This document shows positions 1 to 64,000 of a stretch of 64,000 bases of DNA, piece after piece (the stretch's first letter is position 1; each line of letters starts with the position of its first letter). The notes below the pieces were generated by a model. The model made no database searches and was not told where the DNA came from. It saw only the letters and a program-made list of their open reading frames with translations. The position numbers were made by a program, and so were the translations under genes. Source of the DNA: an uncultured Roseobacter sp. (GTDB taxonomy: Bacteria > Pseudomonadota > Alphaproteobacteria > Rhodobacterales > Rhodobacteraceae); contig NZ_CANLQB010000003.1 of NCBI RefSeq assembly GCF_947493125.1, positions 310,001-374,000 of the forward strand, given 5' to 3'.

Positions 1-967
1 CGTCTTCCGCAACGAAGACCGTCCAACCGCCGCGGGCCTGGACTAGGGCGTCCTTTGGCACCGAGAGCACCTCGCGGGGGGTGCTGATCGGGATGGATAC
101 GGTGATCGACTGGCCGATCGCGATGGTCTGCAGGCCCGTGAGCTGACCGGAGGCAAAGCGGACGGGCCGGGTGCGGGTTGCCGTCTCCTCGACCGGCAGC
201 AACGCCCGCACTGTCAATGCAAGATCTTCGCCCGCCTCCGTCACTCCCTCGACGGCCAGCCCCGGTTCCAGCACGCGGATGTATTTCGAGGGCACGCTGG
301 CTTCGATCTCGAAAGAGGCGGTGTCGAGCAGGGAGACCACGGCGGAACCGGCGCTGATGAACTCGCCGGGGTTGACGTTGACCTCCAGCACGATGCCGGA
401 AAACGGAGCGCGGATCTGGGCGCGGTCGAGCTCATAGCGGGCTTCAGCGGCGTTGGCCTCTGCCGTTTTCACGCGCGCTTCGGCCTCGGCTAACTGGCCC
501 TGGGCTTCAAAGACGTCGCTCTGCGCCTCATCGAACCGGCTGGACGAAAACGAGGTGGTGCCGCGCAGACCTTCGATCCGGGCGAACGCCTTGGCGGTGC
601 GGTCGACCCGCGCCTTGGCGGTGGAAATGCCTGCGCGTGTTTCAGCCAGCCCGGCTTCGGCCTGCCGTGCCAGGATGTCGAGGAGTTCCGTGTCGAGCTC
701 GGCGAGGATGTCTCCTTCCGATACCGCGACCCCCTCCAGCACATGCACGGCCTCCACGGTGCCCGCAATGCGGCTGGCCACGGTGCCTTCGCGCGAGGTC
801 ACCACCTCCGCAAAGAGGGGCACGGTTTCCGCGATGGTCCTGGTCTCGACCGTCTCGACGCCCACGGAGGCCGGGCCATTTTGGGCCAAAGCCACCGCCG
901 CCGCGAGGCAGAGCGCGCCGGTGCCCAGCACAACTTGCAGCAATCTAGGAAGTGCACATGCAGTCAT
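1..967 (-). CDS. RND efflux periplasmic adaptor (HlyD/MFP family), 3' end outside window
   Basis: About 322 residues are visible; the reading frame stays open to the left edge, so the C-terminus is missing. The start chosen is the ATG at 967, which is followed by a hydrophobic export segment (residues ~8-28, ending ALAQN). A lipoyl/barrel-sandwich half follows (GTVEAVHVLEG), then an Ala/Glu-rich alpha-helical hairpin (about residues 95-170), then the second lipoyl half (IRAPFSGIVLEV) and beta-barrel sequence. This order is that of membrane-fusion proteins which link an inner-membrane RND pump to an outer-membrane channel. The pump gene would be expected just left of the window. The gene points the same way as the TetR gene 116 bp upstream, but that TetR seems to belong to the methylamine-type operon. 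Family assignment is firm, substrate unknown. Confidence 0.88.
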   Translation of the reverse strand, partial: MTACALPRLLQVVLGTGALCLAAAVALAQNGPASVGVETVETRTIAETVPLFAEVVTSREGTVASRIAGTVEAVHVLEGVAVSEGDILAELDTELLDILARQAEAGLAETRAGISTAKARVDRTAKAFARIEGLRGTTSFSSSRFDEAQSDVFEAQGQLAEAEARVKTAEANAAEARYELDRAQIRAPFSGIVLEVNVNPGEFISAGSAVVSLLDTASFEIEASVPSKYIRVLEPGLAVEGVTEAGEDLALTVRALLPVEETATRTRPVRFASGQLTGLQTIAIGQSITVSIPISTPREVLSVPKDALVQARGGWTVFVAED

Positions 968-1082
968 AGGGATGCCTTTTTTGCCCACCATGGGACGTTT
1001 GGGAGGATCTAGCGCGGTCCCACCGCAATCAAATAACACTTAAGTGCGCATGTCGCTTGGCAAAAATGCGTGACCGGGTGGT

Positions 1083-1742
1083 TTATTTCGGGTTTTTGCC
1101 GGCCTCGACGGCTTTCGCGTAGGCGATGAGCGCCTCGACCTCGCTGTCCAGCGGCTCCTGTCCGGTGAAGCCAATGAGATAGCTGGGCATCAGGCGGTTG
1201 CGCGCGTCCATCGGTTCATTCAGTTGCGCGTCATCATAGCCGATTTGCATGTAGTAGAGAATGCGGGCGCGGGCGATCGCCTCGAGATCGGGACAGCCGA
1301 AGCGGGCGAACATGGCGCGCAGAGCTTCCAGCCGCGCGGCTTCCGAGGCGTGCAGAACGGCGCGCACGTCAGGGGCACGCCGCGCCCAGTCGCGGATCGC
1401 AAAGTCCAGCCGCGTGTCGAAGAGCGCGGGGTTGATCACGCAGCGAAAGACGTTGCCGACGGCTTCGGTGATGGTCGTCGCCGGGCGTTCGGCCATTGCG
1501 ATCAGAGCGGCGCTGTTGCTGCGCTGCCAGTGCTCCAGAAGCGCGGTCAGCAGATCCTGGCGGGACTGGAAATACCAGTAAAAGCTGGAGCGGGAGACGT
1601 TGAGTTGTTCGCCTAGCGGTTGGATTTTCACGCCTTCGACGCCGTGCTCCAGAAGCGCGGTGAGGGCGGCATCCAGCCAGTCCTGCCGGGTGACCTTGAT
1701 ATTGCCGACGAGATCGCCGGATTTCTGCCTGATGCGCGGCAC
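1083..1742 (-). CDS. TetR/AcrR family transcriptional regulator
   Basis: 219 residues, usual TetR length. The N-terminal helix-turn-helix lies at about residues 37-58, with the typical VSRSSFYWYF recognition end; the remainder is a helical ligand-binding domain ending in a Lys-rich tail. The start is GTG at 1742, directly after the TGA of the MttB-like gene, so it is very probably the last gene of the operon led by the GcvT-type flavoprotein. A near-perfect palindrome at 5716-5741, in front of that operon, is the obvious candidate operator, which would make this an autorepressor sensing a methylated amine or a product. That regulatory link is inference; the family call is secure. Confidence 0.9.
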   Translation of the reverse strand: MPRIRQKSGDLVGNIKVTRQDWLDAALTALLEHGVEGVKIQPLGEQLNVSRSSFYWYFQSRQDLLTALLEHWQRSNSAALIAMAERPATTITEAVGNVFRCVINPALFDTRLDFAIRDWARRAPDVRAVLHASEAARLEALRAMFARFGCPDLEAIARARILYYMQIGYDDAQLNEPMDARNRLMPSYLIGFTGQEPLDSEVEALIAYAKAVEAGKNPK

Positions 1743-3284
1743 TCAGCTCTCCGGTGGCGCGCCGCCCGCGTCCGATCTGGTGCGGATATCGGCGTGCAGG
1801 CGCGACAGCGCATCGGGATCGACGGTCGGGCCCGTGGGATCCGCGAGGATCCGCTTCCACAGGCCTGTGGCGCGGGTGGTTGTGTCGATGCTGCCGCGTT
1901 CCTGCCAGGTGCCGAAGTTCGAGAGGTCCCCGATCAGCGGTTCGTAGAAGGCGGTTTGATAGCGCTCCATCGTGTGGGCGGCGCCGAAGAAATGGCCGCC
2001 GGGTTGGACCTCTTCGAGAGCTGCGAGGCCGATGTCGGCGTCTTGTGCGGGCGTTTCGGCGCAAAGCTCAGCGACCATTTGCAGCACTTCCAGATCGGTG
2101 ATCAGCTTTTCGTAGGACACGGTCAGCCCACCTTCCAGCCAGCCGGCGGCATGGATCACCACCGTGGCGCCCGCCAGCAGGCAGCCCCAGGTGCCGAACT
2201 GGGTTTCATTGGCGGCCTGCACATCGCCGAGGTTGGCCGCCGACCCGCTGGCGCAGCGCCAGGGCAGGCCGATGAACCGCGCGAGCTGGCCTGCGGCGAG
2301 GCTCGCCTTGAAGTGTTCGGGCGTGCCGAAGGCCGGGGCGCCGGATTTCATGTCGACGTTGGAGGTGAAGGTGCCGTAGCAGACCGGCGCGCCGGGGCGG
2401 ACCAGTTGGGTGAGGGCGATGGCGGCGAGCGCTTCGGCGTGACTGAGCGTCATCGCCCCCGCCACGGTGATCGGGGCCATCGCACCCATGAGGGTAAAGG
2501 GCGTGACGATGCTGACCTGCCCGGCCTTGGCAAAATCCATCAGCCCCTGCGCCATGGGGATGTCGAGCGTGCGGGGCGAATTGGTGTTGATGATCGTATA
2601 GCAGTGGCTTTCCGCGGTGAACTCCGCATCCGAGAGCCCCCGGAAGTCGCGCAGCATCTCGAAGCTTTGCTCCACCTGCGGCGTGCCGCGCGAGAAGATG
2701 AAGGGCACCTTGTCCGACAGCGACAGTTGCGCGTCCAGCGTTGCGTAGTGGCGCAGGTGCATCGGCACATCCTGCGGCTCGATCAGCGGCGGGACCATGT
2801 GCAGCACGTCGAAATGCTGGGTGAGCTGCACGAGCTCGCGGAAGTCGCGGTCTGTGCCGGGGCGGCGGCCCCGTTCCAGATCGGTGGCATGGGGCGCGCC
2901 GGCGCCGGGCTGAAAGACAAGGTTGCCGAGCTCCAGGGTGATGTCACGATCAGGCACGGCGCCGCGCACGGGGATAGAGCGGGGCGCGCTGGCCAGCGCG
3001 GCCTCCACAATCTCGCGCCCGATGTGCACCATTTCTGTGTCGTCGTGCACCGTGGCACCGCCCGCCTTGTAGGCGTCGCGCGCAGCGGGCAGGAGCACCT
3101 TGATGCCGAGGCGTTCGAGCACGTCCAGCGCGGCTTCGTGGATCGCCGCGATCCGATCCTCCGAGAACACCGACATGGGTGGGAACGGGTTGCGCAGGCG
3201 GCGATAGTCGACCTTGCGTTTCTCGGGCGGGGCGCCGCCGCCCCGGCGGGTCCGCCGACGACCGGTGTTTTCGGCCAGCGTCAT
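1743..3284 (-). CDS. MttB-family (trimethylamine methyltransferase-like) protein, non-pyrrolysine type
   Basis: 513 residues that match the MttB superfamily over the full length (for example VLERLGIKVL near residue 47, GPTVDPD near the C-terminus). Methanogen MttB needs an in-frame amber codon read as pyrrolysine; here the frame is uninterrupted, so it belongs to the larger non-Pyl group, whose characterised members demethylate quaternary amines such as glycine betaine and pass the methyl to a corrinoid protein. No corrinoid protein or RamA activator gene is in the window. The ATG overlaps the stop of the upstream flavoprotein gene by four bases (ATGA at 3281-3284), so the two are translationally coupled. 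The Arg-rich N-terminus (RRRTRRGGG) is unusual. Substrate is not readable from sequence. Confidence 0.87.
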   Translation of the reverse strand: MTLAENTGRRRTRRGGGAPPEKRKVDYRRLRNPFPPMSVFSEDRIAAIHEAALDVLERLGIKVLLPAARDAYKAGGATVHDDTEMVHIGREIVEAALASAPRSIPVRGAVPDRDITLELGNLVFQPGAGAPHATDLERGRRPGTDRDFRELVQLTQHFDVLHMVPPLIEPQDVPMHLRHYATLDAQLSLSDKVPFIFSRGTPQVEQSFEMLRDFRGLSDAEFTAESHCYTIINTNSPRTLDIPMAQGLMDFAKAGQVSIVTPFTLMGAMAPITVAGAMTLSHAEALAAIALTQLVRPGAPVCYGTFTSNVDMKSGAPAFGTPEHFKASLAAGQLARFIGLPWRCASGSAANLGDVQAANETQFGTWGCLLAGATVVIHAAGWLEGGLTVSYEKLITDLEVLQMVAELCAETPAQDADIGLAALEEVQPGGHFFGAAHTMERYQTAFYEPLIGDLSNFGTWQERGSIDTTTRATGLWKRILADPTGPTVDPDALSRLHADIRTRSDAGGAPPES

Positions 3285-5683
3285 ACTCGCATGACCTTGC
3301 CCTCTGGATCATAAGGCGAGGGCGGGATAACCTTCGCGGCGCGCTCGATCCCCACCACATGCACGCTGAGTGCTGTGTCCGGTTTCGCATGTTCGGTGTT
3401 GACCAGCGCCATGGCGAGCGATTTGCCGGTGGTGTGCCCGAAGGCGCCGGAGGTCACGAAGCCGACCTTTTCCTCGCCGGCCCAGATGGGTTCATAGCCG
3501 CTGGCATCCGCGTCCTTGGCGTCGATTTCAAGGGTCACCTGGATTTGCGCGGGGCCGTTGCCGTCCCGTTCCGCCAGGGCTGCCGATTTGCCGACAAAGT
3601 CTTTCTCCCAGTCGATCCAGCGGTCCATGCCGGTCATGCCAGGGGTGTAGCCTTGGGTGAATTCGGCGTTCCAGATGCCGAAGCTCTTTTCGATCCTCAG
3701 GCTGAGGAGCGCGTTGAACCCGATCTCGCGGATACCGTCCTCTTCGCCCGCCTCCAGCAGGATGCGGCGCAGGGTGGCGTGATCGCCCGCGCGGCAGTGG
3801 ATTTCATACCCCAGCTCGCCCGTGACCGAGAGGCGACCCACCTTGCAGCGCAGAAGGCCGATGTCGAAGGCGCCGCAGCCCATGAAGGGCAGGTCGCCGA
3901 TGGGGCCGTCGGTGAGTTTCTCAATGACCGCCTTCGACGCAGGTCCGGAGAGCGAGAACCCGGCGGTGTCGTCACCCAAGTCGCGGATGGTTACGCCGTC
4001 GTCCATGTGGTCGTTGAACCAGCGCATGTGCCAGCTGCGCAGGTAGTAGCTGCCCATGATCCACCAGGTGCCGTCGCCCCAGTTGAAGATGGTCAGGTCT
4101 CCTTTGAGACGCCCGTCTTCCGCCAGCATGGGCGCCAGTTTCGCCCGACCCGGTTTCGGCAGTTTCGAGGCCATGATGCAGTCGAGCCAGGCCTCTGCGT
4201 TCGGGCCGGTGACCTCGAAGCGCGAGAACCCGGTGATGTCGAGCAGGCCGACGCCGTTGCGCACGGCGTGACATTCATCGGCCACGATCAGATGTGCGTT
4301 CGAGCGTTTGAGCGAGGGCGTTTCCTCGAACCCGGGCTCGGCAAAATAGAGCGGCACCTCCAGATCCCAGCTTTGGCCCCACTGGCAGCCCGCGGCGGTC
4401 ATGTCGGCGTAAGCGCCTGCGGTCTTCAGCGGGCGGCCCGCGGGCAGCTGTTCGTTCGGATAGGTCATCACGAAGCGGCGGGTGTAGAACTGGCCGGTGG
4501 TCTCCTTGATGTACTGTTTGTTCTCGGCCCAGATGCCGTAGCGGGCCACGTCCATCCCGTAGACATCCGCTTCGGGCGCGCCGTGGATCATCCATTCGGC
4601 AAGGCTTTTGCCCACGCCGCCGCCTTGCAGGAAGCCGGCCATCACCGCGCAGGCGGACCAATAGCCACGTTTGCCGGGCACCGGGCCCACCAGCGGGTTG
4701 CCGTCGGGCGAGAAGGTGAAGGCGCCGTTGACCCAGGTCTTCACGCCGACCTCTTGCAAGCAGGGGTAGCGTTCGAAGCCAAGGGTCAGCTCATACTCGA
4801 TGCGGTCAGGGTCTTCCTGCTGGAGCTCGAAGCCATACTCCCATGGCGCGCCGTCCATCATCCAGTGCTGGTGATTGATCTCGTAGATGCCCAGCAGCAC
4901 GCCTTTCTGATCCTGCCTCAGATAGGTGAAGCCCTCCAGATCCACGGTCATTGGCACTTCGAAGTCGATGTCCTCCAGCTGCGGGATCGTGTCGGAGATC
5001 AGGTAGTGGTGGTTGAGCGGGGAGACGGGCAGTTCGATGCCCGCCATGCGTCCCACCTGCTTGGCCCAGAGACCGGCGGCATTGACCACATGCTCGCAGG
5101 TCACCGTGCCCTTTTCGGTGACGACCTCCCAGCCTTGCAGCGTCTGGTTCAGCTCCAACACGCGGTTGTGCTCGATCACCTCGGCGCCGCGCTTCTTGGC
5201 GGCCCCCGCATAGGCGTGCACGGTGCCGGTGGTGTCGATGTACCCCTCGCGGTCTGCCCACATGCCGCCCAGCAGCCCGTCACCCGACATGATCGGATTG
5301 AGCTCCATCGCCTCTTCGACGGTGACGAGGCGGCAGTCTTCGATGCCGATGGACTGGAAGGTGCGGTAGGCTGACTGCAGCCATTTCCAGCGGTCGGGGG
5401 TTCCGGCCATCGTCAGCCCGCCGGTCATGTGCAGCCCGATGTTCTGGCCGCTTTCCGCCTCGATCTCGCTCAAGAGGTCGATGGTATAGGCCTGCAGTTG
5501 CGCGATGTTCGGATCGGCGTTCAGCGCGTGGATGCCGCCCGCCGCGTGCCAGCTGGAGCCCGCGGTCAGCACCGAGCGCTCGATCAGGCAGACGTCGGAC
5601 CAGCCCATCTTGGCCAGATGGTAAAGCACGGAGGCGCCGACTACGCCGCCCCCAATCACGACAACGCGGTAGTGCGACTTCAT
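3281..5683 (-). CDS. GcvT-family FAD-dependent oxidoreductase (dimethylglycine/sarcosine dehydrogenase-like)
   Basis: 800 residues. The N-terminal half is a DAO-type flavoprotein with the dinucleotide motif GGGVVGAS at residues ~10-17 and GSSWHAAGG, where the His aligns with the covalently flavinylated His of mammalian dimethylglycine dehydrogenase. The C-terminal half is the tetrahydrofolate-binding GcvT/aminomethyltransferase fold. Such enzymes oxidise N-methyl groups and transfer the one-carbon unit to folate. The start is ATG at 5683 with a GGGAGG ribosome site just upstream; the longer open frame lacks flavoprotein sequence. First gene of the operon with the MttB-like and TetR genes. Together they suggest stepwise demethylation of a methylated amine; whether the substrate is dimethylglycine, sarcosine or another compound is open. 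Confidence 0.9.
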   Translation of the reverse strand: MKSHYRVVVIGGGVVGASVLYHLAKMGWSDVCLIERSVLTAGSSWHAAGGIHALNADPNIAQLQAYTIDLLSEIEAESGQNIGLHMTGGLTMAGTPDRWKWLQSAYRTFQSIGIEDCRLVTVEEAMELNPIMSGDGLLGGMWADREGYIDTTGTVHAYAGAAKKRGAEVIEHNRVLELNQTLQGWEVVTEKGTVTCEHVVNAAGLWAKQVGRMAGIELPVSPLNHHYLISDTIPQLEDIDFEVPMTVDLEGFTYLRQDQKGVLLGIYEINHQHWMMDGAPWEYGFELQQEDPDRIEYELTLGFERYPCLQEVGVKTWVNGAFTFSPDGNPLVGPVPGKRGYWSACAVMAGFLQGGGVGKSLAEWMIHGAPEADVYGMDVARYGIWAENKQYIKETTGQFYTRRFVMTYPNEQLPAGRPLKTAGAYADMTAAGCQWGQSWDLEVPLYFAEPGFEETPSLKRSNAHLIVADECHAVRNGVGLLDITGFSRFEVTGPNAEAWLDCIMASKLPKPGRAKLAPMLAEDGRLKGDLTIFNWGDGTWWIMGSYYLRSWHMRWFNDHMDDGVTIRDLGDDTAGFSLSGPASKAVIEKLTDGPIGDLPFMGCGAFDIGLLRCKVGRLSVTGELGYEIHCRAGDHATLRRILLEAGEEDGIREIGFNALLSLRIEKSFGIWNAEFTQGYTPGMTGMDRWIDWEKDFVGKSAALAERDGNGPAQIQVTLEIDAKDADASGYEPIWAGEEKVGFVTSGAFGHTTGKSLAMALVNTEHAKPDTALSVHVVGIERAAKVIPPSPYDPEGKVMRV

Positions 5684-5715
5684 GGGGATCCTCCCGGTGA
5701 TCTTGGCGCAGGCAT

Positions 5716-5741
5716 TGGACAGTACTGTACAGTTCTGTCCA
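5716..5741. promoter_or_regulatory. 26-bp palindrome, probable TetR operator
   Basis: TGGACAG and CTGTCCA arms flank a self-complementary ACTGTACAGT core at 5724-5733; only one base pair of the 26 does not match. The site can be read as alternating half-sites (ACAGT, ACTGT, ACAGT, TCTGT), a layout that would suit two dimers. It sits 33 bp upstream of the start codon of the GcvT-type gene whose operon ends in a TetR gene. Confidence 0.7.
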
Positions 5742-5793
5742 GACGCTAAGATCAATTCGGGCGATCCGTCAAGAAAATCGTGAAGGGCGAGGG

Positions 5794-6456
5794 TTAATCG
5801 GGTTTGCGGGCGACCAGAAACAGGGTGCGCCCGTCTTTGGGGCGCCAGGCGGTTTCGATCTCGAATCCGGCGTCCCGCACCATGTCTTCCAGCTGTGGCG
5901 CGGACAGAAAACGCACCCGGGGCAGCAGGCGCAGCGCCCGCCCGGCCAGCGCGATGGGCTGGAACCAGCGCATCCCGTCCGCGAGACACACGGTGCTGGA
6001 ATGGAACGTCCCGCCCGGCTTGAGCATGTCAAAGGTCTTTGCGAGCGCGGCGCGTGGGTCTTGCAGCAGGTGCAGGATGCTCATGGCGAGCACGGCGTCG
6101 TACCGATTTGCCGGTGGCTCGAAATCCTCGATCCGGTTTTGCACGAAGGTCACATTCTCGACGCCCTGCGCGTTCGCCTTGTCCTCGGCGATGGCGATCA
6201 TCTGGGCAGAGAAGTCGAACGCGAGCACATGATTGACATGGGCGGCGTGGATCAGTGCCGTGGTGCCGGTGCCGCAGCCGAACTCGAGCACATCCATACC
6301 GGGGCTGAGGTGCGACTGCGTGATCTCGAGCTTGCGTTCGTAAGCCGCCTGGTCGGCAACGGGCCGCTTGGCATAGCCGGGCGCAACCCTGTCCCAGAAC
6401 CGGGTTTCGCCAGCGTTGGTCATTGCAAGAGGGTCTGAATAGGTCATCTTTGTCAC
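5794..6456 (-). CDS. class I SAM-dependent methyltransferase
   Basis: 220 residues. Motif I reads VLEFGCGTGTT (about residues 56-66), followed by the acidic end of strand 2 (AFDFS) and the post-motif AMSILHLL, a standard Rossmann-type methyltransferase of the UbiE/Methyltransf_11/25 kind. The GTG at 6456 and the ATG at 6447 are both possible starts; AAGGTGA precedes the ATG well. It is divergent from the LysR gene at 6528, and the 71 bp between them hold a perfect 10-bp inverted repeat, so the LysR product may control it. Substrate unknown. Confidence 0.85.
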   Translation of the reverse strand: MTKMTYSDPLAMTNAGETRFWDRVAPGYAKRPVADQAAYERKLEITQSHLSPGMDVLEFGCGTGTTALIHAAHVNHVLAFDFSAQMIAIAEDKANAQGVENVTFVQNRIEDFEPPANRYDAVLAMSILHLLQDPRAALAKTFDMLKPGGTFHSSTVCLADGMRWFQPIALAGRALRLLPRVRFLSAPQLEDMVRDAGFEIETAWRPKDGRTLFLVARKPD

Positions 6457-6493
6457 CTTGGGGTCGTGTGCCGCGGCTATATCTCTGCGTACG

Positions 6494-6528
6494 TAGCAAA
6501 TAAATTGACTAAATTGGCTTATTTGCTA
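6494..6528. promoter_or_regulatory. inverted repeat between divergent methyltransferase and LysR genes
   Basis: TAGCAAATAA (6494-6503) and TTATTTGCTA (6519-6528) are exact inverted copies separated by 15 bp. The right arm touches the first possible ATG of the LysR gene, which favours one of the later ATGs (6540 or 6555) as the true start. Likely binding site of that LysR protein. Confidence 0.6.
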
Positions 6529-7442
6529 TGCGAATTTGCATGGATTGGCGGTCAATGAAATTTGACTGGAACCGCGCGCGCGCGTTTCTGGTGACGGCGG
6601 AGGAGGGCTCGCTCTCGGCGGCCGCGCGGGCGCTGGGGATGACGCAACCCACGCTCGGGCGACAGGTGGCCGCGCTCGAAGAGGAACTGGGTGTGCTGCT
6701 CTTTGACCGGGTCGGGCGGGGGCTGACGCTGACCGCGAACGGGCTGGAACTGGTGGATCACGTGCGCGCCATGGGCGAGGCGGCGAGCCATGTGTCCATG
6801 ACCGCCTCGGGTCAGTCGACCTCGGTGGAAGGGACGGTGCGGATCACGGCCACCGAAGTGGCCTCGGCCTTCGTGCTGCCCCGGATGATCGACCGGCTGC
6901 GGGCGGCCCATCCGGGTATCGAGGTGGAGCTTGTGGCCACGAACCTGCTGCGCGATTTGCGCCGGCGCGAGGCGGATATCGCGATCCGTACGGTGCGCCC
7001 GGCCGATCCGCAGCTCATCGGGCGCAAGCTGCCCTCCGAAGTGGCGCGGCTCTATGCGAGCAAGGCTTATCTGGAGGCGCAAGGCCCGTTCGAGGCGCCG
7101 CAAGATCTGTCGCGGGCCCAGTTCATCGGGTTCGAGGACAACATGCCCTTCATCGAATTCCTGAACGGCATGGATCTGCGTCTCGACGAGCGTCAGTTCG
7201 GTGTGAGAACTGCGGTGCATCTGGTGCATTGGGAGATGGTCCGGCAGGGGCTGGGCATTGGGGTGATGTTGTCACGTGTAGGCGATGCGGATCCGGGGGT
7301 CGCGCAGGCTGCCCCCTGGCTGCCTCCCTTCGAATTCGAGGTCTGGTTGGTCGCGCACCGTGAAGTGAACTCCAGCCGCCGTGTGCGGCTGGTGTTCGAC
7401 TGGTTGGTCCAGGAATTCAGCGCACTGCCTCCTGCGGTTTGA
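6528..7442 (+). CDS. LysR family transcriptional regulator
   Basis: 304 residues from the first ATG; starts at 6540 or 6555 are more likely because an operator-like repeat overlaps 6528 and LysR homology begins at MKFDWNRARAFL (6555). The winged HTH (AAARALGMTQPTLGRQV) is followed by a LysR substrate-binding domain of normal length. It sits head-to-head with the methyltransferase gene and tail-to-tail with the cyclooxygenase-like gene. Target genes and inducer are not evident. Confidence 0.9.
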   Translation: MRICMDWRSMKFDWNRARAFLVTAEEGSLSAAARALGMTQPTLGRQVAALEEELGVLLFDRVGRGLTLTANGLELVDHVRAMGEAASHVSMTASGQSTSVEGTVRITATEVASAFVLPRMIDRLRAAHPGIEVELVATNLLRDLRRREADIAIRTVRPADPQLIGRKLPSEVARLYASKAYLEAQGPFEAPQDLSRAQFIGFEDNMPFIEFLNGMDLRLDERQFGVRTAVHLVHWEMVRQGLGIGVMLSRVGDADPGVAQAAPWLPPFEFEVWLVAHREVNSSRRVRLVFDWLVQEFSALPPAV

Positions 7443-7471
7443 CACCGGTGCGCGGCGCTTGCCTGCCGCGT

Positions 7472-7519
7472 CACCCGCCGGGCCGCGCGCCCGATGACGG
7501 GCGCGCGGCCCGGCGGGTG
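7472..7519. terminator. perfect 22-bp hairpin between convergent genes
   Basis: A 22-base arm (7472-7493) is perfectly complementary to 7498-7519 around an ATGA loop. It fills nearly the whole gap between the LysR stop (7442) and the stop of the cyclooxygenase-like gene (7520). No T-run follows on either side, so it is not a textbook intrinsic terminator, but its position suggests a bidirectional transcription end or 3' stabiliser. Confidence 0.6.
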
Positions 7520-9532
7520 CTACGCCCGGACCCACCCGCGTTGCGTCATTCCGACGAAGCCGAGCTCGGCAGGTGCCGGCACGTTGCGCAGAACCAGATC
7601 GCGCATCGAACCGCAGGCCGCGATCTGCTCCCAGCCGTATCTGGAAAACGTCGGATGCTCCACCTCCGGGTCCTGCGGCGGTTTGAAGATATGTTCGGAC
7701 AGGAGCGGATTGGTCAGCGCCTGTGAAAACGCATCCAGCGCCACGAAGGACAGGATCGTGCGCGGCAGCGGCGCGTTCTTCACCCGGTCCTCGCAGAAGA
7801 GGCCCACGAAGAAGTCGACCCGGTCCACATCGCCATACGTCTTCTTGAGGATCTTCGCGACCTCACGATCAGAGGAGATGTCCGACATGCTCTCGATCGG
7901 CAGGCGCTGGAGGTATTCCAGATAGTCCGTGAAGGGCCGCAGCTGACAGAACCGGCCCTGCTCGACCGAAGCTTGCTCTACATGCATGAGGAACTTCGTG
8001 GTGTTGCGCGGGCCCAATTCGCCCGTGGCCTGCGCGCTCATGTCCTCGAAAGCCTGCGCCAGCCCGCCGTCGAGCAGCGGTTTCATCTCCATGAAATACG
8101 CCGGGTTCGTCTTATGCGTGGTCTCTCCCCAGCGGATTTCATCCGGGATCAGCGCGTGCCAGCGGTAGAGCAGGCTGAACTCCGTCGTGATCCAGTTCGG
8201 ACGGTTCCAGTTGGCGTTCCAGGCCGCCTTCGGGTCGGCCTTCAGCCGGAATTCCGTGGGCGCGATGTGATTGATGTAATCCTCCACCACGATCTTGATG
8301 AATTGCACGATCACGATATTCCGCGCAGTCTCGAACAGCCTGTCGTCATCCCAGTCGGGATAGCGCTTGCCCATCTCGGCGGCGAGGCGATTGTGTTCAC
8401 GCAAAAGAACGGTGTTGATCATTGCGGTTTGCGGCACCGAATTCGCCCGGTCCCCGCCGAAGGCAAAGAGCCGCCCGCGTTTGGCGCGGACCTTCTCGGC
8501 CACCTCGGGCTTGTCCTCTGCAATGGCCTTGTCGATGGCGTTGGTCAGGTTCTCGAGCCCCAGAGGTTTGTCGAGCACTGCGAATTCCGGCTTGATTTCG
8601 TCGCCCTCGAACAGGAAGGGCGCGAACTCCTCGTCGTCCAACAGCTGGGACTTGAGCTTGCCGCGATCTTCGGGCGCAGGATCTTTCACCCGCAGCGCCA
8701 CGGTCTGTTCTTCCGTGCGGCCATAGAGCGGGCAGAGGTCGATGTTGTGGTTCGATGTGTTCTTCTTGAGGCGATCCGTGACGGTCTCATTCGTCTGCGT
8801 GCGGATGAACCCATCGGTCAGATATTGCGCGAAGGACGGGAAGAGGCAGGTGGACTTCGGGCACATGCGCTGTGTGCCTGAGGTGCGTTCAAAGAGCGGG
8901 CTGATCTCCTCCCAACTGGGCAGGCTCTCTTGATCAAGCGGCGAGACCCCAAGGTGCCGCGCGCTCCATTCGGTGTCGGTCAGGCTGGCCCAGGAGGTAT
9001 AGTCGCTGCGGGTGGAGAAGGGATGCGGGCGGTTGCGCACCTGTTTCACGATCCGGTTGATCACCACGCGGTTGATGAAGGCGTCGAGCGGCGGCACCTT
9101 CTCGATCAGCGCGACGATCCAGGGCACGTTCAGCAGCCCCATTAAAGCGTCGCCGATGCGTCCCAAGACGCGGCGCAGGAACAGATCGACCGTGCGCGAC
9201 TTTTTCATCTGTCCGTAGAAGGCACGAAAGACCAGAGGAAAGGCAAGAATATACCAAAGCTGGCCTGTCCATGGCTGGTCGAGCGCCACGATGGACCAGA
9301 GCCCGGCGATCACGCTGAAGACCGTGAAGATCCACCAGCCATGCTGCCGACCGCGCCACAGCTTGTAGATGCCGAAGAGGCTGGCCAGGAAAACGGGGAC
9401 CAGAAGCAGCCGCGCCCCGTCGCCCGGGAATTGGGTCAGATGTCGCATCATCTGGTAAAGCATGACTGCGCCGATGAGGGCGCAGGCAGCTGCGAGGAAG
9501 GTTTTGTGTTGCGAGTGAGAGCTCTCTGCCAT
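7520..9532 (-). CDS. membrane-anchored cyclooxygenase-like haem peroxidase family protein
   Basis: 670 residues from ATG 9532 (GGAGA ribosome site; the in-frame TTG at 9538 is less likely). Residues ~11-107 carry four hydrophobic segments. From about residue 225 the sequence follows the catalytic domain of animal prostaglandin synthases: LLREHNR (376-382), an IKIVVEDYINH helix (412-422) and EFSLLYRWH (451-459). By family knowledge Tyr456 corresponds to the radical-forming Tyr385 of COX and His459 to the proximal haem ligand. In the distal helix FAQYLTDGF, Gln203 of COX is kept (Q236) but distal His207 is Asp240. Peroxidase activity may therefore be lost or altered while fatty-acid oxygenation remains possible. 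It stands alone, convergent with the LysR gene. Family is clear, substrate unknown. Confidence 0.85.
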   Translation of the reverse strand: MAESSHSQHKTFLAAACALIGAVMLYQMMRHLTQFPGDGARLLLVPVFLASLFGIYKLWRGRQHGWWIFTVFSVIAGLWSIVALDQPWTGQLWYILAFPLVFRAFYGQMKKSRTVDLFLRRVLGRIGDALMGLLNVPWIVALIEKVPPLDAFINRVVINRIVKQVRNRPHPFSTRSDYTSWASLTDTEWSARHLGVSPLDQESLPSWEEISPLFERTSGTQRMCPKSTCLFPSFAQYLTDGFIRTQTNETVTDRLKKNTSNHNIDLCPLYGRTEEQTVALRVKDPAPEDRGKLKSQLLDDEEFAPFLFEGDEIKPEFAVLDKPLGLENLTNAIDKAIAEDKPEVAEKVRAKRGRLFAFGGDRANSVPQTAMINTVLLREHNRLAAEMGKRYPDWDDDRLFETARNIVIVQFIKIVVEDYINHIAPTEFRLKADPKAAWNANWNRPNWITTEFSLLYRWHALIPDEIRWGETTHKTNPAYFMEMKPLLDGGLAQAFEDMSAQATGELGPRNTTKFLMHVEQASVEQGRFCQLRPFTDYLEYLQRLPIESMSDISSDREVAKILKKTYGDVDRVDFFVGLFCEDRVKNAPLPRTILSFVALDAFSQALTNPLLSEHIFKPPQDPEVEHPTFSRYGWEQIAACGSMRDLVLRNVPAPAELGFVGMTQRGWVRA

Positions 9533-9555
9533 GATCAATTCTCCGGCACGGTCTA

Positions 9556-9583
9556 AAATGGGTCACTGAAATACCGCCCATTT
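9556..9583. promoter_or_regulatory. inverted repeat upstream of the cyclooxygenase-like gene
   Basis: AAATGGG (9556-9562) and CCCATTT (9577-9583) are exact inverted copies with a 14-bp spacer, 24 bp upstream of the start codon at 9532. The place suits an operator. No regulator gene is clearly linked to it. Confidence 0.4.
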
Positions 9584-9704
9584 CACACCAAAACGGATGA
9601 TTTTTCTAGTTTTGATTGAGGCTGACGCGAAACGGAGAGCAAAGCGCGGGGTTTTATCAGAGGTCTGCAGGGGTGGTGGCGGGTTCGGTATCGTTATTTG
9701 AGCT

Positions 9705-9720
9705 ATTTATCATTATAAAT
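9705..9720. promoter_or_regulatory. AT-rich palindrome upstream of GntR gene
   Basis: ATTTAT-CATT-ATAAAT is a perfect inverted repeat in an otherwise GC-rich sequence. Its 9-mer ATTTATCAT recurs at 11254-11262 in front of the transporter genes, as expected for a shared site of the GntR regulator encoded at 9790. Confidence 0.45.
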
Positions 9721-9789
9721 TATCGGTTCAATCTCATCGCACTTGGCGATAGAACATCGGCATCCGACGCAGCCAGGACCGCGCCGCTC

Positions 9790-10575
9790 ATGTCACCCAC
9801 ATCGTCCCACGCCACCACCCGTACGCCCCGGCGCAGCAGACCTGTCCGCGTTGCCGATGAGATCAAGCAGTGGGTTGTGGAACAGGACCTCAAGCGGGGG
9901 GATCGCCTGCCGGGAGAGCCGGAGATGATCGAGCGATTTGGCATGGCCAAGGGCACGATCCGCGAGGCCATGCGCATTCTCGAAGCACAAGGGCTGATCG
10001 AGACGCGCACGGGCCCGGGGGGCGGCAGCTTCGTGGGGGAGGTCTCGGTCGAGCGGGCGCGGGCTCTTCTGGGCAACTATTTCTATTTCAAGAACCTGAC
10101 GATTGCCGACATATACCAGGTGCGCAGGGTGCTGGAGCCGGAACTGGCTGCTTCGCTGGCAGGGCAGCTGAGCCGGGCGCAGCTGGCCGAGTTGGAGGAT
10201 CTGGCAGAGCAGTTTCCGGCACCGCCGCAGTCTGCCGAAGAAGAGCGCGCGCATCACATCGGCTCGCTCGAAGTGCATGCGCGGCTTGCCTCCTTTGCGC
10301 AGAACGAGCTTCTTGGCTTCTTGATTGGCTTCATGTCTCAGATTTTGTCGGACTTGACGATCTATCGCCGCCTCTACAACCCGCCCAATACGGAGCTGTG
10401 GCGGAAGGGGCGGGAGTGTCATCAGCGCCTGCTCGTCGCGCTGCGGGACGGTGCCCCGGAAGACGCCAGCCAGATCATGGCCGAGCACATGCAGGCGGCC
10501 GAAGCGATGATGATCCGGCAGGAGGCAGAAGTGCAGCGGCGCTTCATGGCCGAGCAGAGCCTAGGCAGTTTTTGA
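9790..10575 (+). CDS. GntR family regulator, FCD (FadR) subgroup
   Basis: 261 residues from ATG 9790; the longer frame from 9616 adds sequence with no homology and would cover the AT-rich palindrome, so the shorter form is preferred. Winged helix at about residues 20-85 (GDRLPGEPEMIERFGMAKGT, then IREAMRILEAQGLIE), followed by a helical FCD ligand-binding domain. It lies at the head of the uptake/catabolic cluster and overlaps the DUF1028 gene tail-to-tail by 15 bp. Shared ATTTATCAT motifs at its own promoter and in the 11.25 kb intergenic region suggest it controls both, probably as a repressor released by a small acid from the pathway. Confidence 0.88.
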   Translation: MSPTSSHATTRTPRRSRPVRVADEIKQWVVEQDLKRGDRLPGEPEMIERFGMAKGTIREAMRILEAQGLIETRTGPGGGSFVGEVSVERARALLGNYFYFKNLTIADIYQVRRVLEPELAASLAGQLSRAQLAELEDLAEQFPAPPQSAEEERAHHIGSLEVHARLASFAQNELLGFLIGFMSQILSDLTIYRRLYNPPNTELWRKGRECHQRLLVALRDGAPEDASQIMAEHMQAAEAMMIRQEAEVQRRFMAEQSLGSF

Positions 10576-11226
10576 GCGGTACGGGTCGCTGCGCGTCGGG
10601 ACGACCTGTGTCCAGCCGACGTAGGGCTGTGACGTGGCGCGCGCGTAGAGATCGTGCATGGCTGCAAGGGGCTCTTCAGCGTAGTCGATCCGCAGCGACA
10701 GCGGCGCTTGATCGGGGTGCAGTTGCAGAAGAGCAGCGGATTTGAACCCGCGGATGTCTCCGCCCGCCTCCTGCGCCGCGGTGAGCGCTGCGAGCAGCCG
10801 CAACGGCATCGAGCCCGGAGCGTTGAGGTAGCCATCGCGCGCCGCTGTCAACACTGCGCCATCTGTCAGCATATTACCGCTGACGACAAGGCAATCGGCG
10901 GCGAGCACGCCCGCATGGGCGACGCTCTCGTGGCCGGTGAAACCAGCCGTGCGGCCCGCGCAGTCGAGCACGCTCAACTGTCGGTGATCGCGCCCCGGAT
11001 CGCCCTTGGTCAGCTCGGCGACAGCGTCCTGCGCTGAGACGCCCGCGTTCATCAGCGCCAGAGCGTCTTCCCCCCAGAGCGTGCTGGGGGAGGTGCCTTG
11101 TGATGCGGAGAGGCCCGACCGCACATCGCCGCGCAGCACCCATCCACCGACGCAAAGGCTGCCTGTGGCCGCGGCACCGCCAAACGTGCCCGATTTTGCA
11201 TCGTACGCGAGAATGGAAATTGTCAT
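10561..11226 (-). CDS. DUF1028 family protein (Ntn-hydrolase-like)
   Basis: 221 residues from ATG 11226. The N-terminus MTISILAYDAKSGTFGGA and the GGWVLRGDVRSGLSASQGT block are typical of DUF1028, a family with an Ntn-hydrolase-like fold often found beside peptide/amino-acid transporters and amidase-type enzymes. It is divergent from the solute-binding protein gene with only 103 bp between them, so the two share a control region. An amide or peptide hydrolase role in the same pathway is plausible but unproven. The last 15 bp overlap the end of the GntR gene. Confidence 0.85.
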   Translation of the reverse strand: MTISILAYDAKSGTFGGAAATGSLCVGGWVLRGDVRSGLSASQGTSPSTLWGEDALALMNAGVSAQDAVAELTKGDPGRDHRQLSVLDCAGRTAGFTGHESVAHAGVLAADCLVVSGNMLTDGAVLTAARDGYLNAPGSMPLRLLAALTAAQEAGGDIRGFKSAALLQLHPDQAPLSLRIDYAEEPLAAMHDLYARATSQPYVGWTQVVPTRSDPYRSKTA

Positions 11227-11253
11227 ATACTCACCCGGGGGGATTTTCCTTGT

Positions 11254-11297
11254 ATTTATCATGAAAATTTGCAGCACTGCAATTAATCATGAAAATT
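11254..11297. promoter_or_regulatory. operator-like repeats between DUF1028 and ABC transporter genes
   Basis: Three elements sit within 44 bp: ATTTATCAT (11254-11262, as upstream of the GntR gene); ATCATGAAAATT twice as direct repeats at 11258-11269 and 11286-11297; and the palindrome TTGCAGCACTGCAA at 11269-11282 between them. The divergent DUF1028 and transporter promoters lie here, so GntR control is likely. Confidence 0.55.
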
Positions 11298-11329
11298 ATA
11301 CGCTGCAGTCAACAGAGAGGACAACAGAA

Positions 11330-12907
11330 ATGACAGTTTTGACATGGACGCGGCGCAGCGTGCTGGCTGCGTCAGCTGCTTTCGGCCTGAGCCTGGGTCT
11401 GAGTGCGCCGACACTCGCGCAAACACCGCCGGGCGTTCTGATCGTGGGGCAGATCGCGGAGCCCAAGGCGCTCGATCCGGCGGCGGTGACGGCGGTGAAT
11501 GATTTCCGCATCCTGATGAACGTTTACGACGGACTGGTGCGGTACAAGGACGGGACGCTGGAGGTGGAGCCCGCGTTGGCAACGGCCTGGGAGATCAGCG
11601 AGGACGGCACCGTCTATACATTTTCGCTGCGCGAGGGGGTGACCTTCCACGATGGCAGCGCTTTCGACGCGGCGGCGGTGAAGTTCAACTTCGACCGGAT
11701 GCTGAAGGAGGATCACCCCTACCACGACACCGGCCCCTTCCCGCTGGCGTTCTTCTTCTCGGCTGTGCAGGAGGTCACGGTGATCGACCCGCTCACTGTG
11801 CAATTCACGCTGGACGCGCCATATGCGCCGTTCCTGTCCAATCTGGCCTATCCCACCGGGTTGATCGTATCGCCTGCCGCTGTGGAACAACACGGCGCGG
11901 AGTTTGGGCGCAACCCGTCGGGCACCGGTCCGTTCACCTTTGCGGAATGGCGCAGCAACGAGGCGGTCGTGATCGAGGCGAACCCGGACTATTGGGACGG
12001 CGCACCGGCGAGCCAGGCGGTTGTCTTCCGGCCGATCTCCGATGCGAACACGCGCACGGCCGAGATGCTGGCGGGCGGGATCGACCTGATGGTCGAGGTG
12101 CCGCCGGTAGCGCTTTCGGAATTTGCGGGGGACGCATACACATTGCACGAGCAGGCGGGCCCGCATGTGTGGTTCCTGATCCTGAATGCGAAAGAGGGGC
12201 CCTTTGCCGACGTGCGCGTCCGGCAGGCGGCGAACTACGCGATCAACAAATCCGCCATTGTGAACGATGTGCTGGAGGGTACAGCTGCTGTCGCAGCCGG
12301 ACCCACGCCACCCGCCTTTGCCTGGGCGTACAACGAGAGCCTTGAGCCCTATCCTTATGACCCGGAGAAGGCCAAGGCGCTGATCGCCGAAGCGGGCGCA
12401 GAGGGCGCCGAGCTGACCTTCTATGTGACCGAAGGGGGCTCGGGCATGCTGGACCCGGTGGCCATGGGGACGGCGATCCAAGCCGATCTGAAGGCAGTGG
12501 GCTTCGAAGTGACCATCGAGACCTACGAGTGGAACACCTTCCTTGGTGAGGTGAACCCAGGGCTGGAGGGCAAGGCCGATATGGCGCAGATGGCGTGGAT
12601 GACGAATGACCCTGACACGCTGCCCTATCTGGCGCTGCGCACAGAGGCCTGGCCGGAGAACGGCGGCTTCAACTCCGGCTATTACTCGAACCCGGAGGTG
12701 GACAAGCTGCTGGAGGATGCACGCTCTGCGACCGATCAGGCCGAGCGGGCGGCGCTCTATCAGGAGATGCAGACCATCGTCCAGGAAGACGCGCCCTGGG
12801 TTTTCGTGGCCAATTGGAAGCAGAACGCCGTCACATCCGACCGGGTGGAGAGTTTTGCGTTGCAGCCGTCGTTCTTCCTGCTGCTGAAGGATGTGGTGAA
12901 GAACTGA
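11330..12907 (+). CDS. ABC transporter solute-binding protein, family 5 (dipeptide/opine/nickel type)
   Basis: 525 residues from ATG 11330, preceded by GAGAGGA. The signal region carries a twin-arginine-like TRRSVLAAS and ends at an AQT cleavage region. The mature part is a full-length SBP_bac_5 protein (LDPAAVTAVNDFRILMNVYD and VTFHDGSAFDA are typical). It would capture the substrate in the periplasm for the permease and ATPase genes directly downstream. The two exact direct repeats and palindrome upstream suggest GntR control. The family covers dipeptides, opines, glutathione and amino-acid conjugates, so the ligand cannot be named; neighbours point to an N-linked amino-acid compound. Confidence 0.92.
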   Translation: MTVLTWTRRSVLAASAAFGLSLGLSAPTLAQTPPGVLIVGQIAEPKALDPAAVTAVNDFRILMNVYDGLVRYKDGTLEVEPALATAWEISEDGTVYTFSLREGVTFHDGSAFDAAAVKFNFDRMLKEDHPYHDTGPFPLAFFFSAVQEVTVIDPLTVQFTLDAPYAPFLSNLAYPTGLIVSPAAVEQHGAEFGRNPSGTGPFTFAEWRSNEAVVIEANPDYWDGAPASQAVVFRPISDANTRTAEMLAGGIDLMVEVPPVALSEFAGDAYTLHEQAGPHVWFLILNAKEGPFADVRVRQAANYAINKSAIVNDVLEGTAAVAAGPTPPAFAWAYNESLEPYPYDPEKAKALIAEAGAEGAELTFYVTEGGSGMLDPVAMGTAIQADLKAVGFEVTIETYEWNTFLGEVNPGLEGKADMAQMAWMTNDPDTLPYLALRTEAWPENGGFNSGYYSNPEVDKLLEDARSATDQAERAALYQEMQTIVQEDAPWVFVANWKQNAVTSDRVESFALQPSFFLLLKDVVKN

Positions 12908-12943
12908 TCTGGTTTCGAACCGGGCGAGGCCCGGTCCGACCGG

Positions 12944-12962
12944 CCGGGGGCTGCGCCCCCGG
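12944..12962 (+). terminator. intercistronic GC hairpin after the solute-binding protein gene
   Basis: CCGGGGGC and GCCCCCGG pair perfectly around a TGC loop in the gap between the binding-protein stop (12907) and the permease start (13005). There is no T-run. Such hairpins after binding-protein genes usually stabilise the upstream message or damp expression of the permease genes. Confidence 0.5.
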
Positions 12963-13004
12963 ACCCCCAGGGGACACATGTGGCCAGTGCAGGGGAGCCC
13001 GGGC

Positions 13005-13952
13005 ATGGCGGGGTACATACTGAAACGGCTGTTGTCGGCGATCCCGGTTCTGCTCGGCATCACGGTGATCGTCTTTGCAATCATGGCGCTGATCCCGGGT
13101 GATCCGGCGACCGCGATCCTGGGGTCCTTTGCGACGCCTGAGAATGTCGAGAAGCTGAACCGGGACCTCGGTTTGGATAAGCCGCTGGTCGCCCAGTACT
13201 TCATCTGGCTGGGCAATATGCTGCAGGGCGATTTCGGGCAGAGCTTCGCACTGAACAGGCCCGTGATCGACGAGTTGCTGGAGCGGTTTGGAGCGACGCT
13301 GATCCTCGCGGGGACAGCCTTCGTTCTGTGTTCGCTTTTCGGGGTGATGGCGGGGGTGGTCTCGGCGGCGCGGCAGTACGGGTTTGCGGACAAGGCCATC
13401 ACTTTCGTCGTGCTGCTGGGGATTTCGATCCCGTCGTTTTTCCTCGGCATGATGATGATCCTGACCTTCGCGGTCAGTCTGCGCTGGTTTCCGGTCTCGG
13501 GCATGTGGCCGATCTATGGCGCGCGGGATCTGGGCGCGCTGATCAGCCACCTGACGATGCCCGCGCTGGCGCTGGCGGTGGTGGCGACGGGGGTGATCGC
13601 GCGGCTGTCCCGCTCGGCGATGCTGGAGGTGTTGCGGCAGGATTTCATTCGCACGGCGCGCGCCAAGGGGGTGCCCGAGCGTCGGGTGATCTGGCGGCAT
13701 GCGCTGCGGGCGGCCATGGTCTCGATCATCCCTGTTCTGGGCATTCAGGCGGGGTTTGTGCTGTCGGGCGCGGTCTATGTTGAGATCGTGTTCCAGTGGC
13801 CCGGCGTTGGGCGGATGCTGGTCGATGCCATTCTCAAGCGTGATATTCTGTTGGTGCAGGGCGGTGTGGTCTTTGTCGCCGCCTGCTATGTGATGTTCAA
13901 CATCGCCGTGGATGTCGCGCAGAGCCTGCTCGACCCGAGGATCAAGACGTGA
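13005..13952 (+). CDS. ABC transporter permease, DppB type
   Basis: 315 residues from ATG 13005 (MAGYILKRLL); an ATG at 12978 would add nine residues without homology. Six membrane segments are visible. The conserved cytoplasmic loop RTARAKGVPERRVIWRHALR (about residues 216-235) is the EAA motif that docks on the ATPases. First inner-membrane subunit of the dipeptide/opine-type importer. Its TGA overlaps the GTG start of the fused permease/ATPase gene (GTGA at 13949-13952). Confidence 0.93.
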   Translation: MAGYILKRLLSAIPVLLGITVIVFAIMALIPGDPATAILGSFATPENVEKLNRDLGLDKPLVAQYFIWLGNMLQGDFGQSFALNRPVIDELLERFGATLILAGTAFVLCSLFGVMAGVVSAARQYGFADKAITFVVLLGISIPSFFLGMMMILTFAVSLRWFPVSGMWPIYGARDLGALISHLTMPALALAVVATGVIARLSRSAMLEVLRQDFIRTARAKGVPERRVIWRHALRAAMVSIIPVLGIQAGFVLSGAVYVEIVFQWPGVGRMLVDAILKRDILLVQGGVVFVAACYVMFNIAVDVAQSLLDPRIKT

Positions 13953-15829
13953 GGACCTTCCTGTCCCTGCTGGCGCGCAATCGACTGGCGCTGTGGGGTG
14001 GGGTTGTTCTCTCGGTCGTGGTGCTGCTGGCGCTGATCACGCCGCTTTTGCCGCTGGCCGAGCCCGATGTGACCGACACCGCCAACCGGTTCAAACCGCC
14101 GTTCTCGGAAGGTGCCTTGCTGGGCACCGATCATCTGGGCCGCGATCTGCTGAGTCGGCTGCTCTGGGGGACGCGGCTGTCACTGGCGGTGGGGTTTGCG
14201 GCAGCGCTGATTGCGGCGACCGTCGGGGCGACGATCGGGATCATTGCGGGCTTCTATGGCGGGCGCACTGACAATGTGATCATGCGCGGCGTCGATATGC
14301 TGATGGCCTTTCCCTACATCCTGCTGGCGCTGGCGATTGTGGCCGCACTTGGGCCGGGGCTGCTGAATGCGCTGATCGCAGTGGCGGCGGTGAACGTGCC
14401 CTTCTTCGCGCGCAATATCCGGGGGGTCACGGTGAGCATCGCGCATAAGGAGTTTGTGGATGCGGCGCGATTGGCGGGGATGAGCAACGCGCGGATCATC
14501 CTCTTTGAAATCCTGCCAAACGTCTTGCCGGTCATTGTGATCGCGATGTCGACAACCATCGGCTGGATGATCCTGGAGACGGCGGGTTTGTCGTTCCTTG
14601 GACTTGGCTCGCAACCGCCGCAGGCCGATCTGGGCTCGATGCTGGGGGAGGCGCGCGCGGCTCTGATCACCAACCCGCATACCTCGATTGTGCCGGGCGC
14701 GATGATCCTCGTGATCGTCATGTGCATCAACCTGCTGGGCGACGGGGTGCGCGATGCGCTCGACCCGCGGCTGAAATCCGGCGCGCTGAGCCGACCGATG
14801 CCAGCGACGGCGGTGGATCGGGCCGAGGTGCCAGCCGCGCAGGGCGACGGGCTGCTGGCCGTCCAGCAGTTGCAGACGCAATTTCACGTGAAGGACCGTG
14901 TGTATCGCGCGGTCGGCGGGGTCGACTTGACGGTGGAGCCGGGCCAGTGTCTCGGCATCATCGGGGAAAGCGGCTCGGGCAAGTCGGTGACGGCGCTGTC
15001 GATCATGGGGCTGGTTGCGTCGCCGCCGGGTGTCATCACCGGCGGGGCCGTGCGCTTTAAGGGGGAGGACCTGATCGGCGCCCCCTACGAGACGCTGCGG
15101 TCTCTGCGTGGTGACCGGGTCGCGTACATCTTCCAGGACCCGCTCTCGACGCTGCATCCGCTCTATACCTTGGGGGATCAGTTGATCGAAGCGGTGCAGT
15201 CGCATCACCGTGTTGCGCGTGCCGAGGCGCGCCGCCGTGCGATCGAGCTGCTAACTTCGGTGCGCATTCCCAATGCGGAAAGTCGGGTGGACAGCTATCC
15301 GCACGAGTTGTCGGGCGGAATGCGCCAGCGCGTCGGCATCGCCATGGCACTTGCGAATGATCCGGAGGTGATCATTGCCGATGAGCCGACGACTGCGCTG
15401 GACGTCACGGTGCAGGCACAGATCCTGTCGCTGCTGGACGATTTGCGGCGCGAGCGTGGGCTGGCGATCATCTTCATCACCCATGACTTTGGCGTGGTGG
15501 CGCAGCTTTGCGACCGCGTCGCGGTGATGTACGCGGGTCGGATCGTGGAGGAGGGCCCGACCAAGGCGATCCTGACCGCGCCGGCGCATCCCTATACCGC
15601 GCGGCTGATGGCCTGCGTGCCCGAGTTGGGGCAGGGACGGCGGCGGTTGGAGGCGATCACAGGGTTGCCGCCGGTGGTCGACAAGCTGCCCGCGGGCTGC
15701 GCTTTTGCGGAACGCTGCATCAAGACGCGCGATGCCTGCCGCGGCGGAGAAATCGCTTTGGCGCAGAGCGGCGCCCGCGCGGTGCGCTGCATTGACCCGG
15801 ATGTGGCTCTTGCGGAGACCGTGGCATGA
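13949..15829 (+). CDS. fused ABC permease (DppC type) and ATPase (DppD type)
   Basis: 626 residues. Residues 1 to ~280 form a DppC-like permease ([23 protein letters not shown] loop [20 protein letters not shown]). A short linker leads to a complete ABC ATPase with Walker A GESGSGKS (~338-345), signature LSGGMRQR (~453), Walker B VIIADEP and a C-terminal Cys-containing oligopeptide tail ([14 protein letters not shown]). The fusion removes the separate stop/start of normal dppC-dppD and fixes 1:1 stoichiometry. The start is GTG, overlapping the stop of the DppB gene, and its stop overlaps the next ATPase gene. Part of the importer with the binding protein at 11330. The fusion is read from one continuous frame and is known in related bacteria. 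Confidence 0.93.
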
Positions 15830-16779
15830 CCCCTGCGCTGCGCCTGACGGAGCTTTCAAAGACCTTTGACGTGGGCAAGTCCCTCTTTGGCCGGGCGAAG
15901 GGGCGTGTGCATGCGGTGCATCCGGTGACACTGGATGTGCAAACGGGAGAGACCCTCGGCATCGTCGGTGAATCTGGCTGCGGCAAGTCCACGCTCGCGC
16001 GATTGCTGGTCGGGTTGACGGCGCCGACCACGGGCCAGATCGAGATTGAGGGGGAGGTGCTCAACACCGCGGACGCCGCCGCCTTCGGCAAGCGCATCCA
16101 ATACGTGTTCCAGGACCCGACCAGCAGCCTGAACCCGCGCAAGACGATCCGGCAGATCATGGACGCGCCGCTGAAACACCTGCATGCGCTGGACCGGGCC
16201 GCGCGCGCGGCGCGCATTGTCGAGATTTTCGCTGCGGTGAACTTGCGGGAGGAGTTTCTGGACCGCTATCCGCACGAGTTCTCGGGCGGGCAGGCACAAC
16301 GGATCGGGATTGCGCGGGCGCTGGCGGCTGAGGCGCGCATCCTGATCCTGGACGAACCGGTCTCGGCGCTGGATGTTTCGGTGCAGGCGCAGGTGCTGAA
16401 CCTGCTGGCCGATCTGCGCCGCGATCTGGGGCTGACCTATCTTTTCATCAGTCATGATCTGGCGGTGGTCGAGGCGGTGAGTGATCGTGTCGCTGTTCTC
16501 TATTTCGGCTCCATTGTGGAGATTGGCCGTGCCGAGACGATCTTTGGCCGACCGGCCCACCCCTACACCCGGCTGCTTGCTGACAGCGCACCGGTGGTCG
16601 GGCGCGCCCTCTCCGCGCCGGAGGGGCGGGAAACGGAACTGCCCGACCCGCTGAACCCGCCGCTGGGCTGTGCCTTCCGCGCGCGTTGTTCGCGCGCCAC
16701 GGAGCTTTGTGCCACGACAGCTCCACCGCTTGGTGATCTTGCGCGCGATCACAGTGTGGCCTGTCACAACCCGCTTTAG
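15826..16779 (+). CDS. ABC transporter ATP-binding protein, DppF type
   Basis: 317 residues. Walker A GESGCGKST (~44-52), signature FSGGQAQR, Walker B ILILDEP and H-loop SHDLAVV are all intact, with the C-terminal oligopeptide-transporter tail (CAFRARCSRATELC). It is the second nucleotide-binding subunit and pairs with the ATPase half of the fused protein. The ATG overlaps the upstream stop (ATGA at 15826-15829). The last core transporter gene; catabolic genes follow after 84 bp. Confidence 0.93.
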   Translation: MTPALRLTELSKTFDVGKSLFGRAKGRVHAVHPVTLDVQTGETLGIVGESGCGKSTLARLLVGLTAPTTGQIEIEGEVLNTADAAAFGKRIQYVFQDPTSSLNPRKTIRQIMDAPLKHLHALDRAARAARIVEIFAAVNLREEFLDRYPHEFSGGQAQRIGIARALAAEARILILDEPVSALDVSVQAQVLNLLADLRRDLGLTYLFISHDLAVVEAVSDRVAVLYFGSIVEIGRAETIFGRPAHPYTRLLADSAPVVGRALSAPEGRETELPDPLNPPLGCAFRARCSRATELCATTAPPLGDLARDHSVACHNPL

Positions 16780-16863
16780 AAAAACGTCCTTGCCCTCTCG
16801 TCGCGAACGCGATTTGCATGTGATCGGCGGAGCATCACCGCCGCAGGCAGGAGGGGAGCGCAG

Positions 16864-17934
16864 ATGAAGTCTATTGTCGTATTGGGCTTGGGCAAAGTGG
16901 GTGCGCTGGCGGGGGAACTGCTGCACACGGCAGGGTTCACCGTGACCGGGATGGATATGGAGACGGCCCCTGCCGAGCTGCCGTTCGAAACGCGGCGGCA
17001 TGACCTGGCCGACCTCACACAGCCGACCGGTGAACTGCGCAATACCGATGCGGTGCTCTCCTGCCTGCCCTATCACCTCAGCGCGGCCGTGGCTGAAGCC
17101 GCCCACGCGGCCGGCATCCATTACTTCGATCTGACCGAGGACGTGCCCACGACCAAGGCCATCCGTGATTTGGCAGAGACCTCAGCGGGTCTGATGGCGC
17201 CGCAATGCGGGCTGGCGCCGGGATTTGTGGGGATCGTGGGCGCCGATCTCATCGGGCAATTCGATGACTGTCGGATGTGCAAGATGCGTGTGGGCGCGCT
17301 GCCGCAGCACCCCACCGGGCTCATGGGGTATTCGTTCAACTGGTCACCGGAGGGCGTCGTGAACGAGTATCTCAACGATTGCGAGGTGCTGGAGGACGGG
17401 CAGATCAAGACCGTCTCGCCGATGGAGTGGATCGAGAAACTCTATATCAACGGCACCGAATTGGAGGCTTTCACGACCTCGGGCGGTCTCGGCACCATGT
17501 GTGAGACGTATCACGGGCGGGTGCCCAACATGGACTACAAGACCATGCGCTATCCCGGTCATGTGGCGCTGATGAACTTTTTCTTTCACGAACTGCTGAT
17601 GCGCGACCGCCGACGCGAGGCTGGCGAGATCCTCGTCAATGCCAAGCCGCCGGTCGATGATGACATCGTCTATGTGCATGTCTCGGCAGAGGGCAGGATT
17701 GACGGGGCGCTGGAGCGGCGCGAGTTCGTCCGCGGGTACAAGCCGATGGCGCTCGCCGGGCGCAGCAGGACGGCGATTGCATGGACAACGGCCTGTTCCG
17801 TTGTGGGCATCATCGAGCTGGTGCGCGATGGCGTGTTGCCGTCTGCCGGATTTCTGAAGCAGGAGGATGTGCCCCTGGCGGCGTTCCTGCAGACGGGGAC
17901 CGGCCGGGCCTACGCTGCCCAGGGCGAGGTTTGA
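16864..17934 (+). CDS. saccharopine dehydrogenase-like NAD(P)-binding protein
   Basis: 356 residues from ATG 16864, preceded by a strong AGGAGGGGAG site. The N-terminal Rossmann motif VLGLGKVGALAG and LPYHLSAAVAEAAHAAGIHY are typical of LYS9/saccharopine dehydrogenase-like proteins, as is GLAPGFVGIVGADL near residue 120. These enzymes cleave or form an amino acid joined to a keto acid (secondary amine) using NAD(P). Behind an opine-type transporter and beside a DadA-like oxidase it could break an imported opine or saccharopine-like conjugate. Activity and substrate are inferred; a lysine-pathway role cannot be excluded. Confidence 0.83.
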   Translation: MKSIVVLGLGKVGALAGELLHTAGFTVTGMDMETAPAELPFETRRHDLADLTQPTGELRNTDAVLSCLPYHLSAAVAEAAHAAGIHYFDLTEDVPTTKAIRDLAETSAGLMAPQCGLAPGFVGIVGADLIGQFDDCRMCKMRVGALPQHPTGLMGYSFNWSPEGVVNEYLNDCEVLEDGQIKTVSPMEWIEKLYINGTELEAFTTSGGLGTMCETYHGRVPNMDYKTMRYPGHVALMNFFFHELLMRDRRREAGEILVNAKPPVDDDIVYVHVSAEGRIDGALERREFVRGYKPMALAGRSRTAIAWTTACSVVGIIELVRDGVLPSAGFLKQEDVPLAAFLQTGTGRAYAAQGEV

Positions 17935-17937
17935 TCG

Positions 17938-18681
17938 CTAGAGGGGCCGCGGATCTTCCACCATCTGCCCAAAGATCCTCGGGGTCAGTGCCCCCTGGAA
18001 CCAGTTGACGAGGGTGTAGATCGAAAAGACGGGCCGCCCGGTCGCGCGCCGGATGTCCGGGGCATAGGGCACCATGTTCGTGCATTCCAGAAGGATGGCG
18101 CCCACGTCGGGGTAGGTGCCCACCAGCTCTGTGGCGCTGTCGAGCATATCGCGCTGACAGGCGCCGAAGTCGATGCGCGGCTGGTCGGTGAGAAAGGCCT
18201 GGGAGAAGCAGCGCCCGCCCTCCGTGCCCACGATTGGTACCTCCGCATGCACGCCGGCGGCGGCGAGATGGTCCGGTGTCAGGCTGGTTTTCGAGACGGT
18301 GAGCACGCCGACCTGTTGACCAAACGGCAGGCTGCGCTGGATCATCGGGATTTGCATCAGTGCCGAACTGGCCACGGGCACGCCCAGTCCCATCGCCAGA
18401 TCGTCTTGCAGGACTGACAGAAACCCGCAGTTGGTGACAATTCCGTCGCACCCCATGCGCACCAGCGCCCGGCCTTCGGTGAGGAAGGCATCCCGCATCG
18501 CCCGTGCATCCTGGAGCACGATCTGATCGGGCGTGGCGCCTTCCACCACGCGATATTGCACCGGGAACGGCCAGGTCGTTGCATTGCCGATATCGCCGGG
18601 GATGCGGGGAAACCGCGTCTCCAGCATCAGGATGCCGACGGTCGCCCCATAGACCGTTTTGCCGCCCCGTTGGACATCCAT
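17938..18681 (-). CDS. aspartate/glutamate racemase family protein
   Basis: 247 residues from ATG 18681. Two Cys lie in conserved settings, VTNCGFL (~91-97) and LLECTNM (~195-201), as in the two-Cys aspartate/glutamate/hydantoin racemase superfamily, which also includes maleate isomerases and AroM-like proteins. Its stop is 3 bp from that of the saccharopine-dehydrogenase-like gene, tail to tail, and it is divergent from the DadA-like gene (155 bp). A racemase next to a D-amino-acid oxidase would interconvert L and D forms of the released amino acid. The exact reaction is inference. Confidence 0.8.
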   Translation of the reverse strand: MDVQRGGKTVYGATVGILMLETRFPRIPGDIGNATTWPFPVQYRVVEGATPDQIVLQDARAMRDAFLTEGRALVRMGCDGIVTNCGFLSVLQDDLAMGLGVPVASSALMQIPMIQRSLPFGQQVGVLTVSKTSLTPDHLAAAGVHAEVPIVGTEGGRCFSQAFLTDQPRIDFGACQRDMLDSATELVGTYPDVGAILLECTNMVPYAPDIRRATGRPVFSIYTLVNWFQGALTPRIFGQMVEDPRPL

Positions 18682-18836
18682 ATCGCTCGCTCCGTGCCGC
18701 TGTGGCCCTTTTTCGCCTCATATGCTGTCTCACTTATGCCGAAAGGGCAATCGTGCAGCACCTGTCCTGCGCGGTCACAAAGGATTGACGCAGCGTCCCC
18801 TGCCCGCCAAATGGTCCTGCGGGGACAGGATGAGCG

Positions 18837-20081
18837 ATGACCGGGACCATCATTATCATCGGCGGAGGCATTGTCGGTGTCTCGACGGGGATCTGGCTGC
18901 GGCGGTATGGCGCAAAGGTCATCCTGCTGGATCGCAGCGCGCCGGGGCAGGGCACCTCCTTTGGCAACGCGGGCGTGCTGGCGGCCTGTTCGATGGTGCC
19001 CGTGACGACACCGGGCCTGATCCCGAAAGCGCCGGCCATGCTGTTGAACAAGGATTTTCCACTGTTCCTGCGATGGGGCTATCTGCCGAAGCTCGCGCCT
19101 TGGCTCATGAAGTACCTCAGCCATGCCAATGATCGGGAGACGCGGCGGATTGCGCAGGGCCTCACGCCGATCGTGGCAGACACGGTTGAGCAGCACAAGG
19201 CGCTGGTGCAGGGCACTCAAGCGGCCGATTGGGTCACCGACAGCGACTATCATTTCGCCTACAGGGATCGCGCAGCCTTCGACGCCGATGGCTATACCTG
19301 GGAGCTGCGCCGCGCGGCGGGCTTCGTGCCCCAGATCACGGAAGGGGCGGCGGTGCGGGAGGTGGAGCCCGCCCTCTCGCCAGCGGTGGGATGTCTGGCG
19401 ACGATGAAGGATCACGGGTTCATCCGGGACCCGGGCGGGTATGTTGCTGCGCTGGCGCGGGTCTTCACTGATCTAGGGGGCGAGATCAGGACAGCGGAGG
19501 TGACGGACTTTGATCTGTCAGGTGGGCGGGTCGCGGCGGTCTGCACGACCGAAGGCGCCTTGCCCTGTGATCGCGTGGTTCTGGCCACTGGCGTTTGGTC
19601 AAAGCCGCTGATGCAGAAGTTGGGTCTGTCCGTGCCGCTGGAGAGTGAGCGGGGATACCATATCGTCTTTGAAGGTGCGGTGGGGGGACCACAGGCTCCC
19701 ACGATGGTGACCAGCGGGAAATTCGTGGCGACACCAATGGCCGCCGGGCTGCGCTGCGCCGGCGTGGTGGAACTTGGGGGTTTGGACACCGGCCCGTCGA
19801 AAGCGCCCTTCGCGCTGTTGCGACGGCAGGTTCGGGTGGCGTACCCCTCTCTGACCCACGGGCGGGAGGTGGAGTGGATGGGCCACCGCCCCGCGCCCGC
19901 CGACAGCCTGCCGCTGATTGGAGAGATTGCCGAAACCGGTGTGCTGAGCGCTTTCGGGCATCACCACATCGGCCTGACCGGCGGTCCCAAGACGGGCCGT
20001 CTGATCGCGGAGATGCTCACCGGTCAGGTGCCCAACATGGACCTGCGCCCCTACACGCCCAACCGCTTCGCGGCGCGTTAG
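18837..20081 (+). CDS. FAD-dependent oxidoreductase (DadA-like D-amino acid dehydrogenase)
   Basis: 414 residues from ATG 18837. FAD-binding motif IIGGGIVGVSTGIWL at the N-terminus; DAO fold throughout; C-terminal FGHHHIGLTGGPKTGRLIAEML is the usual second FAD-contact region. Length fits DadA-type dehydrogenases, which oxidise D-amino acids to keto acids and pass electrons to the respiratory chain. The place beside a racemase-family gene supports such use, but related enzymes oxidise opines or N-substituted amino acids, which would fit the transporter type as well. Confidence 0.87.
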   Translation: MTGTIIIIGGGIVGVSTGIWLRRYGAKVILLDRSAPGQGTSFGNAGVLAACSMVPVTTPGLIPKAPAMLLNKDFPLFLRWGYLPKLAPWLMKYLSHANDRETRRIAQGLTPIVADTVEQHKALVQGTQAADWVTDSDYHFAYRDRAAFDADGYTWELRRAAGFVPQITEGAAVREVEPALSPAVGCLATMKDHGFIRDPGGYVAALARVFTDLGGEIRTAEVTDFDLSGGRVAAVCTTEGALPCDRVVLATGVWSKPLMQKLGLSVPLESERGYHIVFEGAVGGPQAPTMVTSGKFVATPMAAGLRCAGVVELGGLDTGPSKAPFALLRRQVRVAYPSLTHGREVEWMGHRPAPADSLPLIGEIAETGVLSAFGHHHIGLTGGPKTGRLIAEMLTGQVPNMDLRPYTPNRFAAR

Positions 20082-20280
20082 GCGCGTGGAAGCACAACGC
20101 CAGGGCCATGACCGCAAGGGTCTCAATGCTTTGTGTCAGCAGCCACGGTGAGACATCCATACGACAAGGGCGGCGCGTCAACCGACTGGTCATCATCGCG
20201 GCCTCAGACCAAAACCTCTCTGCGATTGGCCTGACAAACGGCTTGTCGCAGCGCAAGGTGAAAGGCTGGGATCGCAGAAC

Positions 20281-20640
20281 CAACTCGACGATCTCAAGCG
20301 ACAGGTCGAGAGCCTTCCGGATCGTGTGACTGAAGCGGATGAATCCACGGTGGTCCGCACCTCAGAGGGCGAGATCAAATAGCTGGAAAGAAATAGAACT
20401 GCACTGCGGGAGAAGACTAAGCACGAGGTGTCAGAAAGGTTTCGGCCATGGGACTGTATCGAACTCACCCTTGGACTTCGGTCAAACTCGCCCAAATTGT
20501 TCTGGAATTGAGCTTTTGCAAGGCGAGAGACTTCTGCCTGCGTTGGGTGCGAGGTCGCACGTCGATACCGCCAAAAAGGTATGTCTCGAATGCTCGGCTT
20601 AGCGCTCCATTCGACATGTTTAGAAGAATATTCGGTGTGA
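20281..20640 (+). pseudogene. decayed C-terminal fragment of a site-specific (serine) recombinase
   Basis: One frame reads QLDDLKRQVESLPDRVTEAD, then a TAG (20380), then LERNRTALREKTKHEV up to SPKLFWN, a TGA (20509), and AFARRE up to EEYSV before the TGA at 20638. The first stretch resembles the coiled-coil and C-terminal part of large serine recombinases common in Rhodobacteraceae. Two in-frame stops and the missing catalytic N-terminus mark it as dead. It lies 10 bp from the 3' end of tRNA-Thr(GGT), as expected for the remains of an element. The 200 bp between the DadA-like gene and this fragment show no convincing gene. Confidence 0.5.
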
Positions 20641-20649
20641 AAGCGAGAT

Positions 20650-20724
<75 letters not shown>

Positions 20725-20809
20725 CCGATGGCTCGGGTGATTAGACGCAATCCCGCAGCGGCGCAAGCCCAATCTGGACGCTTTCGGCTGCCTGCGATAG
20801 ACAGGCGCC

Positions 20810-20989
20810 ATGGCACGGAAATCAGACCCTCGAGAGCCGGTTCGCGCTGGCGCGGCACGTGAAGATCGCTTGAAGGCGGCACTGAAAGCCAACATGGCGC
20901 GCCGCAAGGCGCAGGCACAGGCGCGGGCGCAAAGCCAGGGGGCACAGGCAGGCGGTTCACCGGACGCCGGAGCAGAAAAGGACGCATAA
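20810..20989 (+). CDS. small basic hypothetical protein upstream of murA
   Basis: 59 residues from ATG 20810 to TAA 20989, ending 4 bp before the murA start, so co-transcription and possible coupling with murA are likely. The sequence is helical and rich in Arg, Lys, Ala and Gln (for example [16 protein letters not shown]). No membrane segment or known motif. Function unknown; its place directly before murA is the main support. Confidence 0.65.
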
Positions 20990-20993
20990 GCGC

Positions 20994-22262
20994 ATGGATT
21001 CAATACTTGTGAAGGGCGGCGGCGCGTTGAGCGGGCAGATCCCCATTGCGGGCGCCAAAAATGCCTGCCTGACGCTGATGCCCGCCACGCTTCTGACCGA
21101 GGAACCTTTGACACTGATCAACGCGCCGCGGCTCAGCGACATCCAGACCATGACCCAGTTGTTGCAATCCCTGGGCTCAGAGGTCGCCGCCCTGCAGGAT
21201 GGACAGGTCATTGCTCTGGCGAGCCACGATATCAGCAATCACACCGCGCATTATGACATCGTGCGCAAGATGCGCGCCTCGATCCTTGTGTTGGGCCCGC
21301 TGTTGGCGCGGGAAGGTCACGCGGTGGTCTCGCTGCCGGGCGGATGCGCCATCGGCGCGCGTCCGGTTGATCTGCACCTCAAGGCGCTGGAAGCCATGGG
21401 GGCCGACCTTGAATTGAAAGACGGCTATGTGCATGCCAAAGCCCCGAACGGGCTGCAGGGTGGTACGGTGGATTTCGACTTCGCCTCTGTGGGGGCGACC
21501 GAAAACGCGCTGATGGCAGCGACCCTGGCCAAGGGCACGACCGTTCTCAACAACGCGGCGCGTGAGCCCGAGATCGTGGATCTGGCGCGCTGTTTGCGTG
21601 CCATGGGCGCGCGGATCGCCGGTGAAGGCACGTCGATCATCACGATTGAGGGGATCGACCGGCTGGGAGGGGCCACGCACACCGTTGTGACCGACCGGAT
21701 CGAGCTCGGCACCTACATGCTGGCGCCGGCCATATGCGGCGGCGAGGTCGAACTGCTGGGGGGGCGCCTCGATCTGGTGGAGGCGTTTTGCGAAAAGCTC
21801 GACGCTGCAGGTGTCGACGTGACCGAAACCGAGCGAGGGCTCAAGGTGAGCCGTCGCAACGCCGGAGTTCACGCGGTCGATGTCACGACCGAGCCCTTCC
21901 CGGGCTTCCCAACCGACCTTCAGGCGCAGATGATGGCATTGCTCTGTACCGCAGACGGGACGTCCGTTCTGGAAGAAAAGATCTTTGAAAACCGCTTCAT
22001 GCACGCGCCGGAACTCATGCGCATGGGCGCTGACATCGACGTGCACGGAGGGACTGCAACTGTCACCGGGGTTGAAAAGCTCAAGGGCGCGCCGGTCATG
22101 GCAACCGATCTGCGCGCGTCCGTCTCATTGATCCTGGCGGGGCTGGCTGCGGAAGGTGAAACGCTGGTCGGCCGAGTCTATCATCTTGACCGCGGCTATG
22201 AACATGTGGTCGCGAAGCTCTCCGGCGTCGGCGCAAACATCCAGCGGATTTCCGGCACATGA
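20994..22262 (+). CDS. murA: UDP-N-acetylglucosamine 1-carboxyvinyltransferase
   Basis: 422 residues, full length. It transfers enolpyruvate from PEP to UDP-GlcNAc, the first committed cytoplasmic step of peptidoglycan synthesis. Opening [26 protein letters not shown] and the catalytic loop [15 protein letters not shown] with the active-site Cys (the fosfomycin target) are present. The ATG overlaps none of the upstream gene, and its own stop overlaps the start of the DUF2948 gene by four bases (ATGA at 22259-22262). Confidence 0.97.
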
Positions 22263-22726
22263 ACGACGCGCGTTTCGAAGATGGCCGGGAGGCACCGCTC
22301 AATCTCGGCGCGGTGGATGCGGATGATCTGGCCGTGGTCTCCGCGCTGGTTCAGGACGGGGTGTTTCCCGCGACGGAGATGCGCTGGGACCGGAGCGCGC
22401 GCCGCTTTGCCCTGCTGATCAATCGGTTCCGGTGGGAGGAAGGTCCGGCGCGTGCGGCCTCACCCGAACGGGTGCAGTCCCTTCTGGTGTTCGAAGGGGT
22501 CACCGGTGTCGCAAGCAACGGCATCGACCGCACCGACTGCGACACTGTGCTGTCTCTCTTGTCGATTGCCTTCGAGGCAATCGACGCGCCCGCAGGACAG
22601 GTGCTTTTGACCCTTGCGGGAGATGGCGCGATCCGGCTGTCTGTCGAAGCGCTGGAAGCCACTTTGAAAGACGTCACCAAACCCTATATGGCTCCGTCGA
22701 AGAAAACGCCGGAACACCCGGACTGA
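22259..22726 (+). CDS. DUF2948 family protein
   Basis: 155 residues; matches the DUF2948 family over its length ([20 protein letters not shown] near the start, [12 protein letters not shown] at ~45-55, [14 protein letters not shown] near the end). The family is found in alphaproteobacteria, commonly between murA and hisD. No catalytic motif is recognisable. Its start overlaps the murA stop and hisD begins 70 bp downstream, so it is part of this housekeeping operon. Function unknown. Confidence 0.88.
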
Positions 22727-22796
22727 ATGCGTCTCTGTCTCAATCTCCTTGCGTCGATGCCGCAGCGGCCTCCGACGCCTGTCCAAGGTCAGCCCC

Positions 22797-24098
22797 ATGC
22801 CCGTCTTCCTCGATGCCACCGCGCCCGACTTTGAGAGCTCGTTCGAGCGCCTGCTCACCGCCAAGCGCGAGGACAGCCCGGATGTGGATGAGGCTGTGGC
22901 CGCCATCATCGCCGATGTGCGTGCGCGCGGGGACGCGGCAGTGCTTGAGCTTACCGAAAAATATGACCGGCTCGCGCTGACGTCCGAGGCCTTGCGGGTC
23001 TCGGCGGCGGAGATTGACGAGGCCACGGCCAATGTCCCGGCGGTGGAGATTGCGGCCCTTGAGCTTGCTGCCGAGCGCATCCGCGCCTATCACGAGCGCC
23101 AGCAACCGCAGGATCTGCAGTGGACCGATGCAAGCGGCGCGACCCTCGGTTGGCGCTGGACGCCCGTGGCCGCCGCAGGGCTCTACGTGCCGGGCGGTTT
23201 GGCCTCCTATCCGTCTTCGGTGCTGATGAACGCCATCCCGGCCAAGGTCGCCGGCGTGCCGCGTCTTGCCATGGTTGTGCCGGCGCCGGACGGAGTGTTG
23301 AACCCCCTGGTGCTGGCTGCTGCCGCGCTCGCCGGTGTCGACGAGATTTACCGGATCGGTGGTGCGCAGGCGGTGGCGGCCCTGGCCTATGGCACCGAAA
23401 CCATCGCGCCGGTGGACAAGATCACCGGCCCCGGCAACGCCTATGTGGCTGCGGCCAAGCGCCGGGTGTTTGGCAAGGTCGGCATCGACATGATTGCCGG
23501 GCCGTCCGAGATCCTGGTCATTGCCGATGGTGACAACGACCCGGACTGGATAGCACTTGATCTGCTGAGCCAGGCGGAGCACGACGAAAGCGCGCAATCG
23601 ATCCTGATCACCACGGATGCGGGGTTCGGGCGCGCGGTGGCGGAGGCCGTCGCAGCGCGTCTTGAAACGCTTGAGCGGCGCGCAATCGCGGGCACGTCCT
23701 GGCGCGATTTCGGGGCGATCATCACCGTGCCGGACCTTACAACGGCTGCAACGCTCAGTGACCGCATTGCGCCCGAGCACCTTGAGCTCTGCGTCGCCGA
23801 TCCCGAGACCTTGAGCGCGCAGATCACCCATGCGGGGGCAATCTTCCTTGGCCAGTGGACGCCGGAGGCCATCGGCGACTATGTGGGCGGGCCAAACCAC
23901 GTGCTGCCCACCGCGCGCTCTGCCCGGTTTTCCTCGGGCCTCTCGGTGCTGGATTTTCTCAAGCGCACCACGCTCGCGCGCATGACACCCGGCGCCTTGC
24001 GCAGCATCGGCCCGGCGGCGGAGACGCTGGCACAGACTGAAAGCCTGGAAGCGCACGGCCTCTCGGTCACTGCACGGCTCAAGAAGCTCAACGACTGA
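22797..24098 (+). CDS. hisD: histidinol dehydrogenase
   Basis: 433 residues from ATG 22797 (MPVFLDATAPDFESSF); a 16-residue upstream extension is open but lacks homology. Catalyses the last two NAD-dependent oxidations of histidine synthesis, L-histidinol to L-histidine. Family motifs include TPVAAAGLYVPGG, DKITGPGNAYVAAAKR and IAGPSEIL, with zinc-binding residues in the QAEHDESAQ region and DYVGGPNHVLPT. Same strand and spacing as murA and the following UPF0262 gene, a conserved order in Rhodobacteraceae. Confidence 0.97.
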   Translation: MPVFLDATAPDFESSFERLLTAKREDSPDVDEAVAAIIADVRARGDAAVLELTEKYDRLALTSEALRVSAAEIDEATANVPAVEIAALELAAERIRAYHERQQPQDLQWTDASGATLGWRWTPVAAAGLYVPGGLASYPSSVLMNAIPAKVAGVPRLAMVVPAPDGVLNPLVLAAAALAGVDEIYRIGGAQAVAALAYGTETIAPVDKITGPGNAYVAAAKRRVFGKVGIDMIAGPSEILVIADGDNDPDWIALDLLSQAEHDESAQSILITTDAGFGRAVAEAVAARLETLERRAIAGTSWRDFGAIITVPDLTTAATLSDRIAPEHLELCVADPETLSAQITHAGAIFLGQWTPEAIGDYVGGPNHVLPTARSARFSSGLSVLDFLKRTTLARMTPGALRSIGPAAETLAQTESLEAHGLSVTARLKKLND

Positions 24099-24183
24099 CC
24101 CGGGGCGCCTTCGTCGTTGCTCTTTGCGGCGAACCTGCGTTAAGCATCTCGAGTTTGTTTGTTTTGCGTGAAGAACCTCTCCT

Positions 24184-24663
24184 ATGTCCCGTATTTCACA
24201 GATCGTCCTTGATGACGCTGGCCTGCCGCCGGCCACCCCAGAGATCGAACAGGAGCGCCGTGTCGCGATGTTCGATCTGCTTGAGGAGAACACCTTCAAG
24301 TTGCCTGCCCGCGATGGGCGCGCGGTGCCCGAGGGGCCGTACCACGTGAGCCTGGCGATCCGCGACAAGCGGCTGGTGTTCGATGTGAACACCGAAAGCG
24401 CGGAAAAGGCGGCGGAGTTTCATCTCTCGCTGGGGCCCTTCCGGCAGGTCGTGAAGGACTATTTCCAGATCTGCGAAAGCTATTTCGAGGCTGTGAAAAA
24501 GCTCCCACCCAGCCAGATCGAGACCATCGACATGGCCCGCCGCGGCATCCACAACGAAGGCAGCCGTGTGCTGCAGGAGCGGCTCGACGGCAAGGTCGAG
24601 GTGGATACTGACACCGCCCGCCGCCTCTTCACGCTGATCTGTGTGCTGCACTTCGGAGGCTGA
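24184..24663 (+). CDS. UPF0262 family protein
   Basis: 159 residues with the family's typical start (SRISQIVLDDAGLPPATPEI) and central LAIRDKRLVFDV block. Restricted mainly to alphaproteobacteria; molecular role unknown. Its TGA is directly followed by the ATG of the phosphatase-like gene (24664), so the two are almost certainly co-translated, a linkage seen in many relatives. Confidence 0.93.
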   Translation: MSRISQIVLDDAGLPPATPEIEQERRVAMFDLLEENTFKLPARDGRAVPEGPYHVSLAIRDKRLVFDVNTESAEKAAEFHLSLGPFRQVVKDYFQICESYFEAVKKLPPSQIETIDMARRGIHNEGSRVLQERLDGKVEVDTDTARRLFTLICVLHFGG

Positions 24664-25125
24664 ATGAGCGACGCGCTCCCAGGGTCGGTTCTGTTTTGCT
24701 GCGACCACAATGCCGTGCGCTCTCCCATGGCCGAAGGGATCATGAAAAAGTTCTACGGCACGGGCACTTACGTGCAGTCCGCCGGGGTTACGAACGATAT
24801 GGAGATCGACGGGTTTTCCATCGCTGTGTGCCAAGAAATGGATGTGGAGTTGTCCCGCCACCGCTCGCGCAGCTTTGATGAGATGGAGAACTGGGGGGAT
24901 GATCTGAGTTCCTTCGATCTGGTCATCGCGCTGAGCCCCGCGTCACAGCGCCGGGCGCTGGATCTTACCCGCTTCTACCATCTGGACGTGGAATACTGGC
25001 CCATTCTCGATCCAACCGGCCTCGGCGAGAGCCGCGAGGCCAAGCTCGAGAGCTACCGACAGGCACGCGATCAGATCAAAGAGCGTCTACTCAACCGGTT
25101 TGGCGCGCCCACCGAGATTATCTGA
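24664..25125 (+). CDS. low molecular weight phosphatase family protein
   Basis: 153 residues. The phosphate loop C-x5-R is present near the N-terminus (FCCDHNAVRSPMAEG), and the later DP motif (PILDPTGLGES) supplies the likely general acid, as in low-molecular-weight protein tyrosine phosphatases and arsenate reductases. There is no extra Cys pair typical of ArsC cascades, so a phosphatase is more likely. Starts immediately after the UPF0262 stop; an NTF2-like gene follows after 11 bp. Confidence 0.87.
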   Translation: MSDALPGSVLFCCDHNAVRSPMAEGIMKKFYGTGTYVQSAGVTNDMEIDGFSIAVCQEMDVELSRHRSRSFDEMENWGDDLSSFDLVIALSPASQRRALDLTRFYHLDVEYWPILDPTGLGESREAKLESYRQARDQIKERLLNRFGAPTEII

Positions 25126-25136
25126 GGAGGACCGCC

Positions 25137-25529
25137 ATGGCGGATGTGGTGAAGCGATACTTCGAGGCCTTCAACGCAAAGGACACGCGCGCGATGCTCG
25201 ATTGCCTGTCGGACGACGTGGCACATCACGTGAACGAGGGCGGTGTGCGCCGGGGCAAGGAGGCCTTCGCGGTGTTCTGTGACCACATGAGCCGCTGTTA
25301 CGACGAGACACTGACCGACATGGTGATTTTCGATGCGCCTGAGCATGGGCGCGCCGCTGCCGAATATGTGGTGAATGGCCGTTATCTCGAGACAGATCAG
25401 GGGCTGCCCGAGGCGAAAGGCCAGCGATATCAGCTGCCTGCGGGGTCGTTCTTTGATGTCGCAGACGGGCTGATCACCCGTGTGACGACGCGCTATAACT
25501 TCTCGGATTGGGTCCGGCAGGTCTCCTGA
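25137..25529 (+). CDS. NTF2-like/SnoaL-fold protein
   Basis: 130 residues from ATG 25137 with GAGGA just upstream. The pattern VKRYFEAFNAKDTRAMLDCLSDDV and the later GRYLETDQG and AGSFFDVADGLITRV are typical of the SnoaL-like/NTF2 cone fold, used by small isomerases, hydratases and binding proteins. No specific active-site set is recognisable. Same operon as the phosphatase-like gene. Confidence 0.8.
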   Translation: MADVVKRYFEAFNAKDTRAMLDCLSDDVAHHVNEGGVRRGKEAFAVFCDHMSRCYDETLTDMVIFDAPEHGRAAAEYVVNGRYLETDQGLPEAKGQRYQLPAGSFFDVADGLITRVTTRYNFSDWVRQVS

Positions 25530-25531
25530 GC

Positions 25532-26119
25532 GTGGCGCTTGATATCCGCCCCTTGAGCCGGTCCGAACTGTCGGATCACATCGAAGATGTCGCGCGGCTG
25601 CGGATCACCGTGTTCCGAGATTGGCCTTATCTTTACGACGGTGACCTCGACTACGAGCAGCGGTATCTGCAGCCCTATCTGACCAGCGCAAAGGCGATTG
25701 TGGTGGGCGCGTTTGACGGCGCACGGCTGGTCGGCGCTTCCACCGGAACACCGCTGAGCGATCATGCGGAGGACTTCGCGGCGGCTTTTGCCGAGGCCGG
25801 GTTGGACCTCGCCAGGATCTTCTATTGCGCCGAGAGCGTCCTGTTGCCGCAGTATCGCGGGCAGGGTGCGGGCCATGCTTTTTTCGAGGCGCGCGAGGCT
25901 CATGCCCGGGATCTGGGGTACCTCAAGTGTTGCTTTTGTGCGGTGATCCGGCCGGGTGATCATCCTGCGCGGCCAGCGGGCTATGCTCCGCTGGACCCGT
26001 TCTGGCGCAAACGCGGCTATGCACCGCTCGAAGGGGTGACAGCGCGGTTTTCGTGGAAAGATCTGGACACCGCCAACGAGACCGAAAAGACGCTGCAGTT
26101 CTGGATGCGGGACCTTTGA
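25532..26119 (+). CDS. GNAT family N-acetyltransferase
   Basis: 195 residues from GTG 25532, two bases after the upstream stop; a TTG eight codons earlier would overlap the previous gene. The acetyl-CoA loop is seen in SVLLPQYRGQGAGHAFFEAR, the Q-x-x-G-x-G/A motif of GNAT enzymes. Acceptor substrate unknown. Last gene of the rightward run starting at murA. Confidence 0.85.
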   Translation: MALDIRPLSRSELSDHIEDVARLRITVFRDWPYLYDGDLDYEQRYLQPYLTSAKAIVVGAFDGARLVGASTGTPLSDHAEDFAAAFAEAGLDLARIFYCAESVLLPQYRGQGAGHAFFEAREAHARDLGYLKCCFCAVIRPGDHPARPAGYAPLDPFWRKRGYAPLEGVTARFSWKDLDTANETEKTLQFWMRDL

Positions 26120-26128
26120 CCGGGTCTG

Positions 26129-26509
26129 TCAGACTTCCCTGCAAAAGGTTTCGGCGGTCTCTGCAAAGCGCTTCCACGCCGTCCAGAAGCGTTCATTGCC
26201 CGGCGCATCGGATTGTCGGACATCCTGTAACTGCCCGGGTTCACTGAAGAAACGGACGCTGCGCTTCTGCTGGGCCGGTGTCAGGGTTTGGTTGGCGGCG
26301 GCCTGGATGCAGCCGCAACGTTCCCGCGTCGCACCGGGGCGTCGATGCACGAGACAGGCGGTGCCAATCGGGCCGGAGGCGAACTGGGGCGTGCCGTCGG
26401 CAACGGGCAGAGGGGGCGGGCTGAGAGCCGCGGTCTGCTGCGGTGCGTTCCCGCCACCGCAGGCGGCCAAGGTCAGAATGAAACAGATCAGGCCAGCGCC
26501 GCGCAGCAT
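26129..26509 (-). CDS. small putative lipoprotein with Cys-rich core
   Basis: 126 residues from ATG 26509. A signal sequence ends in the lipobox LAAC (Cys17) followed by GGG, so it is probably lipidated. The mature part has a CGCIQAAANQTLTPAQQKR block and ends ETFCREV; similar Rhodobacteraceae proteins often carry the doubtful label 'arginine transporter'. I see no transporter feature: no membrane helices beyond the signal. It is convergent with the GNAT gene. Function unknown. Confidence 0.75.
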   Translation of the reverse strand: MLRGAGLICFILTLAACGGGNAPQQTAALSPPPLPVADGTPQFASGPIGTACLVHRRPGATRERCGCIQAAANQTLTPAQQKRSVRFFSEPGQLQDVRQSDAPGNERFWTAWKRFAETAETFCREV

Positions 26510-26571
26510 CGTGAAGGTCCCGCGTTGAGATGGCTCTGTTATGGCGCATCACGGCGCCCACTGCAAACCCG

Positions 26572-27666
26572 TCAGAAGCGCCAGCGCGCCCCGACGAAGG
26601 TCACATCCTGATCCAGCAAGTCGGCGCCGGTGTCGTCGAACTCGAAGGTGCGGTAGCTGGCATAGAGCTCGGTGTTCCAGGCATCGACCTTTTGCACCAC
26701 GGCGAGGCCGACGGAGCTTGAGTCCGAGCCAGTCACGCCGAAGTCTTCGCCCGCGTAGTAGTCAAGCGAAATGCGGGTCTCTCCGGCGGCGATCCAATCG
26801 CGTTTGATGCCGCCCTTGATGTAGACATAGCTCGCGTCGCCGTCCTGTTGGCGACCGGTGGCGACGGAGAGGTTGAGGCCGGTGTCCTTGTGCAGGATCG
26901 CGACCGACCCGAGCAGCAGCTCTTCATCGGAATCGCGGATCGACAGACCTGCGCGGGCAGCCACCTGATAGGCGCCGTAATCCTGATCGTACTTCAGGCC
27001 GATGTCGTAAAATTCGTCTTCATTTCCGCGGGTTAGGACCTCTTCCCCGGCGCTGACCGCCAGCGAGAATCCGGCGAAACTGGGGGTGTCATAGCGGATG
27101 CGGAACCGCCTGCCGCCGTCGAAGGCGCTGAAGGCGTCGCCGATGTCAAATCCGGAGGCGCCGCCGCCTGCAAGCTGGAAGACCTGGCTGCCCGCCTGAT
27201 CCTGCAGGCTGGAGTAGGCGATGACGGAGGTGCCGGAGAAGTCGGCCTCCGCCGTGCTGTCGGTGGCGATACTGCCTTGTCCGAAGGAGAAGGTGCCGAA
27301 GGTGTGGGACTGGTAGATCGCCTCGAACTTGCGGATCTCGGTGCGGCGGTAATTCTGCTCGAACCCGTCGTCGGCGCCATTGATGCTGGAGGAGCCCGTG
27401 AAGCCCAGAGCGGTCTCGAAATGCAGGCGGAATTCGGCGCCGCCCTGCAGTGGCTGTTTGTAGATCAACCCGATCCGGCTGTTGGAATTATCGTTATCTG
27501 TCAGGCCTGTATTCGATCCGTCGCCATTGTCCACGTTGATGATGCCGAGGTTCAGATGGCCGTAGAAATCGACCTCGGGGCCTGCCTGCTGAGCGGTGGC
27601 GGCGAGCGGCAGCGCAAGGGCGAGGAGCCCGGCGGAAGCGGGGAGGATGCGGGGGGAGTGCGTCAT
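26572..27666 (-). CDS. outer-membrane porin
   Basis: 364 residues from ATG 27666 (MTHSPRILPAS); a 26-residue longer frame lacks a signal-like start. Signal peptide ending ATAQQ, then alternating beta-strand sequence with many Asp/Gly turns and a terminal Phe (GARWRF), the usual Omp85/Bam recognition end. The pattern resembles Gram-negative trimeric porins of alphaproteobacteria. About 250 bp upstream lie 11-bp-phased GTCGGTAT repeats that could bind an OmpR/PhoB-type regulator. Solute preference unknown. Confidence 0.87.
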   Translation of the reverse strand: MTHSPRILPASAGLLALALPLAATAQQAGPEVDFYGHLNLGIINVDNGDGSNTGLTDNDNSNSRIGLIYKQPLQGGAEFRLHFETALGFTGSSSINGADDGFEQNYRRTEIRKFEAIYQSHTFGTFSFGQGSIATDSTAEADFSGTSVIAYSSLQDQAGSQVFQLAGGGASGFDIGDAFSAFDGGRRFRIRYDTPSFAGFSLAVSAGEEVLTRGNEDEFYDIGLKYDQDYGAYQVAARAGLSIRDSDEELLLGSVAILHKDTGLNLSVATGRQQDGDASYVYIKGGIKRDWIAAGETRISLDYYAGEDFGVTGSDSSSVGLAVVQKVDAWNTELYASYRTFEFDDTGADLLDQDVTFVGARWRF

Positions 27667-27915
27667 GGACGTGCCTTTCGGGAAGCGGCGCCGGACCGGC
27701 GTCTCTATACATCTTACGCGTGTATCTGGGTGGGTCAAACTCACGAGTGGCGGAGGGCGGTGCGTGGGTGCACGAGGGATTGTGCGGAATTGTGGACCAT
27801 TCGGTCTCTAAGTTGATCGGGCCGTAAAGGGACCGTACGCGCAACAGTTCGGGCGGTGGTTTTGGCGTGGGGCGCCGAATCGCGGGTTAACGCAGGTTTT
27901 CAGGGCGATTTGGAC

Positions 27916-27967
27916 GTCGGTATCGCGTCGGTATAACGTCGGTATTGTGTCGGTGCCGCGCACCGAC
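27916..27967. repeat. four 11-bp-phased direct repeats plus palindrome upstream of porin
   Basis: GTCGGTAT starts at 27916, 27927 and 27938, and GTCGGT at 27949, an exact 11-bp period (one helical turn). The last copy forms a perfect palindrome GTCGGTG-CCGCG-CACCGAC (27949-27967). Direct repeats with an 11-bp step are the binding pattern of OmpR/PhoB-type response regulators. Confidence 0.6.
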
Positions 27968-28438
27968 GTTGCGTGGTTAAGAGAGAGCGCGGTGGGGTTT
28001 GTTGAGAGGGGGTTAAGGCACGGTTCGGCATTGCCGAATTGAACGGTCCGGGGGGGACGGTTCAACGTGCCGTACACACACGTCGCAAGACTTGGGCCGG
28101 TGGGTAAGGCCCGTCTGGGAGGCCGTCCGGGATGAGGCCGTCGTCCAACGGTCCGGCAGGTCATTGGTGGGCCGAACACGCATTGTGTCGCTTGAGGGCA
28201 GAACCGGCCAACTCCACAGAGGCTTTGCCTCCGCTCTGTCGCCGACACAGGTGCCGGGCACCAGCTTCGCGAAGCGCCAGGGTGGACCGATATCATACGA
28301 TGCGCTTTCAGAATGGCGCCTGCGTTCGAACCGAGGGGGGGTGGCAGCGCCTCGGAAACTATCCGGGGGCTGTTTCAGCCGTTAACGGGCGGTGCCCCGG
28401 GGGAAGCGTGAAGGGCGGTACGCTTTCAGTATAGCACC

Positions 28439-28540
28439 GCGCCCGAACCGAGGGGTGGACGCGAAGCGCCCGCGTCACGCCGCAGGCGTGCCTCTGGCAC
28501 GACGGGGGCGGTTCGGGCGCTGCCCAATCGGAGATTGGGC
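28439..28540 (+). ncRNA. candidate structured RNA or long hairpin element
   Basis: GCGCCCGAACCG (28439-28450) pairs perfectly with CGGTTCGGGCGC (28509-28520). Inside lie CACGCC-GCA-GGCGTG (28476-28490) and GTGCC-TCT-GGCAC (28488-28500). A third hairpin, GCCCAATC-GGA-GATTGGGC (28522-28540), follows and is trailed by ATTT. Nested perfect arms without coding potential suggest an RNA element or a repeated palindromic unit. Class and strand are uncertain. Confidence 0.35.
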
Positions 28541-28571
28541 ATTTAGAGAAGCGTTTTGCTGCAACCCGGAT

Positions 28572-29723
28572 TCAAAAAAGCAGCGATAGCCATTTGAGCG
28601 CCGCGTCGATAAGTTCAACGAGCTTGTCTTGGTTCTGAACCGCCCAAGCATCTGCTCCCTTCTTGACCACAGTTACAGTTGCTACGCTGATACCTGTGGC
28701 GACCGTCCCCGCGACCCAAAGTCCGGATGCCTTCAATACGCCTGCAATGAGGGAGAGTGCGCGCTTGATTCTGGACGGCGTTGGCGTTTCCGCCTGCGCC
28801 TGTGTGCGCAGTTCGTCTGCGGCGACCCAGATTATGGTCTCCGGCGCTTGAGCAGGAAGGTCGTCGTCCGCCAAGGAGGGCGGCTGGTTGTGGCCCATTC
28901 CCGGCCCGCCGGGTTGTGACAAGTGGGCAGACTCTGCGATGCCGTGAGCGATGACCTGGACATCATAAGCGGCACGGATTTCAGAAATGCGACGTTCTAG
29001 GACGGCTTGCCCAGACTCCCAATGCCTATCGGTAATCTCCAGTGCAATGCGTTGAGTCAGTTCCCACGGCAGCGGAGTACCTTTGAGAATGGCGTCGTAC
29101 CAATCGTACAAAAAGTATCTATTCCGGCTATTGCCATCGGAGTGTCCAAAAACGCTCGGAGCGAGCGATGGAAAGGGGTTGGCCAGCTGCTCATCGTGCC
29201 ACAAAGGCGGCCACGACAAAGGCTGGAGGCTGTCGAGGTGCGCGGCTCTATAGATGGACGATGCGGCGCGCTCTCGATCTGGTAGGTCCTCCGGTTTGTA
29301 TTCTGGGTTCTGTGGATCTGGGCCAGTTGGCGCGACGAGTTCGCGGGCGCTAGCAGCCGTTCGCCCTAAAGTGTTGCGAGCGAAGAGAACGGAATCCTGC
29401 TGTGAGTCGCAGACAGTGAATAGCGCGCATTGAAGGGATAGAGCGGCTCTTTCATGTGCTTCTTCGTCATACAAAGCTGCATCGGCTATGGCTTCTGCCG
29501 CCGCGCCTGCGGCTTTTGCGAATCTTACTCGACCACCGTCATGATCTCTGCTGGCGGCTGAGGCGATCAGCGCGGCGCGAAAACCGTTGAAAAGGTCTTC
29601 ACTTCGCGTTTCGAGCGCAGGCAAGCACCGGAGTGCGGAACGCGCCCCAAACCAGACTCTGGTTTGATGATTTTGACCGTCCAGCCAATCTCCAGCGCTG
29701 TCGAAATCCAAAATTTCTGACAT
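28572..29723 (-). CDS. hypothetical protein with GHNQPP motif and C-terminal hydrophobic segment
   Basis: 383 residues from ATG 29723. The N-terminal ~200 residues are helical and acidic, with the phrase VWFGARSALRCLPAL. The motif GMGHNQPPS near residue 276 is a variant of the GIGHNNPP motif seen in many poorly known alphaproteobacterial proteins, often near mobile DNA. After it comes a Gly/Val-rich hydrophobic stretch (VAGTVATGISVATVTVV), possibly a membrane span, and a short C-terminal helix. It sits alone between hairpin-rich spacer and lepA, 47 bp from the divergent lepA start. Base composition is a little lower in GC than its neighbours. Probably acquired accessory gene; function unknown. 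Confidence 0.7.
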   Translation of the reverse strand: MSEILDFDSAGDWLDGQNHQTRVWFGARSALRCLPALETRSEDLFNGFRAALIASAASRDHDGGRVRFAKAAGAAAEAIADAALYDEEAHERAALSLQCALFTVCDSQQDSVLFARNTLGRTAASARELVAPTGPDPQNPEYKPEDLPDRERAASSIYRAAHLDSLQPLSWPPLWHDEQLANPFPSLAPSVFGHSDGNSRNRYFLYDWYDAILKGTPLPWELTQRIALEITDRHWESGQAVLERRISEIRAAYDVQVIAHGIAESAHLSQPGGPGMGHNQPPSLADDDLPAQAPETIIWVAADELRTQAQAETPTPSRIKRALSLIAGVLKASGLWVAGTVATGISVATVTVVKKGADAWAVQNQDKLVELIDAALKWLSLLF

Positions 29724-29770
29724 CTAAAACTAATTGACCCTTAGAGGATTCCGCACCATATCCCAACACC

Positions 29771-31570
29771 ATGACACCGCTTTCACATATCCGCAATTTC
29801 TCCATCGTCGCGCATATCGACCATGGGAAATCGACGCTCGCTGACCGGCTCATTCAGTCCACCAACACGGTGGCGGACCGGGATATGAAGGATCAGATGC
29901 TCGACAGCATGGACATCGAGCGCGAGCGCGGCATCACCATCAAGGCGCAGACCGTGCGGATCAATTACACCGCGCAGAATGGCGAGGGTTATGTGCTCAA
30001 CCTGATCGACACGCCGGGGCATGTGGATTTCGCCTATGAGGTCTCGCGGTCCATGCGGGCGGTCGAGGGGTCCTTGCTGGTGGTGGACAGCACGCAGGGC
30101 GTCGAGGCGCAGACGCTGGCGAATGTGTATCACGCGATTGATGCGGATCACGAGATCGTGCCGGTGCTGAACAAGATCGACCTGCCGGCCAGCGACTGTG
30201 ACCGGGTGGCGGAGCAGATCGAGGATGTGATCGGGATCGATGCGAGCGGCGCCATCCAAGTCTCGGCCAAGACCGGGCAGGGCATCACAGAGACGCTGGA
30301 GGCCATCGTGCAGCATCTGCCCGCGCCCAAGGGCGCGCGCGAGGCGCCGCTGAAGGCGATGCTGGTGGACAGCTGGTACGACAGCTATCTCGGCGTGATC
30401 GTGTTGGTGCGGATCATGGACGGCGTGCTCAAGAAGGGCGAGCGCATCCGGATGATGCAGACCGGGGCCAGCTATCACGTCGACCGGATCGGTGTCTTCC
30501 GCCCTGAGATGACGGTGATTGACGCCTTGGGGCCGGGGGAGATCGGGTTCCTGACGGCCTCGATCAAGCAGGTGCGGGATACGCGCGTGGGCGACACGAT
30601 CACCCATGAGAAGAAGGGCACGGAGGTGGCGCTGCCGGGGTTCAAGCCCTCGCAGCCTGTCGTGTTCTGTGGGCTCTTCCCGGTGGATTCAGCGGAATTT
30701 GAAGACCTGCGCGATGCGATCGAGAAGCTGGCGCTGAATGATGCGTCGTTTTCCTATGAGATGGAGACGTCCGCCGCGCTGGGCTTCGGGTTCCGCTGCG
30801 GGTTCCTGGGGCTCTTGCATCTGGAGGTAATCCGCGACCGGATCGAGCGGGAGTATGACATCGAGCTGATCACCACGGCGCCCTCGGTGATCTATCATGT
30901 GTACCTCAAGGACGGCGAGATGATGGAGCTGCACAACCCGGCGGATATGCCGGATCTGACGCTGGTCGATCATCTGGAGGAGCCGCGGATCAAGGCGACG
31001 ATCCTGGTGCCGGATGAGTATCTGGGCGACGTGCTGAAGCTGTGTCAGGACCGGCGGGGCATTCAGCTCGATCTGACCTATGCGGGGTCGCGCGCGATGG
31101 TGGTCTATGACCTGCCGCTCAACGAGGTGGTGTTCGACTTCTACGACCGGCTGAAATCGGTCACCAAGGGCTACGCGAGCTTTGACTATCAGATGATCGG
31201 CTACCGCGAGGACAAGCTGGTGAAGATGTCCATTCTGGTGAACGACGAGCCGGTGGATGCGCTGAGCACAATGGTCCACCGCGACCGGGCGGAGCAGCGC
31301 GGGCGGGCGATGGTGGAGAAGCTGAAGGACCTGATCCCGCGGCACATGTTCAAGATCCCGATCCAGGCGGCCATCGGTGGCAAGGTGATCGCGCGGGAGA
31401 CGCTCTCGGCGATGCGCAAGGACGTGACGGCCAAGTGCTACGGTGGCGACGCGACGCGGAAGCGCAAGCTGCTGGACAAGCAGAAGGCGGGGAAGAAGAA
31501 GATGCGCCAGTTCGGGAAGGTGGATATTCCGCAGGAGGCGTTTATTTCCGCGTTAAAAATGGATGGCTGA
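29771..31570 (+). CDS. lepA: elongation factor 4 (back-translocating GTPase LepA)
   Basis: 599 residues, full length. GTPase motifs: G1 [10 protein letters not shown]3 DTPGHVDF, G4 NKID. Further EF-G-like domains and the LepA-specific C-terminal domain follow ([36 protein letters not shown]). It binds the ribosome and promotes back-translocation or late assembly under ionic stress. Starts 47 bp from the divergent hypothetical gene. A short hairpin over its stop codon probably ends the transcript. Confidence 0.97.
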
Positions 31571-31585
31571 CAGCTGGCCATTTTT
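31563..31585 (+). terminator. probable intrinsic terminator of lepA
   Basis: ATGGC (31563-31567) pairs with GCCAT (31577-31581), followed directly by four more T; the hairpin overlaps the lepA stop. An alternative pairing, AAAAATGG with CCATTTTT (31555-31585), would also form a terminator-like stem. Confidence 0.5.
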
Positions 31586-31760
31586 GACGACGCGTGCGGG
31601 AAAGCGGCTTTGCATAGCAGAGTTGCGGCCGCACCTCAGTACAGTGGTGGCGGGGATGGATAGGTGAGCTTTGACATCTCTGGGACTTAGCAAAGCGGCA
31701 GCAGGATCTCAGATTTTATATGTTTACTTTCATCACTAGGATATTTTTAGCGCCGACACC

Positions 31761-32816
31761 ATGATATTTGCTGCAGCTTTTATCTCAAAGTTTTCACCTA
31801 TCTCCTCGCTATTCGTATCCGATCTACTGCTGTCAGATGGAAAAGAGAAGTGGGTCTGGAATGGACTTTCTCCGTCTAGACAAAATGGTCTCCCCCATCC
31901 TACCTTAGGTGTAGATCTGGTTCAGAAGATGCATATTTGCGGTAAGTACCTATTCTTATGGGCTGGTATAAGGATTGAAACTGCGAGTATTGTTCGTGAG
32001 CTAGAAAGGCTGAAATCCAAAAAATTTAACGAAGTTAAGAATTACCTAACTCAGTACTCAGATTTAAACTTAAGATCACTGTCATGGGCATTATTCCATT
32101 TTGACGGAAAAAGGATTAAATACATCACTAATAGTTTTAGCGATGATAACGACGAAACGATTGTGGTTTCGATGGGTTCTGGTTCAGGGGACTTGTATTG
32201 GGATGAGTTTGGACCAATGAAATCGAATTTTACTCATCCTTTGGTATGTGAGGAGTATGGCGGACTTAGTCCTGCCCTTCGTGCAGCAAGTCAAAGGCTT
32301 GGAGAGTACTTTTATCGTGAAACCCAATTCCGCATGGACATAGAGAAAGCCTACGGATCAGGTCTTGAGTGGACGGTACCGTTGAAGTCGGGTGGTTTTA
32401 AGAAAATGAACTATTCACTATGTCATCTTCTACATGATGGGGAATCTTGGGGCTTAGCGGCAAAATACCATTTTAAGTATAAATCTAAGCTTCTGACCAT
32501 AGTTTCAATTTTTGCGCAAAGACCGACCTTCACGAAAGGTCAGATAGGACCAGAATTTCAGGCTGATATCAATTGGTGCCAAAATACCTTGAGTGATCCT
32601 AAGTCGCCGCGCATTAACTTTCCCGACAACAACTTATTGAAGTGTTCACGTGAATTCATGATCGCTGAGAGTTCGGGAAGTTTCAAGTTCCGTCCATTTG
32701 CTAGAAAGCTATTCATGTCTAAATTTGGCAGTGATGGGCATGGCAAATTAGATGTAAAATTGGCTGGGAAAGAACTGAATGAATATTTTGAGGGTATACC
32801 AGCGAAAAGACTTTAG
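31761..32816 (+). CDS. hypothetical protein, low GC, faintly Ntn-hydrolase-like
   Basis: 351 residues. Codon and base composition are strikingly A+T-rich compared with all neighbours, so recent transfer is likely. The N-terminus (MIFAAAFISKF, then FVSDLLLSDGKEKW), the strand KYLFLWAGIRIETASIVREL and the loop IVVSMGSGSGDLYW recall the order of elements in proteasome/HslV-like Ntn-hydrolase proteins, but a catalytic N-terminal Thr/Ser/Cys is not evident. This comparison is weak. No good ribosome site is seen before the ATG. It is the only protein gene in the island between lepA and tRNA-Thr(CGT). Function unknown. Confidence 0.65.
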   Translation: MIFAAAFISKFSPISSLFVSDLLLSDGKEKWVWNGLSPSRQNGLPHPTLGVDLVQKMHICGKYLFLWAGIRIETASIVRELERLKSKKFNEVKNYLTQYSDLNLRSLSWALFHFDGKRIKYITNSFSDDNDETIVVSMGSGSGDLYWDEFGPMKSNFTHPLVCEEYGGLSPALRAASQRLGEYFYRETQFRMDIEKAYGSGLEWTVPLKSGGFKKMNYSLCHLLHDGESWGLAAKYHFKYKSKLLTIVSIFAQRPTFTKGQIGPEFQADINWCQNTLSDPKSPRINFPDNNLLKCSREFMIAESSGSFKFRPFARKLFMSKFGSDGHGKLDVKLAGKELNEYFEGIPAKRL

Positions 32817-33263
32817 TATATATACGCGGCGGAGCTCGGCAACTTACAATTAGTAGTTTTTATCCTTGGTATAATAATTACTTTTACAGTTTACCGAATT
32901 TTTCTCATTCTTATCACATCGAGATAAACGCAAAACGCCTTTGCTAAATGCTCAACCAGAAATCGGTTAGCGCACGGACCGCCTCTGCCGTACTCAAACA
33001 GCGCCGGAGGCGTGCTGCGGGCGTTTGGTTCGGCCGCCACTTCGCTCCAACCCTGCGAGCAGAGACAAGGTGGATTTCATATGCAGACTGGAATAGCGTT
33101 GCTCAGCGTAGCGTTTGCGCTCTCCACTTTCGTCTCTTCAAACCGCACTCCGAACTGTTTGATCCACCTAGCGCAGAAAGAGGCGCGCTCTCGGCATGTC
33201 TGCGACACGCCTGCCGCTTGCACCAGACTGAAACGTTGCTCGTCGCCTTTGACACGGCGACGG
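32817..33263. other. gene-free part of the low-GC island
   Basis: The first ~120 bp are A+T-rich and continue the island; from about 32930 GC content rises again. Short open frames here have no protein-like features. No clear hairpin, repeat or RNA gene was recognised before tRNA-Thr(CGT). Confidence 0.5.
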
Positions 33264-33339
33264 TGGTGCCGCATAGGTGACTCGAACACCTGACCCCGTC
33301 ATTACGAATGACGTGCTCTACCAACTGAGCTAATGCGGC
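33264..33339 (-). tRNA. tRNA-Thr (anticodon CGT)
   Basis: On the minus strand GCCGCAT pairs with ATGCGGC, then A and an encoded CCA (33264-33266). Anticodon arm CGTCA-TTCGTAA-TGACG gives anticodon CGT; the T-arm contains TTCGAGT. 76 nt with CCA, intact. Confidence 0.95.
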
Positions 33340-33424
33340 CTAACCAAACGCAGGGCACCATACTAATGCCCTACTATTTTCAATTCCGTTTCGCCAATCC
33401 CTTGGCATCACATCACATTCACGA

Positions 33425-33477
33425 GCGGACCCGCTAATTACGAATGACGTGCTCTACCAGCTGAGCTACAGCGGCGC
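33425..33477 (-). pseudogene. truncated second tRNA-Thr copy (5' half only)
   Basis: On the minus strand a tRNA 5' half is readable: acceptor GCCGCTG, D-arm TAGCTCAGCTGGTAGAGC, and the anticodon 5' side CGTCA-TTCGTAAT. The 3' side of the anticodon stem breaks down (TAGCG instead of TGACG) and there is no T-arm or 3' acceptor. It shares ATTACGAATGACGTGCTC and the adjoining CTACCA/CTGAGCTA blocks with the intact tRNA 98 bp away. Likely a remnant left by integration or deletion. Confidence 0.7.
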
Positions 33478-33644
33478 GCGGGCGATGCCCCGACAGCGCC
33501 TCATTTGCCCCGAATGCACAAAAGAGGCAAGACCCAGGCTCCGATTTGACGCCAGAAAGCCGTTTTCGGCCTGCCCAAAAAAGCGGCGCGCCGAGAAAAA
33601 CACCTTCCCTCTGGAAACCTGCCAAAACAAACATAAATTCCAGC

Positions 33645-33699
33645 TTATCCCCAAGTTACCCACAGTTGAAACCGCAACAAATTCAATACCTTATCCACA
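33645..33699 (+). other. cluster of three DnaA-box-like 9-mers
   Basis: TTATCCCCA (33645-33653), TTACCCACA (33656-33664) and TTATCCACA (33691-33699) lie in one orientation within 55 bp of A+T-richer DNA. The third is a perfect DnaA box; the others differ at one position. Could be part of a replication origin, a DnaA-controlled promoter or a titration site. No replication gene is adjacent. Confidence 0.45.
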
Positions 33700-33780
33700 A
33701 GAAATTTCCGCGATCCGTCATTTTTCTGTTGCGCGACTCACCTCGAAAGACGCAATCTGACCTTACCGCAGCGGAGTTCA

Positions 33781-34165
33781 CTGAACGAAGTTGAGGACGC
33801 AAAGGCCCCTCGGGGTGGTGGCGAGACGGGATAGGCCTTCGGGTCAGGTTCGGATCGCAAACTCCACGAGGATGCAGGTCGGATCGCGGGGAGGTGAAAG
33901 CCTCGTGGCGAAAGGGCGGCGGAGGCCGGGCACGGAGAGGTTGGAGCGGCTCGCAAGGGCGGCGAAGACGGACCCGGGTCAGGTAGGGATGATGCGGGGG
34001 AGGGCCGGTCTTCGGACGGGTCGTCTCGGCGGAGGGTGGCAACGCTCTCAACGCAAGCTGGGCCTGCTGTCGCCCTCTGGGGGGATATAGAGGTTCAAGA
34101 AGGCGTCAGGATGTGCTCTCGGGCACGGGTCTGGACTTCGGTTCGATCCCCTGGCGCCTTTCGCT
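33781..34165 (+). ncRNA. candidate structured RNA between tRNA region and DksA-type gene
   Basis: About 385 bp of very GC-rich DNA with many matched arms but no protein-like frame: CCACGAGG (33864-33871) with CCTCGTGG (33901-33908); GTC-TTCG-GAC near 34009-34018; and a closing domain in which GGCGTCAGG (34102-34110) pairs with CCTGGCGCC (34150-34158), enclosing GTGC/GCAC (34113-34126) and GGAC-TTCG-GTTC (34133-34144). UUCG tetraloops are typical of stable RNAs. I could not match it to RNase P RNA, SRP RNA or a tmRNA tag. Class unknown. The DNA from 33477 to 33780 holds only the DnaA boxes. Confidence 0.4.
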
Positions 34166-34261
34166 TGTTTCGCCCCCTTTTGTCCCCGCTCAATTGACCC
34201 ACATCAAGGCACGGGCGCGCGCCCTGTGCGATCTCTTTTCGCAAGAGAAAGGAGACAGGTG

Positions 34262-34585
34262 ATGGATGACGCGCGGGCCAAGGACATCCTGCTGAGCCGC
34301 CGGGCCGAGCTGGTGGGGCATCTGACGGAGGTGGAGCAGCAGTTGGATGCGACGCCGCCGAAGGACTGGGAGGATTTCTCCTCCGAACGGCAGGGCGACG
34401 AGGTGCTGGAAGCCTTGGGGCAGGCGGAGCTGAACGAGTTGCGCCGGATCGATGCCGCGCTGGCCCGGGTTGCGTCGGGCTCCTACGGCGTCTGTCTCAC
34501 CTGTGGCGAGGATATTTCGGAGGCGCGGCTGGCCGTGCTGCCCGACACACCGCTGTGCAAGACCTGCGCAGCCACATCCGCATGA
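34262..34585 (+). CDS. TraR/DksA-type zinc-finger protein
   Basis: 107 residues from ATG 34262 with an AAAGGAGA site. A helical N-terminal part is followed by a C4 zinc finger CLTCGEDI...CKTC (about residues 78-102), as in DksA/TraR proteins that bind the RNA polymerase secondary channel. It is shorter than full DksA (~150 residues), more like the short accessory DksA paralogues. Its stop overlaps the start of the next small gene (ATGA at 34582-34585). Confidence 0.87.
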   Translation: MDDARAKDILLSRRAELVGHLTEVEQQLDATPPKDWEDFSSERQGDEVLEALGQAELNELRRIDAALARVASGSYGVCLTCGEDISEARLAVLPDTPLCKTCAATSA

Positions 34586-34773
34586 GGCCTGACATGCTAC
34601 GTCTGATTGCAATTCTTTACTGTTTCGTCGCCGCCACCCTGGCCGGGACGGGGGTGATCGCCGTGCTGAGCATGGGATACACCGCGGCGCTGCCCATCGG
34701 GGTGGCCGCGGGGGTGGGCGCGCTGCTGGCGTTGCCGGTGTCCTGGGCGGTGGCGGCGCGGATCTCCGCCTGA
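34582..34773 (+). CDS. small two-helix inner-membrane protein
   Basis: 63 residues from ATG 34582, overlapping the zinc-finger gene stop by four bases; an ATG at 34594 is an alternative. Two hydrophobic helices (AILYCFVAATLAGTGVIAVL and GVAAGVGALLALPVSWAV) are joined by a short turn. Similar small Rhodobacteraceae proteins are often labelled 'CTP synthetase', which this clearly is not. Function unknown; likely co-expressed with the DksA-type protein. Confidence 0.7.
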   Translation: MRPDMLRLIAILYCFVAATLAGTGVIAVLSMGYTAALPIGVAAGVGALLALPVSWAVAARISA

Positions 34774-34778
34774 GGGGC

Positions 34779-34895
34779 TCAGATCGCCTCGTCGAGCGCC
34801 TCGCCGGCGTTGGTCACATCACGGCCGAGGCCCTTGGTGGTTTCGCAGGCTGTCAGGGTGAAGATGACGGCGAGGGCAACGGCAAGTCTGATCAT
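34779..34895 (-). CDS. entericidin A/B-like lipoprotein (copy 1)
   Basis: 38 residues from ATG 34895. Signal peptide followed by lipobox LTAC, then the entericidin core ETTKGLGRDVTNAGEALDEA. Entericidins are tiny cell-envelope lipoproteins linked in E. coli to stationary-phase lysis control. A close second copy lies 117 bp away on the same strand, so a tandem duplication is evident. Confidence 0.85.
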   Translation of the reverse strand: MIRLAVALAVIFTLTACETTKGLGRDVTNAGEALDEAI

Positions 34896-35012
34896 CGGAG
34901 TGGTCCTTTGGTTGGAAGTCTTCGCCCAAGGTATACCCATTTTCGAGGGCAGTTCACGCAAAAAAAGAGGTGGCGCGGGGCCACCTCTGAGGTCTGTCTG
35001 GACCCGGTCCGG

Positions 35013-35132
35013 TCAGGTTGCGGCGTCCTGGATCGCTTCGCCTGCGTCTTCCACGTCGCGCCCCACGCCTTTGGTGGTCTCGCAGGCGGCCAGGGCGGTC
35101 AGTACGGTGAGTGCAGCAACAAATCTCAGCAT
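35013..35132 (-). CDS. entericidin A/B-like lipoprotein (copy 2)
   Basis: 39 residues from ATG 35132, preceded by GAAAGGA. Signal ends in lipobox LAAC; the core ETTKGVGRDVEDAGEAIQDA matches copy 1 at most positions. Upstream member of the tandem pair, with its own ribosome site. Confidence 0.87.
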   Translation of the reverse strand: MLRFVAALTVLTALAACETTKGVGRDVEDAGEAIQDAAT

Positions 35133-35192
35133 GGTCTTTCCTTTCGTTGATCCGAGACAGGAACGCACCTGCGGCGGAATGGTTCCGTGCGT

Positions 35193-35672
35193 TCAGCCGG
35201 CCCGGTAGAAGAGGTAGCGGTCGGGGGCGATGCTGTCGGGGCCGCAGAGCTGCTCGAACCCGGTGAGCGGCTGCTGGCTGACGATGAGCCCACCCGGCAC
35301 CATGAGGGGTGCGATCAGCGGGGAGAGGCGCGCGCCCTCGGCCACGTCCTTTTCCTTGATGCCGAAGCCGAAGTCGTAATGTGCGAGCACGATGCGCGCG
35401 CCCGTCTCTGCGAGGCGGATCAGCATGGCGTCGGCCTCGCCTTCGAGGAAGCAGTCGGCGGGCGGGATGCAGGAGGGGTGCGGTTGCAGCACCCGGTCGA
35501 TCACCCAGATGCGCCGGTCGGGCAGCTGCTGGCGCAGGTGGTCGTAGGTGCGCCCGTTGCCCAAGCCCATCTCGAGCACGTCGCCCGGCAGCGGGGCGAT
35601 CGTCTCGGCGGCCCAGTTGATCCCGTCGATCTGGGCGGTGAGCCTGCGGCGCATGGATTCAAGGCGGCTCAT
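35193..35672 (-). CDS. class I SAM-dependent methyltransferase of the glycan operon
   Basis: 159 residues. Motif I VLEMGLGNGRTYDHL (~32-46) and the acidic strand end WVIDR are present; the rest is short for a class I methyltransferase. Last gene of a seven-gene operon (41689 to 35193); its ATG overlaps the stop of the deacetylase-like gene (35669-35672). It may methylate a sugar or carrier in the operon product; that is inference from position. Confidence 0.82.
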   Translation of the reverse strand: MSRLESMRRRLTAQIDGINWAAETIAPLPGDVLEMGLGNGRTYDHLRQQLPDRRIWVIDRVLQPHPSCIPPADCFLEGEADAMLIRLAETGARIVLAHYDFGFGIKEKDVAEGARLSPLIAPLMVPGGLIVSQQPLTGFEQLCGPDSIAPDRYLFYRAG

Positions 35673-36430
35673 GCAGTGTCCTTCAGCAGTTGGGTCAGGG
35701 GGGTTGCGGTGGCGCCGCCGTCCAGAAGTTCGGTCAGGAGCGCGCGCGAAAAGGACCAGATATCAGCATCATGCACAAGGTGGTGGGTGAGATATCCGAG
35801 CGGTTCCGTGGGGTCTTCGGTGCCTGCGCGCCGGGCCTGCAGGTGGGCCACGGTCTGCGCGACGATCACAGCCGGGTCATGCAGGCCCCGGGTGCCGCGC
35901 CAGTCGATGGGGTCGATATGGGTGTTGACGATCAACAGCCCCGGCCGGGCAAAGGGCTGCGGGCGGGGCGTGAAGGTCGACACCGCGCGGTAGCCTGCGG
36001 TGGCGAGGTGCGGCAGCACGTCGGCATGCAGGCGGTTCCAAGGTGCCACGAAGACGGGCAGGAGGCGCGGGCCGAAGAGCGCCTGCAGCTTGGTGAGACC
36101 GCGGCTCAGCAGGGTGGCGCTGTCGGGGTGCGCCGCGCCGAATTCGGCCTTTTTCGCGCCGGGTGCTGCGCGGTTCTCATGTGCCCAGCCGTGCACCGTG
36201 GGCAGGAGCATGGGGCTTTCCGCCACGGCCTCCGCAAGCGAGGGTTCGGCGAAGGCGGGGATCACGGCGAGGTGCACGGGCAGCTCAAGCGCGGTCGCCA
36301 GCGCGGTCAGGTCCTCGAGCGCGGCAGTGGCGCGCACCGCGTCATCGTCGCGCCACCACAGCGGCGGGTGGCGGCCCTCGGCGCGCCAGAGGGCGAGTTC
36401 GCGGCGCAGGGGAGACCAGTCAACCCGCAT
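35669..36430 (-). CDS. polysaccharide deacetylase-like protein
   Basis: 253 residues from ATG 36430 (MRVDWSPL); 17 more residues are open upstream. LWWRDDDAVR (about 24-33) resembles the catalytic Asp-Asp of NodB/CE4 deacetylases, HGWAHENRA supplies the metal-binding His pair, and FVAPWNR matches the third CE4 motif. It would remove acetyl or similar groups from a sugar. Overlaps the upstream glycosyltransferase gene by 11 bp. Part of the glycan operon. Confidence 0.82.
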   Translation of the reverse strand: MRVDWSPLRRELALWRAEGRHPPLWWRDDDAVRATAALEDLTALATALELPVHLAVIPAFAEPSLAEAVAESPMLLPTVHGWAHENRAAPGAKKAEFGAAHPDSATLLSRGLTKLQALFGPRLLPVFVAPWNRLHADVLPHLATAGYRAVSTFTPRPQPFARPGLLIVNTHIDPIDWRGTRGLHDPAVIVAQTVAHLQARRAGTEDPTEPLGYLTHHLVHDADIWSFSRALLTELLDGGATATPLTQLLKDTA

Positions 36431-37568
36431 GGCGCTGCTCCAGCAGGCGCGTGACACATCGCACGGTCTCGGCGGCGCCATCGAGCCCGTCGGTGCGCGC
36501 CGGGCGGCGCGGCGCGGAGATCGCCTGCCGGACGTGTTCCAGCAGGGCGGGGCCGGAGAGGGCCGCGCTGGGCAGGAGTGCTACGCCGGGCAGCTGCGTG
36601 AGCGCCTCGGCACGCAGGCGCTGCTCCACTTCGCCCCCGGCGTCAAAGGGCACCAGCACCGCGGGCGTGCCGGTCTGCAGAAGGTCGAGCGCGGTGTTGT
36701 AGCCCGCCATGGACACGGAGGCGGCGGCGTGGTGCAGCATCTGCCGGAACTCCGGGCGCGCGGCTTCCACGGTGGCATTGGGCGGGGCGGTCTGGCGGAG
36801 CGCCGCGATCTGCGCCGCGCTGTCGCCGCCGCCGATTAGCAGGCGCCAGGGTCGGGTCGGGTCGGCGGTGGCGGCCTGCAGGGCGGCGGCGAAGATCTCC
36901 GCTCCGACGTTGCCGCCCCCGGCGCTCACCAGCACCTCACCGGCCCCCAGCCCGTCGGGATGGGGCCGGGCCGGTGGTGCCGCGACGAAGCCGGTGTAGC
37001 AGAGCCTGGCAGCGAGGTCGGGAGACACCGGCCAGCTGGCGTCCAGCGGGGTGACATCGCGGTCGGAATGCACCAGCACCGCATCGTAGTGCTGGCGGAT
37101 GATGTCGGCGGTCGCCTCGGCCTTGGCGGGCTTGGAGGGCGGCGCGAGGATGTCGCGGATCGAGGCGCAGATGAGGGGCGCGCGCGGCCGATGTTGTGCG
37201 GTCTCAAGGGCTGCGAGGAATTCGGCGCGGAGCACGCGGCGGCCAAACGGGAAGAGCTCGGTGATCAGCACATCGGGGGCGAGATCCGCGAGGCTGCCGC
37301 AGAGCCGTTCTTGCCGGTTCTGCAGATAGGCGGCGCTGGCCACCGCGCCGGTGCCGTCGAGCAGCCGGGTGAAATTCACACCGTCGGACTGTAGCGGTGG
37401 CAGCTGCCGCATCTCGATCTCGCGGGTGTCGAGGTGCGGCACGGGGCGCCCGCCCGAGAGGACAACGGCGCGGTGTCCGCTTGCGGCAAAGGCGCGGGCC
37501 AGAGTCAGTGCGCGGGCCAGATGCCCGGTGCCGAGCAGATGCGTAACGAGAATCGCAACGGTGCTCAT
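36420..37568 (-). CDS. glycosyltransferase, GT-B (UDP-glycosyltransferase/MurG-like)
   Basis: 382 residues from ATG 37568. N-terminal VTHLLGTGHLARALTLARAF has the GTGHLAR substrate motif, and SAGGGNVG plus SVSMAGYNTALDLLQTGTPAVLVPF near the C-terminus is the nucleotide-sugar binding block of GT-B enzymes such as MurG and GT28. Related in layout to the first gene of the operon (40457-41689). Its ATG overlaps the phosphatase-like gene stop (ATGA at 37565-37568). Confidence 0.84.
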   Translation of the reverse strand: MSTVAILVTHLLGTGHLARALTLARAFAASGHRAVVLSGGRPVPHLDTREIEMRQLPPLQSDGVNFTRLLDGTGAVASAAYLQNRQERLCGSLADLAPDVLITELFPFGRRVLRAEFLAALETAQHRPRAPLICASIRDILAPPSKPAKAEATADIIRQHYDAVLVHSDRDVTPLDASWPVSPDLAARLCYTGFVAAPPARPHPDGLGAGEVLVSAGGGNVGAEIFAAALQAATADPTRPWRLLIGGGDSAAQIAALRQTAPPNATVEAARPEFRQMLHHAAASVSMAGYNTALDLLQTGTPAVLVPFDAGGEVEQRLRAEALTQLPGVALLPSAALSGPALLEHVRQAISAPRRPARTDGLDGAAETVRCVTRLLEQRHAG

Positions 37569-38146
37569 GCGCGCGCCTCCAGCCGCAGGGGCGGATCGTC
37601 GAGCTGCCAGCCCGTGGCGGTGCGGCTGAGGATATAGAGCCGGTTGCGCTTGATCCGGAACGGTGCGGGGCCGGTGAAATTCCAGCCGGTGGTCCCGGCC
37701 AGCAGCACGCGCATGATGCCGATGTGGCAGACGGCGAGCGTGTCGGTTCTCAGCGCCTCGGCCCAGGGGGTGAGCCGGGCGCGCACTTCGGCGGGGCTTT
37801 CGCCGCCGGGCGGGCGGAAGTCCCAGCCCCAGTCCTCGATATCGCGAAAGCCGCTGGTGGGATCGGCGCGCAGCACGGCGCCCTGCAACCCTTCCCAGGC
37901 GCCCCAGTCCATTTCGATGAGGGCGGCGTGCGTCTCCGGTGCCCGGTCGGCGATGCATTCGGCTGTGCGCCGGGCGCGGGCCAGCGGGCTTGCGCAGAGG
38001 GCGGCGCGGTCCCAGGGCGTGGGCAGGCGCAGGGTGGCGAGCTGCGCCTCGGCGTCGGCCTCGAGCGGCACATCGGTACGGCCCTGGATGCGGCCCGCCC
38101 GGTTCCAGGCGGTGTGGCCGTGGCGCAGGAGCGCCAGGCGCATCAT
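37565..38146 (-). CDS. histidine phosphatase family protein
   Basis: 193 residues from ATG 38146. Opening LALLRHGHTAWN carries the catalytic RHG; the second His follows in TLAVCHIGIMRVLLAG. Such enzymes dephosphorylate sugar phosphates and related small molecules. Located between glycosyltransferase genes and coupled on both sides by four-base overlaps, so it may act on a phosphorylated sugar intermediate (compare GmhB/CobC-like roles); substrate not readable. Confidence 0.86.
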   Translation of the reverse strand: MMRLALLRHGHTAWNRAGRIQGRTDVPLEADAEAQLATLRLPTPWDRAALCASPLARARRTAECIADRAPETHAALIEMDWGAWEGLQGAVLRADPTSGFRDIEDWGWDFRPPGGESPAEVRARLTPWAEALRTDTLAVCHIGIMRVLLAGTTGWNFTGPAPFRIKRNRLYILSRTATGWQLDDPPLRLEARA

Positions 38147-39216
38147 GCGATCAGCTCCGCGATGGTGCCGCAGAGCGTGGCGCTTGCCGCGGGCAGCAGG
38201 TGCCGGGCGGCCACATGGGCGCGGGCCGCATCGCCCCGGGCCAGCCGCTCGGCGGGGTTGGTCAGGAGGTGGTGCAGGGCTGCGGCGAGGGCCGCGGGCC
38301 CGTCGCCGGGCGCCGGGTGCGGGCCGGGGGGCAGCACGTCGCGCACGCCGAGCCGGTCCTGTGCGACAACCGGCAGACCCGCGGCCTGGGCCTCCAGATA
38401 GGTCATGCCGAAGGCCTCGTTCACGCCCGGCCAGAACAGCAGGCTTGCATCGCGGTAGGCGCGCTGCATCTCGGCGGCGTCCAGCGAGCCGCGCAGGACC
38501 ACACGATCCCCGAAGCCGTGCATGATGGAGGCCACCGCGTCGAGCGCCGGACCGTCTCCGGCGATCACCAGCCGCCAGTCGGGCACCGTGAGCAGTTTCA
38601 GCGTATCGGCGATGAGTTCGTAGGAGGCGAATTTGTCGCCGTGGCGCAGCATGCCGACGCTGAGCATCGGGCCGGTGCGGGGTCCGGCCTGCGGCAGCTC
38701 CTCCTGGGCCAGAAAGGGGCGCAGGTGCAGGATGCGCTGGCCGGGTGGCGCATAGGCGTGCAGCGCTTCGGCGTCGCGCTCCGTGAGGTGAAAGATGACG
38801 GCGGCGGCGTCGCTTGCGGCTTCGGCGGTGGCGGCGAAGGCGGCCCAGGGGCCGGTGAGGCGCTTGCGGGCGCGGGTCGCCTCGATCTGCACGTAAGGGA
38901 TGCCGAGGGCTGCGGCCACGGGCGGGCCCAGCAGGTCGGGCACCTTGTAGTAGCTGTGATAGGTCAGCCAGAGCCGCCAGCCGGCGCAGCGGCCCCGTGC
39001 GATCAGCTGCGCGGCCTCCGTCTCGGCGGCGGCGATGAGGCGGTTTTGCGTGGTGGTGTCGCCGGCCTTGTCGCGTGTTTGCAGGGTGGAGACCAGATCC
39101 CACCCCAGCCCGCCGTGATCCAGCGCCTTGAGGATCGCGCGGGCCATGGTGCGGTCTCCCGACGGGACCGGATGGGTCGGCGCCTTCATCGGGGCGTAGA
39201 AGGCCACCGGGGTCAC
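38143..39216 (-). CDS. glycosyltransferase, GT4-like
   Basis: 357 residues from GTG 39216, which overlaps the upstream stop (GTGA at 39213-39216). MTPVAFYAPMKAPTHPVPSGDR is the donor-side N-terminus; GDGPALDAV, RVVLRG and FWPGVNEAFGMTYLEAQAAG (E-x7-E region) are GT4 landmarks. Third enzyme of the operon. Acceptor and donor sugars unknown. Confidence 0.85.
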   Translation of the reverse strand: MTPVAFYAPMKAPTHPVPSGDRTMARAILKALDHGGLGWDLVSTLQTRDKAGDTTTQNRLIAAAETEAAQLIARGRCAGWRLWLTYHSYYKVPDLLGPPVAAALGIPYVQIEATRARKRLTGPWAAFAATAEAASDAAAVIFHLTERDAEALHAYAPPGQRILHLRPFLAQEELPQAGPRTGPMLSVGMLRHGDKFASYELIADTLKLLTVPDWRLVIAGDGPALDAVASIMHGFGDRVVLRGSLDAAEMQRAYRDASLLFWPGVNEAFGMTYLEAQAAGLPVVAQDRLGVRDVLPPGPHPAPGDGPAALAAALHHLLTNPAERLARGDAARAHVAARHLLPAASATLCGTIAELIA

Positions 39217-40460
39217 GCGGCGGCCTCCATCATGCGGCGCAGCCGGTCGGCGAGATGGGCGATGCCCGGCGCCATCTGAAACTCGGCCAGCAGCCGGGCA
39301 TGCGCGGCCTCGGCCATGCGGGCGGCGGCCTCGGGGGTCTGGGCAATGTCGGTGAGGGCGCGGGCGAGGGCGTCGGGGGCGTCGGCGGTGAGCGTGCCAT
39401 GGGTGCCGGTCTCGATGAATTCGGGGATGGCGGAGACCGGGGTGGAGAGGATCGGCAGCCTCTGGCTCGCGGCTTCCATCAGCACGTTGGGCAGCCCGTC
39501 GCGATCGCCGTCGGCGGCCACACGGCTGGGCAGGACGAAGAGATCGGCGGCGCGCATGGCGGCGATGACCTCGGGCTGGTCGCAGGCGCCGCGCCAGGTG
39601 ATGCGCTCTGCCACGCCGGTGGCCTGCGCGCGCGCCTGCAGGTCGTGCTTGAGGGTGCCGCCGCCGATATGGGTCCAGTGCCAATTGAGATCGCCCGGCA
39701 GCAGGGCAAAGGCGTCGATGAGGCGGTCGAACCCCTTTTTCTCCACCAGCCGCCCGACGGACATCAGCCGCAGCGGATCGCCGAGCTGTCGGGCAGGGCG
39801 GTCGGGTGGGGCGGGGAAGCGCGCCAGATCGAGGCCGTGGTAGACCAGATCGACCCGGGAGGGCGTATCGGCCAGCGCCTGCAGATGTGCGGCGCCGACA
39901 CCGGTGCAGGTGGCGCCGAAGGCGGCCCCGAAGCTTTCGGGTGCGAGCTTTTCGCGCAGCTCCCACTCGGGCGAGGTCCAGATGTCCTTGGCATGGGCGG
40001 AAAAGGCCCAGGGCAGCCCGCGCAGGATCGCCGCGTAGCGGGCCACGGAGGAGGGGGTGTGCAGGAAATGGGCGTAGAGCCCGGGCGTGTCGGCGGGCAG
40101 CTCCCGGGCCAGTACGCAGGCCTGGCCGAAGCGGCGCAGGCGGTTGGGCGTGCGGTCGCGCGCATAGTCGCGGCGGAAGAGGCGCCAGGCGGTCGCGAAC
40201 CCTGGCCGCCGCCGGGCGGCGCGCAGCCCGCGCAGCACACGCTGCGGTTCGTCCTTGAGGTATTCGGGCAGGTAGCGCACCGGGGCCTGCAGCCGGTCGT
40301 GCAGAGGGTGGGTCTTGGTGTCGGTCGGATGCCGCAGGGACCAGATCTCAAGCGGCAGCCCGGCCTCCTCCAGCGCCACCAGTTCCTGCGCGATGAAGGT
40401 CTCGGACAGACGCGGCCAGCCCTTGACCACCACCGCCAGCCGCCGGGGCCGCGGTGTCAT
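39213..40460 (-). CDS. glycosyltransferase, GT4 family
   Basis: 415 residues from ATG 40460. WPRLSETFIAQELVALEEAG and the C-terminal LPSRVAADGDRDGLPNVLMEAASQ are typical of GT4 enzymes close to colanic-acid/exopolysaccharide glycosyltransferases (WcaL/AmsK-like). SVGRLVEKKGFDRLIDAF is the central donor-binding strand. Coupled to the upstream gene by an ATGA overlap (40457-40460). Confidence 0.9.
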   Translation of the reverse strand: MTPRPRRLAVVVKGWPRLSETFIAQELVALEEAGLPLEIWSLRHPTDTKTHPLHDRLQAPVRYLPEYLKDEPQRVLRGLRAARRRPGFATAWRLFRRDYARDRTPNRLRRFGQACVLARELPADTPGLYAHFLHTPSSVARYAAILRGLPWAFSAHAKDIWTSPEWELREKLAPESFGAAFGATCTGVGAAHLQALADTPSRVDLVYHGLDLARFPAPPDRPARQLGDPLRLMSVGRLVEKKGFDRLIDAFALLPGDLNWHWTHIGGGTLKHDLQARAQATGVAERITWRGACDQPEVIAAMRAADLFVLPSRVAADGDRDGLPNVLMEAASQRLPILSTPVSAIPEFIETGTHGTLTADAPDALARALTDIAQTPEAAARMAEAAHARLLAEFQMAPGIAHLADRLRRMMEAAA

Positions 40461-41689
40461 TTCTCGGCCAGCAGCGCGGCGGTGCGGGCGACGACCACGT
40501 CGAGCCCGTCGAGCAGCCCGTCCGCACCCGCCTGCGACGGTTTGCGCTGCGCGGGCAGGGCGCGGATGAACTCCACCATCGTCTGGGCGGTCATGCCGTC
40601 GCGCTCCTCGTCGAGCATGCGGACGAGCCCCAGCTCTTCGGCGCGGGCGGCGCGGATCCACTGCTCCAGCCGCGGCACGGTGCGCGGCACGATCACCGCC
40701 CGCTGGTCGAAGGAGAGCACCTCGCAGAAGGTGTTGTAGCCGCCCATGCACACAACCCCCTGGGCCCCGGCAAAGAGCGATTCGATCCGGCTCTCAAAGC
40801 CCAGCGCGGTGACGCGGCCGTTCAGCTTGGCAACCCGCGCCTCGAAGGCTTCGCGCACCTCGCCCGAGAGGAACGGCCCGTAGACCAGCATCGCGTTGGG
40901 CGCGAGCGTCGGATCGGATTCGTAGGCGCGAATCACCAGATCGACCATGGCGCGCCCGTCGCCGCCGCCGCCCGGGGTGATCAGCACGTAGGGCGTGTCG
41001 GGCGTTTCGGCCACATCGGTGACTTCGCGGCGCAGATAGCCTGTCCAGTGGATGCGGGCGCGGGTCGCCTCGGACAGCGGCAGGCCCTGGGTCGGGTCGT
41101 AGATCGAGCGGGGGCCGTAGACCCAGATCTGGTCGTAGAAGCGCTCCGTGGCCTCCGTCGCCCCTTTGCGGACCCATTCGGTGGCCAGCGCGCCGGGCGC
41201 GTCCAGCACGTCACGCAGCCCCAGCACACAGCGCGTGGTGCCACGGCTGGCGATCCATTCCAGCGTCGGCAGCAGCTCGCCGCGAAAGCCCGTGGGCTCC
41301 TTGTCGACGATCAGCAGGTCGGGCTCGTATTGTTCCACCGCGGTCTGGATCAGACCGGAGCGCAGGTTGGTGGTATCGTCGATATCCAGGCCCAGCGTCT
41401 GGCTGACATAGGTGCCGTCAGGCAGCTTCGTGACGCCGGGCAGGCGCATGTGGTCGACCTTTTCGGGAAAGGTGAAGCGGCCCGCGACGGGCGAGCCGGT
41501 GAGGATGATCGCGGAGGCGTTCGGGTCATGCGCGGTCAGCGCCGAGGCAATCGCACGCGAGCGCCGCAGGTGCCCCAGCCCGAAGGTGTCGTGGCTGTAG
41601 AGCATGATCCGATGCTCGCGCGCGGGCGCGGCTCTGCTGTCGCTGTTGGCCGAGGGCGCGGCTGCGTTCATCTGCTTTTGCACATTCAT
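40457..41689 (-). CDS. MurG/UGT-like glycosyltransferase, first gene of glycan operon
   Basis: 410 residues. An Ala-rich N-terminal extension (~25 residues) leads into MLYSHDTFGLGHLRRSRAIASAL, then VLITPGGGGDG and GVVCMGGYNTFCEVLSFDQRAVIVPR, the GT-B donor motif seen in MurG-like enzymes. It opens the seven-gene operon that continues with two GT4 enzymes, a phosphatase, another GT-B enzyme, a deacetylase and a methyltransferase. No flippase, polymerase or secretion gene is included, so the product may be a glycolipid or small glycoconjugate rather than a long polysaccharide. The 271 bp to the divergent MscS gene form the control region. Confidence 0.87.
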   Translation of the reverse strand: MNVQKQMNAAAPSANSDSRAAPAREHRIMLYSHDTFGLGHLRRSRAIASALTAHDPNASAIILTGSPVAGRFTFPEKVDHMRLPGVTKLPDGTYVSQTLGLDIDDTTNLRSGLIQTAVEQYEPDLLIVDKEPTGFRGELLPTLEWIASRGTTRCVLGLRDVLDAPGALATEWVRKGATEATERFYDQIWVYGPRSIYDPTQGLPLSEATRARIHWTGYLRREVTDVAETPDTPYVLITPGGGGDGRAMVDLVIRAYESDPTLAPNAMLVYGPFLSGEVREAFEARVAKLNGRVTALGFESRIESLFAGAQGVVCMGGYNTFCEVLSFDQRAVIVPRTVPRLEQWIRAARAEELGLVRMLDEERDGMTAQTMVEFIRALPAQRKPSQAGADGLLDGLDVVVARTAALLAEK

Positions 41690-41960
41690 GAGGCGTCGTG
41701 ACGTCCTGTCGCGACGGAGGTCTGGTGGTCGAGATGGTCAGGAAAACCGGCCACGGCCCCTTGGAGTGATATCAGCCGCATTGGCCAGTCCTTGCGTCTT
41801 GGTGCGGGGCGCCAGAGCCGCCCCGGTTCCAGTCTTTGGCATAAAAGCGCGCCGGGTGCAAAACACGACTGCTCTCCCAGGTTTGCGGTGATGTGTGATT
41901 GCAATGCGGCGCACCCTCCCCTACCGTCCTTTGGAATTACGACCTTTTCGGACGGTATTT

Positions 41961-44321
41961 ATGCGTCTTGCCCGATTTGCCGCGCTGCTGTGCTGCCTGG
42001 TTCTGACAACAGCGCTCCTTATCGCGCCCCTGCAGGCCCAGAGCGTGGGCTCTCTCTTCGGCACCGGAACGTCCGAGAGCAGCGAGAGTTCCGACCAGAT
42101 TTCCGAAATCATGAGGCAGGCCGCCGAGAACGGGGTCGGTGTCGTGGTGATCGACAGCGACGGGCAGATGATCAGCACGGTGCCGAGTGCGGTGGTGGAG
42201 GACGGGGCCGCCGCCGGCACCGAGGGGTCGAACCTGATGAAGGCGCAGGACGCGGCGGTGCAATTCCGCGCGGCGCTGATCGAGCGGGTGCTGGATCTGC
42301 CGAATGCCTTCAACGAGGTGCTCTATATCCTGAGGGCAACCAGCCCGACGGGGCAGATCTCGACCTTTGGCGAGGTGCTGGTCTTTTCGCTGGCGCTGTT
42401 TTTCGTGGGCTGGCTGGTCGAACGCTTCGTCTATGGGCGGCGCATTGCGGTGCATTGGGTGGTGGCGCGCACGCAGGAAAACCCGCAGGGCTATGCCGAA
42501 AAGATGCCCTGGCTGGTGTTCCGCTTCTTCCTGGGCGTCGTCGGCATCCTGATTTCCATGGCGGTCGCCTACCTGCTGGGGGCGCTGATCTTCGGGCCGA
42601 TCAAGGACCCGGCGGTGCAATTCACCGCCAGCATCGTGAATGCAGGCTACTTCTTTTGCCGCTTTGCCGCGGGTCTGTGGCGCATGATCCTGTCGCCGTA
42701 TATGGCGCAGTACCGCATCCCGCGGATGGAAACCCGCGATGCCAGGCGGCTGCATCTCTGGCTGGTGACGGTGGCCATTGTCGACATCTGCGCCATCCTC
42801 TTTGGCGTCTGGATCGGTGAGCTGGGGCTGAATTACGACGTCTATGCCTTCCTGTCGTCGATCATGTCGGGCTTTGTCGTCCTGCTGAACATCATCATGG
42901 TGCTGGTCAATCGCACGGCCATTTCCAACGCGATCCGCAATGGCCGCGCGCCGCAGCAGACCAGCTGGATCATCAAGATGCTTGCAAACGGCTGGGCGCC
43001 GCTGGTCATCGTCTATGTGCTCTTCGCCTGGGTCGAGCTGACCTATGACCTGGTGCTGGGCAACCCCTCCTCGATCCCGCTGATTGCCGGCGCTTATGGC
43101 ATCCTGATGACGATCATCGTGGTCTATGGCGTGATCAACTACATGATCGAGCGCAGTTTCCAGCGCGCCCGGGCCCTGCGTGCGCTGAACGAGGCGCGCG
43201 CTGACGAGGATCTGACGCCGGAGGAAGAGGCCGAGATCGACGCGGAGGTGCGCCAGCTGCAGCCGCGCCATGCGCTGAACTCCTTCGAGGCGCTGGCCCG
43301 GCGGGTGGCGGGCATTCTGGCCTTTGTCGCGGGCGTCTATGCGTTCTTCTACATCTGGGACAACGAATCCGCCGAGATGGCCGAGACCTTCGCCAACCGT
43401 CTGCTCGACATCATGGTGATCATTTTCTTCGGCTACATCGTCTATCACATCTTCCGGATCTGGATCGACAACAAGATCCGCGAGGAGCAGGGCGAGGTCG
43501 AGGAGGGCGAGCTGGGCGACGAGGGCGGCGGGTCGAGCGCCAGCCGTCTGGCGACGTTGCTGCCGCTCTTCCGGAATTTCATCCTGGTGATCCTGGTGGT
43601 GACCATCGCGCTCATCGTGCTGATGGAGATGGGGGTGAACGTGGGCCCGCTCTTTGCCGGGGCCGGTGTCGTCGGCGTGGCGGTGGGCTTTGGCAGCCAG
43701 GCACTGGTGCGGGACATCTTCTCGGGCGGGTTCTTCCTGTTCGATGACGCCTTCCGCAAGGGGGAGTACCTCGACGTGGGCGGGGTGAAGGGCACGGTGG
43801 AGAAGATCTCCGTGCGGTCCTTCCAGCTGCGTCACCACCTCGGTGCGCTGCACACGATTCCCTTTGGCGAGATCCAGGTGATGACCAACTATTCGCGCGA
43901 CTGGGTGATCATGAAGCTGCCCTTGCGGGTGACCTATGACACGGACGTGGAGCAGGTGCGCAAGCTGATCAAGAAGCTGGGGATCGAGCTCTTGGATGAT
44001 CCGGTGATCGGCGACAACTTCATCCAGCCGCTGAAATCACAGGGTGTGATCGAGATGCAGGATTCTGCGATGATCATCCGGGTGAAGTTCATGACCAAGC
44101 CGGGCGATCAGTGGCTGGTGCGCAAGAAGGTCTATGAGGAGATCCGCGCGCTCTTCGAGCGGGAGGGCATCAAGTTCGCCCACAAGGAAGTCACCGTGCG
44201 ATTGGCCGATGGCAAGGTGGATGATCTCTCCGAGGAGGACAAGAAGGCGGTCACGGCGGCCGCACAGGCGCAGATCGAGGAAGACCTGCTGGACGGGGAA
44301 GAGGCAGGCGACGACCGTTAG
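41961..44321 (+). CDS. MscS family mechanosensitive channel, large type
   Basis: 786 residues from ATG 41961 (MRLARFAALL), chosen because it begins a signal peptide ending LQAQS; 22 more residues are open upstream. A periplasmic N-terminal domain is followed by about eight membrane helices, then the conserved pore helix and beta domain of MscS (GVVGVAVGFGSQALVRDIFSGGFF; YLDVGGVKGTVEKISVRSFQLR). An acidic loop (EEQGEVEEGELGDEGG) separates the last helices. It opens under osmotic downshock. Related to YbdG/YnaI or MscK-like long channels; C-terminus acidic. Confidence 0.92.
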   Translation: MRLARFAALLCCLVLTTALLIAPLQAQSVGSLFGTGTSESSESSDQISEIMRQAAENGVGVVVIDSDGQMISTVPSAVVEDGAAAGTEGSNLMKAQDAAVQFRAALIERVLDLPNAFNEVLYILRATSPTGQISTFGEVLVFSLALFFVGWLVERFVYGRRIAVHWVVARTQENPQGYAEKMPWLVFRFFLGVVGILISMAVAYLLGALIFGPIKDPAVQFTASIVNAGYFFCRFAAGLWRMILSPYMAQYRIPRMETRDARRLHLWLVTVAIVDICAILFGVWIGELGLNYDVYAFLSSIMSGFVVLLNIIMVLVNRTAISNAIRNGRAPQQTSWIIKMLANGWAPLVIVYVLFAWVELTYDLVLGNPSSIPLIAGAYGILMTIIVVYGVINYMIERSFQRARALRALNEARADEDLTPEEEAEIDAEVRQLQPRHALNSFEALARRVAGILAFVAGVYAFFYIWDNESAEMAETFANRLLDIMVIIFFGYIVYHIFRIWIDNKIREEQGEVEEGELGDEGGGSSASRLATLLPLFRNFILVILVVTIALIVLMEMGVNVGPLFAGAGVVGVAVGFGSQALVRDIFSGGFFLFDDAFRKGEYLDVGGVKGTVEKISVRSFQLRHHLGALHTIPFGEIQVMTNYSRDWVIMKLPLRVTYDTDVEQVRKLIKKLGIELLDDPVIGDNFIQPLKSQGVIEMQDSAMIIRVKFMTKPGDQWLVRKKVYEEIRALFEREGIKFAHKEVTVRLADGKVDDLSEEDKKAVTAAAQAQIEEDLLDGEEAGDDR

Positions 44322-44435
44322 CGCTCACGCCGCGGCAGGGTGTGTAAGACTGTCGCGATTTGCGAAAGAGGCCGAACCGATGCCGTCTGCGGTGCGTATG
44401 TCCGATGAAGCGAAACGCACACACAGGAGGAAAAC

Positions 44436-44912
44436 ATGCGTAATATTCTGCTGTCCACCGCGTTGGTTCTTGGGTCGTCCGTGGCGGCCTTCGCCGACAC
44501 AATCGAGATCGAGATGCTGAACAAGAACGACGCCGGCGACCGCATGGTCTTTGGCGAAGAGCTGATCCGCGCCGAGGTCGGCGATGTGATCCGCTTTGTG
44601 CCGACCGACAAGTCGCACAACGCGCAATCGGTCAAAAGGGCTCTGCCCGAGGGTCAGGAAGGTTTTCGCGGCAAGGTCAACCAGGTCGTCGAATACGAGG
44701 TGACCGAAACCGGGCTGACCGCCGTGATCTGTCTGCCGCACCAATCTATGGGCATGGTCGCCCTCGTGATGGTCGGGGATGACGTGAGCAACGCGCAGGA
44801 CATTCTGGATGCGCGGATTCCCGGCAAGGGGGGCGACAAGATCGAAGACCTTGTGGAGCAGGCACGCGCGAGCGTCGAGATCGAAGAGCAGACTGGCGAT
44901 CAGACCAGCTAA
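44436..44912 (+). CDS. pseudoazurin (type 1 blue copper protein)
   Basis: 158 residues from ATG 44436 with an AGGAGGA site. Signal peptide ends AAFADT. Copper ligands are His61, Cys99, His102 and Met107 with the exact C-x2-H-x4-M spacing of pseudoazurin. It carries electrons in the periplasm, often to copper nitrite reductase or cytochrome c peroxidase. A C-terminal acidic tail (EDLVEQARASVEIEEQTGD) extends beyond the usual ~123-residue mature protein. No denitrification gene is nearby. A strong terminator follows. Confidence 0.93.
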   Translation: MRNILLSTALVLGSSVAAFADTIEIEMLNKNDAGDRMVFGEELIRAEVGDVIRFVPTDKSHNAQSVKRALPEGQEGFRGKVNQVVEYEVTETGLTAVICLPHQSMGMVALVMVGDDVSNAQDILDARIPGKGGDKIEDLVEQARASVEIEEQTGDQTS

Positions 44913-44934
44913 GCACAGTTGAAAAACCTTTTGA

Positions 44935-44962
44935 GGGGCGGCTTCGGTCGCCCCCTTTTTTT
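44935..44962 (+). terminator. intrinsic terminator after pseudoazurin gene
   Basis: GGGGCGGC-TTCG-GTCGCCCC (44935-44954) forms an 8-bp stem with a UUCG loop and one G-U pair, followed by C and seven T (44956-44962). Confidence 0.92.
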
Positions 44963-45056
44963 GCGCCGTGGTTCCGCGGCAGACGCGCCCGGCGCGCAGT
45001 CTCTGGCCGGATCTGCCGGATGGTAGGGCCCCCGCGCCGGTCCCGAGGGACCCGAG

Positions 45057-45887
45057 CTAGGGGCGCCGTTTGAGATATCCGCCGATGGCATCGAGGGCGG
45101 CGCGGATGGGAGGCTGGTTACGCCCTTCGTGATGCGAGACCAGCCACTGTTCGCTGCGCAGCGCCTCGATGGGGTCGGACAGCCGTGCCAGCCCGGGCAT
45201 CCGGTCGCCCACGAAAACCGGGAGGACCACGCGGCCCACTCCTGCACGGGCGAGGGCGCAGGCCAGATGCGAGCTGTTCACCTTGGTGACGATCTCGTCG
45301 CCGTGGTGCTTCTGGATCCAGCGCGTGGAGGGCGTGATCACCGCGTCCCAGGACGGGCCGATCCAGCCCTGCACGCCCTCATCTGCCGAATAGACCGCAT
45401 AGTCCACCCATCCGATCTGTTGCCGGGCGACCCAGGGTTGTTCGGGGCGGCGGTTGCGGATGCCGATGTCGACCTCGCGCCGGGCGATGTCGAGATCGAG
45501 ATCGCAATACATGAACTCGGGCACCCAGGGCGCGTCCGGGCGCCAGTAGTCCGACAGCCGCTCGGCCAGATCGAAGGCGGTCCAGGTGCCCGCGGAGATG
45601 CGCACGCAGACGGGCCCTGCGGCCTGGCCCTGCCAGATGTCGATCTGGCGCGCGATATCCTCCATGCTGCGGGTCTGCTGGGCCAGCGCCCGGCCATCGG
45701 CGGTGAGGCTGTACCCTTCCGATCCATGCAGAAAGAGCCGCCGCCCCAGCGCGGCCTCGAAGGCTTTCATCCGGCGGCTGAGGGTCGCCGCACTGACGCC
45801 CAGCTCTTCGGCCGCGCGCATCAGCCCGCCGGTGCGGGCGATGGCGGAGAAATAGGCCAGATCGTTCCAGTCGGGACCGGTTTTCAT
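45057..45887 (-). CDS. LysR family transcriptional regulator
   Basis: 276 residues from ATG 45887. The HTH (RAAEELGVSAATLSRRMKAF) is followed by a substrate-binding domain. Slightly shorter than usual but complete. It is divergent from a small basic reading frame at 45974 and has no clear enzyme partner nearby, so its target is unknown. Confidence 0.88.
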   Translation of the reverse strand: MKTGPDWNDLAYFSAIARTGGLMRAAEELGVSAATLSRRMKAFEAALGRRLFLHGSEGYSLTADGRALAQQTRSMEDIARQIDIWQGQAAGPVCVRISAGTWTAFDLAERLSDYWRPDAPWVPEFMYCDLDLDIARREVDIGIRNRRPEQPWVARQQIGWVDYAVYSADEGVQGWIGPSWDAVITPSTRWIQKHHGDEIVTKVNSSHLACALARAGVGRVVLPVFVGDRMPGLARLSDPIEALRSEQWLVSHHEGRNQPPIRAALDAIGGYLKRRP

Positions 45888-45973
45888 TTCTGAAAGTTCA
45901 CCTCCGGTTTCGGGGACTCATGGGATGTCAGGCGGCGGGTTATCTCAGGAGCACCCCAGAAAGGAGACCTCTC

Positions 45974-46177
45974 ATGATGCCCCTGATCCGCCCTCTGCCT
46001 AACGCATCCTCAGAGCCCACGGAATATCAAAAGGAGCGCGCGGGCTTTGCAAAACTGAAAGCGGAGTTGCGTCAGCGCAAGGCCCGTGCGCGCTTGCTGG
46101 CGCTGCGGTCTGTGCTGCGCGGGCTGGGCCGCCTGCTTCCAGGCAAACCGCAGGCCCGGCCCCGCTCCGCACGGTGA
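45974..46177 (+). CDS. small basic hypothetical protein
   Basis: 67 residues from ATG 45974, which has a good AAGGAGA ribosome site. The sequence is Arg/Lys-rich and helical (FAKLKAELRQRKARARLLAL). No known motif. It could be a real small gene regulated with the divergent LysR gene, or a chance frame; the ribosome site is the main support. Confidence 0.42.
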   Translation: MMPLIRPLPNASSEPTEYQKERAGFAKLKAELRQRKARARLLALRSVLRGLGRLLPGKPQARPRSAR

Positions 46178-46488
46178 GCCGGGCGGGTGGGGCAGCCTCA
46201 CGGCGGCCACGACGGCCCGCGCCGCCACCGCCATGACAGGCCGGTGCCGCAGGGGCCGATGGCGACCGGTCGTAGATCTGACCGCACCAGACGGACCATC
46301 TGCCGATGTCACCCGTCATCGAAAGCGCCGCCGGGCGCGGTGGCGTCGGCGCGGATCTGCCAGCCGGACCTGCGGCGGGCGACTGTCATACGCAAGTCAT
46401 CAAAGCTTTGGCACATTGTCCCAGCAGGGGCCTCGTTACGTCACGAACCTGGGTGACAGGGGACCTTTCACAGGCCAAGGAGATCCCG
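46178..46488. other. upstream region of the metallophosphatase gene
   Basis: No gene seen. It contains a Pho-box-like site (46383-46400) and a looser GTCA-rich stretch at about 46304-46318 (ATGTCACCCGTCATC). The gene's ribosome site AAGGAG lies just before 46489. Confidence 0.5.
46383..46400 (+). promoter_or_regulatory. Pho-box-like site before metallophosphatase
   Basis: CTGTCAT (46383-46389), four bases, then AAGTCAT (46394-46400): two 7-mers with an 11-bp step, close to the PhoB consensus CTGTCAT-N4-CTGTCAC. It lies 88 bp upstream of a secreted phosphatase-type gene, so phosphate control is plausible. Confidence 0.55.
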
Positions 46489-48414
46489 ATGCTGCGCTTT
46501 CTGACCGCGACCACTGTCCTCGCCCTGACCGGGGGGGGCCTGGCCAAGGATGCATCCTATATCGGGGGCGTTGAGGTTGTCGCGGGCGCCGCGCCCGAGC
46601 AGGCGCAGGGCACGGTCTTTCTCGATGCCAATCGCAATTCGGTGCTGGACCCGGGCGAAGCCGAGGTCGCGGGTGTGATCGTCTCGAACGGGCGCGAGGT
46701 GGTGGTGACGGGGGCGGACGGCACCTATCGCCTGCCCGCCTATGGCGACATGAACCTCTTCATCACCCAGCCTGCGGGCTATGTCACGCCGGTGAGCCCG
46801 CAGATGGTGCCGCAGTTCGCCTATGTGCATAAGGAGGCGGGCTCACCGGATCTGCGCTTTGGCGGGCTGGAGCCCACGGGGCCGCTGCCCGCGGCGGTGA
46901 ATTTCCCGCTGATCGAAGAGGCGCAGGACGATGTGTTCGACTGCCTCGTCTTCGGTGACACGCAGCCCTACAGCAACCGCGAAATCGGATATGTGCGCGA
47001 CACTGTCGGGCGCATGCTGGCGGAGCGGGACCTGAGCGAGACCGCCTGCCTGATTTTCGCCGGAGATGTCATGGGCGACGATCTGTCGCTCTATGACCGC
47101 TTCAAGGAGATCGTGGCGGTGGGCCGGACGCCGCAGTATTTTGTGGGCGGCAACCATGATGTGGATTTCGACGCCGCCTCCGATGCCGACAGCTTCGACA
47201 CCTTCCGCCGCGAGTGGGGGCCGGAGTATTGGGCGGCGGAGATCGGTCAGGTGATGTTCATCGGGCTCGACAACGTGCGCTATCCCTGCAACGGCGTCGA
47301 TCCGCACCCGTTCTGCTCCAGCGACACGGCGCTCACCTACAACGGTGTGGTCAGCGAGCGGCAGCTGGAGTGGCTGGGCAACTTCTTGCCCCTTGTGCCG
47401 CAGGAGCGCCTGATCGTGATGACGGCGCATATCCCGTTTCAGACCTTCACGGACCACAATGCGGCCAAGCATCAGACCGACAATCTCGATGCTCTGGCGG
47501 CCCTGCTCGAAGGGCGGAAGGTGCTGGCGCTTGCAGGGCATACGCACACCACCGAGAACATCGAGCCCGGCGAGCGTTTTGACGGCTGGGAGCAGCACAC
47601 CAATCTGGCGGGCGCACCGTTCCACCAGATCGTGACGGGGGCGGTCTCGGGGTCCTGGTGGGCGGGCGATCTCAACGACCAGGGCGTGCCGCGCAGCACC
47701 CAGCGGCTGGGCAGCCCGCGCGGGTATTACCAGCTGTCCTTCGACGGGGCCGAGTATGTGGAGACCTATCATGTCTTCGGTCAGGAGGGCGCCCAGCTGC
47801 ATGCCAGTTTCAACACGCCGCGGTTTCGCCACTGGGCGGGCCGGCTGCTCGCCTATCGCGATCTCTATCCGCGCTCCTTCGATCAGGTGCCGCCGGTGAT
47901 CAATCGCGATCTGGGTGATCTCTACATGCTCACCCAGGAGGATCTGGCCGAGGGCAGCTGGGTGGCGGTGAACGTCTGGAACGGCTCGAGAAGCGCGACA
48001 GTGTCGGTCTCAATCAACGAGGGCCCGGCGCTGGATGGCACGCGCACCCAGCCCGGCGCGGGTGAAGGCAAGCTCCGGGGGCTCGCCTATGCCGACCCGC
48101 TGGCGATCTGGCAGCAGTCGACCATCAGCTCGGTCGCGGCCCGCTCGGTGGATGGCGGGTCGGACACTGAGGGCTACACCACCTGGCAGGGCTCCGAATG
48201 GTCTGGCGCGGTGGGTCCCTACCACCGCTGGATGCTGACCGACGCGAGCCAGCATCTGTGGCGGGTCGATCTGCCCTCCGATCTGCCGTTGGGTGTGCAC
48301 CGCATGACGGTGTCCACCACGGACCGCCATGGCCGCAGCTTTACACGGAGCTACCCCTTCGAGGTGGTCGAGACGCTGCCCAACCCCGACTGGCGGGCTG
48401 AGCTCTGGGACTGA
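46489..48414 (+). CDS. secreted calcineurin-like metallophosphatase
   Basis: 641 residues from ATG 46489. Signal peptide ends near GLAKDA. A SdrD/Cna-like beta domain follows (GTVFLDANRNSVLDPGEAEVAGV), then the metallophosphoesterase core: FGDTQPYS, FAGDVMGDD, VGGNHDVDF, MTAHIP and AGHTHT, all metal-binding motifs in order (the first is GDTQ rather than GDxH). A C-terminal beta domain completes the protein. It would cleave phosphomonoesters or diesters outside the cytoplasm. A Pho-box-like site upstream supports a phosphate-scavenging role; a phosphodiesterase on other substrates is possible. Confidence 0.88.
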   Translation: MLRFLTATTVLALTGGGLAKDASYIGGVEVVAGAAPEQAQGTVFLDANRNSVLDPGEAEVAGVIVSNGREVVVTGADGTYRLPAYGDMNLFITQPAGYVTPVSPQMVPQFAYVHKEAGSPDLRFGGLEPTGPLPAAVNFPLIEEAQDDVFDCLVFGDTQPYSNREIGYVRDTVGRMLAERDLSETACLIFAGDVMGDDLSLYDRFKEIVAVGRTPQYFVGGNHDVDFDAASDADSFDTFRREWGPEYWAAEIGQVMFIGLDNVRYPCNGVDPHPFCSSDTALTYNGVVSERQLEWLGNFLPLVPQERLIVMTAHIPFQTFTDHNAAKHQTDNLDALAALLEGRKVLALAGHTHTTENIEPGERFDGWEQHTNLAGAPFHQIVTGAVSGSWWAGDLNDQGVPRSTQRLGSPRGYYQLSFDGAEYVETYHVFGQEGAQLHASFNTPRFRHWAGRLLAYRDLYPRSFDQVPPVINRDLGDLYMLTQEDLAEGSWVAVNVWNGSRSATVSVSINEGPALDGTRTQPGAGEGKLRGLAYADPLAIWQQSTISSVAARSVDGGSDTEGYTTWQGSEWSGAVGPYHRWMLTDASQHLWRVDLPSDLPLGVHRMTVSTTDRHGRSFTRSYPFEVVETLPNPDWRAELWD

Positions 48415-48432
48415 CGCCCACAGGCCGGTGGC

Positions 48433-48750
48433 TTACGGCCCGCCGGTGATGTTGATCTTGCCGACGACCTTGGCGCCGCTCTCGGTCGTCATGGTCTGTG
48501 CCGTGACGTCTGCCTGCACATGCGAGGAGGCGGCGAAGGTCAGGTCATCGCATTTCAGGCTGCCCTTGTGACGGCCTTCGATGGCGATGGTCTTGGCCGA
48601 GAGCGCCCCGTCGATGGAGCCGGTGGACTGAACGGTCAGCGCATCCGCGGTCACGTCGCCGACCACATTGCCCTTCACCTCGATGCTGCCTTTTTTGGAG
48701 ACGACATTGCCCTGGATGGTCATGTCCTCTTCGATGATGGAATCCGCCAC
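48433..48750 (-). CDS. bactofilin family protein
   Basis: 105 residues from GTG 48750, preceded by AAGGG; the longer open frame upstream has no homology. The repeating pattern SIEVKGNVVGDVTADALTVQ and SIDGALSAKTIAIEGRHKG is the beta-helix of bactofilins (DUF583), which polymerise without nucleotides into cytoskeletal patches. Short for the family and nearly all core, with no long tails. Function in shape or localisation is inferred from the family. Confidence 0.88.
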   Translation of the reverse strand: MADSIIEEDMTIQGNVVSKKGSIEVKGNVVGDVTADALTVQSTGSIDGALSAKTIAIEGRHKGSLKCDDLTFAASSHVQADVTAQTMTTESGAKVVGKINITGGP

Positions 48751-48871
48751 GTGAAAACCCTTCTGATGCGAATGTTGACCGACCCTAGAGCCTGTGTCGC
48801 GGTTTGAACACCGTCGCGAGGTCCGAGCGGCTTGGGTGAGCAAATGACCGCCTTCGGGCCGCGCGCTGCCT

Positions 48872-50221
48872 TCAGGCGACGGGAGCGTCCGGTTTGAAGA
48901 CCGGGAGCGCCTCGGCAAAGCCGCTCAGCGGGTGATCGCCCACGTGGGAGGTCGCCCAGGTGTTGCCGAGGGCCGCCCGGGTCGCCTCGTCGAGCAGCAC
49001 CGGCTCGCCCAGACGCTTGCTCAGCGCCTCGAGCCGTGCGGCGAGGTTCACGGAGCTGCCGTAGACGGTAAAGGTCTGCCGGTCATCCGAGCCGACGGTG
49101 CCGGAGGCGAGATCACCGGTGGCGATGCCGATCCGAATGGAGAAGTCATGCGCGCGGGCCACCTCCAGCAGCCTGCTCGCGGTGCGCAGGGCGGCATCGG
49201 CCGGGTCGGGGATCGTCAGCGGCGCGTTGAAGGTGACGAGGAAGCCGTCGCCCAGATAGGTGATGACCACGCCGCGCTCCTCCGAGACCGCGCGGGTGGC
49301 ATCGGCAAAGAACCGGTCGAGCAGGGCGATCACGGTCTTGGGCGCGTGCTGCGCCGAGAAGGGGGTGAAGCCCGCGATGTCCATCACCAGCGCGGTGCCG
49401 ACCGTCTGCTGCGGCTCCATGGGGCTGTCATCGGCGATCAGGCGCCGGGCGATCTCGGCTGGCACATAGGTGCCGAAGAGCCGGCTGATGCGTCGGCGTA
49501 TGGAGCGCTCGCGGCGCCATTGCACATCGGAGGCGACCTGCGCGAAGAAGACCGCGCGGGCGCGATAGACGGCGACGGCAAGGCTGAGCGCGGCGAAGAA
49601 GATCATCGCGGTTTCCTCGATGCGGTTGCCGCGGCCGATGAAGTCCATCGACAGGAACACCTCGTCGTAATCCGCGCGGGTCGCGTTCACCGGGATGTCC
49701 CCCCAGGACAGCACGCTGTCCATGCCAAGCGCGACCCAGAGAAAGGCCGCCCACCAGGCGATCACGCAGACCGCGCCGGTCCAGATCACCAGCCGCCAGG
49801 ACAGGCTCAGGCACGAAATGGCGATGATCGGAAAGAGGTAGTAGATGCCATAGGCCCGGAAGGCGATGATCTGCGGCACGTCGTCCGCGCGGCTGATCGG
49901 GACCAGCGCGAAAGTGGCGCAAATGGCGGCACTGTCCATCGCGTAGACGGCGTATTTCATCCACCAGCGGTCGTAGCGGGTGCCAATGAGCGCCAGATGC
50001 GCGATGCCGATGGCGGTGAAGATCAGCAGGACCACGACCGCGGCGACCCGTGGCTCGAACCCGCTGAAGATCAGCGGCGCGCCCACATACCAGGCGAAGG
50101 CGGCCCCGGTCACCACGGTCCGGCAGGCGATGGCCAGCCGCAGCCCCTGTTCTTCGGCGCGCTTCAGACGTGCAGCCGATTCCGCGGCAAACTCCCGTGT
50201 CTCGGCGTCGTTCATCGGCAT
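48872..50221 (-). CDS. membrane adenylate/guanylate cyclase (class III)
   Basis: 449 residues if started at ATG 50221 (447 from 50215); upstream codons add no homology. About six membrane helices in the N-terminal half, then a class III cyclase domain: metal-binding Asp in ALVMDIAGFTPFS and YLGDGFLVTF, and transition-state Asn/Arg in VYGSSVNLAARLE. It makes cAMP or cGMP in the cytoplasm in response to a membrane signal. No cyclic-nucleotide effector is adjacent. Confidence 0.87.
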   Translation of the reverse strand: MPMNDAETREFAAESAARLKRAEEQGLRLAIACRTVVTGAAFAWYVGAPLIFSGFEPRVAAVVVLLIFTAIGIAHLALIGTRYDRWWMKYAVYAMDSAAICATFALVPISRADDVPQIIAFRAYGIYYLFPIIAISCLSLSWRLVIWTGAVCVIAWWAAFLWVALGMDSVLSWGDIPVNATRADYDEVFLSMDFIGRGNRIEETAMIFFAALSLAVAVYRARAVFFAQVASDVQWRRERSIRRRISRLFGTYVPAEIARRLIADDSPMEPQQTVGTALVMDIAGFTPFSAQHAPKTVIALLDRFFADATRAVSEERGVVITYLGDGFLVTFNAPLTIPDPADAALRTASRLLEVARAHDFSIRIGIATGDLASGTVGSDDRQTFTVYGSSVNLAARLEALSKRLGEPVLLDEATRAALGNTWATSHVGDHPLSGFAEALPVFKPDAPVA

Positions 50222-50319
50222 AGGGGTGCGCGCGGGGTGCTCCGTCCTGGCATCATCCGACCCTCCTGGCCCCAGAATGTGTGGCAAATGCCGGCGCTGG
50301 CCAGTCGCGCGTGCGCCGC

Positions 50320-50913
50320 TCAGTAGACGGTGGCCACCTGCCGGGTGAGATCCTGCAGGATGGCTTTGGATTGGGCGCAGTCGGCGAGGCCGGGTCTGCA
50401 GATGAAATGCAGGTCCTCTCCGGCACCGCAGCCGGGCAGGATCACCAGAGCCAGCGCACCGTAGGGGCCGCCGCCGGGCCGGATCAGGCAGTCGATCTCA
50501 TTGCGGCGCACCCGCTCCACGTCGCTGGTCTCGACCAGGTCGCGCACGTGGTGTTTCAGCGTCTCGCAGTGCTGCGGCCAGGCGTCGGGCAGCAGGCGTC
50601 GCACCGCAGGCGCGAGGCCCACGCGAAACTTCTTGCTGTTGATGCCCGGCGCGATGGCTTCCGTCGCCCGGGTCAGATCCTCGAACACGTGCGTGACATC
50701 GGGCAGGTAGGCCTCTCCCTCGGCGGTCATCAGCAGGCCCTGCGGCAGCCTCCGGAACAGCGGCACCCCAAGCGAGGCTTCGAGCTTCTTGACCTGCTGG
50801 CTGACCGCGCCGGGTGTGAGGCCCAGCTCATCGGCGGCGGTCTTGAAGCTGAGATGGCGCCCCGCAGCCTCGAAGGCGCGCAGGCTGTTGAGCGAGGGCA
50901 GTCTGTAGGTCAT
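50320..50913 (-). CDS. short LysR family regulator (GcvA-like N-terminus)
   Basis: 197 residues, about 100 fewer than normal LysR proteins. The HTH is intact (RHLSFKTAADELGLTPGAVSQ, GcvA-like), but the ligand-binding domain stops after the first lobe and part of the second. Either it is a natural short form or it is truncated at its C-terminus. It is divergent from the RidA gene; a perfect 14-bp palindrome lies between them. Confidence 0.8.
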   Translation of the reverse strand: MTYRLPSLNSLRAFEAAGRHLSFKTAADELGLTPGAVSQQVKKLEASLGVPLFRRLPQGLLMTAEGEAYLPDVTHVFEDLTRATEAIAPGINSKKFRVGLAPAVRRLLPDAWPQHCETLKHHVRDLVETSDVERVRRNEIDCLIRPGGGPYGALALVILPGCGAGEDLHFICRPGLADCAQSKAILQDLTRQVATVY

Positions 50914-51016
50914 CGGCAGGTCTCCTGGCGGCAGGATCGCACAAACGGCGGGGCTTGCAGACTCAGTATTTCTCGGTCTGCGCAGGAGATCTTCTGGGTT
51001 GGGAGACGGCCCCGGT

Positions 51017-51030
51017 GCACCCTAGGGTGC
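51017..51030. promoter_or_regulatory. 14-bp palindrome between short LysR and RidA genes
   Basis: GCACCCTAGGGTGC is perfectly self-complementary, 39 bp before the RidA start and 104 bp before the LysR start. Likely operator of the LysR protein. Confidence 0.5.
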
Positions 51031-51068
51031 GGGCGTGATTTGGGCCAGGAAACAGTGCCGGAGGATTT

Positions 51069-51452
51069 ATGACGTTGGACTATATCTCATCGCCACAGGC
51101 GCATGATCGGAAGACCGGCTATGCGCAATGTGTGGCCGTGACGGGGGCGGCGCGCACCGTCTACGTGAGCGGACAGATCCCGGTGCGTGCCGATGGCAGC
51201 GTGCCCGAGACCTTCGCGGAGCAGGCCCGGCAGGCCTGGGCGAATGTGCAGGCGCAGCTGGCCGCGGCGGGCCTGGGGCTGGAGCATCTGGTGCGGCATA
51301 CGACCTACCTGGCCGACCGTGCGGACAGGGCCGAGAACAGCCGCATTCGCCGCGAGGTTTTGGGCTCCCATGAACCGGCGCTGACCGTGATCATCGCCGG
51401 GATTTTCGATGAGGCCTGGCTTCTGGAAATCGAAGCGGTGGCGGCGGCATGA
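51069..51452 (+). CDS. RidA family protein
   Basis: 127 residues from ATG 51069. YVSGQIP, the variable AWANVQAQLAAAGLGLEHLV stretch and the later EIEAVAAA are typical of RidA/YjgF, enzymes that hydrolyse reactive enamines and imines such as 2-aminoacrylate. Its stop overlaps the next gene by four bases. With an ATC-hydrolase-like partner this suggests a cysteine- or thiazoline-related detoxification or breakdown route. Confidence 0.88.
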   Translation: MTLDYISSPQAHDRKTGYAQCVAVTGAARTVYVSGQIPVRADGSVPETFAEQARQAWANVQAQLAAAGLGLEHLVRHTTYLADRADRAENSRIRREVLGSHEPALTVIIAGIFDEAWLLEIEAVAAA

Positions 51453-51931
51453 CCGGCGCGCCCTGCCTGTCGCTGCACGAGAGCGCCGTGCGCGACCGCG
51501 CGCGGATCTATCTGGGCATCTTTCGCGAGCTGTCGCAGAGCCACGGCGAAGCGGAAGCGGTCCGCGTGCTGCAGAGTGCCAGCCGCGCCCATGGGCTGGA
51601 GGTTGGCGCGGGGCTGGCGCAGTTCGCCCCGCGGGACTTCAAGGGGCTGCTTGCGTCCTATTTCCTGGGACCCGACAGCGCGACCTATGCGCCTGAGCTG
51701 CGGGAAATCACTGCCGACTGTGTCGAGGTGCAGTTCATGACCTGTCCGCTCAAGGACGGCTGGCGCGAGATGGGATGCAGCGATGCGGAGGTCTGTACGT
51801 TGCTGCGCTGCGCCACCGCCTTTGACGCCGCGCTGTGGGAGGCGGCGGGGTTCGATTATGAGTTGGAGCCCTGGGCGCCGGGCAGGGCCGGGTGCTGCCG
51901 GACGCGGGTCACGGAGAAGCGCCGGAGCTGA
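51449..51931 (+). CDS. L-2-amino-thiazoline-4-carboxylate hydrolase-like protein
   Basis: 160 residues. The block CPLKDGWREMGCSDAEVCTLLRCATAFDAALWEAAGF is divided into the conserved CPLKD and C-x3-CAxxxD elements of the ATC hydrolase family, which opens 2-amino-thiazoline-4-carboxylate to N-carbamoyl-cysteine. Coupled to the RidA gene by an ATGA overlap (51449-51452). The extra C-terminal CC pair is unusual. Family match is good; activity not proven. Confidence 0.75.
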   Translation: MTGAPCLSLHESAVRDRARIYLGIFRELSQSHGEAEAVRVLQSASRAHGLEVGAGLAQFAPRDFKGLLASYFLGPDSATYAPELREITADCVEVQFMTCPLKDGWREMGCSDAEVCTLLRCATAFDAALWEAAGFDYELEPWAPGRAGCCRTRVTEKRRS

Positions 51932-51985
51932 GGCCGCGGGCGCGGGCCTCCCGCTGCCCTGCACCCCAACCGGCCGCGCGCGGGC

Positions 51986-52432
51986 CTAGCCCTGCGGGCT
52001 GTTCTTCGGCTTGCGGGTCAGAAGGTGGATCGCGTCGAGCAACTCGCCGGTGTCGGTGGGTTTGCCGAGCGCCATATCGGCGCCAAGATCCTTGGTGATG
52101 CGCAGCAGGTCGGACAAGCCCTGATTGTGAATCGCACCCGAGATCGCGATGATCGGCATTTCCTTCATCCAGGGCTCGAGATTCCAGCTCAACGCCCCGC
52201 GCAGCCGGGAAATCAGGGAGATACCGCCGTCGGGCACGGTCTTGTTGTCGTGCCGCACGATGATATCGGTGATCAGCAGGTCGAAGCGTGTTTTTGAGAT
52301 CAGCTCAATGGCGTCGGAGGCCGTCGAACAGCACCGCACCGAATGGCCGTTCGCGGCAAGCAGCTCGCTCAGCACAGAGGCGAAGGCCTCGTCATCGTCC
52401 ATCAACAGTATCTTGACCAAGGGATGCTCCAC
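51986..52432 (-). CDS. single-domain response regulator
   Basis: 148 residues, only a receiver domain. MDDDEAF (acidic pocket), the phosphoacceptor in LLITDIIV and the Lys in GKPTD are present. The region after the acceptor has an insertion (RHDNKTVPDGG). No output domain. It lies 99 bp downstream of the hybrid kinase gene on the same strand and is probably its partner in a relay. Confidence 0.87.
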   Translation of the reverse strand: MEHPLVKILLMDDDEAFASVLSELLAANGHSVRCCSTASDAIELISKTRFDLLITDIIVRHDNKTVPDGGISLISRLRGALSWNLEPWMKEMPIIAISGAIHNQGLSDLLRITKDLGADMALGKPTDTGELLDAIHLLTRKPKNSPQG

Positions 52433-52531
52433 CTTGTTGACCGGTCCGTCGCCGCCGTGGCACCCCCTTTGCCAATATCGGGATGAAAAAACAAGGCAGG
52501 AGCCTGCGGTGCGGCGGACATGGGCACTGTT

Positions 52532-54835
52532 TCAATGTTCCTTTCCGGCGGCTGCATCAGCCAGCGCTTTGGCCAGAACGTCGGCCAGTTCCACGGGAGG
52601 GCAGGGTTTCTGCAGCAGCGGGGCCACCACCTCGCCCATCTCGGAGGAAGTAAACCCGGTATATCCTGACATATAGACAACGGGGAGTTCGGGGCGCAGC
52701 TGCCGCGCCTGCCGGGCGAGTTCGAACCCGCCGATGCCGCCGGGCATCACGATGTCGGTGAGCAGCAGGTCGACCTCCGTGCCGCTTTCGAGAACCGCCA
52801 GCGCTTCGTTGCCGAAGCGGGCCGGCAGGAACCCGAAGCCCAGCTCCTGGAGCAGGTCCTGCATCACCTCCAGCAGCGGCTCCTCGTCTTCGACCACGAG
52901 GATGGTCTGCCCCTGACCCTGGCGAATCGGCAGCCGGGCAATCGGCTCTTCGCGCACGTCCTCGGTGGTGCCGCGGGGCAGGATCATGCGAATCGTGCTG
53001 CCAAAGCCGATCTCGGAGTAGATCCGCAGCTCGCCGTCCGCGTGCTGGATGAAGCCATAGACCATGGAGAGGCCCAGGCCGCTGCCCGAGTTCGTGTCCT
53101 TGGTGGTAAAGAAGGGATCAATGGCCCGGCGCTTGACCTCTTCGGACATGCCCGGCCCATCGTCGGTCACGGAGATCTCCACATAGCGATGGGCGCGCGC
53201 GTCATGGCGTGCGACGTCCTTGGCATGCTCGCGTTTCATGCCCTGCGCGATATAGGCATTCAGATCCTCGCGCCGCAGCGCCAGATCGGCATCGACCTCA
53301 TCGACCGCGCGCGCCTTGACGGTGATCTTGCCGTCCTTGCCGGTCCGCAGGATCGCGTCGCGGCTGTTCAGCACGAGGTTGAGCAGCGCATTGTCGAGCT
53401 GGCCGTGATCGCAGTAGATCAGGATGTCGGGTTCGGGCGGCAGGAAGGTGATCTCCACACTGGCCTCGATCGCCGGGCGAACGAGCGCTTCGACATCGCT
53501 GAACACGTCCGACACCTGCCGTGATTTCGACAGGCCGGGCTGCGGTTTGGCAAAGGCGAGCAGCCGTCCCGTGAGCTCGCGCCCGCGCTCCACCGCCCCC
53601 AGCGCGGCTTCCAACATCCTGTCGGACCGTTCGGAGAGGTTGTCCGTCCGGGTCAGCTGCATCGCATAGAGGATCGTCGCCAGCAGGTTGTTGAAATCAT
53701 GGGCGATGCCTCCGGTCAGCTGGCCCAGAGCATCCAGCCGGCCCTTGCGCTCGATCTGCTGGCGGTTTTTCTCCAGCAGCGACACGTCATCCAGGACGAT
53801 CACACAGCGCAGGCTGCTGGAGGGGTCCTTGACGACGGAGGTGGACACCCGGACATAGCGGTTTTCGCTGCCGCCCTGCCGCGTCATCAGGTGGGTCTCG
53901 CCCGCCAGAGCCTGCCCCACCATCACGCGGTTGACCGGATCCGCCGACGATTCCAGCGGATGCATGTCGATGATGTCGAGGAACTTGATCGCCTCCGGCC
54001 AGGCAAAGGGTGTTTCCTGCGATGTGCCGCCCAGCATGTGCCGCGCGGCGGGGTTGATCACATCGACCCTGCCCGTCTCGTCCAGGCCGATGATCCCGTT
54101 CATCGTGGTGTCGAGCACCAGGCGCAGCTGTTCGGAGGTGGCGGTGAGATCGCGCTCGACATCTTCGAAGTGGTCGCGGGTGGTGTTGATCGCCGTCGCG
54201 ATTGCGTCCAGATCGTCCGCTCTGCCGCCGGTCCGACGGTCCAGCACCAGGGCGTGGCTCTGGGTCAGCCAGTCGGACCCGGAGACGTATCTGGCGATCT
54301 GTCGCAGGTGGCGGCTGACCAAGCGGCCGAAGATGGCCAGAATCGCGATGGAGGCGATGCCCGTCTTGGCCAGGTTCGACAGAAAGAGCACCAGCACCTG
54401 GGCATAGAGGTCCGACCAGATCCGCGCCCGGCTGAGGCCGACCTCCAGTGTGCCGACGGGGCTGACGCCGCGCAGCGGATCGCTGTGCAGCAGCGCGATG
54501 GTATCCATTTGCAGCTGCTCGCCGTCCTCCTTCGGGCCCCGGGTCCAGCTGGTCCCGGCATCGGTTGTCAGGCTGAGCGCGCCGATATCGGCGCCCGAGA
54601 AGATGCCGTCCATGATCTGCCCGACCTGTTGGCTGTCGAAGGACCACAGCGCGGAGCTGAGGCTCTGCCCGAAGCCCTGCTCGATCTGCGCCGTCACCTC
54701 ATGCAGCGCCTCGTCCTGTCGCACGAAGGTCAGGTAAAGCTGCACCGAGGTCGCCAGCAGAGACAGCACCGCATTGATCGCGAGGACCAGAACCAGCAGC
54801 TTGAGCGCCAGCGGGTTGTTCCAACGCGAGGGCAC
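52532..54835 (-). CDS. hybrid sensor histidine kinase
   Basis: 767 residues. Two membrane helices (~10-36 and ~145-172) flank a periplasmic sensor; a HAMP-like segment and a PAS domain follow (LRLVLDTTMNGIIGLDETGR, ~238-257), then HisKA with phosphoacceptor His379 in GGIAHDFNNLL, a HATPase domain (VTDDGPGM; SGLGLSMVYGF) and a C-terminal receiver with Asp694 in LLLTDIVMP. The stop of the solute-binding gene is 5 bp upstream, so ligand binding there is probably relayed to this kinase. It would phosphorylate its own receiver or the response regulator at 51986. Confidence 0.92.
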   Translation of the reverse strand: MPSRWNNPLALKLLVLVLAINAVLSLLATSVQLYLTFVRQDEALHEVTAQIEQGFGQSLSSALWSFDSQQVGQIMDGIFSGADIGALSLTTDAGTSWTRGPKEDGEQLQMDTIALLHSDPLRGVSPVGTLEVGLSRARIWSDLYAQVLVLFLSNLAKTGIASIAILAIFGRLVSRHLRQIARYVSGSDWLTQSHALVLDRRTGGRADDLDAIATAINTTRDHFEDVERDLTATSEQLRLVLDTTMNGIIGLDETGRVDVINPAARHMLGGTSQETPFAWPEAIKFLDIIDMHPLESSADPVNRVMVGQALAGETHLMTRQGGSENRYVRVSTSVVKDPSSSLRCVIVLDDVSLLEKNRQQIERKGRLDALGQLTGGIAHDFNNLLATILYAMQLTRTDNLSERSDRMLEAALGAVERGRELTGRLLAFAKPQPGLSKSRQVSDVFSDVEALVRPAIEASVEITFLPPEPDILIYCDHGQLDNALLNLVLNSRDAILRTGKDGKITVKARAVDEVDADLALRREDLNAYIAQGMKREHAKDVARHDARAHRYVEISVTDDGPGMSEEVKRRAIDPFFTTKDTNSGSGLGLSMVYGFIQHADGELRIYSEIGFGSTIRMILPRGTTEDVREEPIARLPIRQGQGQTILVVEDEEPLLEVMQDLLQELGFGFLPARFGNEALAVLESGTEVDLLLTDIVMPGGIGGFELARQARQLRPELPVVYMSGYTGFTSSEMGEVVAPLLQKPCPPVELADVLAKALADAAAGKEH

Positions 54836-54840
54836 GCCGC

Positions 54841-55593
54841 TCAGTCCACGGCGTGTTTCTGAAGCAGCGCGGCGAGCGAGCCGTCGGCGCGCATCTCGGC
54901 GAGGGCCGTATTGAAGGCGGCGACGATGCGGTCATGATCGGGCCGCCGCTTGGACACCGCCATGTGGATCTTCTGATCGGCCAGCGACGGCTCGAGGAAT
55001 TCGATCTGATCCAGCAGCCCGGGGTCTTCCATCAGGACCGAGTGGGTCACCACATGGGTGCTGTCGAGCGTCAGGTCGACCCTACCGGCGGCGACCATCT
55101 GCACCCCCTGAAGCGTGGTGGTGACCTCGAACTTGTTGAGAAACTCCGCGGTGTCGAAGGCGGGTTCATAGAGAAAGCCGGTCCCCACCGCGATCACATA
55201 GGGTGTGAGCGATTGCAGACCGTCATAGCGCACCGAGGAGCCTGTCTTGCGCACGAATTTGACCTGGGTCTCGAAGAACGGCTCCGAGTAGTCCAGCGCC
55301 TGCTGCATCTCCGCATCGAGGAACAGGCTGGTGACCACGTCATAGTCGCCGGAGCGGGCCCCGCTCACCACACGCGACCAGGGCAGGATCGCGGTCTCCA
55401 CCTCGAAGCCAGCGCGGGTCAGCACCGCTTGGGTCACGTCGATGGAGATGCCCTTGCCGGGCAGGGCTGCACCGGAGAAGGGGGGCCATTCATCGGCGAC
55501 CACGATCAGCTTGTCCTGAGCAGGCGCGGGTGCCGCACTCAGCATCACCCAGGTGGCGGCGATCCCGATCAGACGGTTGACGAACGACCCCAT
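54841..55593 (-). CDS. family 3 solute-binding protein, likely sensor partner of the kinase
   Basis: 250 residues from ATG 55593 with GGAGG upstream. Signal peptide ends APAQD; the rest is a SBP_bac_3 fold (WPPFSGAALPGKGISIDVTQ, VETAILPWSRVVSG). No ABC transporter subunits follow; instead the kinase gene starts 5 bp after its stop. It therefore probably presents a small amino acid or dicarboxylate to the kinase's periplasmic domain, a three-component arrangement. Confidence 0.88.
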   Translation of the reverse strand: MGSFVNRLIGIAATWVMLSAAPAPAQDKLIVVADEWPPFSGAALPGKGISIDVTQAVLTRAGFEVETAILPWSRVVSGARSGDYDVVTSLFLDAEMQQALDYSEPFFETQVKFVRKTGSSVRYDGLQSLTPYVIAVGTGFLYEPAFDTAEFLNKFEVTTTLQGVQMVAAGRVDLTLDSTHVVTHSVLMEDPGLLDQIEFLEPSLADQKIHMAVSKRRPDHDRIVAAFNTALAEMRADGSLAALLQKHAVD

Positions 55594-56317
55594 CTTTTCC
55601 TCCGCGATGCCGCAAGACCCCGCCCGTCTTGTGCACGCATATGTCGAATTTTACAAGCAGGGGTAGAGCAAAGCCGCGCATCTGTTGCCATCGTGCAGGG
55701 GTTGCGGCCCGCCCCGGCGCCGCCTGTGGTGCCACTGCCCCCGCTGGGCCGGCCCTTTTCGAGACGTCGGGGACAGGCCTCATGCATCCGCGCAAGACCT
55801 GCTTGCAGCGCTTTGGGTTCCCGCCGGGGCGGGTGCGCGATATCTCATGCCCATGACGCGTACGGTGTGCGTGATCGGTGGAGGCGATGCTGGCAGCTTT
55901 GCCCCGACCGGTTCGACCTCCGGCGCGGTGAGTGAACAAGGTTGTTTGGTTGCCATGGTGCGGCACATGTCGTGACACAGCGAGATGGCGCCCGGGCGGG
56001 TCGGCCCCCTGGTGGGTCGTCTTGCCCGGGCCTCCAGCGGCGATGACGGGCGGGGCCATCTGGCACGCGCCAGGCCATGCCGCGCGCGGCGACTCGCCAC
56101 GGGTCGCAAGGGACGGGAGAACAGGATCGGACTCAAAAGTATCAACCCACCCGTGCACCCCTACAACCTATCGTATCAGATTCCGCGTCCTATCGCAGAA
56201 TTTCCTTTAAAAAAGGCCGTTTGACGGCCTGCTGATGTCAACCAACCCTTTCCAGTCCCAGTCGAAGTTGTTACGTTTTGCCCCTGTAACAGGGGAGCAG
56301 CGTGCGGTTGGGGCTGA
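55594..56317. other. 0.7-kb spacer upstream of the three-component operon
   Basis: No confident gene. A short frame from 55849 begins with a FAD/NAD-like phrase (VCVIGGGDAGSF) but stops after ~40 residues, perhaps the remnant of a flavoprotein. The left end is the promoter region of the solute-binding gene; the right end contains the hairpins of the small-RNA candidate at 56205-56310. Confidence 0.45.
56205..56310 (-). ncRNA. candidate small RNA with terminator, opposite the RHH-gene leader
   Basis: On the minus strand the hairpin GGCCGTCAAACGGCC (56215-56229) is followed by a six-T run (56209-56214), a classic intrinsic terminator. Upstream on that strand lies CCCCTG-TTA-CAGGGG (56282-56296). 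No minus-strand protein gene ends here, so a ~100-nt transcript starting near 56310 is likely. Its start would be opposite the leader of the gene at 56318. Confidence 0.4.
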
Positions 56318-56566
56318 ATGGCGAATAAAAGGATAGAGCGCGTGCAAACCGGTGTTCGCATCGAAAAGCGCATCTTAAAAGTTCTCAAGGCGGTCGCCGC
56401 GCAGCATGAAATGTCGCTGGGAGATTTGCTGGAAGGCATTCTGCTCCACAGCTTCGAAGGCAAGTCCCCTTTCGATGACGATACGCTCAGCTTTATCGAG
56501 CAGATGCGTAGCGCCTACGGCCTCGAACTGACCTCTGCGGACAGCGTGCCGGCCGGCGAAGACTGA
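56318..56566 (+). CDS. small ribbon-helix-helix-like protein
   Basis: 82 residues from ATG 56318. RVQTGVRIEKRILKVLKAVA followed by MSLGDLLEGILLHSFEG has the strand-helix-helix layout of RHH DNA-binding proteins, then an acidic C-terminal helix. The fold call is tentative. A possible minus-strand small RNA begins opposite its leader. Function unknown; perhaps a local regulator. Confidence 0.65.
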   Translation: MANKRIERVQTGVRIEKRILKVLKAVAAQHEMSLGDLLEGILLHSFEGKSPFDDDTLSFIEQMRSAYGLELTSADSVPAGED

Positions 56567-56706
56567 TCTGCCGGGCGGGCGCCCGGACCTTCTCGTGAGC
56601 ATTGGAAAGGCCCGGACCGCCGGCGCAGGGCGATGCCTGTGATTGCATCACCCAAGCACGGGCGCCCCGACGTCACCCGCGTCGCGTGCAGAAATTTCTA
56701 GGCAAT

Positions 56707-56724
56707 CGTTAACAACCCGTTACA
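56707..56724 (+). promoter_or_regulatory. weak Pho-box-like repeat before nuclease/nucleotidase gene
   Basis: CGTTAAC (56707-56713), four bases, then CGTTACA (56718-56724): two 7-mers with an 11-bp step as in a Pho box, but the bases differ from CTGTCAT/CTGTNAC. Located ~85 bp before the large secreted gene. Suggestive only. Confidence 0.25.
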
Positions 56725-56808
56725 AATAAATTCTACCGATGAGCGAAGTGGGTGTGGTCGCTGGTCGCCTGATCAGGTCAGGGCACGCCCGCCGTCTTTG
56801 TTTCAAGA

Positions 56809-59800
56809 ATGGATCCTGCTATGCGCCGTCAGATTTACGCGAACACCTTCAATGATTTTCTGGGTTTGGGACTGGCGGATACGCCTGCGGCTGGACAGCT
56901 CGATGCGATGCTGTGGTCGGTCGAGGGGTTCAACTCCGAGGCGGACCTGGCGCGGGGAGAAACAGACGGTGGCGTATCGACGGGCGGGCTCTATGCGCTG
57001 AACCGCGGCGCTGGAGACAATGCGCTCTACCTGCAGCCGGGGGGCAGCGATTTCACCCCGGGCAGCCTGACGCTCGCGCTCGAGAGCGGACCCACCGATC
57101 TTACGGATGTGGTGGTCAGCTTCGAGCGGCTCGTCACCAACGACCAGCCGCGCAGCAACGCCTTCGATCTGTCGTTCTCGCTGGACGGTGTGACCTTCCA
57201 GCCGCTTGACACCTTCGCCAGCGCGGCGGCAGCGGATGCCAATGGCGTGGTCTCCTCCACCGTGGCGGTGCCGCTGCCGGACCTTCCCGCCAATACCACC
57301 TTCTATCTGCGCTGGGACGGGGATGATGTGGAGGGCAGCGGGGCCCGCGACGAGTTCGGCATCGACAATCTGCTTGTGGACGGGCTCGAGGCGACCGATG
57401 GCGAAGGCGGCGTTTTCACGCTGGAACTGCTGCATATCGCCGATCAGGAAGCCTCCTCCGGCGCGGTGGTCGACGCGCCCAACCTCTCCGCCGTGCTGAA
57501 CGCGCTCCGCGCGCAGGATCTGGGCGATGATGGCGAGCCGGACAACACGCTGACGCTCTCGTCGGGTGACGCGATCATCCCCGGTGTGTTCTTCGATGCC
57601 TCCGAGGCCATTTTCGGCTCCGCCGGCATCGCGGATATCCAGATCCAGAACGAGCTGGGCATTCAGGCCATCGCCTTGGGCAACCACGAATTTGATTTCG
57701 GTACCGAAGCGCTGGCCGGTCTCATTTCGGGCGAGGCGCCCGGCGATGTCTTCAGCACCGATTTCGGCGGCACGGAGTTCGCCTATCTCTCCGCCAATCT
57801 CGAGTTCTCCACCGATACGAACCTTGCGCCCCTCGAAGTGGCGGGGGGTGGATCCGCGCTCGGCAATACCGTGACCTCCTCGGTGGTGCTGGAGACGGGC
57901 GGCGAGAAGATCGGCGTGGTGGGGGCGACGACCCCGACGCTCGGGCGCATCTCGAACCCCGGCGATCTGGGTATCCTGCCGGGAGATTTCGATGACACGC
58001 CAACGCCGGAGCAGCTGGACGCGCTGGCCGCACAGATCCAGGCCGAAGTGGACGGTCTGCTGGCTGCCGATCCGAGCATGAACAAGGTGATCCTGCTGTC
58101 GCATATGCAGCGGCTGACCCTCGAACAGGAGCTCGCCGCGCGGCTGGAGCATGTGGACGTGATCGTCGCGGGCGGCTCCAACACCCGCCTCTTTGACGAG
58201 AATGACCGCCCGCGCGACGGCGACAGCGTGCAGGGTGACTATCCGATCTTCGTGCAGAACGCCGGCGGCACCCAGACCGCCGTGGTCAACACCGATGGCA
58301 GCTACAAATATGTGGGCCGTCTGGTCATCGACTTCGACGAAGACGGCAACATTATCCCCGGCTCCTATGACGCGGAGGTCTCCGGCGCCTATGCGACGGA
58401 TGCCCAGGGCGTGGCAGACCTCGGCGCCGAAGCGCTGGTGGACCCGGAAATCCAGGCCATTGCGGACGCCATCGAAGCGCAGATCATCGCCACGGAATCG
58501 AACGTCTTCGGCAGCTCTGAGGTGTTCCTGAATGGCAACCGCTCCGGCGCCGAAGGGGACCCGGACGGGGTACGCACCCAGGAAACCAACCTCGGCAATC
58601 TGACCGCCGATGCCAACCTTGCCGCGGCCAAGGAGGCCGATGATACGGTCGTGGTGTCGATCAAGAACGGTGGCGGCATCCGCGCCTCCATCGGCGAAAC
58701 CGTGGTGCTGCCGGGCGATACGACCGCCACGCGCCTGCCCAACGGCGAGATTGTCGACAGCGACGGGAATATCGTGAAACCAGAAGGCGGCATCAGCCAG
58801 AACGACATCCAGACCACGCTGGCCTTCAACAACGGGCTGACCCTGCTGACGTTGACCAAGGCGGAACTGGTCGCGGTGCTGGAGCATGGCGTCGGCGGAC
58901 TGCCGGATGTGGCGGGCCGCTTCCCTCAGGTGTCGGGCGTCGAATTCTCCTTCGACCCGGACCTTGAAGCGGGCAGCCGCATCGTGAACGCGGAAATCGT
59001 CGATGCGGACGGCACCCAGATTGCCGAGCTGGTCCGCGACGGCGCGATCGTCGGCGACGAGAGCCAGGAATTCCGCATCGTGACGCTGAACTTCCTCGCC
59101 GGGGGCGGGGACGGCTTTCCCTTCCCGCAGGGCGAGAGCGCCAACCGGGTCGATCTGGCGCAGGACGGGGCGCCGCGGACGGGGGACGCCACTTTCGCCG
59201 ATGACGGCTCCGAACAGGATGCGCTGGCCGAATACCTCGACGATCTCGACGCGCCGTTCGACGAGGCCGACAGCGACCCCAGTGGCGACACCCGCATCCA
59301 GAACCTGAACTTCCGCGAGGACACCGTCTTCGACGAGGGTGGCAGTGACGACAGCGTGGTGATCAACGAAGTGCTCTCCAGCACCACGGGCACGGATTCC
59401 GAATATGTGGAGCTCTTCGGCACGCCCGGTGCCGCGCTCGACGGGCTCAGCCTGATCGTTGTGGACAGCAACACCGGCGCCTCCAAGGGCACCATCACCT
59501 ATCGTCTCGATTTCGCGCCCGGCACGGTGCTCGGCGACAACGGGTTCCTGCTCCTCGCCAACCAGATCGCCGAGGCGACCTATGGCGTCGAGGCCAATAT
59601 CTCTCTGCCCACCGATGCGTTCCAGAACAGCTCGTCGACCTTCGCGTTGGTCGAAACCGCGAGCCTCTCTGGTGACAGCGTCACCGGCAGCGAGGTGGTG
59701 ATCGATTCCGTGGCCACCGTGAATGAGGATGGCGACACATCTGTTCTGGGCGCGCCGGTCGTGGGACCGGACGGCAACTTCCTGCCCGCGGGCGTCGGCC

Positions 59801-62103
59801 GCATCGAGGACGGCGTCGACACCGATACGGCCGCTGATTTCGAGCTCCTCAGCTTCGGCAACAACCCGGAGGTCAACACGCCCACGGCGGGGACCGGCCT
59901 CGGCGGCGGTGGCGGGGGCGGTGGCAACATCGACGATGCGCCCACGCTGATCAGCGAGATCCAGGGCAGCGGTGCGGCCAGCGGCCTGGTGGGGCAGACC
60001 GTGGTCGTCGAGGCGATCGTGACCGGTGATTTCCAGAACGGCGATGATGACAGCTTCCGCGATCTTGGCGGCTTCTTCCTGATGGAGGAAAGCTCTGACC
60101 AGGACGCCGATGCCCTGACCTCCGAAGGTATCTTCGCCTTTGAGGGCGGGGGCGGTCTGCTCACGGATGTGAACGACGGCGACAAGGTCCGCGTGCTCGG
60201 CACCGTGATCGAACGCTTCGGCAAGACCACGATCCAAGTGCAGGAGATCCGGGTGGAAGAGCCCGGCGCGGTGGATCCGCTGTCGCTGGCGCAGTCGATC
60301 ACGCTGCCCGATCTCGAGGATCGCGAGGCGTTCGAGAGCATGCTGGTCACCATCGACGAGGCGCTGACCTTCACCGAGAGCTTCGACTATGAGGATTTCG
60401 GGCGCGCCACGCTCTCGTCGGATGGCCCGGTCTACCAGTACAGCCAGCTCAACACGCCGGATGCGGCGGGCAACGCCGCCTATCAGGAGGAGGTCGCCAA
60501 CCGCCTCATCGCCATCGACGATGGCACCAACAGCGCGCGAGGCGATTTCGACCCGATCACGCTGCCCGATGGCTCGCTGGTCGAAGGGCCCGTGGAGGGC
60601 GTGCGCATGGGGCAGTCGGTCGACGGGCTGACCGCGATCATGGATTTCGACTTCGGCGAATTCCGCCTGCGCCTGCCTGAAGGTGTCGCCTTCGAGCTGG
60701 ACGCAGAGACCAACCCCGTGCCCGCCGAACCCGAAGATGTGGGCAGCGACTACAAGGTCGGCTCGCTCAACGTGCTGAACTATTTCACCACGCTTGAGGG
60801 CACCATCGACAATGGCGAGAACCCGCGCGGGGCCGAAAACCCCGAGGAGCTGGCGCGCCAGACCGAGAAGTTGGTGCAGACCATTCTCGGCATGGAGAGC
60901 GACGTGATCGGCCTCATCGAGATCGAGAACGACTTTGCCGGCGATGAGTTTGCGATCAAGACGCTGGTAGGTGAGATCAACGCCACGCTGGGCTCCGAGG
61001 TCTGGTCCTTCGTCGATCCGGGCACCGAGTTCGTGGGCGATGACGCCATTGCCGTCGCCTTCATCTACGACACCACCACCACCAAGCTGGTGGGCGATGC
61101 GGCGATCCTGGATACGGACGCCTTCCTCGACCCGCTGGGCGCGGGGCAGGGGGGCGATGCCTTCAACCGGGCAGCACTTGCACAAAGCTTCGAGCAGATC
61201 GACACCGGTGGCGTCTTCACCGCCTCCGTGAACCACTTCAAATCCAAGGGCTCGCCCACGGGCGCGGTCGAGGATCAGGACCAGGGCGATGGCGCCGGGC
61301 GCAACAACGCCACCCGCGAGCTGGCCGCGCAGGAGCTGGCGGAGTGGCTCGAGACCAACCCGACGGGCGTTGACGACGAGGACGTGATGATCCTCGGGGA
61401 TCTCAACGCCTATGCCCGCGAGACCCCGATCCAGGTGCTGGAGGCCGCAGGTTACACCGATCTGGCACGGACCTTCGAGGGCGATGACGTCTACTCCTAC
61501 CGGTTTAGCGGCCAGATCGGCACGCTGGACTATGCGCTCGCAAACGAGGGGCTGCTGGGGCAGGTGACGGGGGCAACCACCTGGAACGTGAACGCCGATA
61601 CGCCGGTCTTCTTCGACTACAACCTCGACGACACGTTCACCGGTCCGAACACCCTGCGCCCGACGGATCAGGGCCTGTTCGACGGCAGCACCCCGCTGCG
61701 CGGCTCCGATCACGACCCGGTCATCGTCGGCCTGGATCTGGAGCGGGACACTGACTTGCTGATCGCGGGCACCTCGGGGAACGACCGCCTCAACGGCACC
61801 GATGCGGCGGAACAGATCGTCTCTGGCGGGGGCCGCATCGACGTGGTGACAGGCGGCGGTGGCGCCGACACCTTCGTCTTCACCGATCTCGAGGGCGCGC
61901 GCGATGGCCTGCGCATCCTCGACTTCGAAGCCGGGGTCGATACGCTCGATCTGGATGGCGCGATCATCGCCGCCACCCGCACCCTCGGGCGCGACAACCT
62001 GCTGCTGCAACTGGAGGAGGATCGCGACAGCATCTTCCTGCGCGGTATCGACGATCTCGACGACATCACGATCATCAACGAAGGGATCTTCGAGATCGCC
62101 TAA
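56809..62103 (+). CDS. secreted bifunctional 5'-nucleotidase and nuclease with RTX end (ExeM/NucH type)
   Basis: 1764 residues from ATG 56809 (or 1760 from 56821). Order: N-terminal beta domain (1-~195); 5'-nucleotidase metallophosphatase (~203-500; LHIADQEASSG, LGNHEFDFG at ~290) with its nucleotide-binding C-domain (~560-700; NGGGIRASI); lamin-tail domain (~850, VVINEVLSS); OB-fold (~1045); endonuclease/exonuclease/phosphatase domain (~1314-1640; LNVLNYF, ENDF, LGDLNAYAR, GSDHDPVI); RTX-like Ca-binding repeats (~1652, GTSGNDRLNG, TGGGGADTFVF) and a C-terminal type I secretion end. No N-terminal signal peptide, as expected for type I export. Proposed role: cut extracellular DNA, then release phosphate from the nucleotides. 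Type I exporter genes are not in the window. Confidence 0.9.
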   Translation: MDPAMRRQIYANTFNDFLGLGLADTPAAGQLDAMLWSVEGFNSEADLARGETDGGVSTGGLYALNRGAGDNALYLQPGGSDFTPGSLTLALESGPTDLTDVVVSFERLVTNDQPRSNAFDLSFSLDGVTFQPLDTFASAAAADANGVVSSTVAVPLPDLPANTTFYLRWDGDDVEGSGARDEFGIDNLLVDGLEATDGEGGVFTLELLHIADQEASSGAVVDAPNLSAVLNALRAQDLGDDGEPDNTLTLSSGDAIIPGVFFDASEAIFGSAGIADIQIQNELGIQAIALGNHEFDFGTEALAGLISGEAPGDVFSTDFGGTEFAYLSANLEFSTDTNLAPLEVAGGGSALGNTVTSSVVLETGGEKIGVVGATTPTLGRISNPGDLGILPGDFDDTPTPEQLDALAAQIQAEVDGLLAADPSMNKVILLSHMQRLTLEQELAARLEHVDVIVAGGSNTRLFDENDRPRDGDSVQGDYPIFVQNAGGTQTAVVNTDGSYKYVGRLVIDFDEDGNIIPGSYDAEVSGAYATDAQGVADLGAEALVDPEIQAIADAIEAQIIATESNVFGSSEVFLNGNRSGAEGDPDGVRTQETNLGNLTADANLAAAKEADDTVVVSIKNGGGIRASIGETVVLPGDTTATRLPNGEIVDSDGNIVKPEGGISQNDIQTTLAFNNGLTLLTLTKAELVAVLEHGVGGLPDVAGRFPQVSGVEFSFDPDLEAGSRIVNAEIVDADGTQIAELVRDGAIVGDESQEFRIVTLNFLAGGGDGFPFPQGESANRVDLAQDGAPRTGDATFADDGSEQDALAEYLDDLDAPFDEADSDPSGDTRIQNLNFREDTVFDEGGSDDSVVINEVLSSTTGTDSEYVELFGTPGAALDGLSLIVVDSNTGASKGTITYRLDFAPGTVLGDNGFLLLANQIAEATYGVEANISLPTDAFQNSSSTFALVETASLSGDSVTGSEVVIDSVATVNEDGDTSVLGAPVVGPDGNFLPAGVGRIEDGVDTDTAADFELLSFGNNPEVNTPTAGTGLGGGGGGGGNIDDAPTLISEIQGSGAASGLVGQTVVVEAIVTGDFQNGDDDSFRDLGGFFLMEESSDQDADALTSEGIFAFEGGGGLLTDVNDGDKVRVLGTVIERFGKTTIQVQEIRVEEPGAVDPLSLAQSITLPDLEDREAFESMLVTIDEALTFTESFDYEDFGRATLSSDGPVYQYSQLNTPDAAGNAAYQEEVANRLIAIDDGTNSARGDFDPITLPDGSLVEGPVEGVRMGQSVDGLTAIMDFDFGEFRLRLPEGVAFELDAETNPVPAEPEDVGSDYKVGSLNVLNYFTTLEGTIDNGENPRGAENPEELARQTEKLVQTILGMESDVIGLIEIENDFAGDEFAIKTLVGEINATLGSEVWSFVDPGTEFVGDDAIAVAFIYDTTTTKLVGDAAILDTDAFLDPLGAGQGGDAFNRAALAQSFEQIDTGGVFTASVNHFKSKGSPTGAVEDQDQGDGAGRNNATRELAAQELAEWLETNPTGVDDEDVMILGDLNAYARETPIQVLEAAGYTDLARTFEGDDVYSYRFSGQIGTLDYALANEGLLGQVTGATTWNVNADTPVFFDYNLDDTFTGPNTLRPTDQGLFDGSTPLRGSDHDPVIVGLDLERDTDLLIAGTSGNDRLNGTDAAEQIVSGGGRIDVVTGGGGADTFVFTDLEGARDGLRILDFEAGVDTLDLDGAIIAATRTLGRDNLLLQLEEDRDSIFLRGIDDLDDITIINEGIFEIA

Positions 62104-62157
62104 GTCTCTCGGTGCGGCGGTTGTCGCCGCGCCCTCTATCTTTGAAGGATTTTACCC

Positions 62158-62712
62158 ATGAAACACTTGAGTGCCTTTATAGCCAGCCTGTTGCTGCTGG
62201 CCCCGATCTCGGCACAGGCCGCGTCTGTTCTGGTCTACGAAGCAACCGGCGAAGCCATCGTGGACGTCACCGACGGGACGCGCTTTGCGGGTGCGTTTTT
62301 CGACTTGGGCCTTGATGACATCGATGTGGCCGCCGAAGCAGACACCACCGGCGCCACGGTCGATGCCGGGCTCTTCGTGTCGTCCTTTCTGAGCGCCACC
62401 GGCGTGCTGCTCGAAAGCACGACGGTTGTCAGCAGCGACCTGACCCTCAATGATCCCGACAACGGGCTGGCGACCGAAGATTTCTTCACCGTGGTCTTCG
62501 GGGATCTGTCGGGGGACGACGCGGGTCTCTTCGGCGATACCGCAACGGTCGTCTTTTCCTTCTTCGAGGAAACAGCTGCGGGCGATCTCTATTCGCCTGT
62601 CACCGCCCGGGTTTACTCCGACCTGACGCCCGTCCCGGCGCCTGCGGCGCTGCCCTTGCTCATGGTCGGCCTGGGCGGTCTGGTGGCATTGCGCCGCCGC
62701 GCCAAGCGGTAG
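62158..62712 (+). CDS. VPLPA-CTERM sorting domain protein
   Basis: 184 residues from ATG 62158 with GAAGGA upstream. Signal peptide ends ISAQA; the mature part is an Asp/Ala/Thr-rich beta protein; the tail reads VPAPAALPLLMVGLGGLVAL followed by RRRAKR, a motif, membrane helix and basic cluster as recognised by an exosortase. It should be processed and placed on the cell surface or in exopolysaccharide. The gene lies 54 bp after the secreted nuclease and is co-oriented; joint function is possible. Confidence 0.88.
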   Translation: MKHLSAFIASLLLLAPISAQAASVLVYEATGEAIVDVTDGTRFAGAFFDLGLDDIDVAAEADTTGATVDAGLFVSSFLSATGVLLESTTVVSSDLTLNDPDNGLATEDFFTVVFGDLSGDDAGLFGDTATVVFSFFEETAAGDLYSPVTARVYSDLTPVPAPAALPLLMVGLGGLVALRRRAKR

Positions 62713-63296
62713 GGCGGTCTGCGCACCGGCTCGACAGGCGGCCTTTGCGGTCGCCTTCGGCTCTTCCTCGGCCCGCAACCCGCGCAACCCCAGCGCAAAA
62801 GACAGGTGGGTGCCGCGGTGCAAGAGCTCGCGAATGAGGTCGAAGCCCGAGGCACGGAAGCGATAGACCGACATCGCCGCAAACGCTGCGATGATCATGA
62901 TCCAAAGCGGACGCCCCGTGCTGCGAAAGGTGGGTCCCGGGTCGTCCTTGCGCGCGATCTCGCGCCCGTCGCCCGGCGGCAGCGTCTCTTCTCGGTCTGA
63001 TGTCATTGACCCCATCCGGCACGGCATGAGAGACGCTCGGGCATGCGGGGCGCCCGGGCAATGCGCCTTGCTGCGGCTTTCGTCAGCAGACCGGCGCCCC
63101 CATAAAACCACGCGGTCCCGGTGCGCCGCGACACCTCCACGCCATTCAGCGCCGGGCCAGACGCGCCTGTCTTTCCCTTGGCGCGATCCTCCGGGGAGGC
63201 GGCACAGGACCCGCCTGTGTGTGATGCACGTCATAGGCGAGATGCGGGAATCATGCTAAACACGGCTCATTGGTTAAGGTTTTTTGGACTGACGGG
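62713..63296. other. gap with no confident gene
   Basis: Only overlapping low-quality frames are seen. A minus-strand frame from 63006 has one hydrophobic segment (PLWIMIIAAFAAMSVY) but reads on through the whole VPLPA gene, so it is unlikely to be a gene as it stands. The TTTTTTGG near 63280 is just before the next start. Confidence 0.5.
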
Positions 63297-64000
63297 ATGG
63301 GGCGGCATTTAGTACTCACGGTTCACGGCATCGGCGAACAGAAACCTGGCGAGACGGTCGACGCGGTGGTGGGCGCCGCCACAACGCGCTTTCCCGGGAT
63401 CGACCGCGTGCCGGTCACGGTCGAACGCGATCTGATCCAGCTGGCCGAGGAAGAGTTCGACGGAACCTCGCGCAACGCGAAGCTTTTCCCGATGCACCTG
63501 CGCCGGGTGCGCCCGGTCGACGGGGACGATGAAACGCTCTTCGCCGAGGTCTACTGGGCGGATCGCTCTCCGGCGCCGGTGGGCCCGTTCCGCACGATTT
63601 TCGATCTGCTGAGAGTGGTCCTGGGCCTCGGCTATCTGGCCATGGACAACGTGGAGAACAATCGCGGCTGGTTCCCGACCGGTGTGGTGCATCTCTTCAC
63701 CTGGGTCTTCTATGGGCTTGTGGCGCCCCTGAACGCGATGCTGGCACTGGGGGCGGGGCTTCTGCTGGTGGACGTGACCGCGCTGAACATCGTTGCCAGC
63801 GACGTACCTGCGGCCCGGCGCGACTGGACCGACATCCCGCTCATATGGGTGTTTCTTCTGCATGGGCTGCTCACGCTCGGGGTCGGTGTGGTGACCGCCG
63901 CCCGGGCCAACACCTACCTCGTGCGCATCTTCGGACGCGGCATGACCGTGCTGGGTGTGGTGATGCTGTTTCTCTGGGAATACGGCATCTTCGGCGGTGA
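63297..64000 (+). CDS. multi-pass membrane protein with N-terminal HGIGEQ motif, 3' end outside window
   Basis: About 234 residues are visible; the frame runs off the right edge. ATG 63297 follows GACGGG. It opens HLVLTVHGIGEQKPGET, a motif of alpha/beta-hydrolase-like proteins (the first strand and oxyanion region), then a soluble stretch and, from about residue 105, several hydrophobic helices (for example FYGLVAPLNAMLALGAGLL and VFLLHGLLTLGVGVV). The nucleophile region would be beyond the edge. Could be a membrane-bound lipase-like protein; function open. Confidence 0.7.
   Translation, partial: MGRHLVLTVHGIGEQKPGETVDAVVGAATTRFPGIDRVPVTVERDLIQLAEEEFDGTSRNAKLFPMHLRRVRPVDGDDETLFAEVYWADRSPAPVGPFRTIFDLLRVVLGLGYLAMDNVENNRGWFPTGVVHLFTWVFYGLVAPLNAMLALGAGLLLVDVTALNIVASDVPAARRDWTDIPLIWVFLLHGLLTLGVGVVTAARANTYLVRIFGRGMTVLGVVMLFLWEYGIFGG

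Follow-up and report, generated by a model that had tools for sequence, protein, structure and literature searches.

The linoleate 10S-dioxygenase of Nostoc punctiforme (10S-DOX or NpDOX, UniProt B2J5P4) is a characterised bacterial fatty-acid dioxygenase, described as also accepting oleate and as working together with a catalase-related hydroperoxide lyase that is encoded by a separate gene (PMC13049297). It was used to prepare 10S-hydroperoxide (PMC9579011). Its published model features three membrane-binding helices (aB-aD), and at the position of His207 of cyclooxygenase (COX) it differs by the motif F143-t-d-s-F, with Asp printed in the distal motif of this active enzyme (PMC13049297). 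The bacterial 10S-DOX/COX-like family is already known and little studied; putative bacterial cyclooxygenases were described in 2015, on the basis of putative protein sequences, as Family 4 of the peroxidase-cyclooxygenase superfamily (PMC4420034).

The window, i.e., the whole stretch of 64,000 nucleotides from an uncultured Roseobacter sp. that was analysed here, encodes a protein of 670 amino acids (P0001) which, by the published descriptions, belongs to the same superfamily and evolutionary direction as Family 4. Compared with the published description of 10S-DOX, it has in common the T-D distal motif, the catalytic Tyr, the proximal His, the central Tyr, a Phe at the position of COX Tyr504, the DAFxQA motif and COX-type membrane-binding helices. 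It differs by an additional N-terminal module of approximately 108 residues, by Leu238 in place of the first Phe of the motif, by Ala424 in place of Thr310 and by the lack of an adjoining catalase-related gene. The animal enzymes COX-1 and COX-2, which are the targets of aspirin, share with P0001 the fold family, the equivalents of Tyr385, His388 and Tyr348, the distal Gln and, at profile level, most of the membrane-binding domain. In contrast to them, P0001 carries Asp240 for the distal His, Arg362 for the Val before the LREHNR block, Ala601 for Ser530, Val597 for Gly526 and Phe575 for Tyr504, features added N-terminal helices, and no EGF domain was found in it. Fungal DOX-P450 fusions (Ppo, LDS) likewise consist of a COX-like dioxygenase working with a P450, an arrangement found as adjacent genes in three rhizobial relatives but not at the window gene, and the fungal CcDOX1 and CcDOX2 are reported to keep the distal His that is Asp240 in P0001 (PMC9579011). 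A distal Asp-Arg pair is likewise described for dye-decolorizing peroxidases (PMC6153280), which belong to a different superfamily and fold and serve here for a comparison of mechanism only.

Gene, Superfamily Membership and Relatives

The features of the gene, which starts with ATG, are compiled in Table 1. P0001 matches the animal haem peroxidase model PF03098 over residues 242-603 with 133.8 bits (cut-off 25, E 9.1e-39), and membership in the peroxidase-cyclooxygenase superfamily follows from this match above the curated cut-off and from the invariant proximal His459; NCBIfam models gave no match at E up to 1. In a search of solved structures with the single sequence, COX-2 was the top match (E 5e-47) and COX-1 was also among the best, with weaker matches to peroxinectin A (2e-18) and plant alpha-dioxygenase (3e-11). 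A family profile built from 19 relatives aligned with COX-2 over chain 57-541 (E 1.3e-101), and alpha-dioxygenase chains ranked after COX and peroxinectin A (E 5.9e-29). The resemblance of P0001 to COX is far beyond chance. Accordingly, the first-pass annotation was right to propose a COX-fold haem protein with tyrosyl-radical residues: besides the PF03098 and COX-2 matches, the blocks LLREHNR, IKIVVEDYINH and EFSLLYRWH as well as Tyr456, His459, Gln236 and Asp240 all lie where it had placed them. Its statement that the EGF-like domain is absent agrees with the lack of such a Pfam match and with a COX-2 profile alignment that begins later in the chain. One other PF03098 match was found in the same genome (L002); its distal motif is DHD, and it is therefore of a different kind from P0001.

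Table 1. Positions in the window of the gene and of the parts of its product (residue numbers of P0001)
Feature	Coordinates	Strand	Basis
COX-like / 10S-DOX-like haem dioxygenase gene, 670 aa	7520..9532	-	ORF, PF03098, COX-2 alignments
N-terminal module of approximately four hydrophobic helices, residues 1-108	9209..9532	-	hydropathy, AlphaFold, distribution
Residues 109-168: basic stretch, followed from ~130 by a region aligned to most of the membrane-binding domain of COX	9029..9208	-	profile
Residues 236-240 (Q-Y-L-T-D): distal Gln236 and Asp240 at the COX His207 position	8813..8827	-	alignment
Arg362, peroxidase catalytic-Arg position, Val in COX	8447..8449	-	alignment
Tyr419, COX Tyr348 equivalent	8276..8278	-	alignment
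Residues 456-459: Tyr456 (COX Tyr385) and His459 (proximal His388)	8156..8167	-	alignment
Residues 600-605 (DAFSQA), as the 10S-DOX terminal motif; Ala601 at COX Ser530	7718..7735	-	alignment

Protein searches revealed a patchy distribution with copies that are sometimes broken. Seven loci were obtained from named genomes. Within the family, 17 of 394 genomes contained a match, seven of which (the own genome included) held clade members that match across most of the catalytic part, while a further one held a broken clade member; within the phylum there were matches in 19 of 398 genomes, with four clade members, two of them new, and within the genus in 14 of 19 genomes. Plasmids contributed matches in 13 of 72,556 records, nine of which were fetched. 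Among viral contigs, 46 pattern matches included no relative. Among the clade's hosts are Roseobacter, Rhizobium, Sinorhizobium, Paracoccus, Methylobacterium, Ruegeria and the cyanobacterium Acaryochloris, with Cyanobacteria being represented in the sample only by two near-identical Acaryochloris plasmid proteins.

Distal Haem Side

The distal motif of P0001, AQYLTDGF, fits the pattern Q-x-x-T-D-[GS]-F of bacterial 10S-DOX/COX-like dioxygenases, and A-Q-x-x-T-D was present in all 31 intact clade proteins whose distal helix was read (P0001, L003-L007, L009, L011-L016, L030-L038, L041, L042, L103-L109), a set that includes the near-copies L004/L005/L007, L034/L035 and L013/L041. This count covers neither the broken L008 and L017, three Paracoccus yeei plasmid matches and one weak Calothrix match, nor L085-L089, which were taken as the same genes as L003-L007. 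The motif occurs in one open piece of the broken Roseobacter cerasinus copy L008 and was not found in the pieces of L017. His occupies the distal position in all seven bacterial alpha-dioxygenase-like proteins (L025-L027, L043-L046) and in two COX-2 sequences; peroxicin-like proteins with an identifiable distal motif feature DHD and in one case DHG, and no distal motif was identified in the more distant peroxidases L028, L047 and L049. Judged from these sequences, the distal Asp is a family trait and no private loss of P0001. Absence of the distal His is in itself no new observation, the His being described as only partially conserved in a set of alpha-DOX family sequences (PMC8720084). The first Phe of the F-T-D-S-F motif, found in 10S-DOX, COX and more distant relatives, is exchanged for Leu in P0001 (Leu238) and in its nearer relatives.

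A second residue belongs to this picture. Arg362 lies 16 residues before the R of R-E-H-N, the same spacing as that of the Arg in the peroxicin-like G-D-V-R-A-N-E; the corresponding block of P0001 reads G-G-D-R-A-N-S. Arg was found at this position in 27 of the 31 clade proteins; L016 and L042 have His instead, L037 and L038 have Asn. The motif R-x-x-E is described as combining the catalytic Arg with the ester-forming Glu (PMC4420034), and P0001 keeps the Arg and replaces the Glu by Ser365. A review from 2026 flags the conserved Arg of DOXs at the position of COX Val291 as worth study (PMC13049297). In a dye-decolorizing peroxidase, the distal Asp is reported to deprotonate H2O2, and its loss to make compound I form three orders of magnitude more slowly (PMC6153280). 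By analogy, Asp240 and Arg362 could do the job of this Asp-Arg pair in P0001.

The exchange of the distal His had been interpreted as an impairment of the peroxidase site particular to this protein. Such an impairment does not follow, as Asp240 is accompanied by Arg362 and dye-decolorizing peroxidases use such a pair; besides, the same Asp is general in the intact clade proteins read and stands in the motif of the active 10S-dioxygenase. A variant of the enzyme proposed here, in the form given by the first-pass annotation, would be the same oxygenase with a disabled peroxidase site whose priming is slow, Asp being no substitute for the distal His. In its favor are the exchange of COX His207 for Asp, the four of 31 clade proteins that have no Arg either and the remark in PMC13049297 that information on DOX peroxidase activity is scarce. 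Conservation of the Asp in all intact clade proteins read and of the Arg in most of them, together with the Asp-dependent H2O2 deprotonation described in PMC6153280, makes this explanation rather unlikely, albeit one to be taken seriously.

Neighboring Genes

The window and 31 further loci (L008 being broken) were searched with five query proteins, i.e., one P450, three catalase-related proteins and one KatG; partners of other types could be missed. A co-directional gene of these types adjoins nine of the 31 intact genes and is lacking at 22, with a P450 or catalase-related neighbor at seven loci and KatG at two more. The P450 neighbors belong to three rhizobia (L030, L031, L032) and the catalase-related ones to Paracoccus (L033), Methylobacterium (L036) and Ruegeria (L037, L038), while KatG was found at L071 and L076. 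The KatG assignment is firm and the catalase-related protein of L036 passes the Pfam cut-off. Several other assignments are weak: the P450 at L030 and the catalase-related protein at L033 remain below their curated cut-offs, L037 has no Pfam match, and L037 and L038 resemble the other catalase-related proteins at 27-33%. With the five queries, neither the window gene nor the other Roseobacter loci examined yielded an adjoining gene for a P450, a catalase-related protein or KatG, so that there is no sign of a downstream pathway at these genes. Such a partner gene is, however, no strict criterion for the 10S-DOX/COX-like group. The nearest relative with a catalase-related neighbor, L033, is only 39% identical to P0001.

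On the rhizobial plasmids (L030 3712-6614, L031 3715-6617, L032 3736-6653), the P450-like gene is located directly upstream of, or overlaps, the COX-like gene, and these pairs look like the unfused counterpart of the fungal DOX-P450 proteins. The Paracoccus yeei plasmid (L033 2096-6572) carries co-directional genes for a RoxA-like cytochrome c, a catalase-related protein and the COX-like protein, the last two overlapping by 4 bases. At L071 (5599-9562) and L076 (8252-12154), the COX-like gene is followed in the same direction by KatG, a catalase-peroxidase. The own genome contains one catalase match and P450 matches in five reading frames, none of them on the contig of the window.

The COX fold might also have been kept by an enzyme that acts on a non-lipid substrate as a peroxidase or by radical chemistry, or by a peroxide scavenger. 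The Arg at the peroxidase catalytic position and the KatG neighbors of two relatives would suit such an enzyme. This is nevertheless improbable, since Tyr456 and Tyr419 are invariant, the peroxicin-like proteins with a readable motif have D-H instead, and the P450 and catalase-related neighbors fit hydroperoxide metabolism.

In the vicinity of the Roseobacter genes, a divergent GntR, a convergent LysR and a methyltransferase gene recur at L003, L004, L005 and L007, the latter two genes also at L008. None of the three was found near L006, L009, L108 and L109, and an operon or functional partnership with them was rejected on that ground.

Phylogeny and Oxygenase Residues

The haem-peroxidase family tree proposed as a check by the first-pass annotation was calculated from 32 proteins and rooted by midpoint, with the program warning of long branches. 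The seven alpha-DOX-like proteins are separate (100/100), the two COX-2 sequences sit on a long branch, and a less well supported branch (86/90) has the 23 proteins with the distal Asp on one side. P0001 belongs to a six-row subclade with L003, L004, L006, L007 and L009 (100/100). The residue table shows no exchange of Gln236, Asp240, Tyr419, Tyr456 or His459 in any of its 23 clade rows. A fatty-acid alpha-dioxygenase forming 2-hydroperoxides might be considered on account of the alpha-dioxygenase chains that follow COX and peroxinectin A among the solved relatives, and of the alpha-DOX family sequences reported in Proteobacteria, a set which may include the clade of P0001 (PMC8720084). The separate grouping of the bacterial alpha-DOX-like proteins and their residues, distal His and Trp at position 419 in seven of seven where P0001 has Asp240 and Tyr419, make this assignment quite improbable.

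The features typical of 10S-DOX are present in P0001 with the catalytic Tyr456, the central Tyr419 and the terminal DAFxQA motif; Phe575 occupies the COX Tyr504 position as in 10S-DOX, at a site that is variable in the clade. At the positions of COX Arg120, Gly526 and Ser530, P0001 has Ile161, Val597 and Ala601. The alignment at Arg120 may be shifted by one residue, with Arg160 being adjacent, and neither residue 160 nor 161 is conserved over the clade. A prostaglandin-forming cyclooxygenase, to which COX-2 as the best solved relative might point, is thus very improbable, because these three positions hold other residues, the terminal motif resembles that of 10S-DOX, and C20 polyenes are unexpected in this host.

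N-Terminal Module and Membrane-Binding Region

Four hydrophobic N-terminal segments had been proposed for the protein. Kyte-Doolittle windows of 19 residues exceed 1.4 at residues 11-29, 35-53, 66-84 and 126-144, and the proposed fourth segment (approximately 91-107) reaches a mean of only 1.09. AlphaFold predicted helices at 8-34, 44-59, 64-82 and 88-106, with ten-residue mean pLDDT values of 71-86 over residues 11-110, which makes the N-terminal helices the most confident part of the model. The N-terminal membrane segments are supported, the fourth remaining below the hydropathy cut-off in this protein. Models from seven sequences were too poor for a fold search or an overlay both at full length (mean pLDDT 44.9) and for residues 109-670 (37.7). 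P0001 is probably membrane-anchored, as far as hydropathy and predicted helices tell. Residues 108-135 contain six K+R and two D+E; of the N-terminal loops, the first and the second have two K+R each and the third has no K+R. These loop charges, weak evidence for topology, give a slight hint of a cytoplasmic location of the catalytic part.

The monotopic membrane-binding domain of COX had been considered absent and replaced by the N-terminal helices, neither of which was supported. In the profile alignment, residues ~130-168 match chain 57-94 of COX-2. Counted back from Arg120, the aligned stretch starts at approximately residue 89 in COX-1 numbering, i.e., from about the second membrane-binding helix on, the domain of COX-1 comprising residues 73-116. 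Most of the domain before the catalytic part is hence present, aligned at sequence level only and with the first helix uncovered. The N-terminal helices are an added module of one subclade, and shorter relatives, some of them in the same genus, do without them.

The module was seen in P0001, L003-L007, L009, L108 and L109, and the other clade rows tested have no such hydrophobic segment before the catalytic part, except for one in L042. By this distribution, it is an addition of one Roseobacter-centred subclade. In L009 (uncultured Rhodobacteraceae), it is only 30% identical. The window gene appears to be subject to purifying selection, residues 1-108 included, with a pN/pS of 0.135 against the L003 orthologue (88% identical), 0.33-0.44 against L004, L006 and L007, and 0.62 against L009, where synonymous sites are saturated. 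In the six sequences compared, the common start codon has a GGAG-like or GGGG stretch on its 5' side.

Among the 19 genomes of the genus, eight possess the long form and four have short forms only; of the others, one holds a broken copy, one holds remnants and five have none. Genome G782 has two different short COX-like genes (L103 and L104), 58% and 44% identical to P0001. Broken or remnant copies within the genus were observed at L008 (6148-7556) and in genomes G771 and G786, suggesting that the gene is dispensable in some of its species.

Proposed Function and Significance

Homology, residue conservation, profile alignment, module distribution and the neighbor genes of relatives together indicate that P0001 is likely a fatty-acid haem dioxygenase of the known bacterial COX-like/10S-DOX family. 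A fatty-acid dioxygenase, as first proposed, is also the best reading here, with hydroperoxides rather than prostaglandins as the presumptive products. Haem-gene neighbors of some relatives could handle such hydroperoxides, which was counted in favor of this function, as was the purifying selection. Counted against it were the lack of a partner at the window, the 22 of 31 loci without one, the low identity of L033, Leu238, the four of 31 proteins without the Arg362 equivalent, the poor structure models and the patchy, sometimes broken gene. Roseobacters are rich in cis-vaccenate, and since 10S-DOX moreover accepts oleate, a membrane-derived C18:1 acid may tentatively be put forward as natural substrate, although this is more of a candidate than an expectation.

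The membrane-tethered enzyme would have its catalytic part probably on the cytoplasmic side, and the N-terminal helices would hold it at the lipid source. Peroxide would oxidise the His459-ligated haem, aided by the putative distal pair of Asp240 and Arg362, and the oxidised haem would generate a radical on Tyr456. This radical would abstract hydrogen at an allylic or bis-allylic position of an unsaturated fatty acid, followed by addition of O2 and, presumably, release of a fatty-acid hydroperoxide.

In a wider sense, it is conceivable, if short of probable, that a bacterial branch of the COX fold swapped its His-based distal catalyst for an Asp-Arg pair, with the tyrosyl radical being primed by carboxylate acid-base catalysis, and that a Roseobacter-centred subclade gained a four-helix anchor and became a membrane-lipid oxygenase. 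If this is true, the published rule of a superfamily dependent on a distal His-Arg pair would no longer hold. In the literature searched, with most subscription journals lying outside the search, nothing was recognised on the anchored form or on an Asp-Arg pair in this superfamily. The start of the tyrosyl radical and the uncoupling of peroxidase and oxygenase are usually approached with mutants of animal COX in which the distal His is exchanged. A naturally occurring branch with Asp in every member examined, and mostly with the peroxidase Arg, makes both questions testable in bacterial enzymes. Moreover, the findings point to oxylipin formation in roseobacters and rhizobia, and the P450 and catalase-related neighbors of some species resemble an unfused form of the fungal DOX-P450 pathway.

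Two other gene groups were observed in passing. In the window, a trimethylamine methyltransferase-like gene (PF06253, E 8.5e-201) lies beside a gene for an FAD oxidoreductase/GcvT fusion protein (1743-5692, minus strand). At L006 (8528-11228), the genes downstream of the COX-like gene resemble fabA, fabB and fabI, enzymes of unsaturated fatty-acid synthesis.
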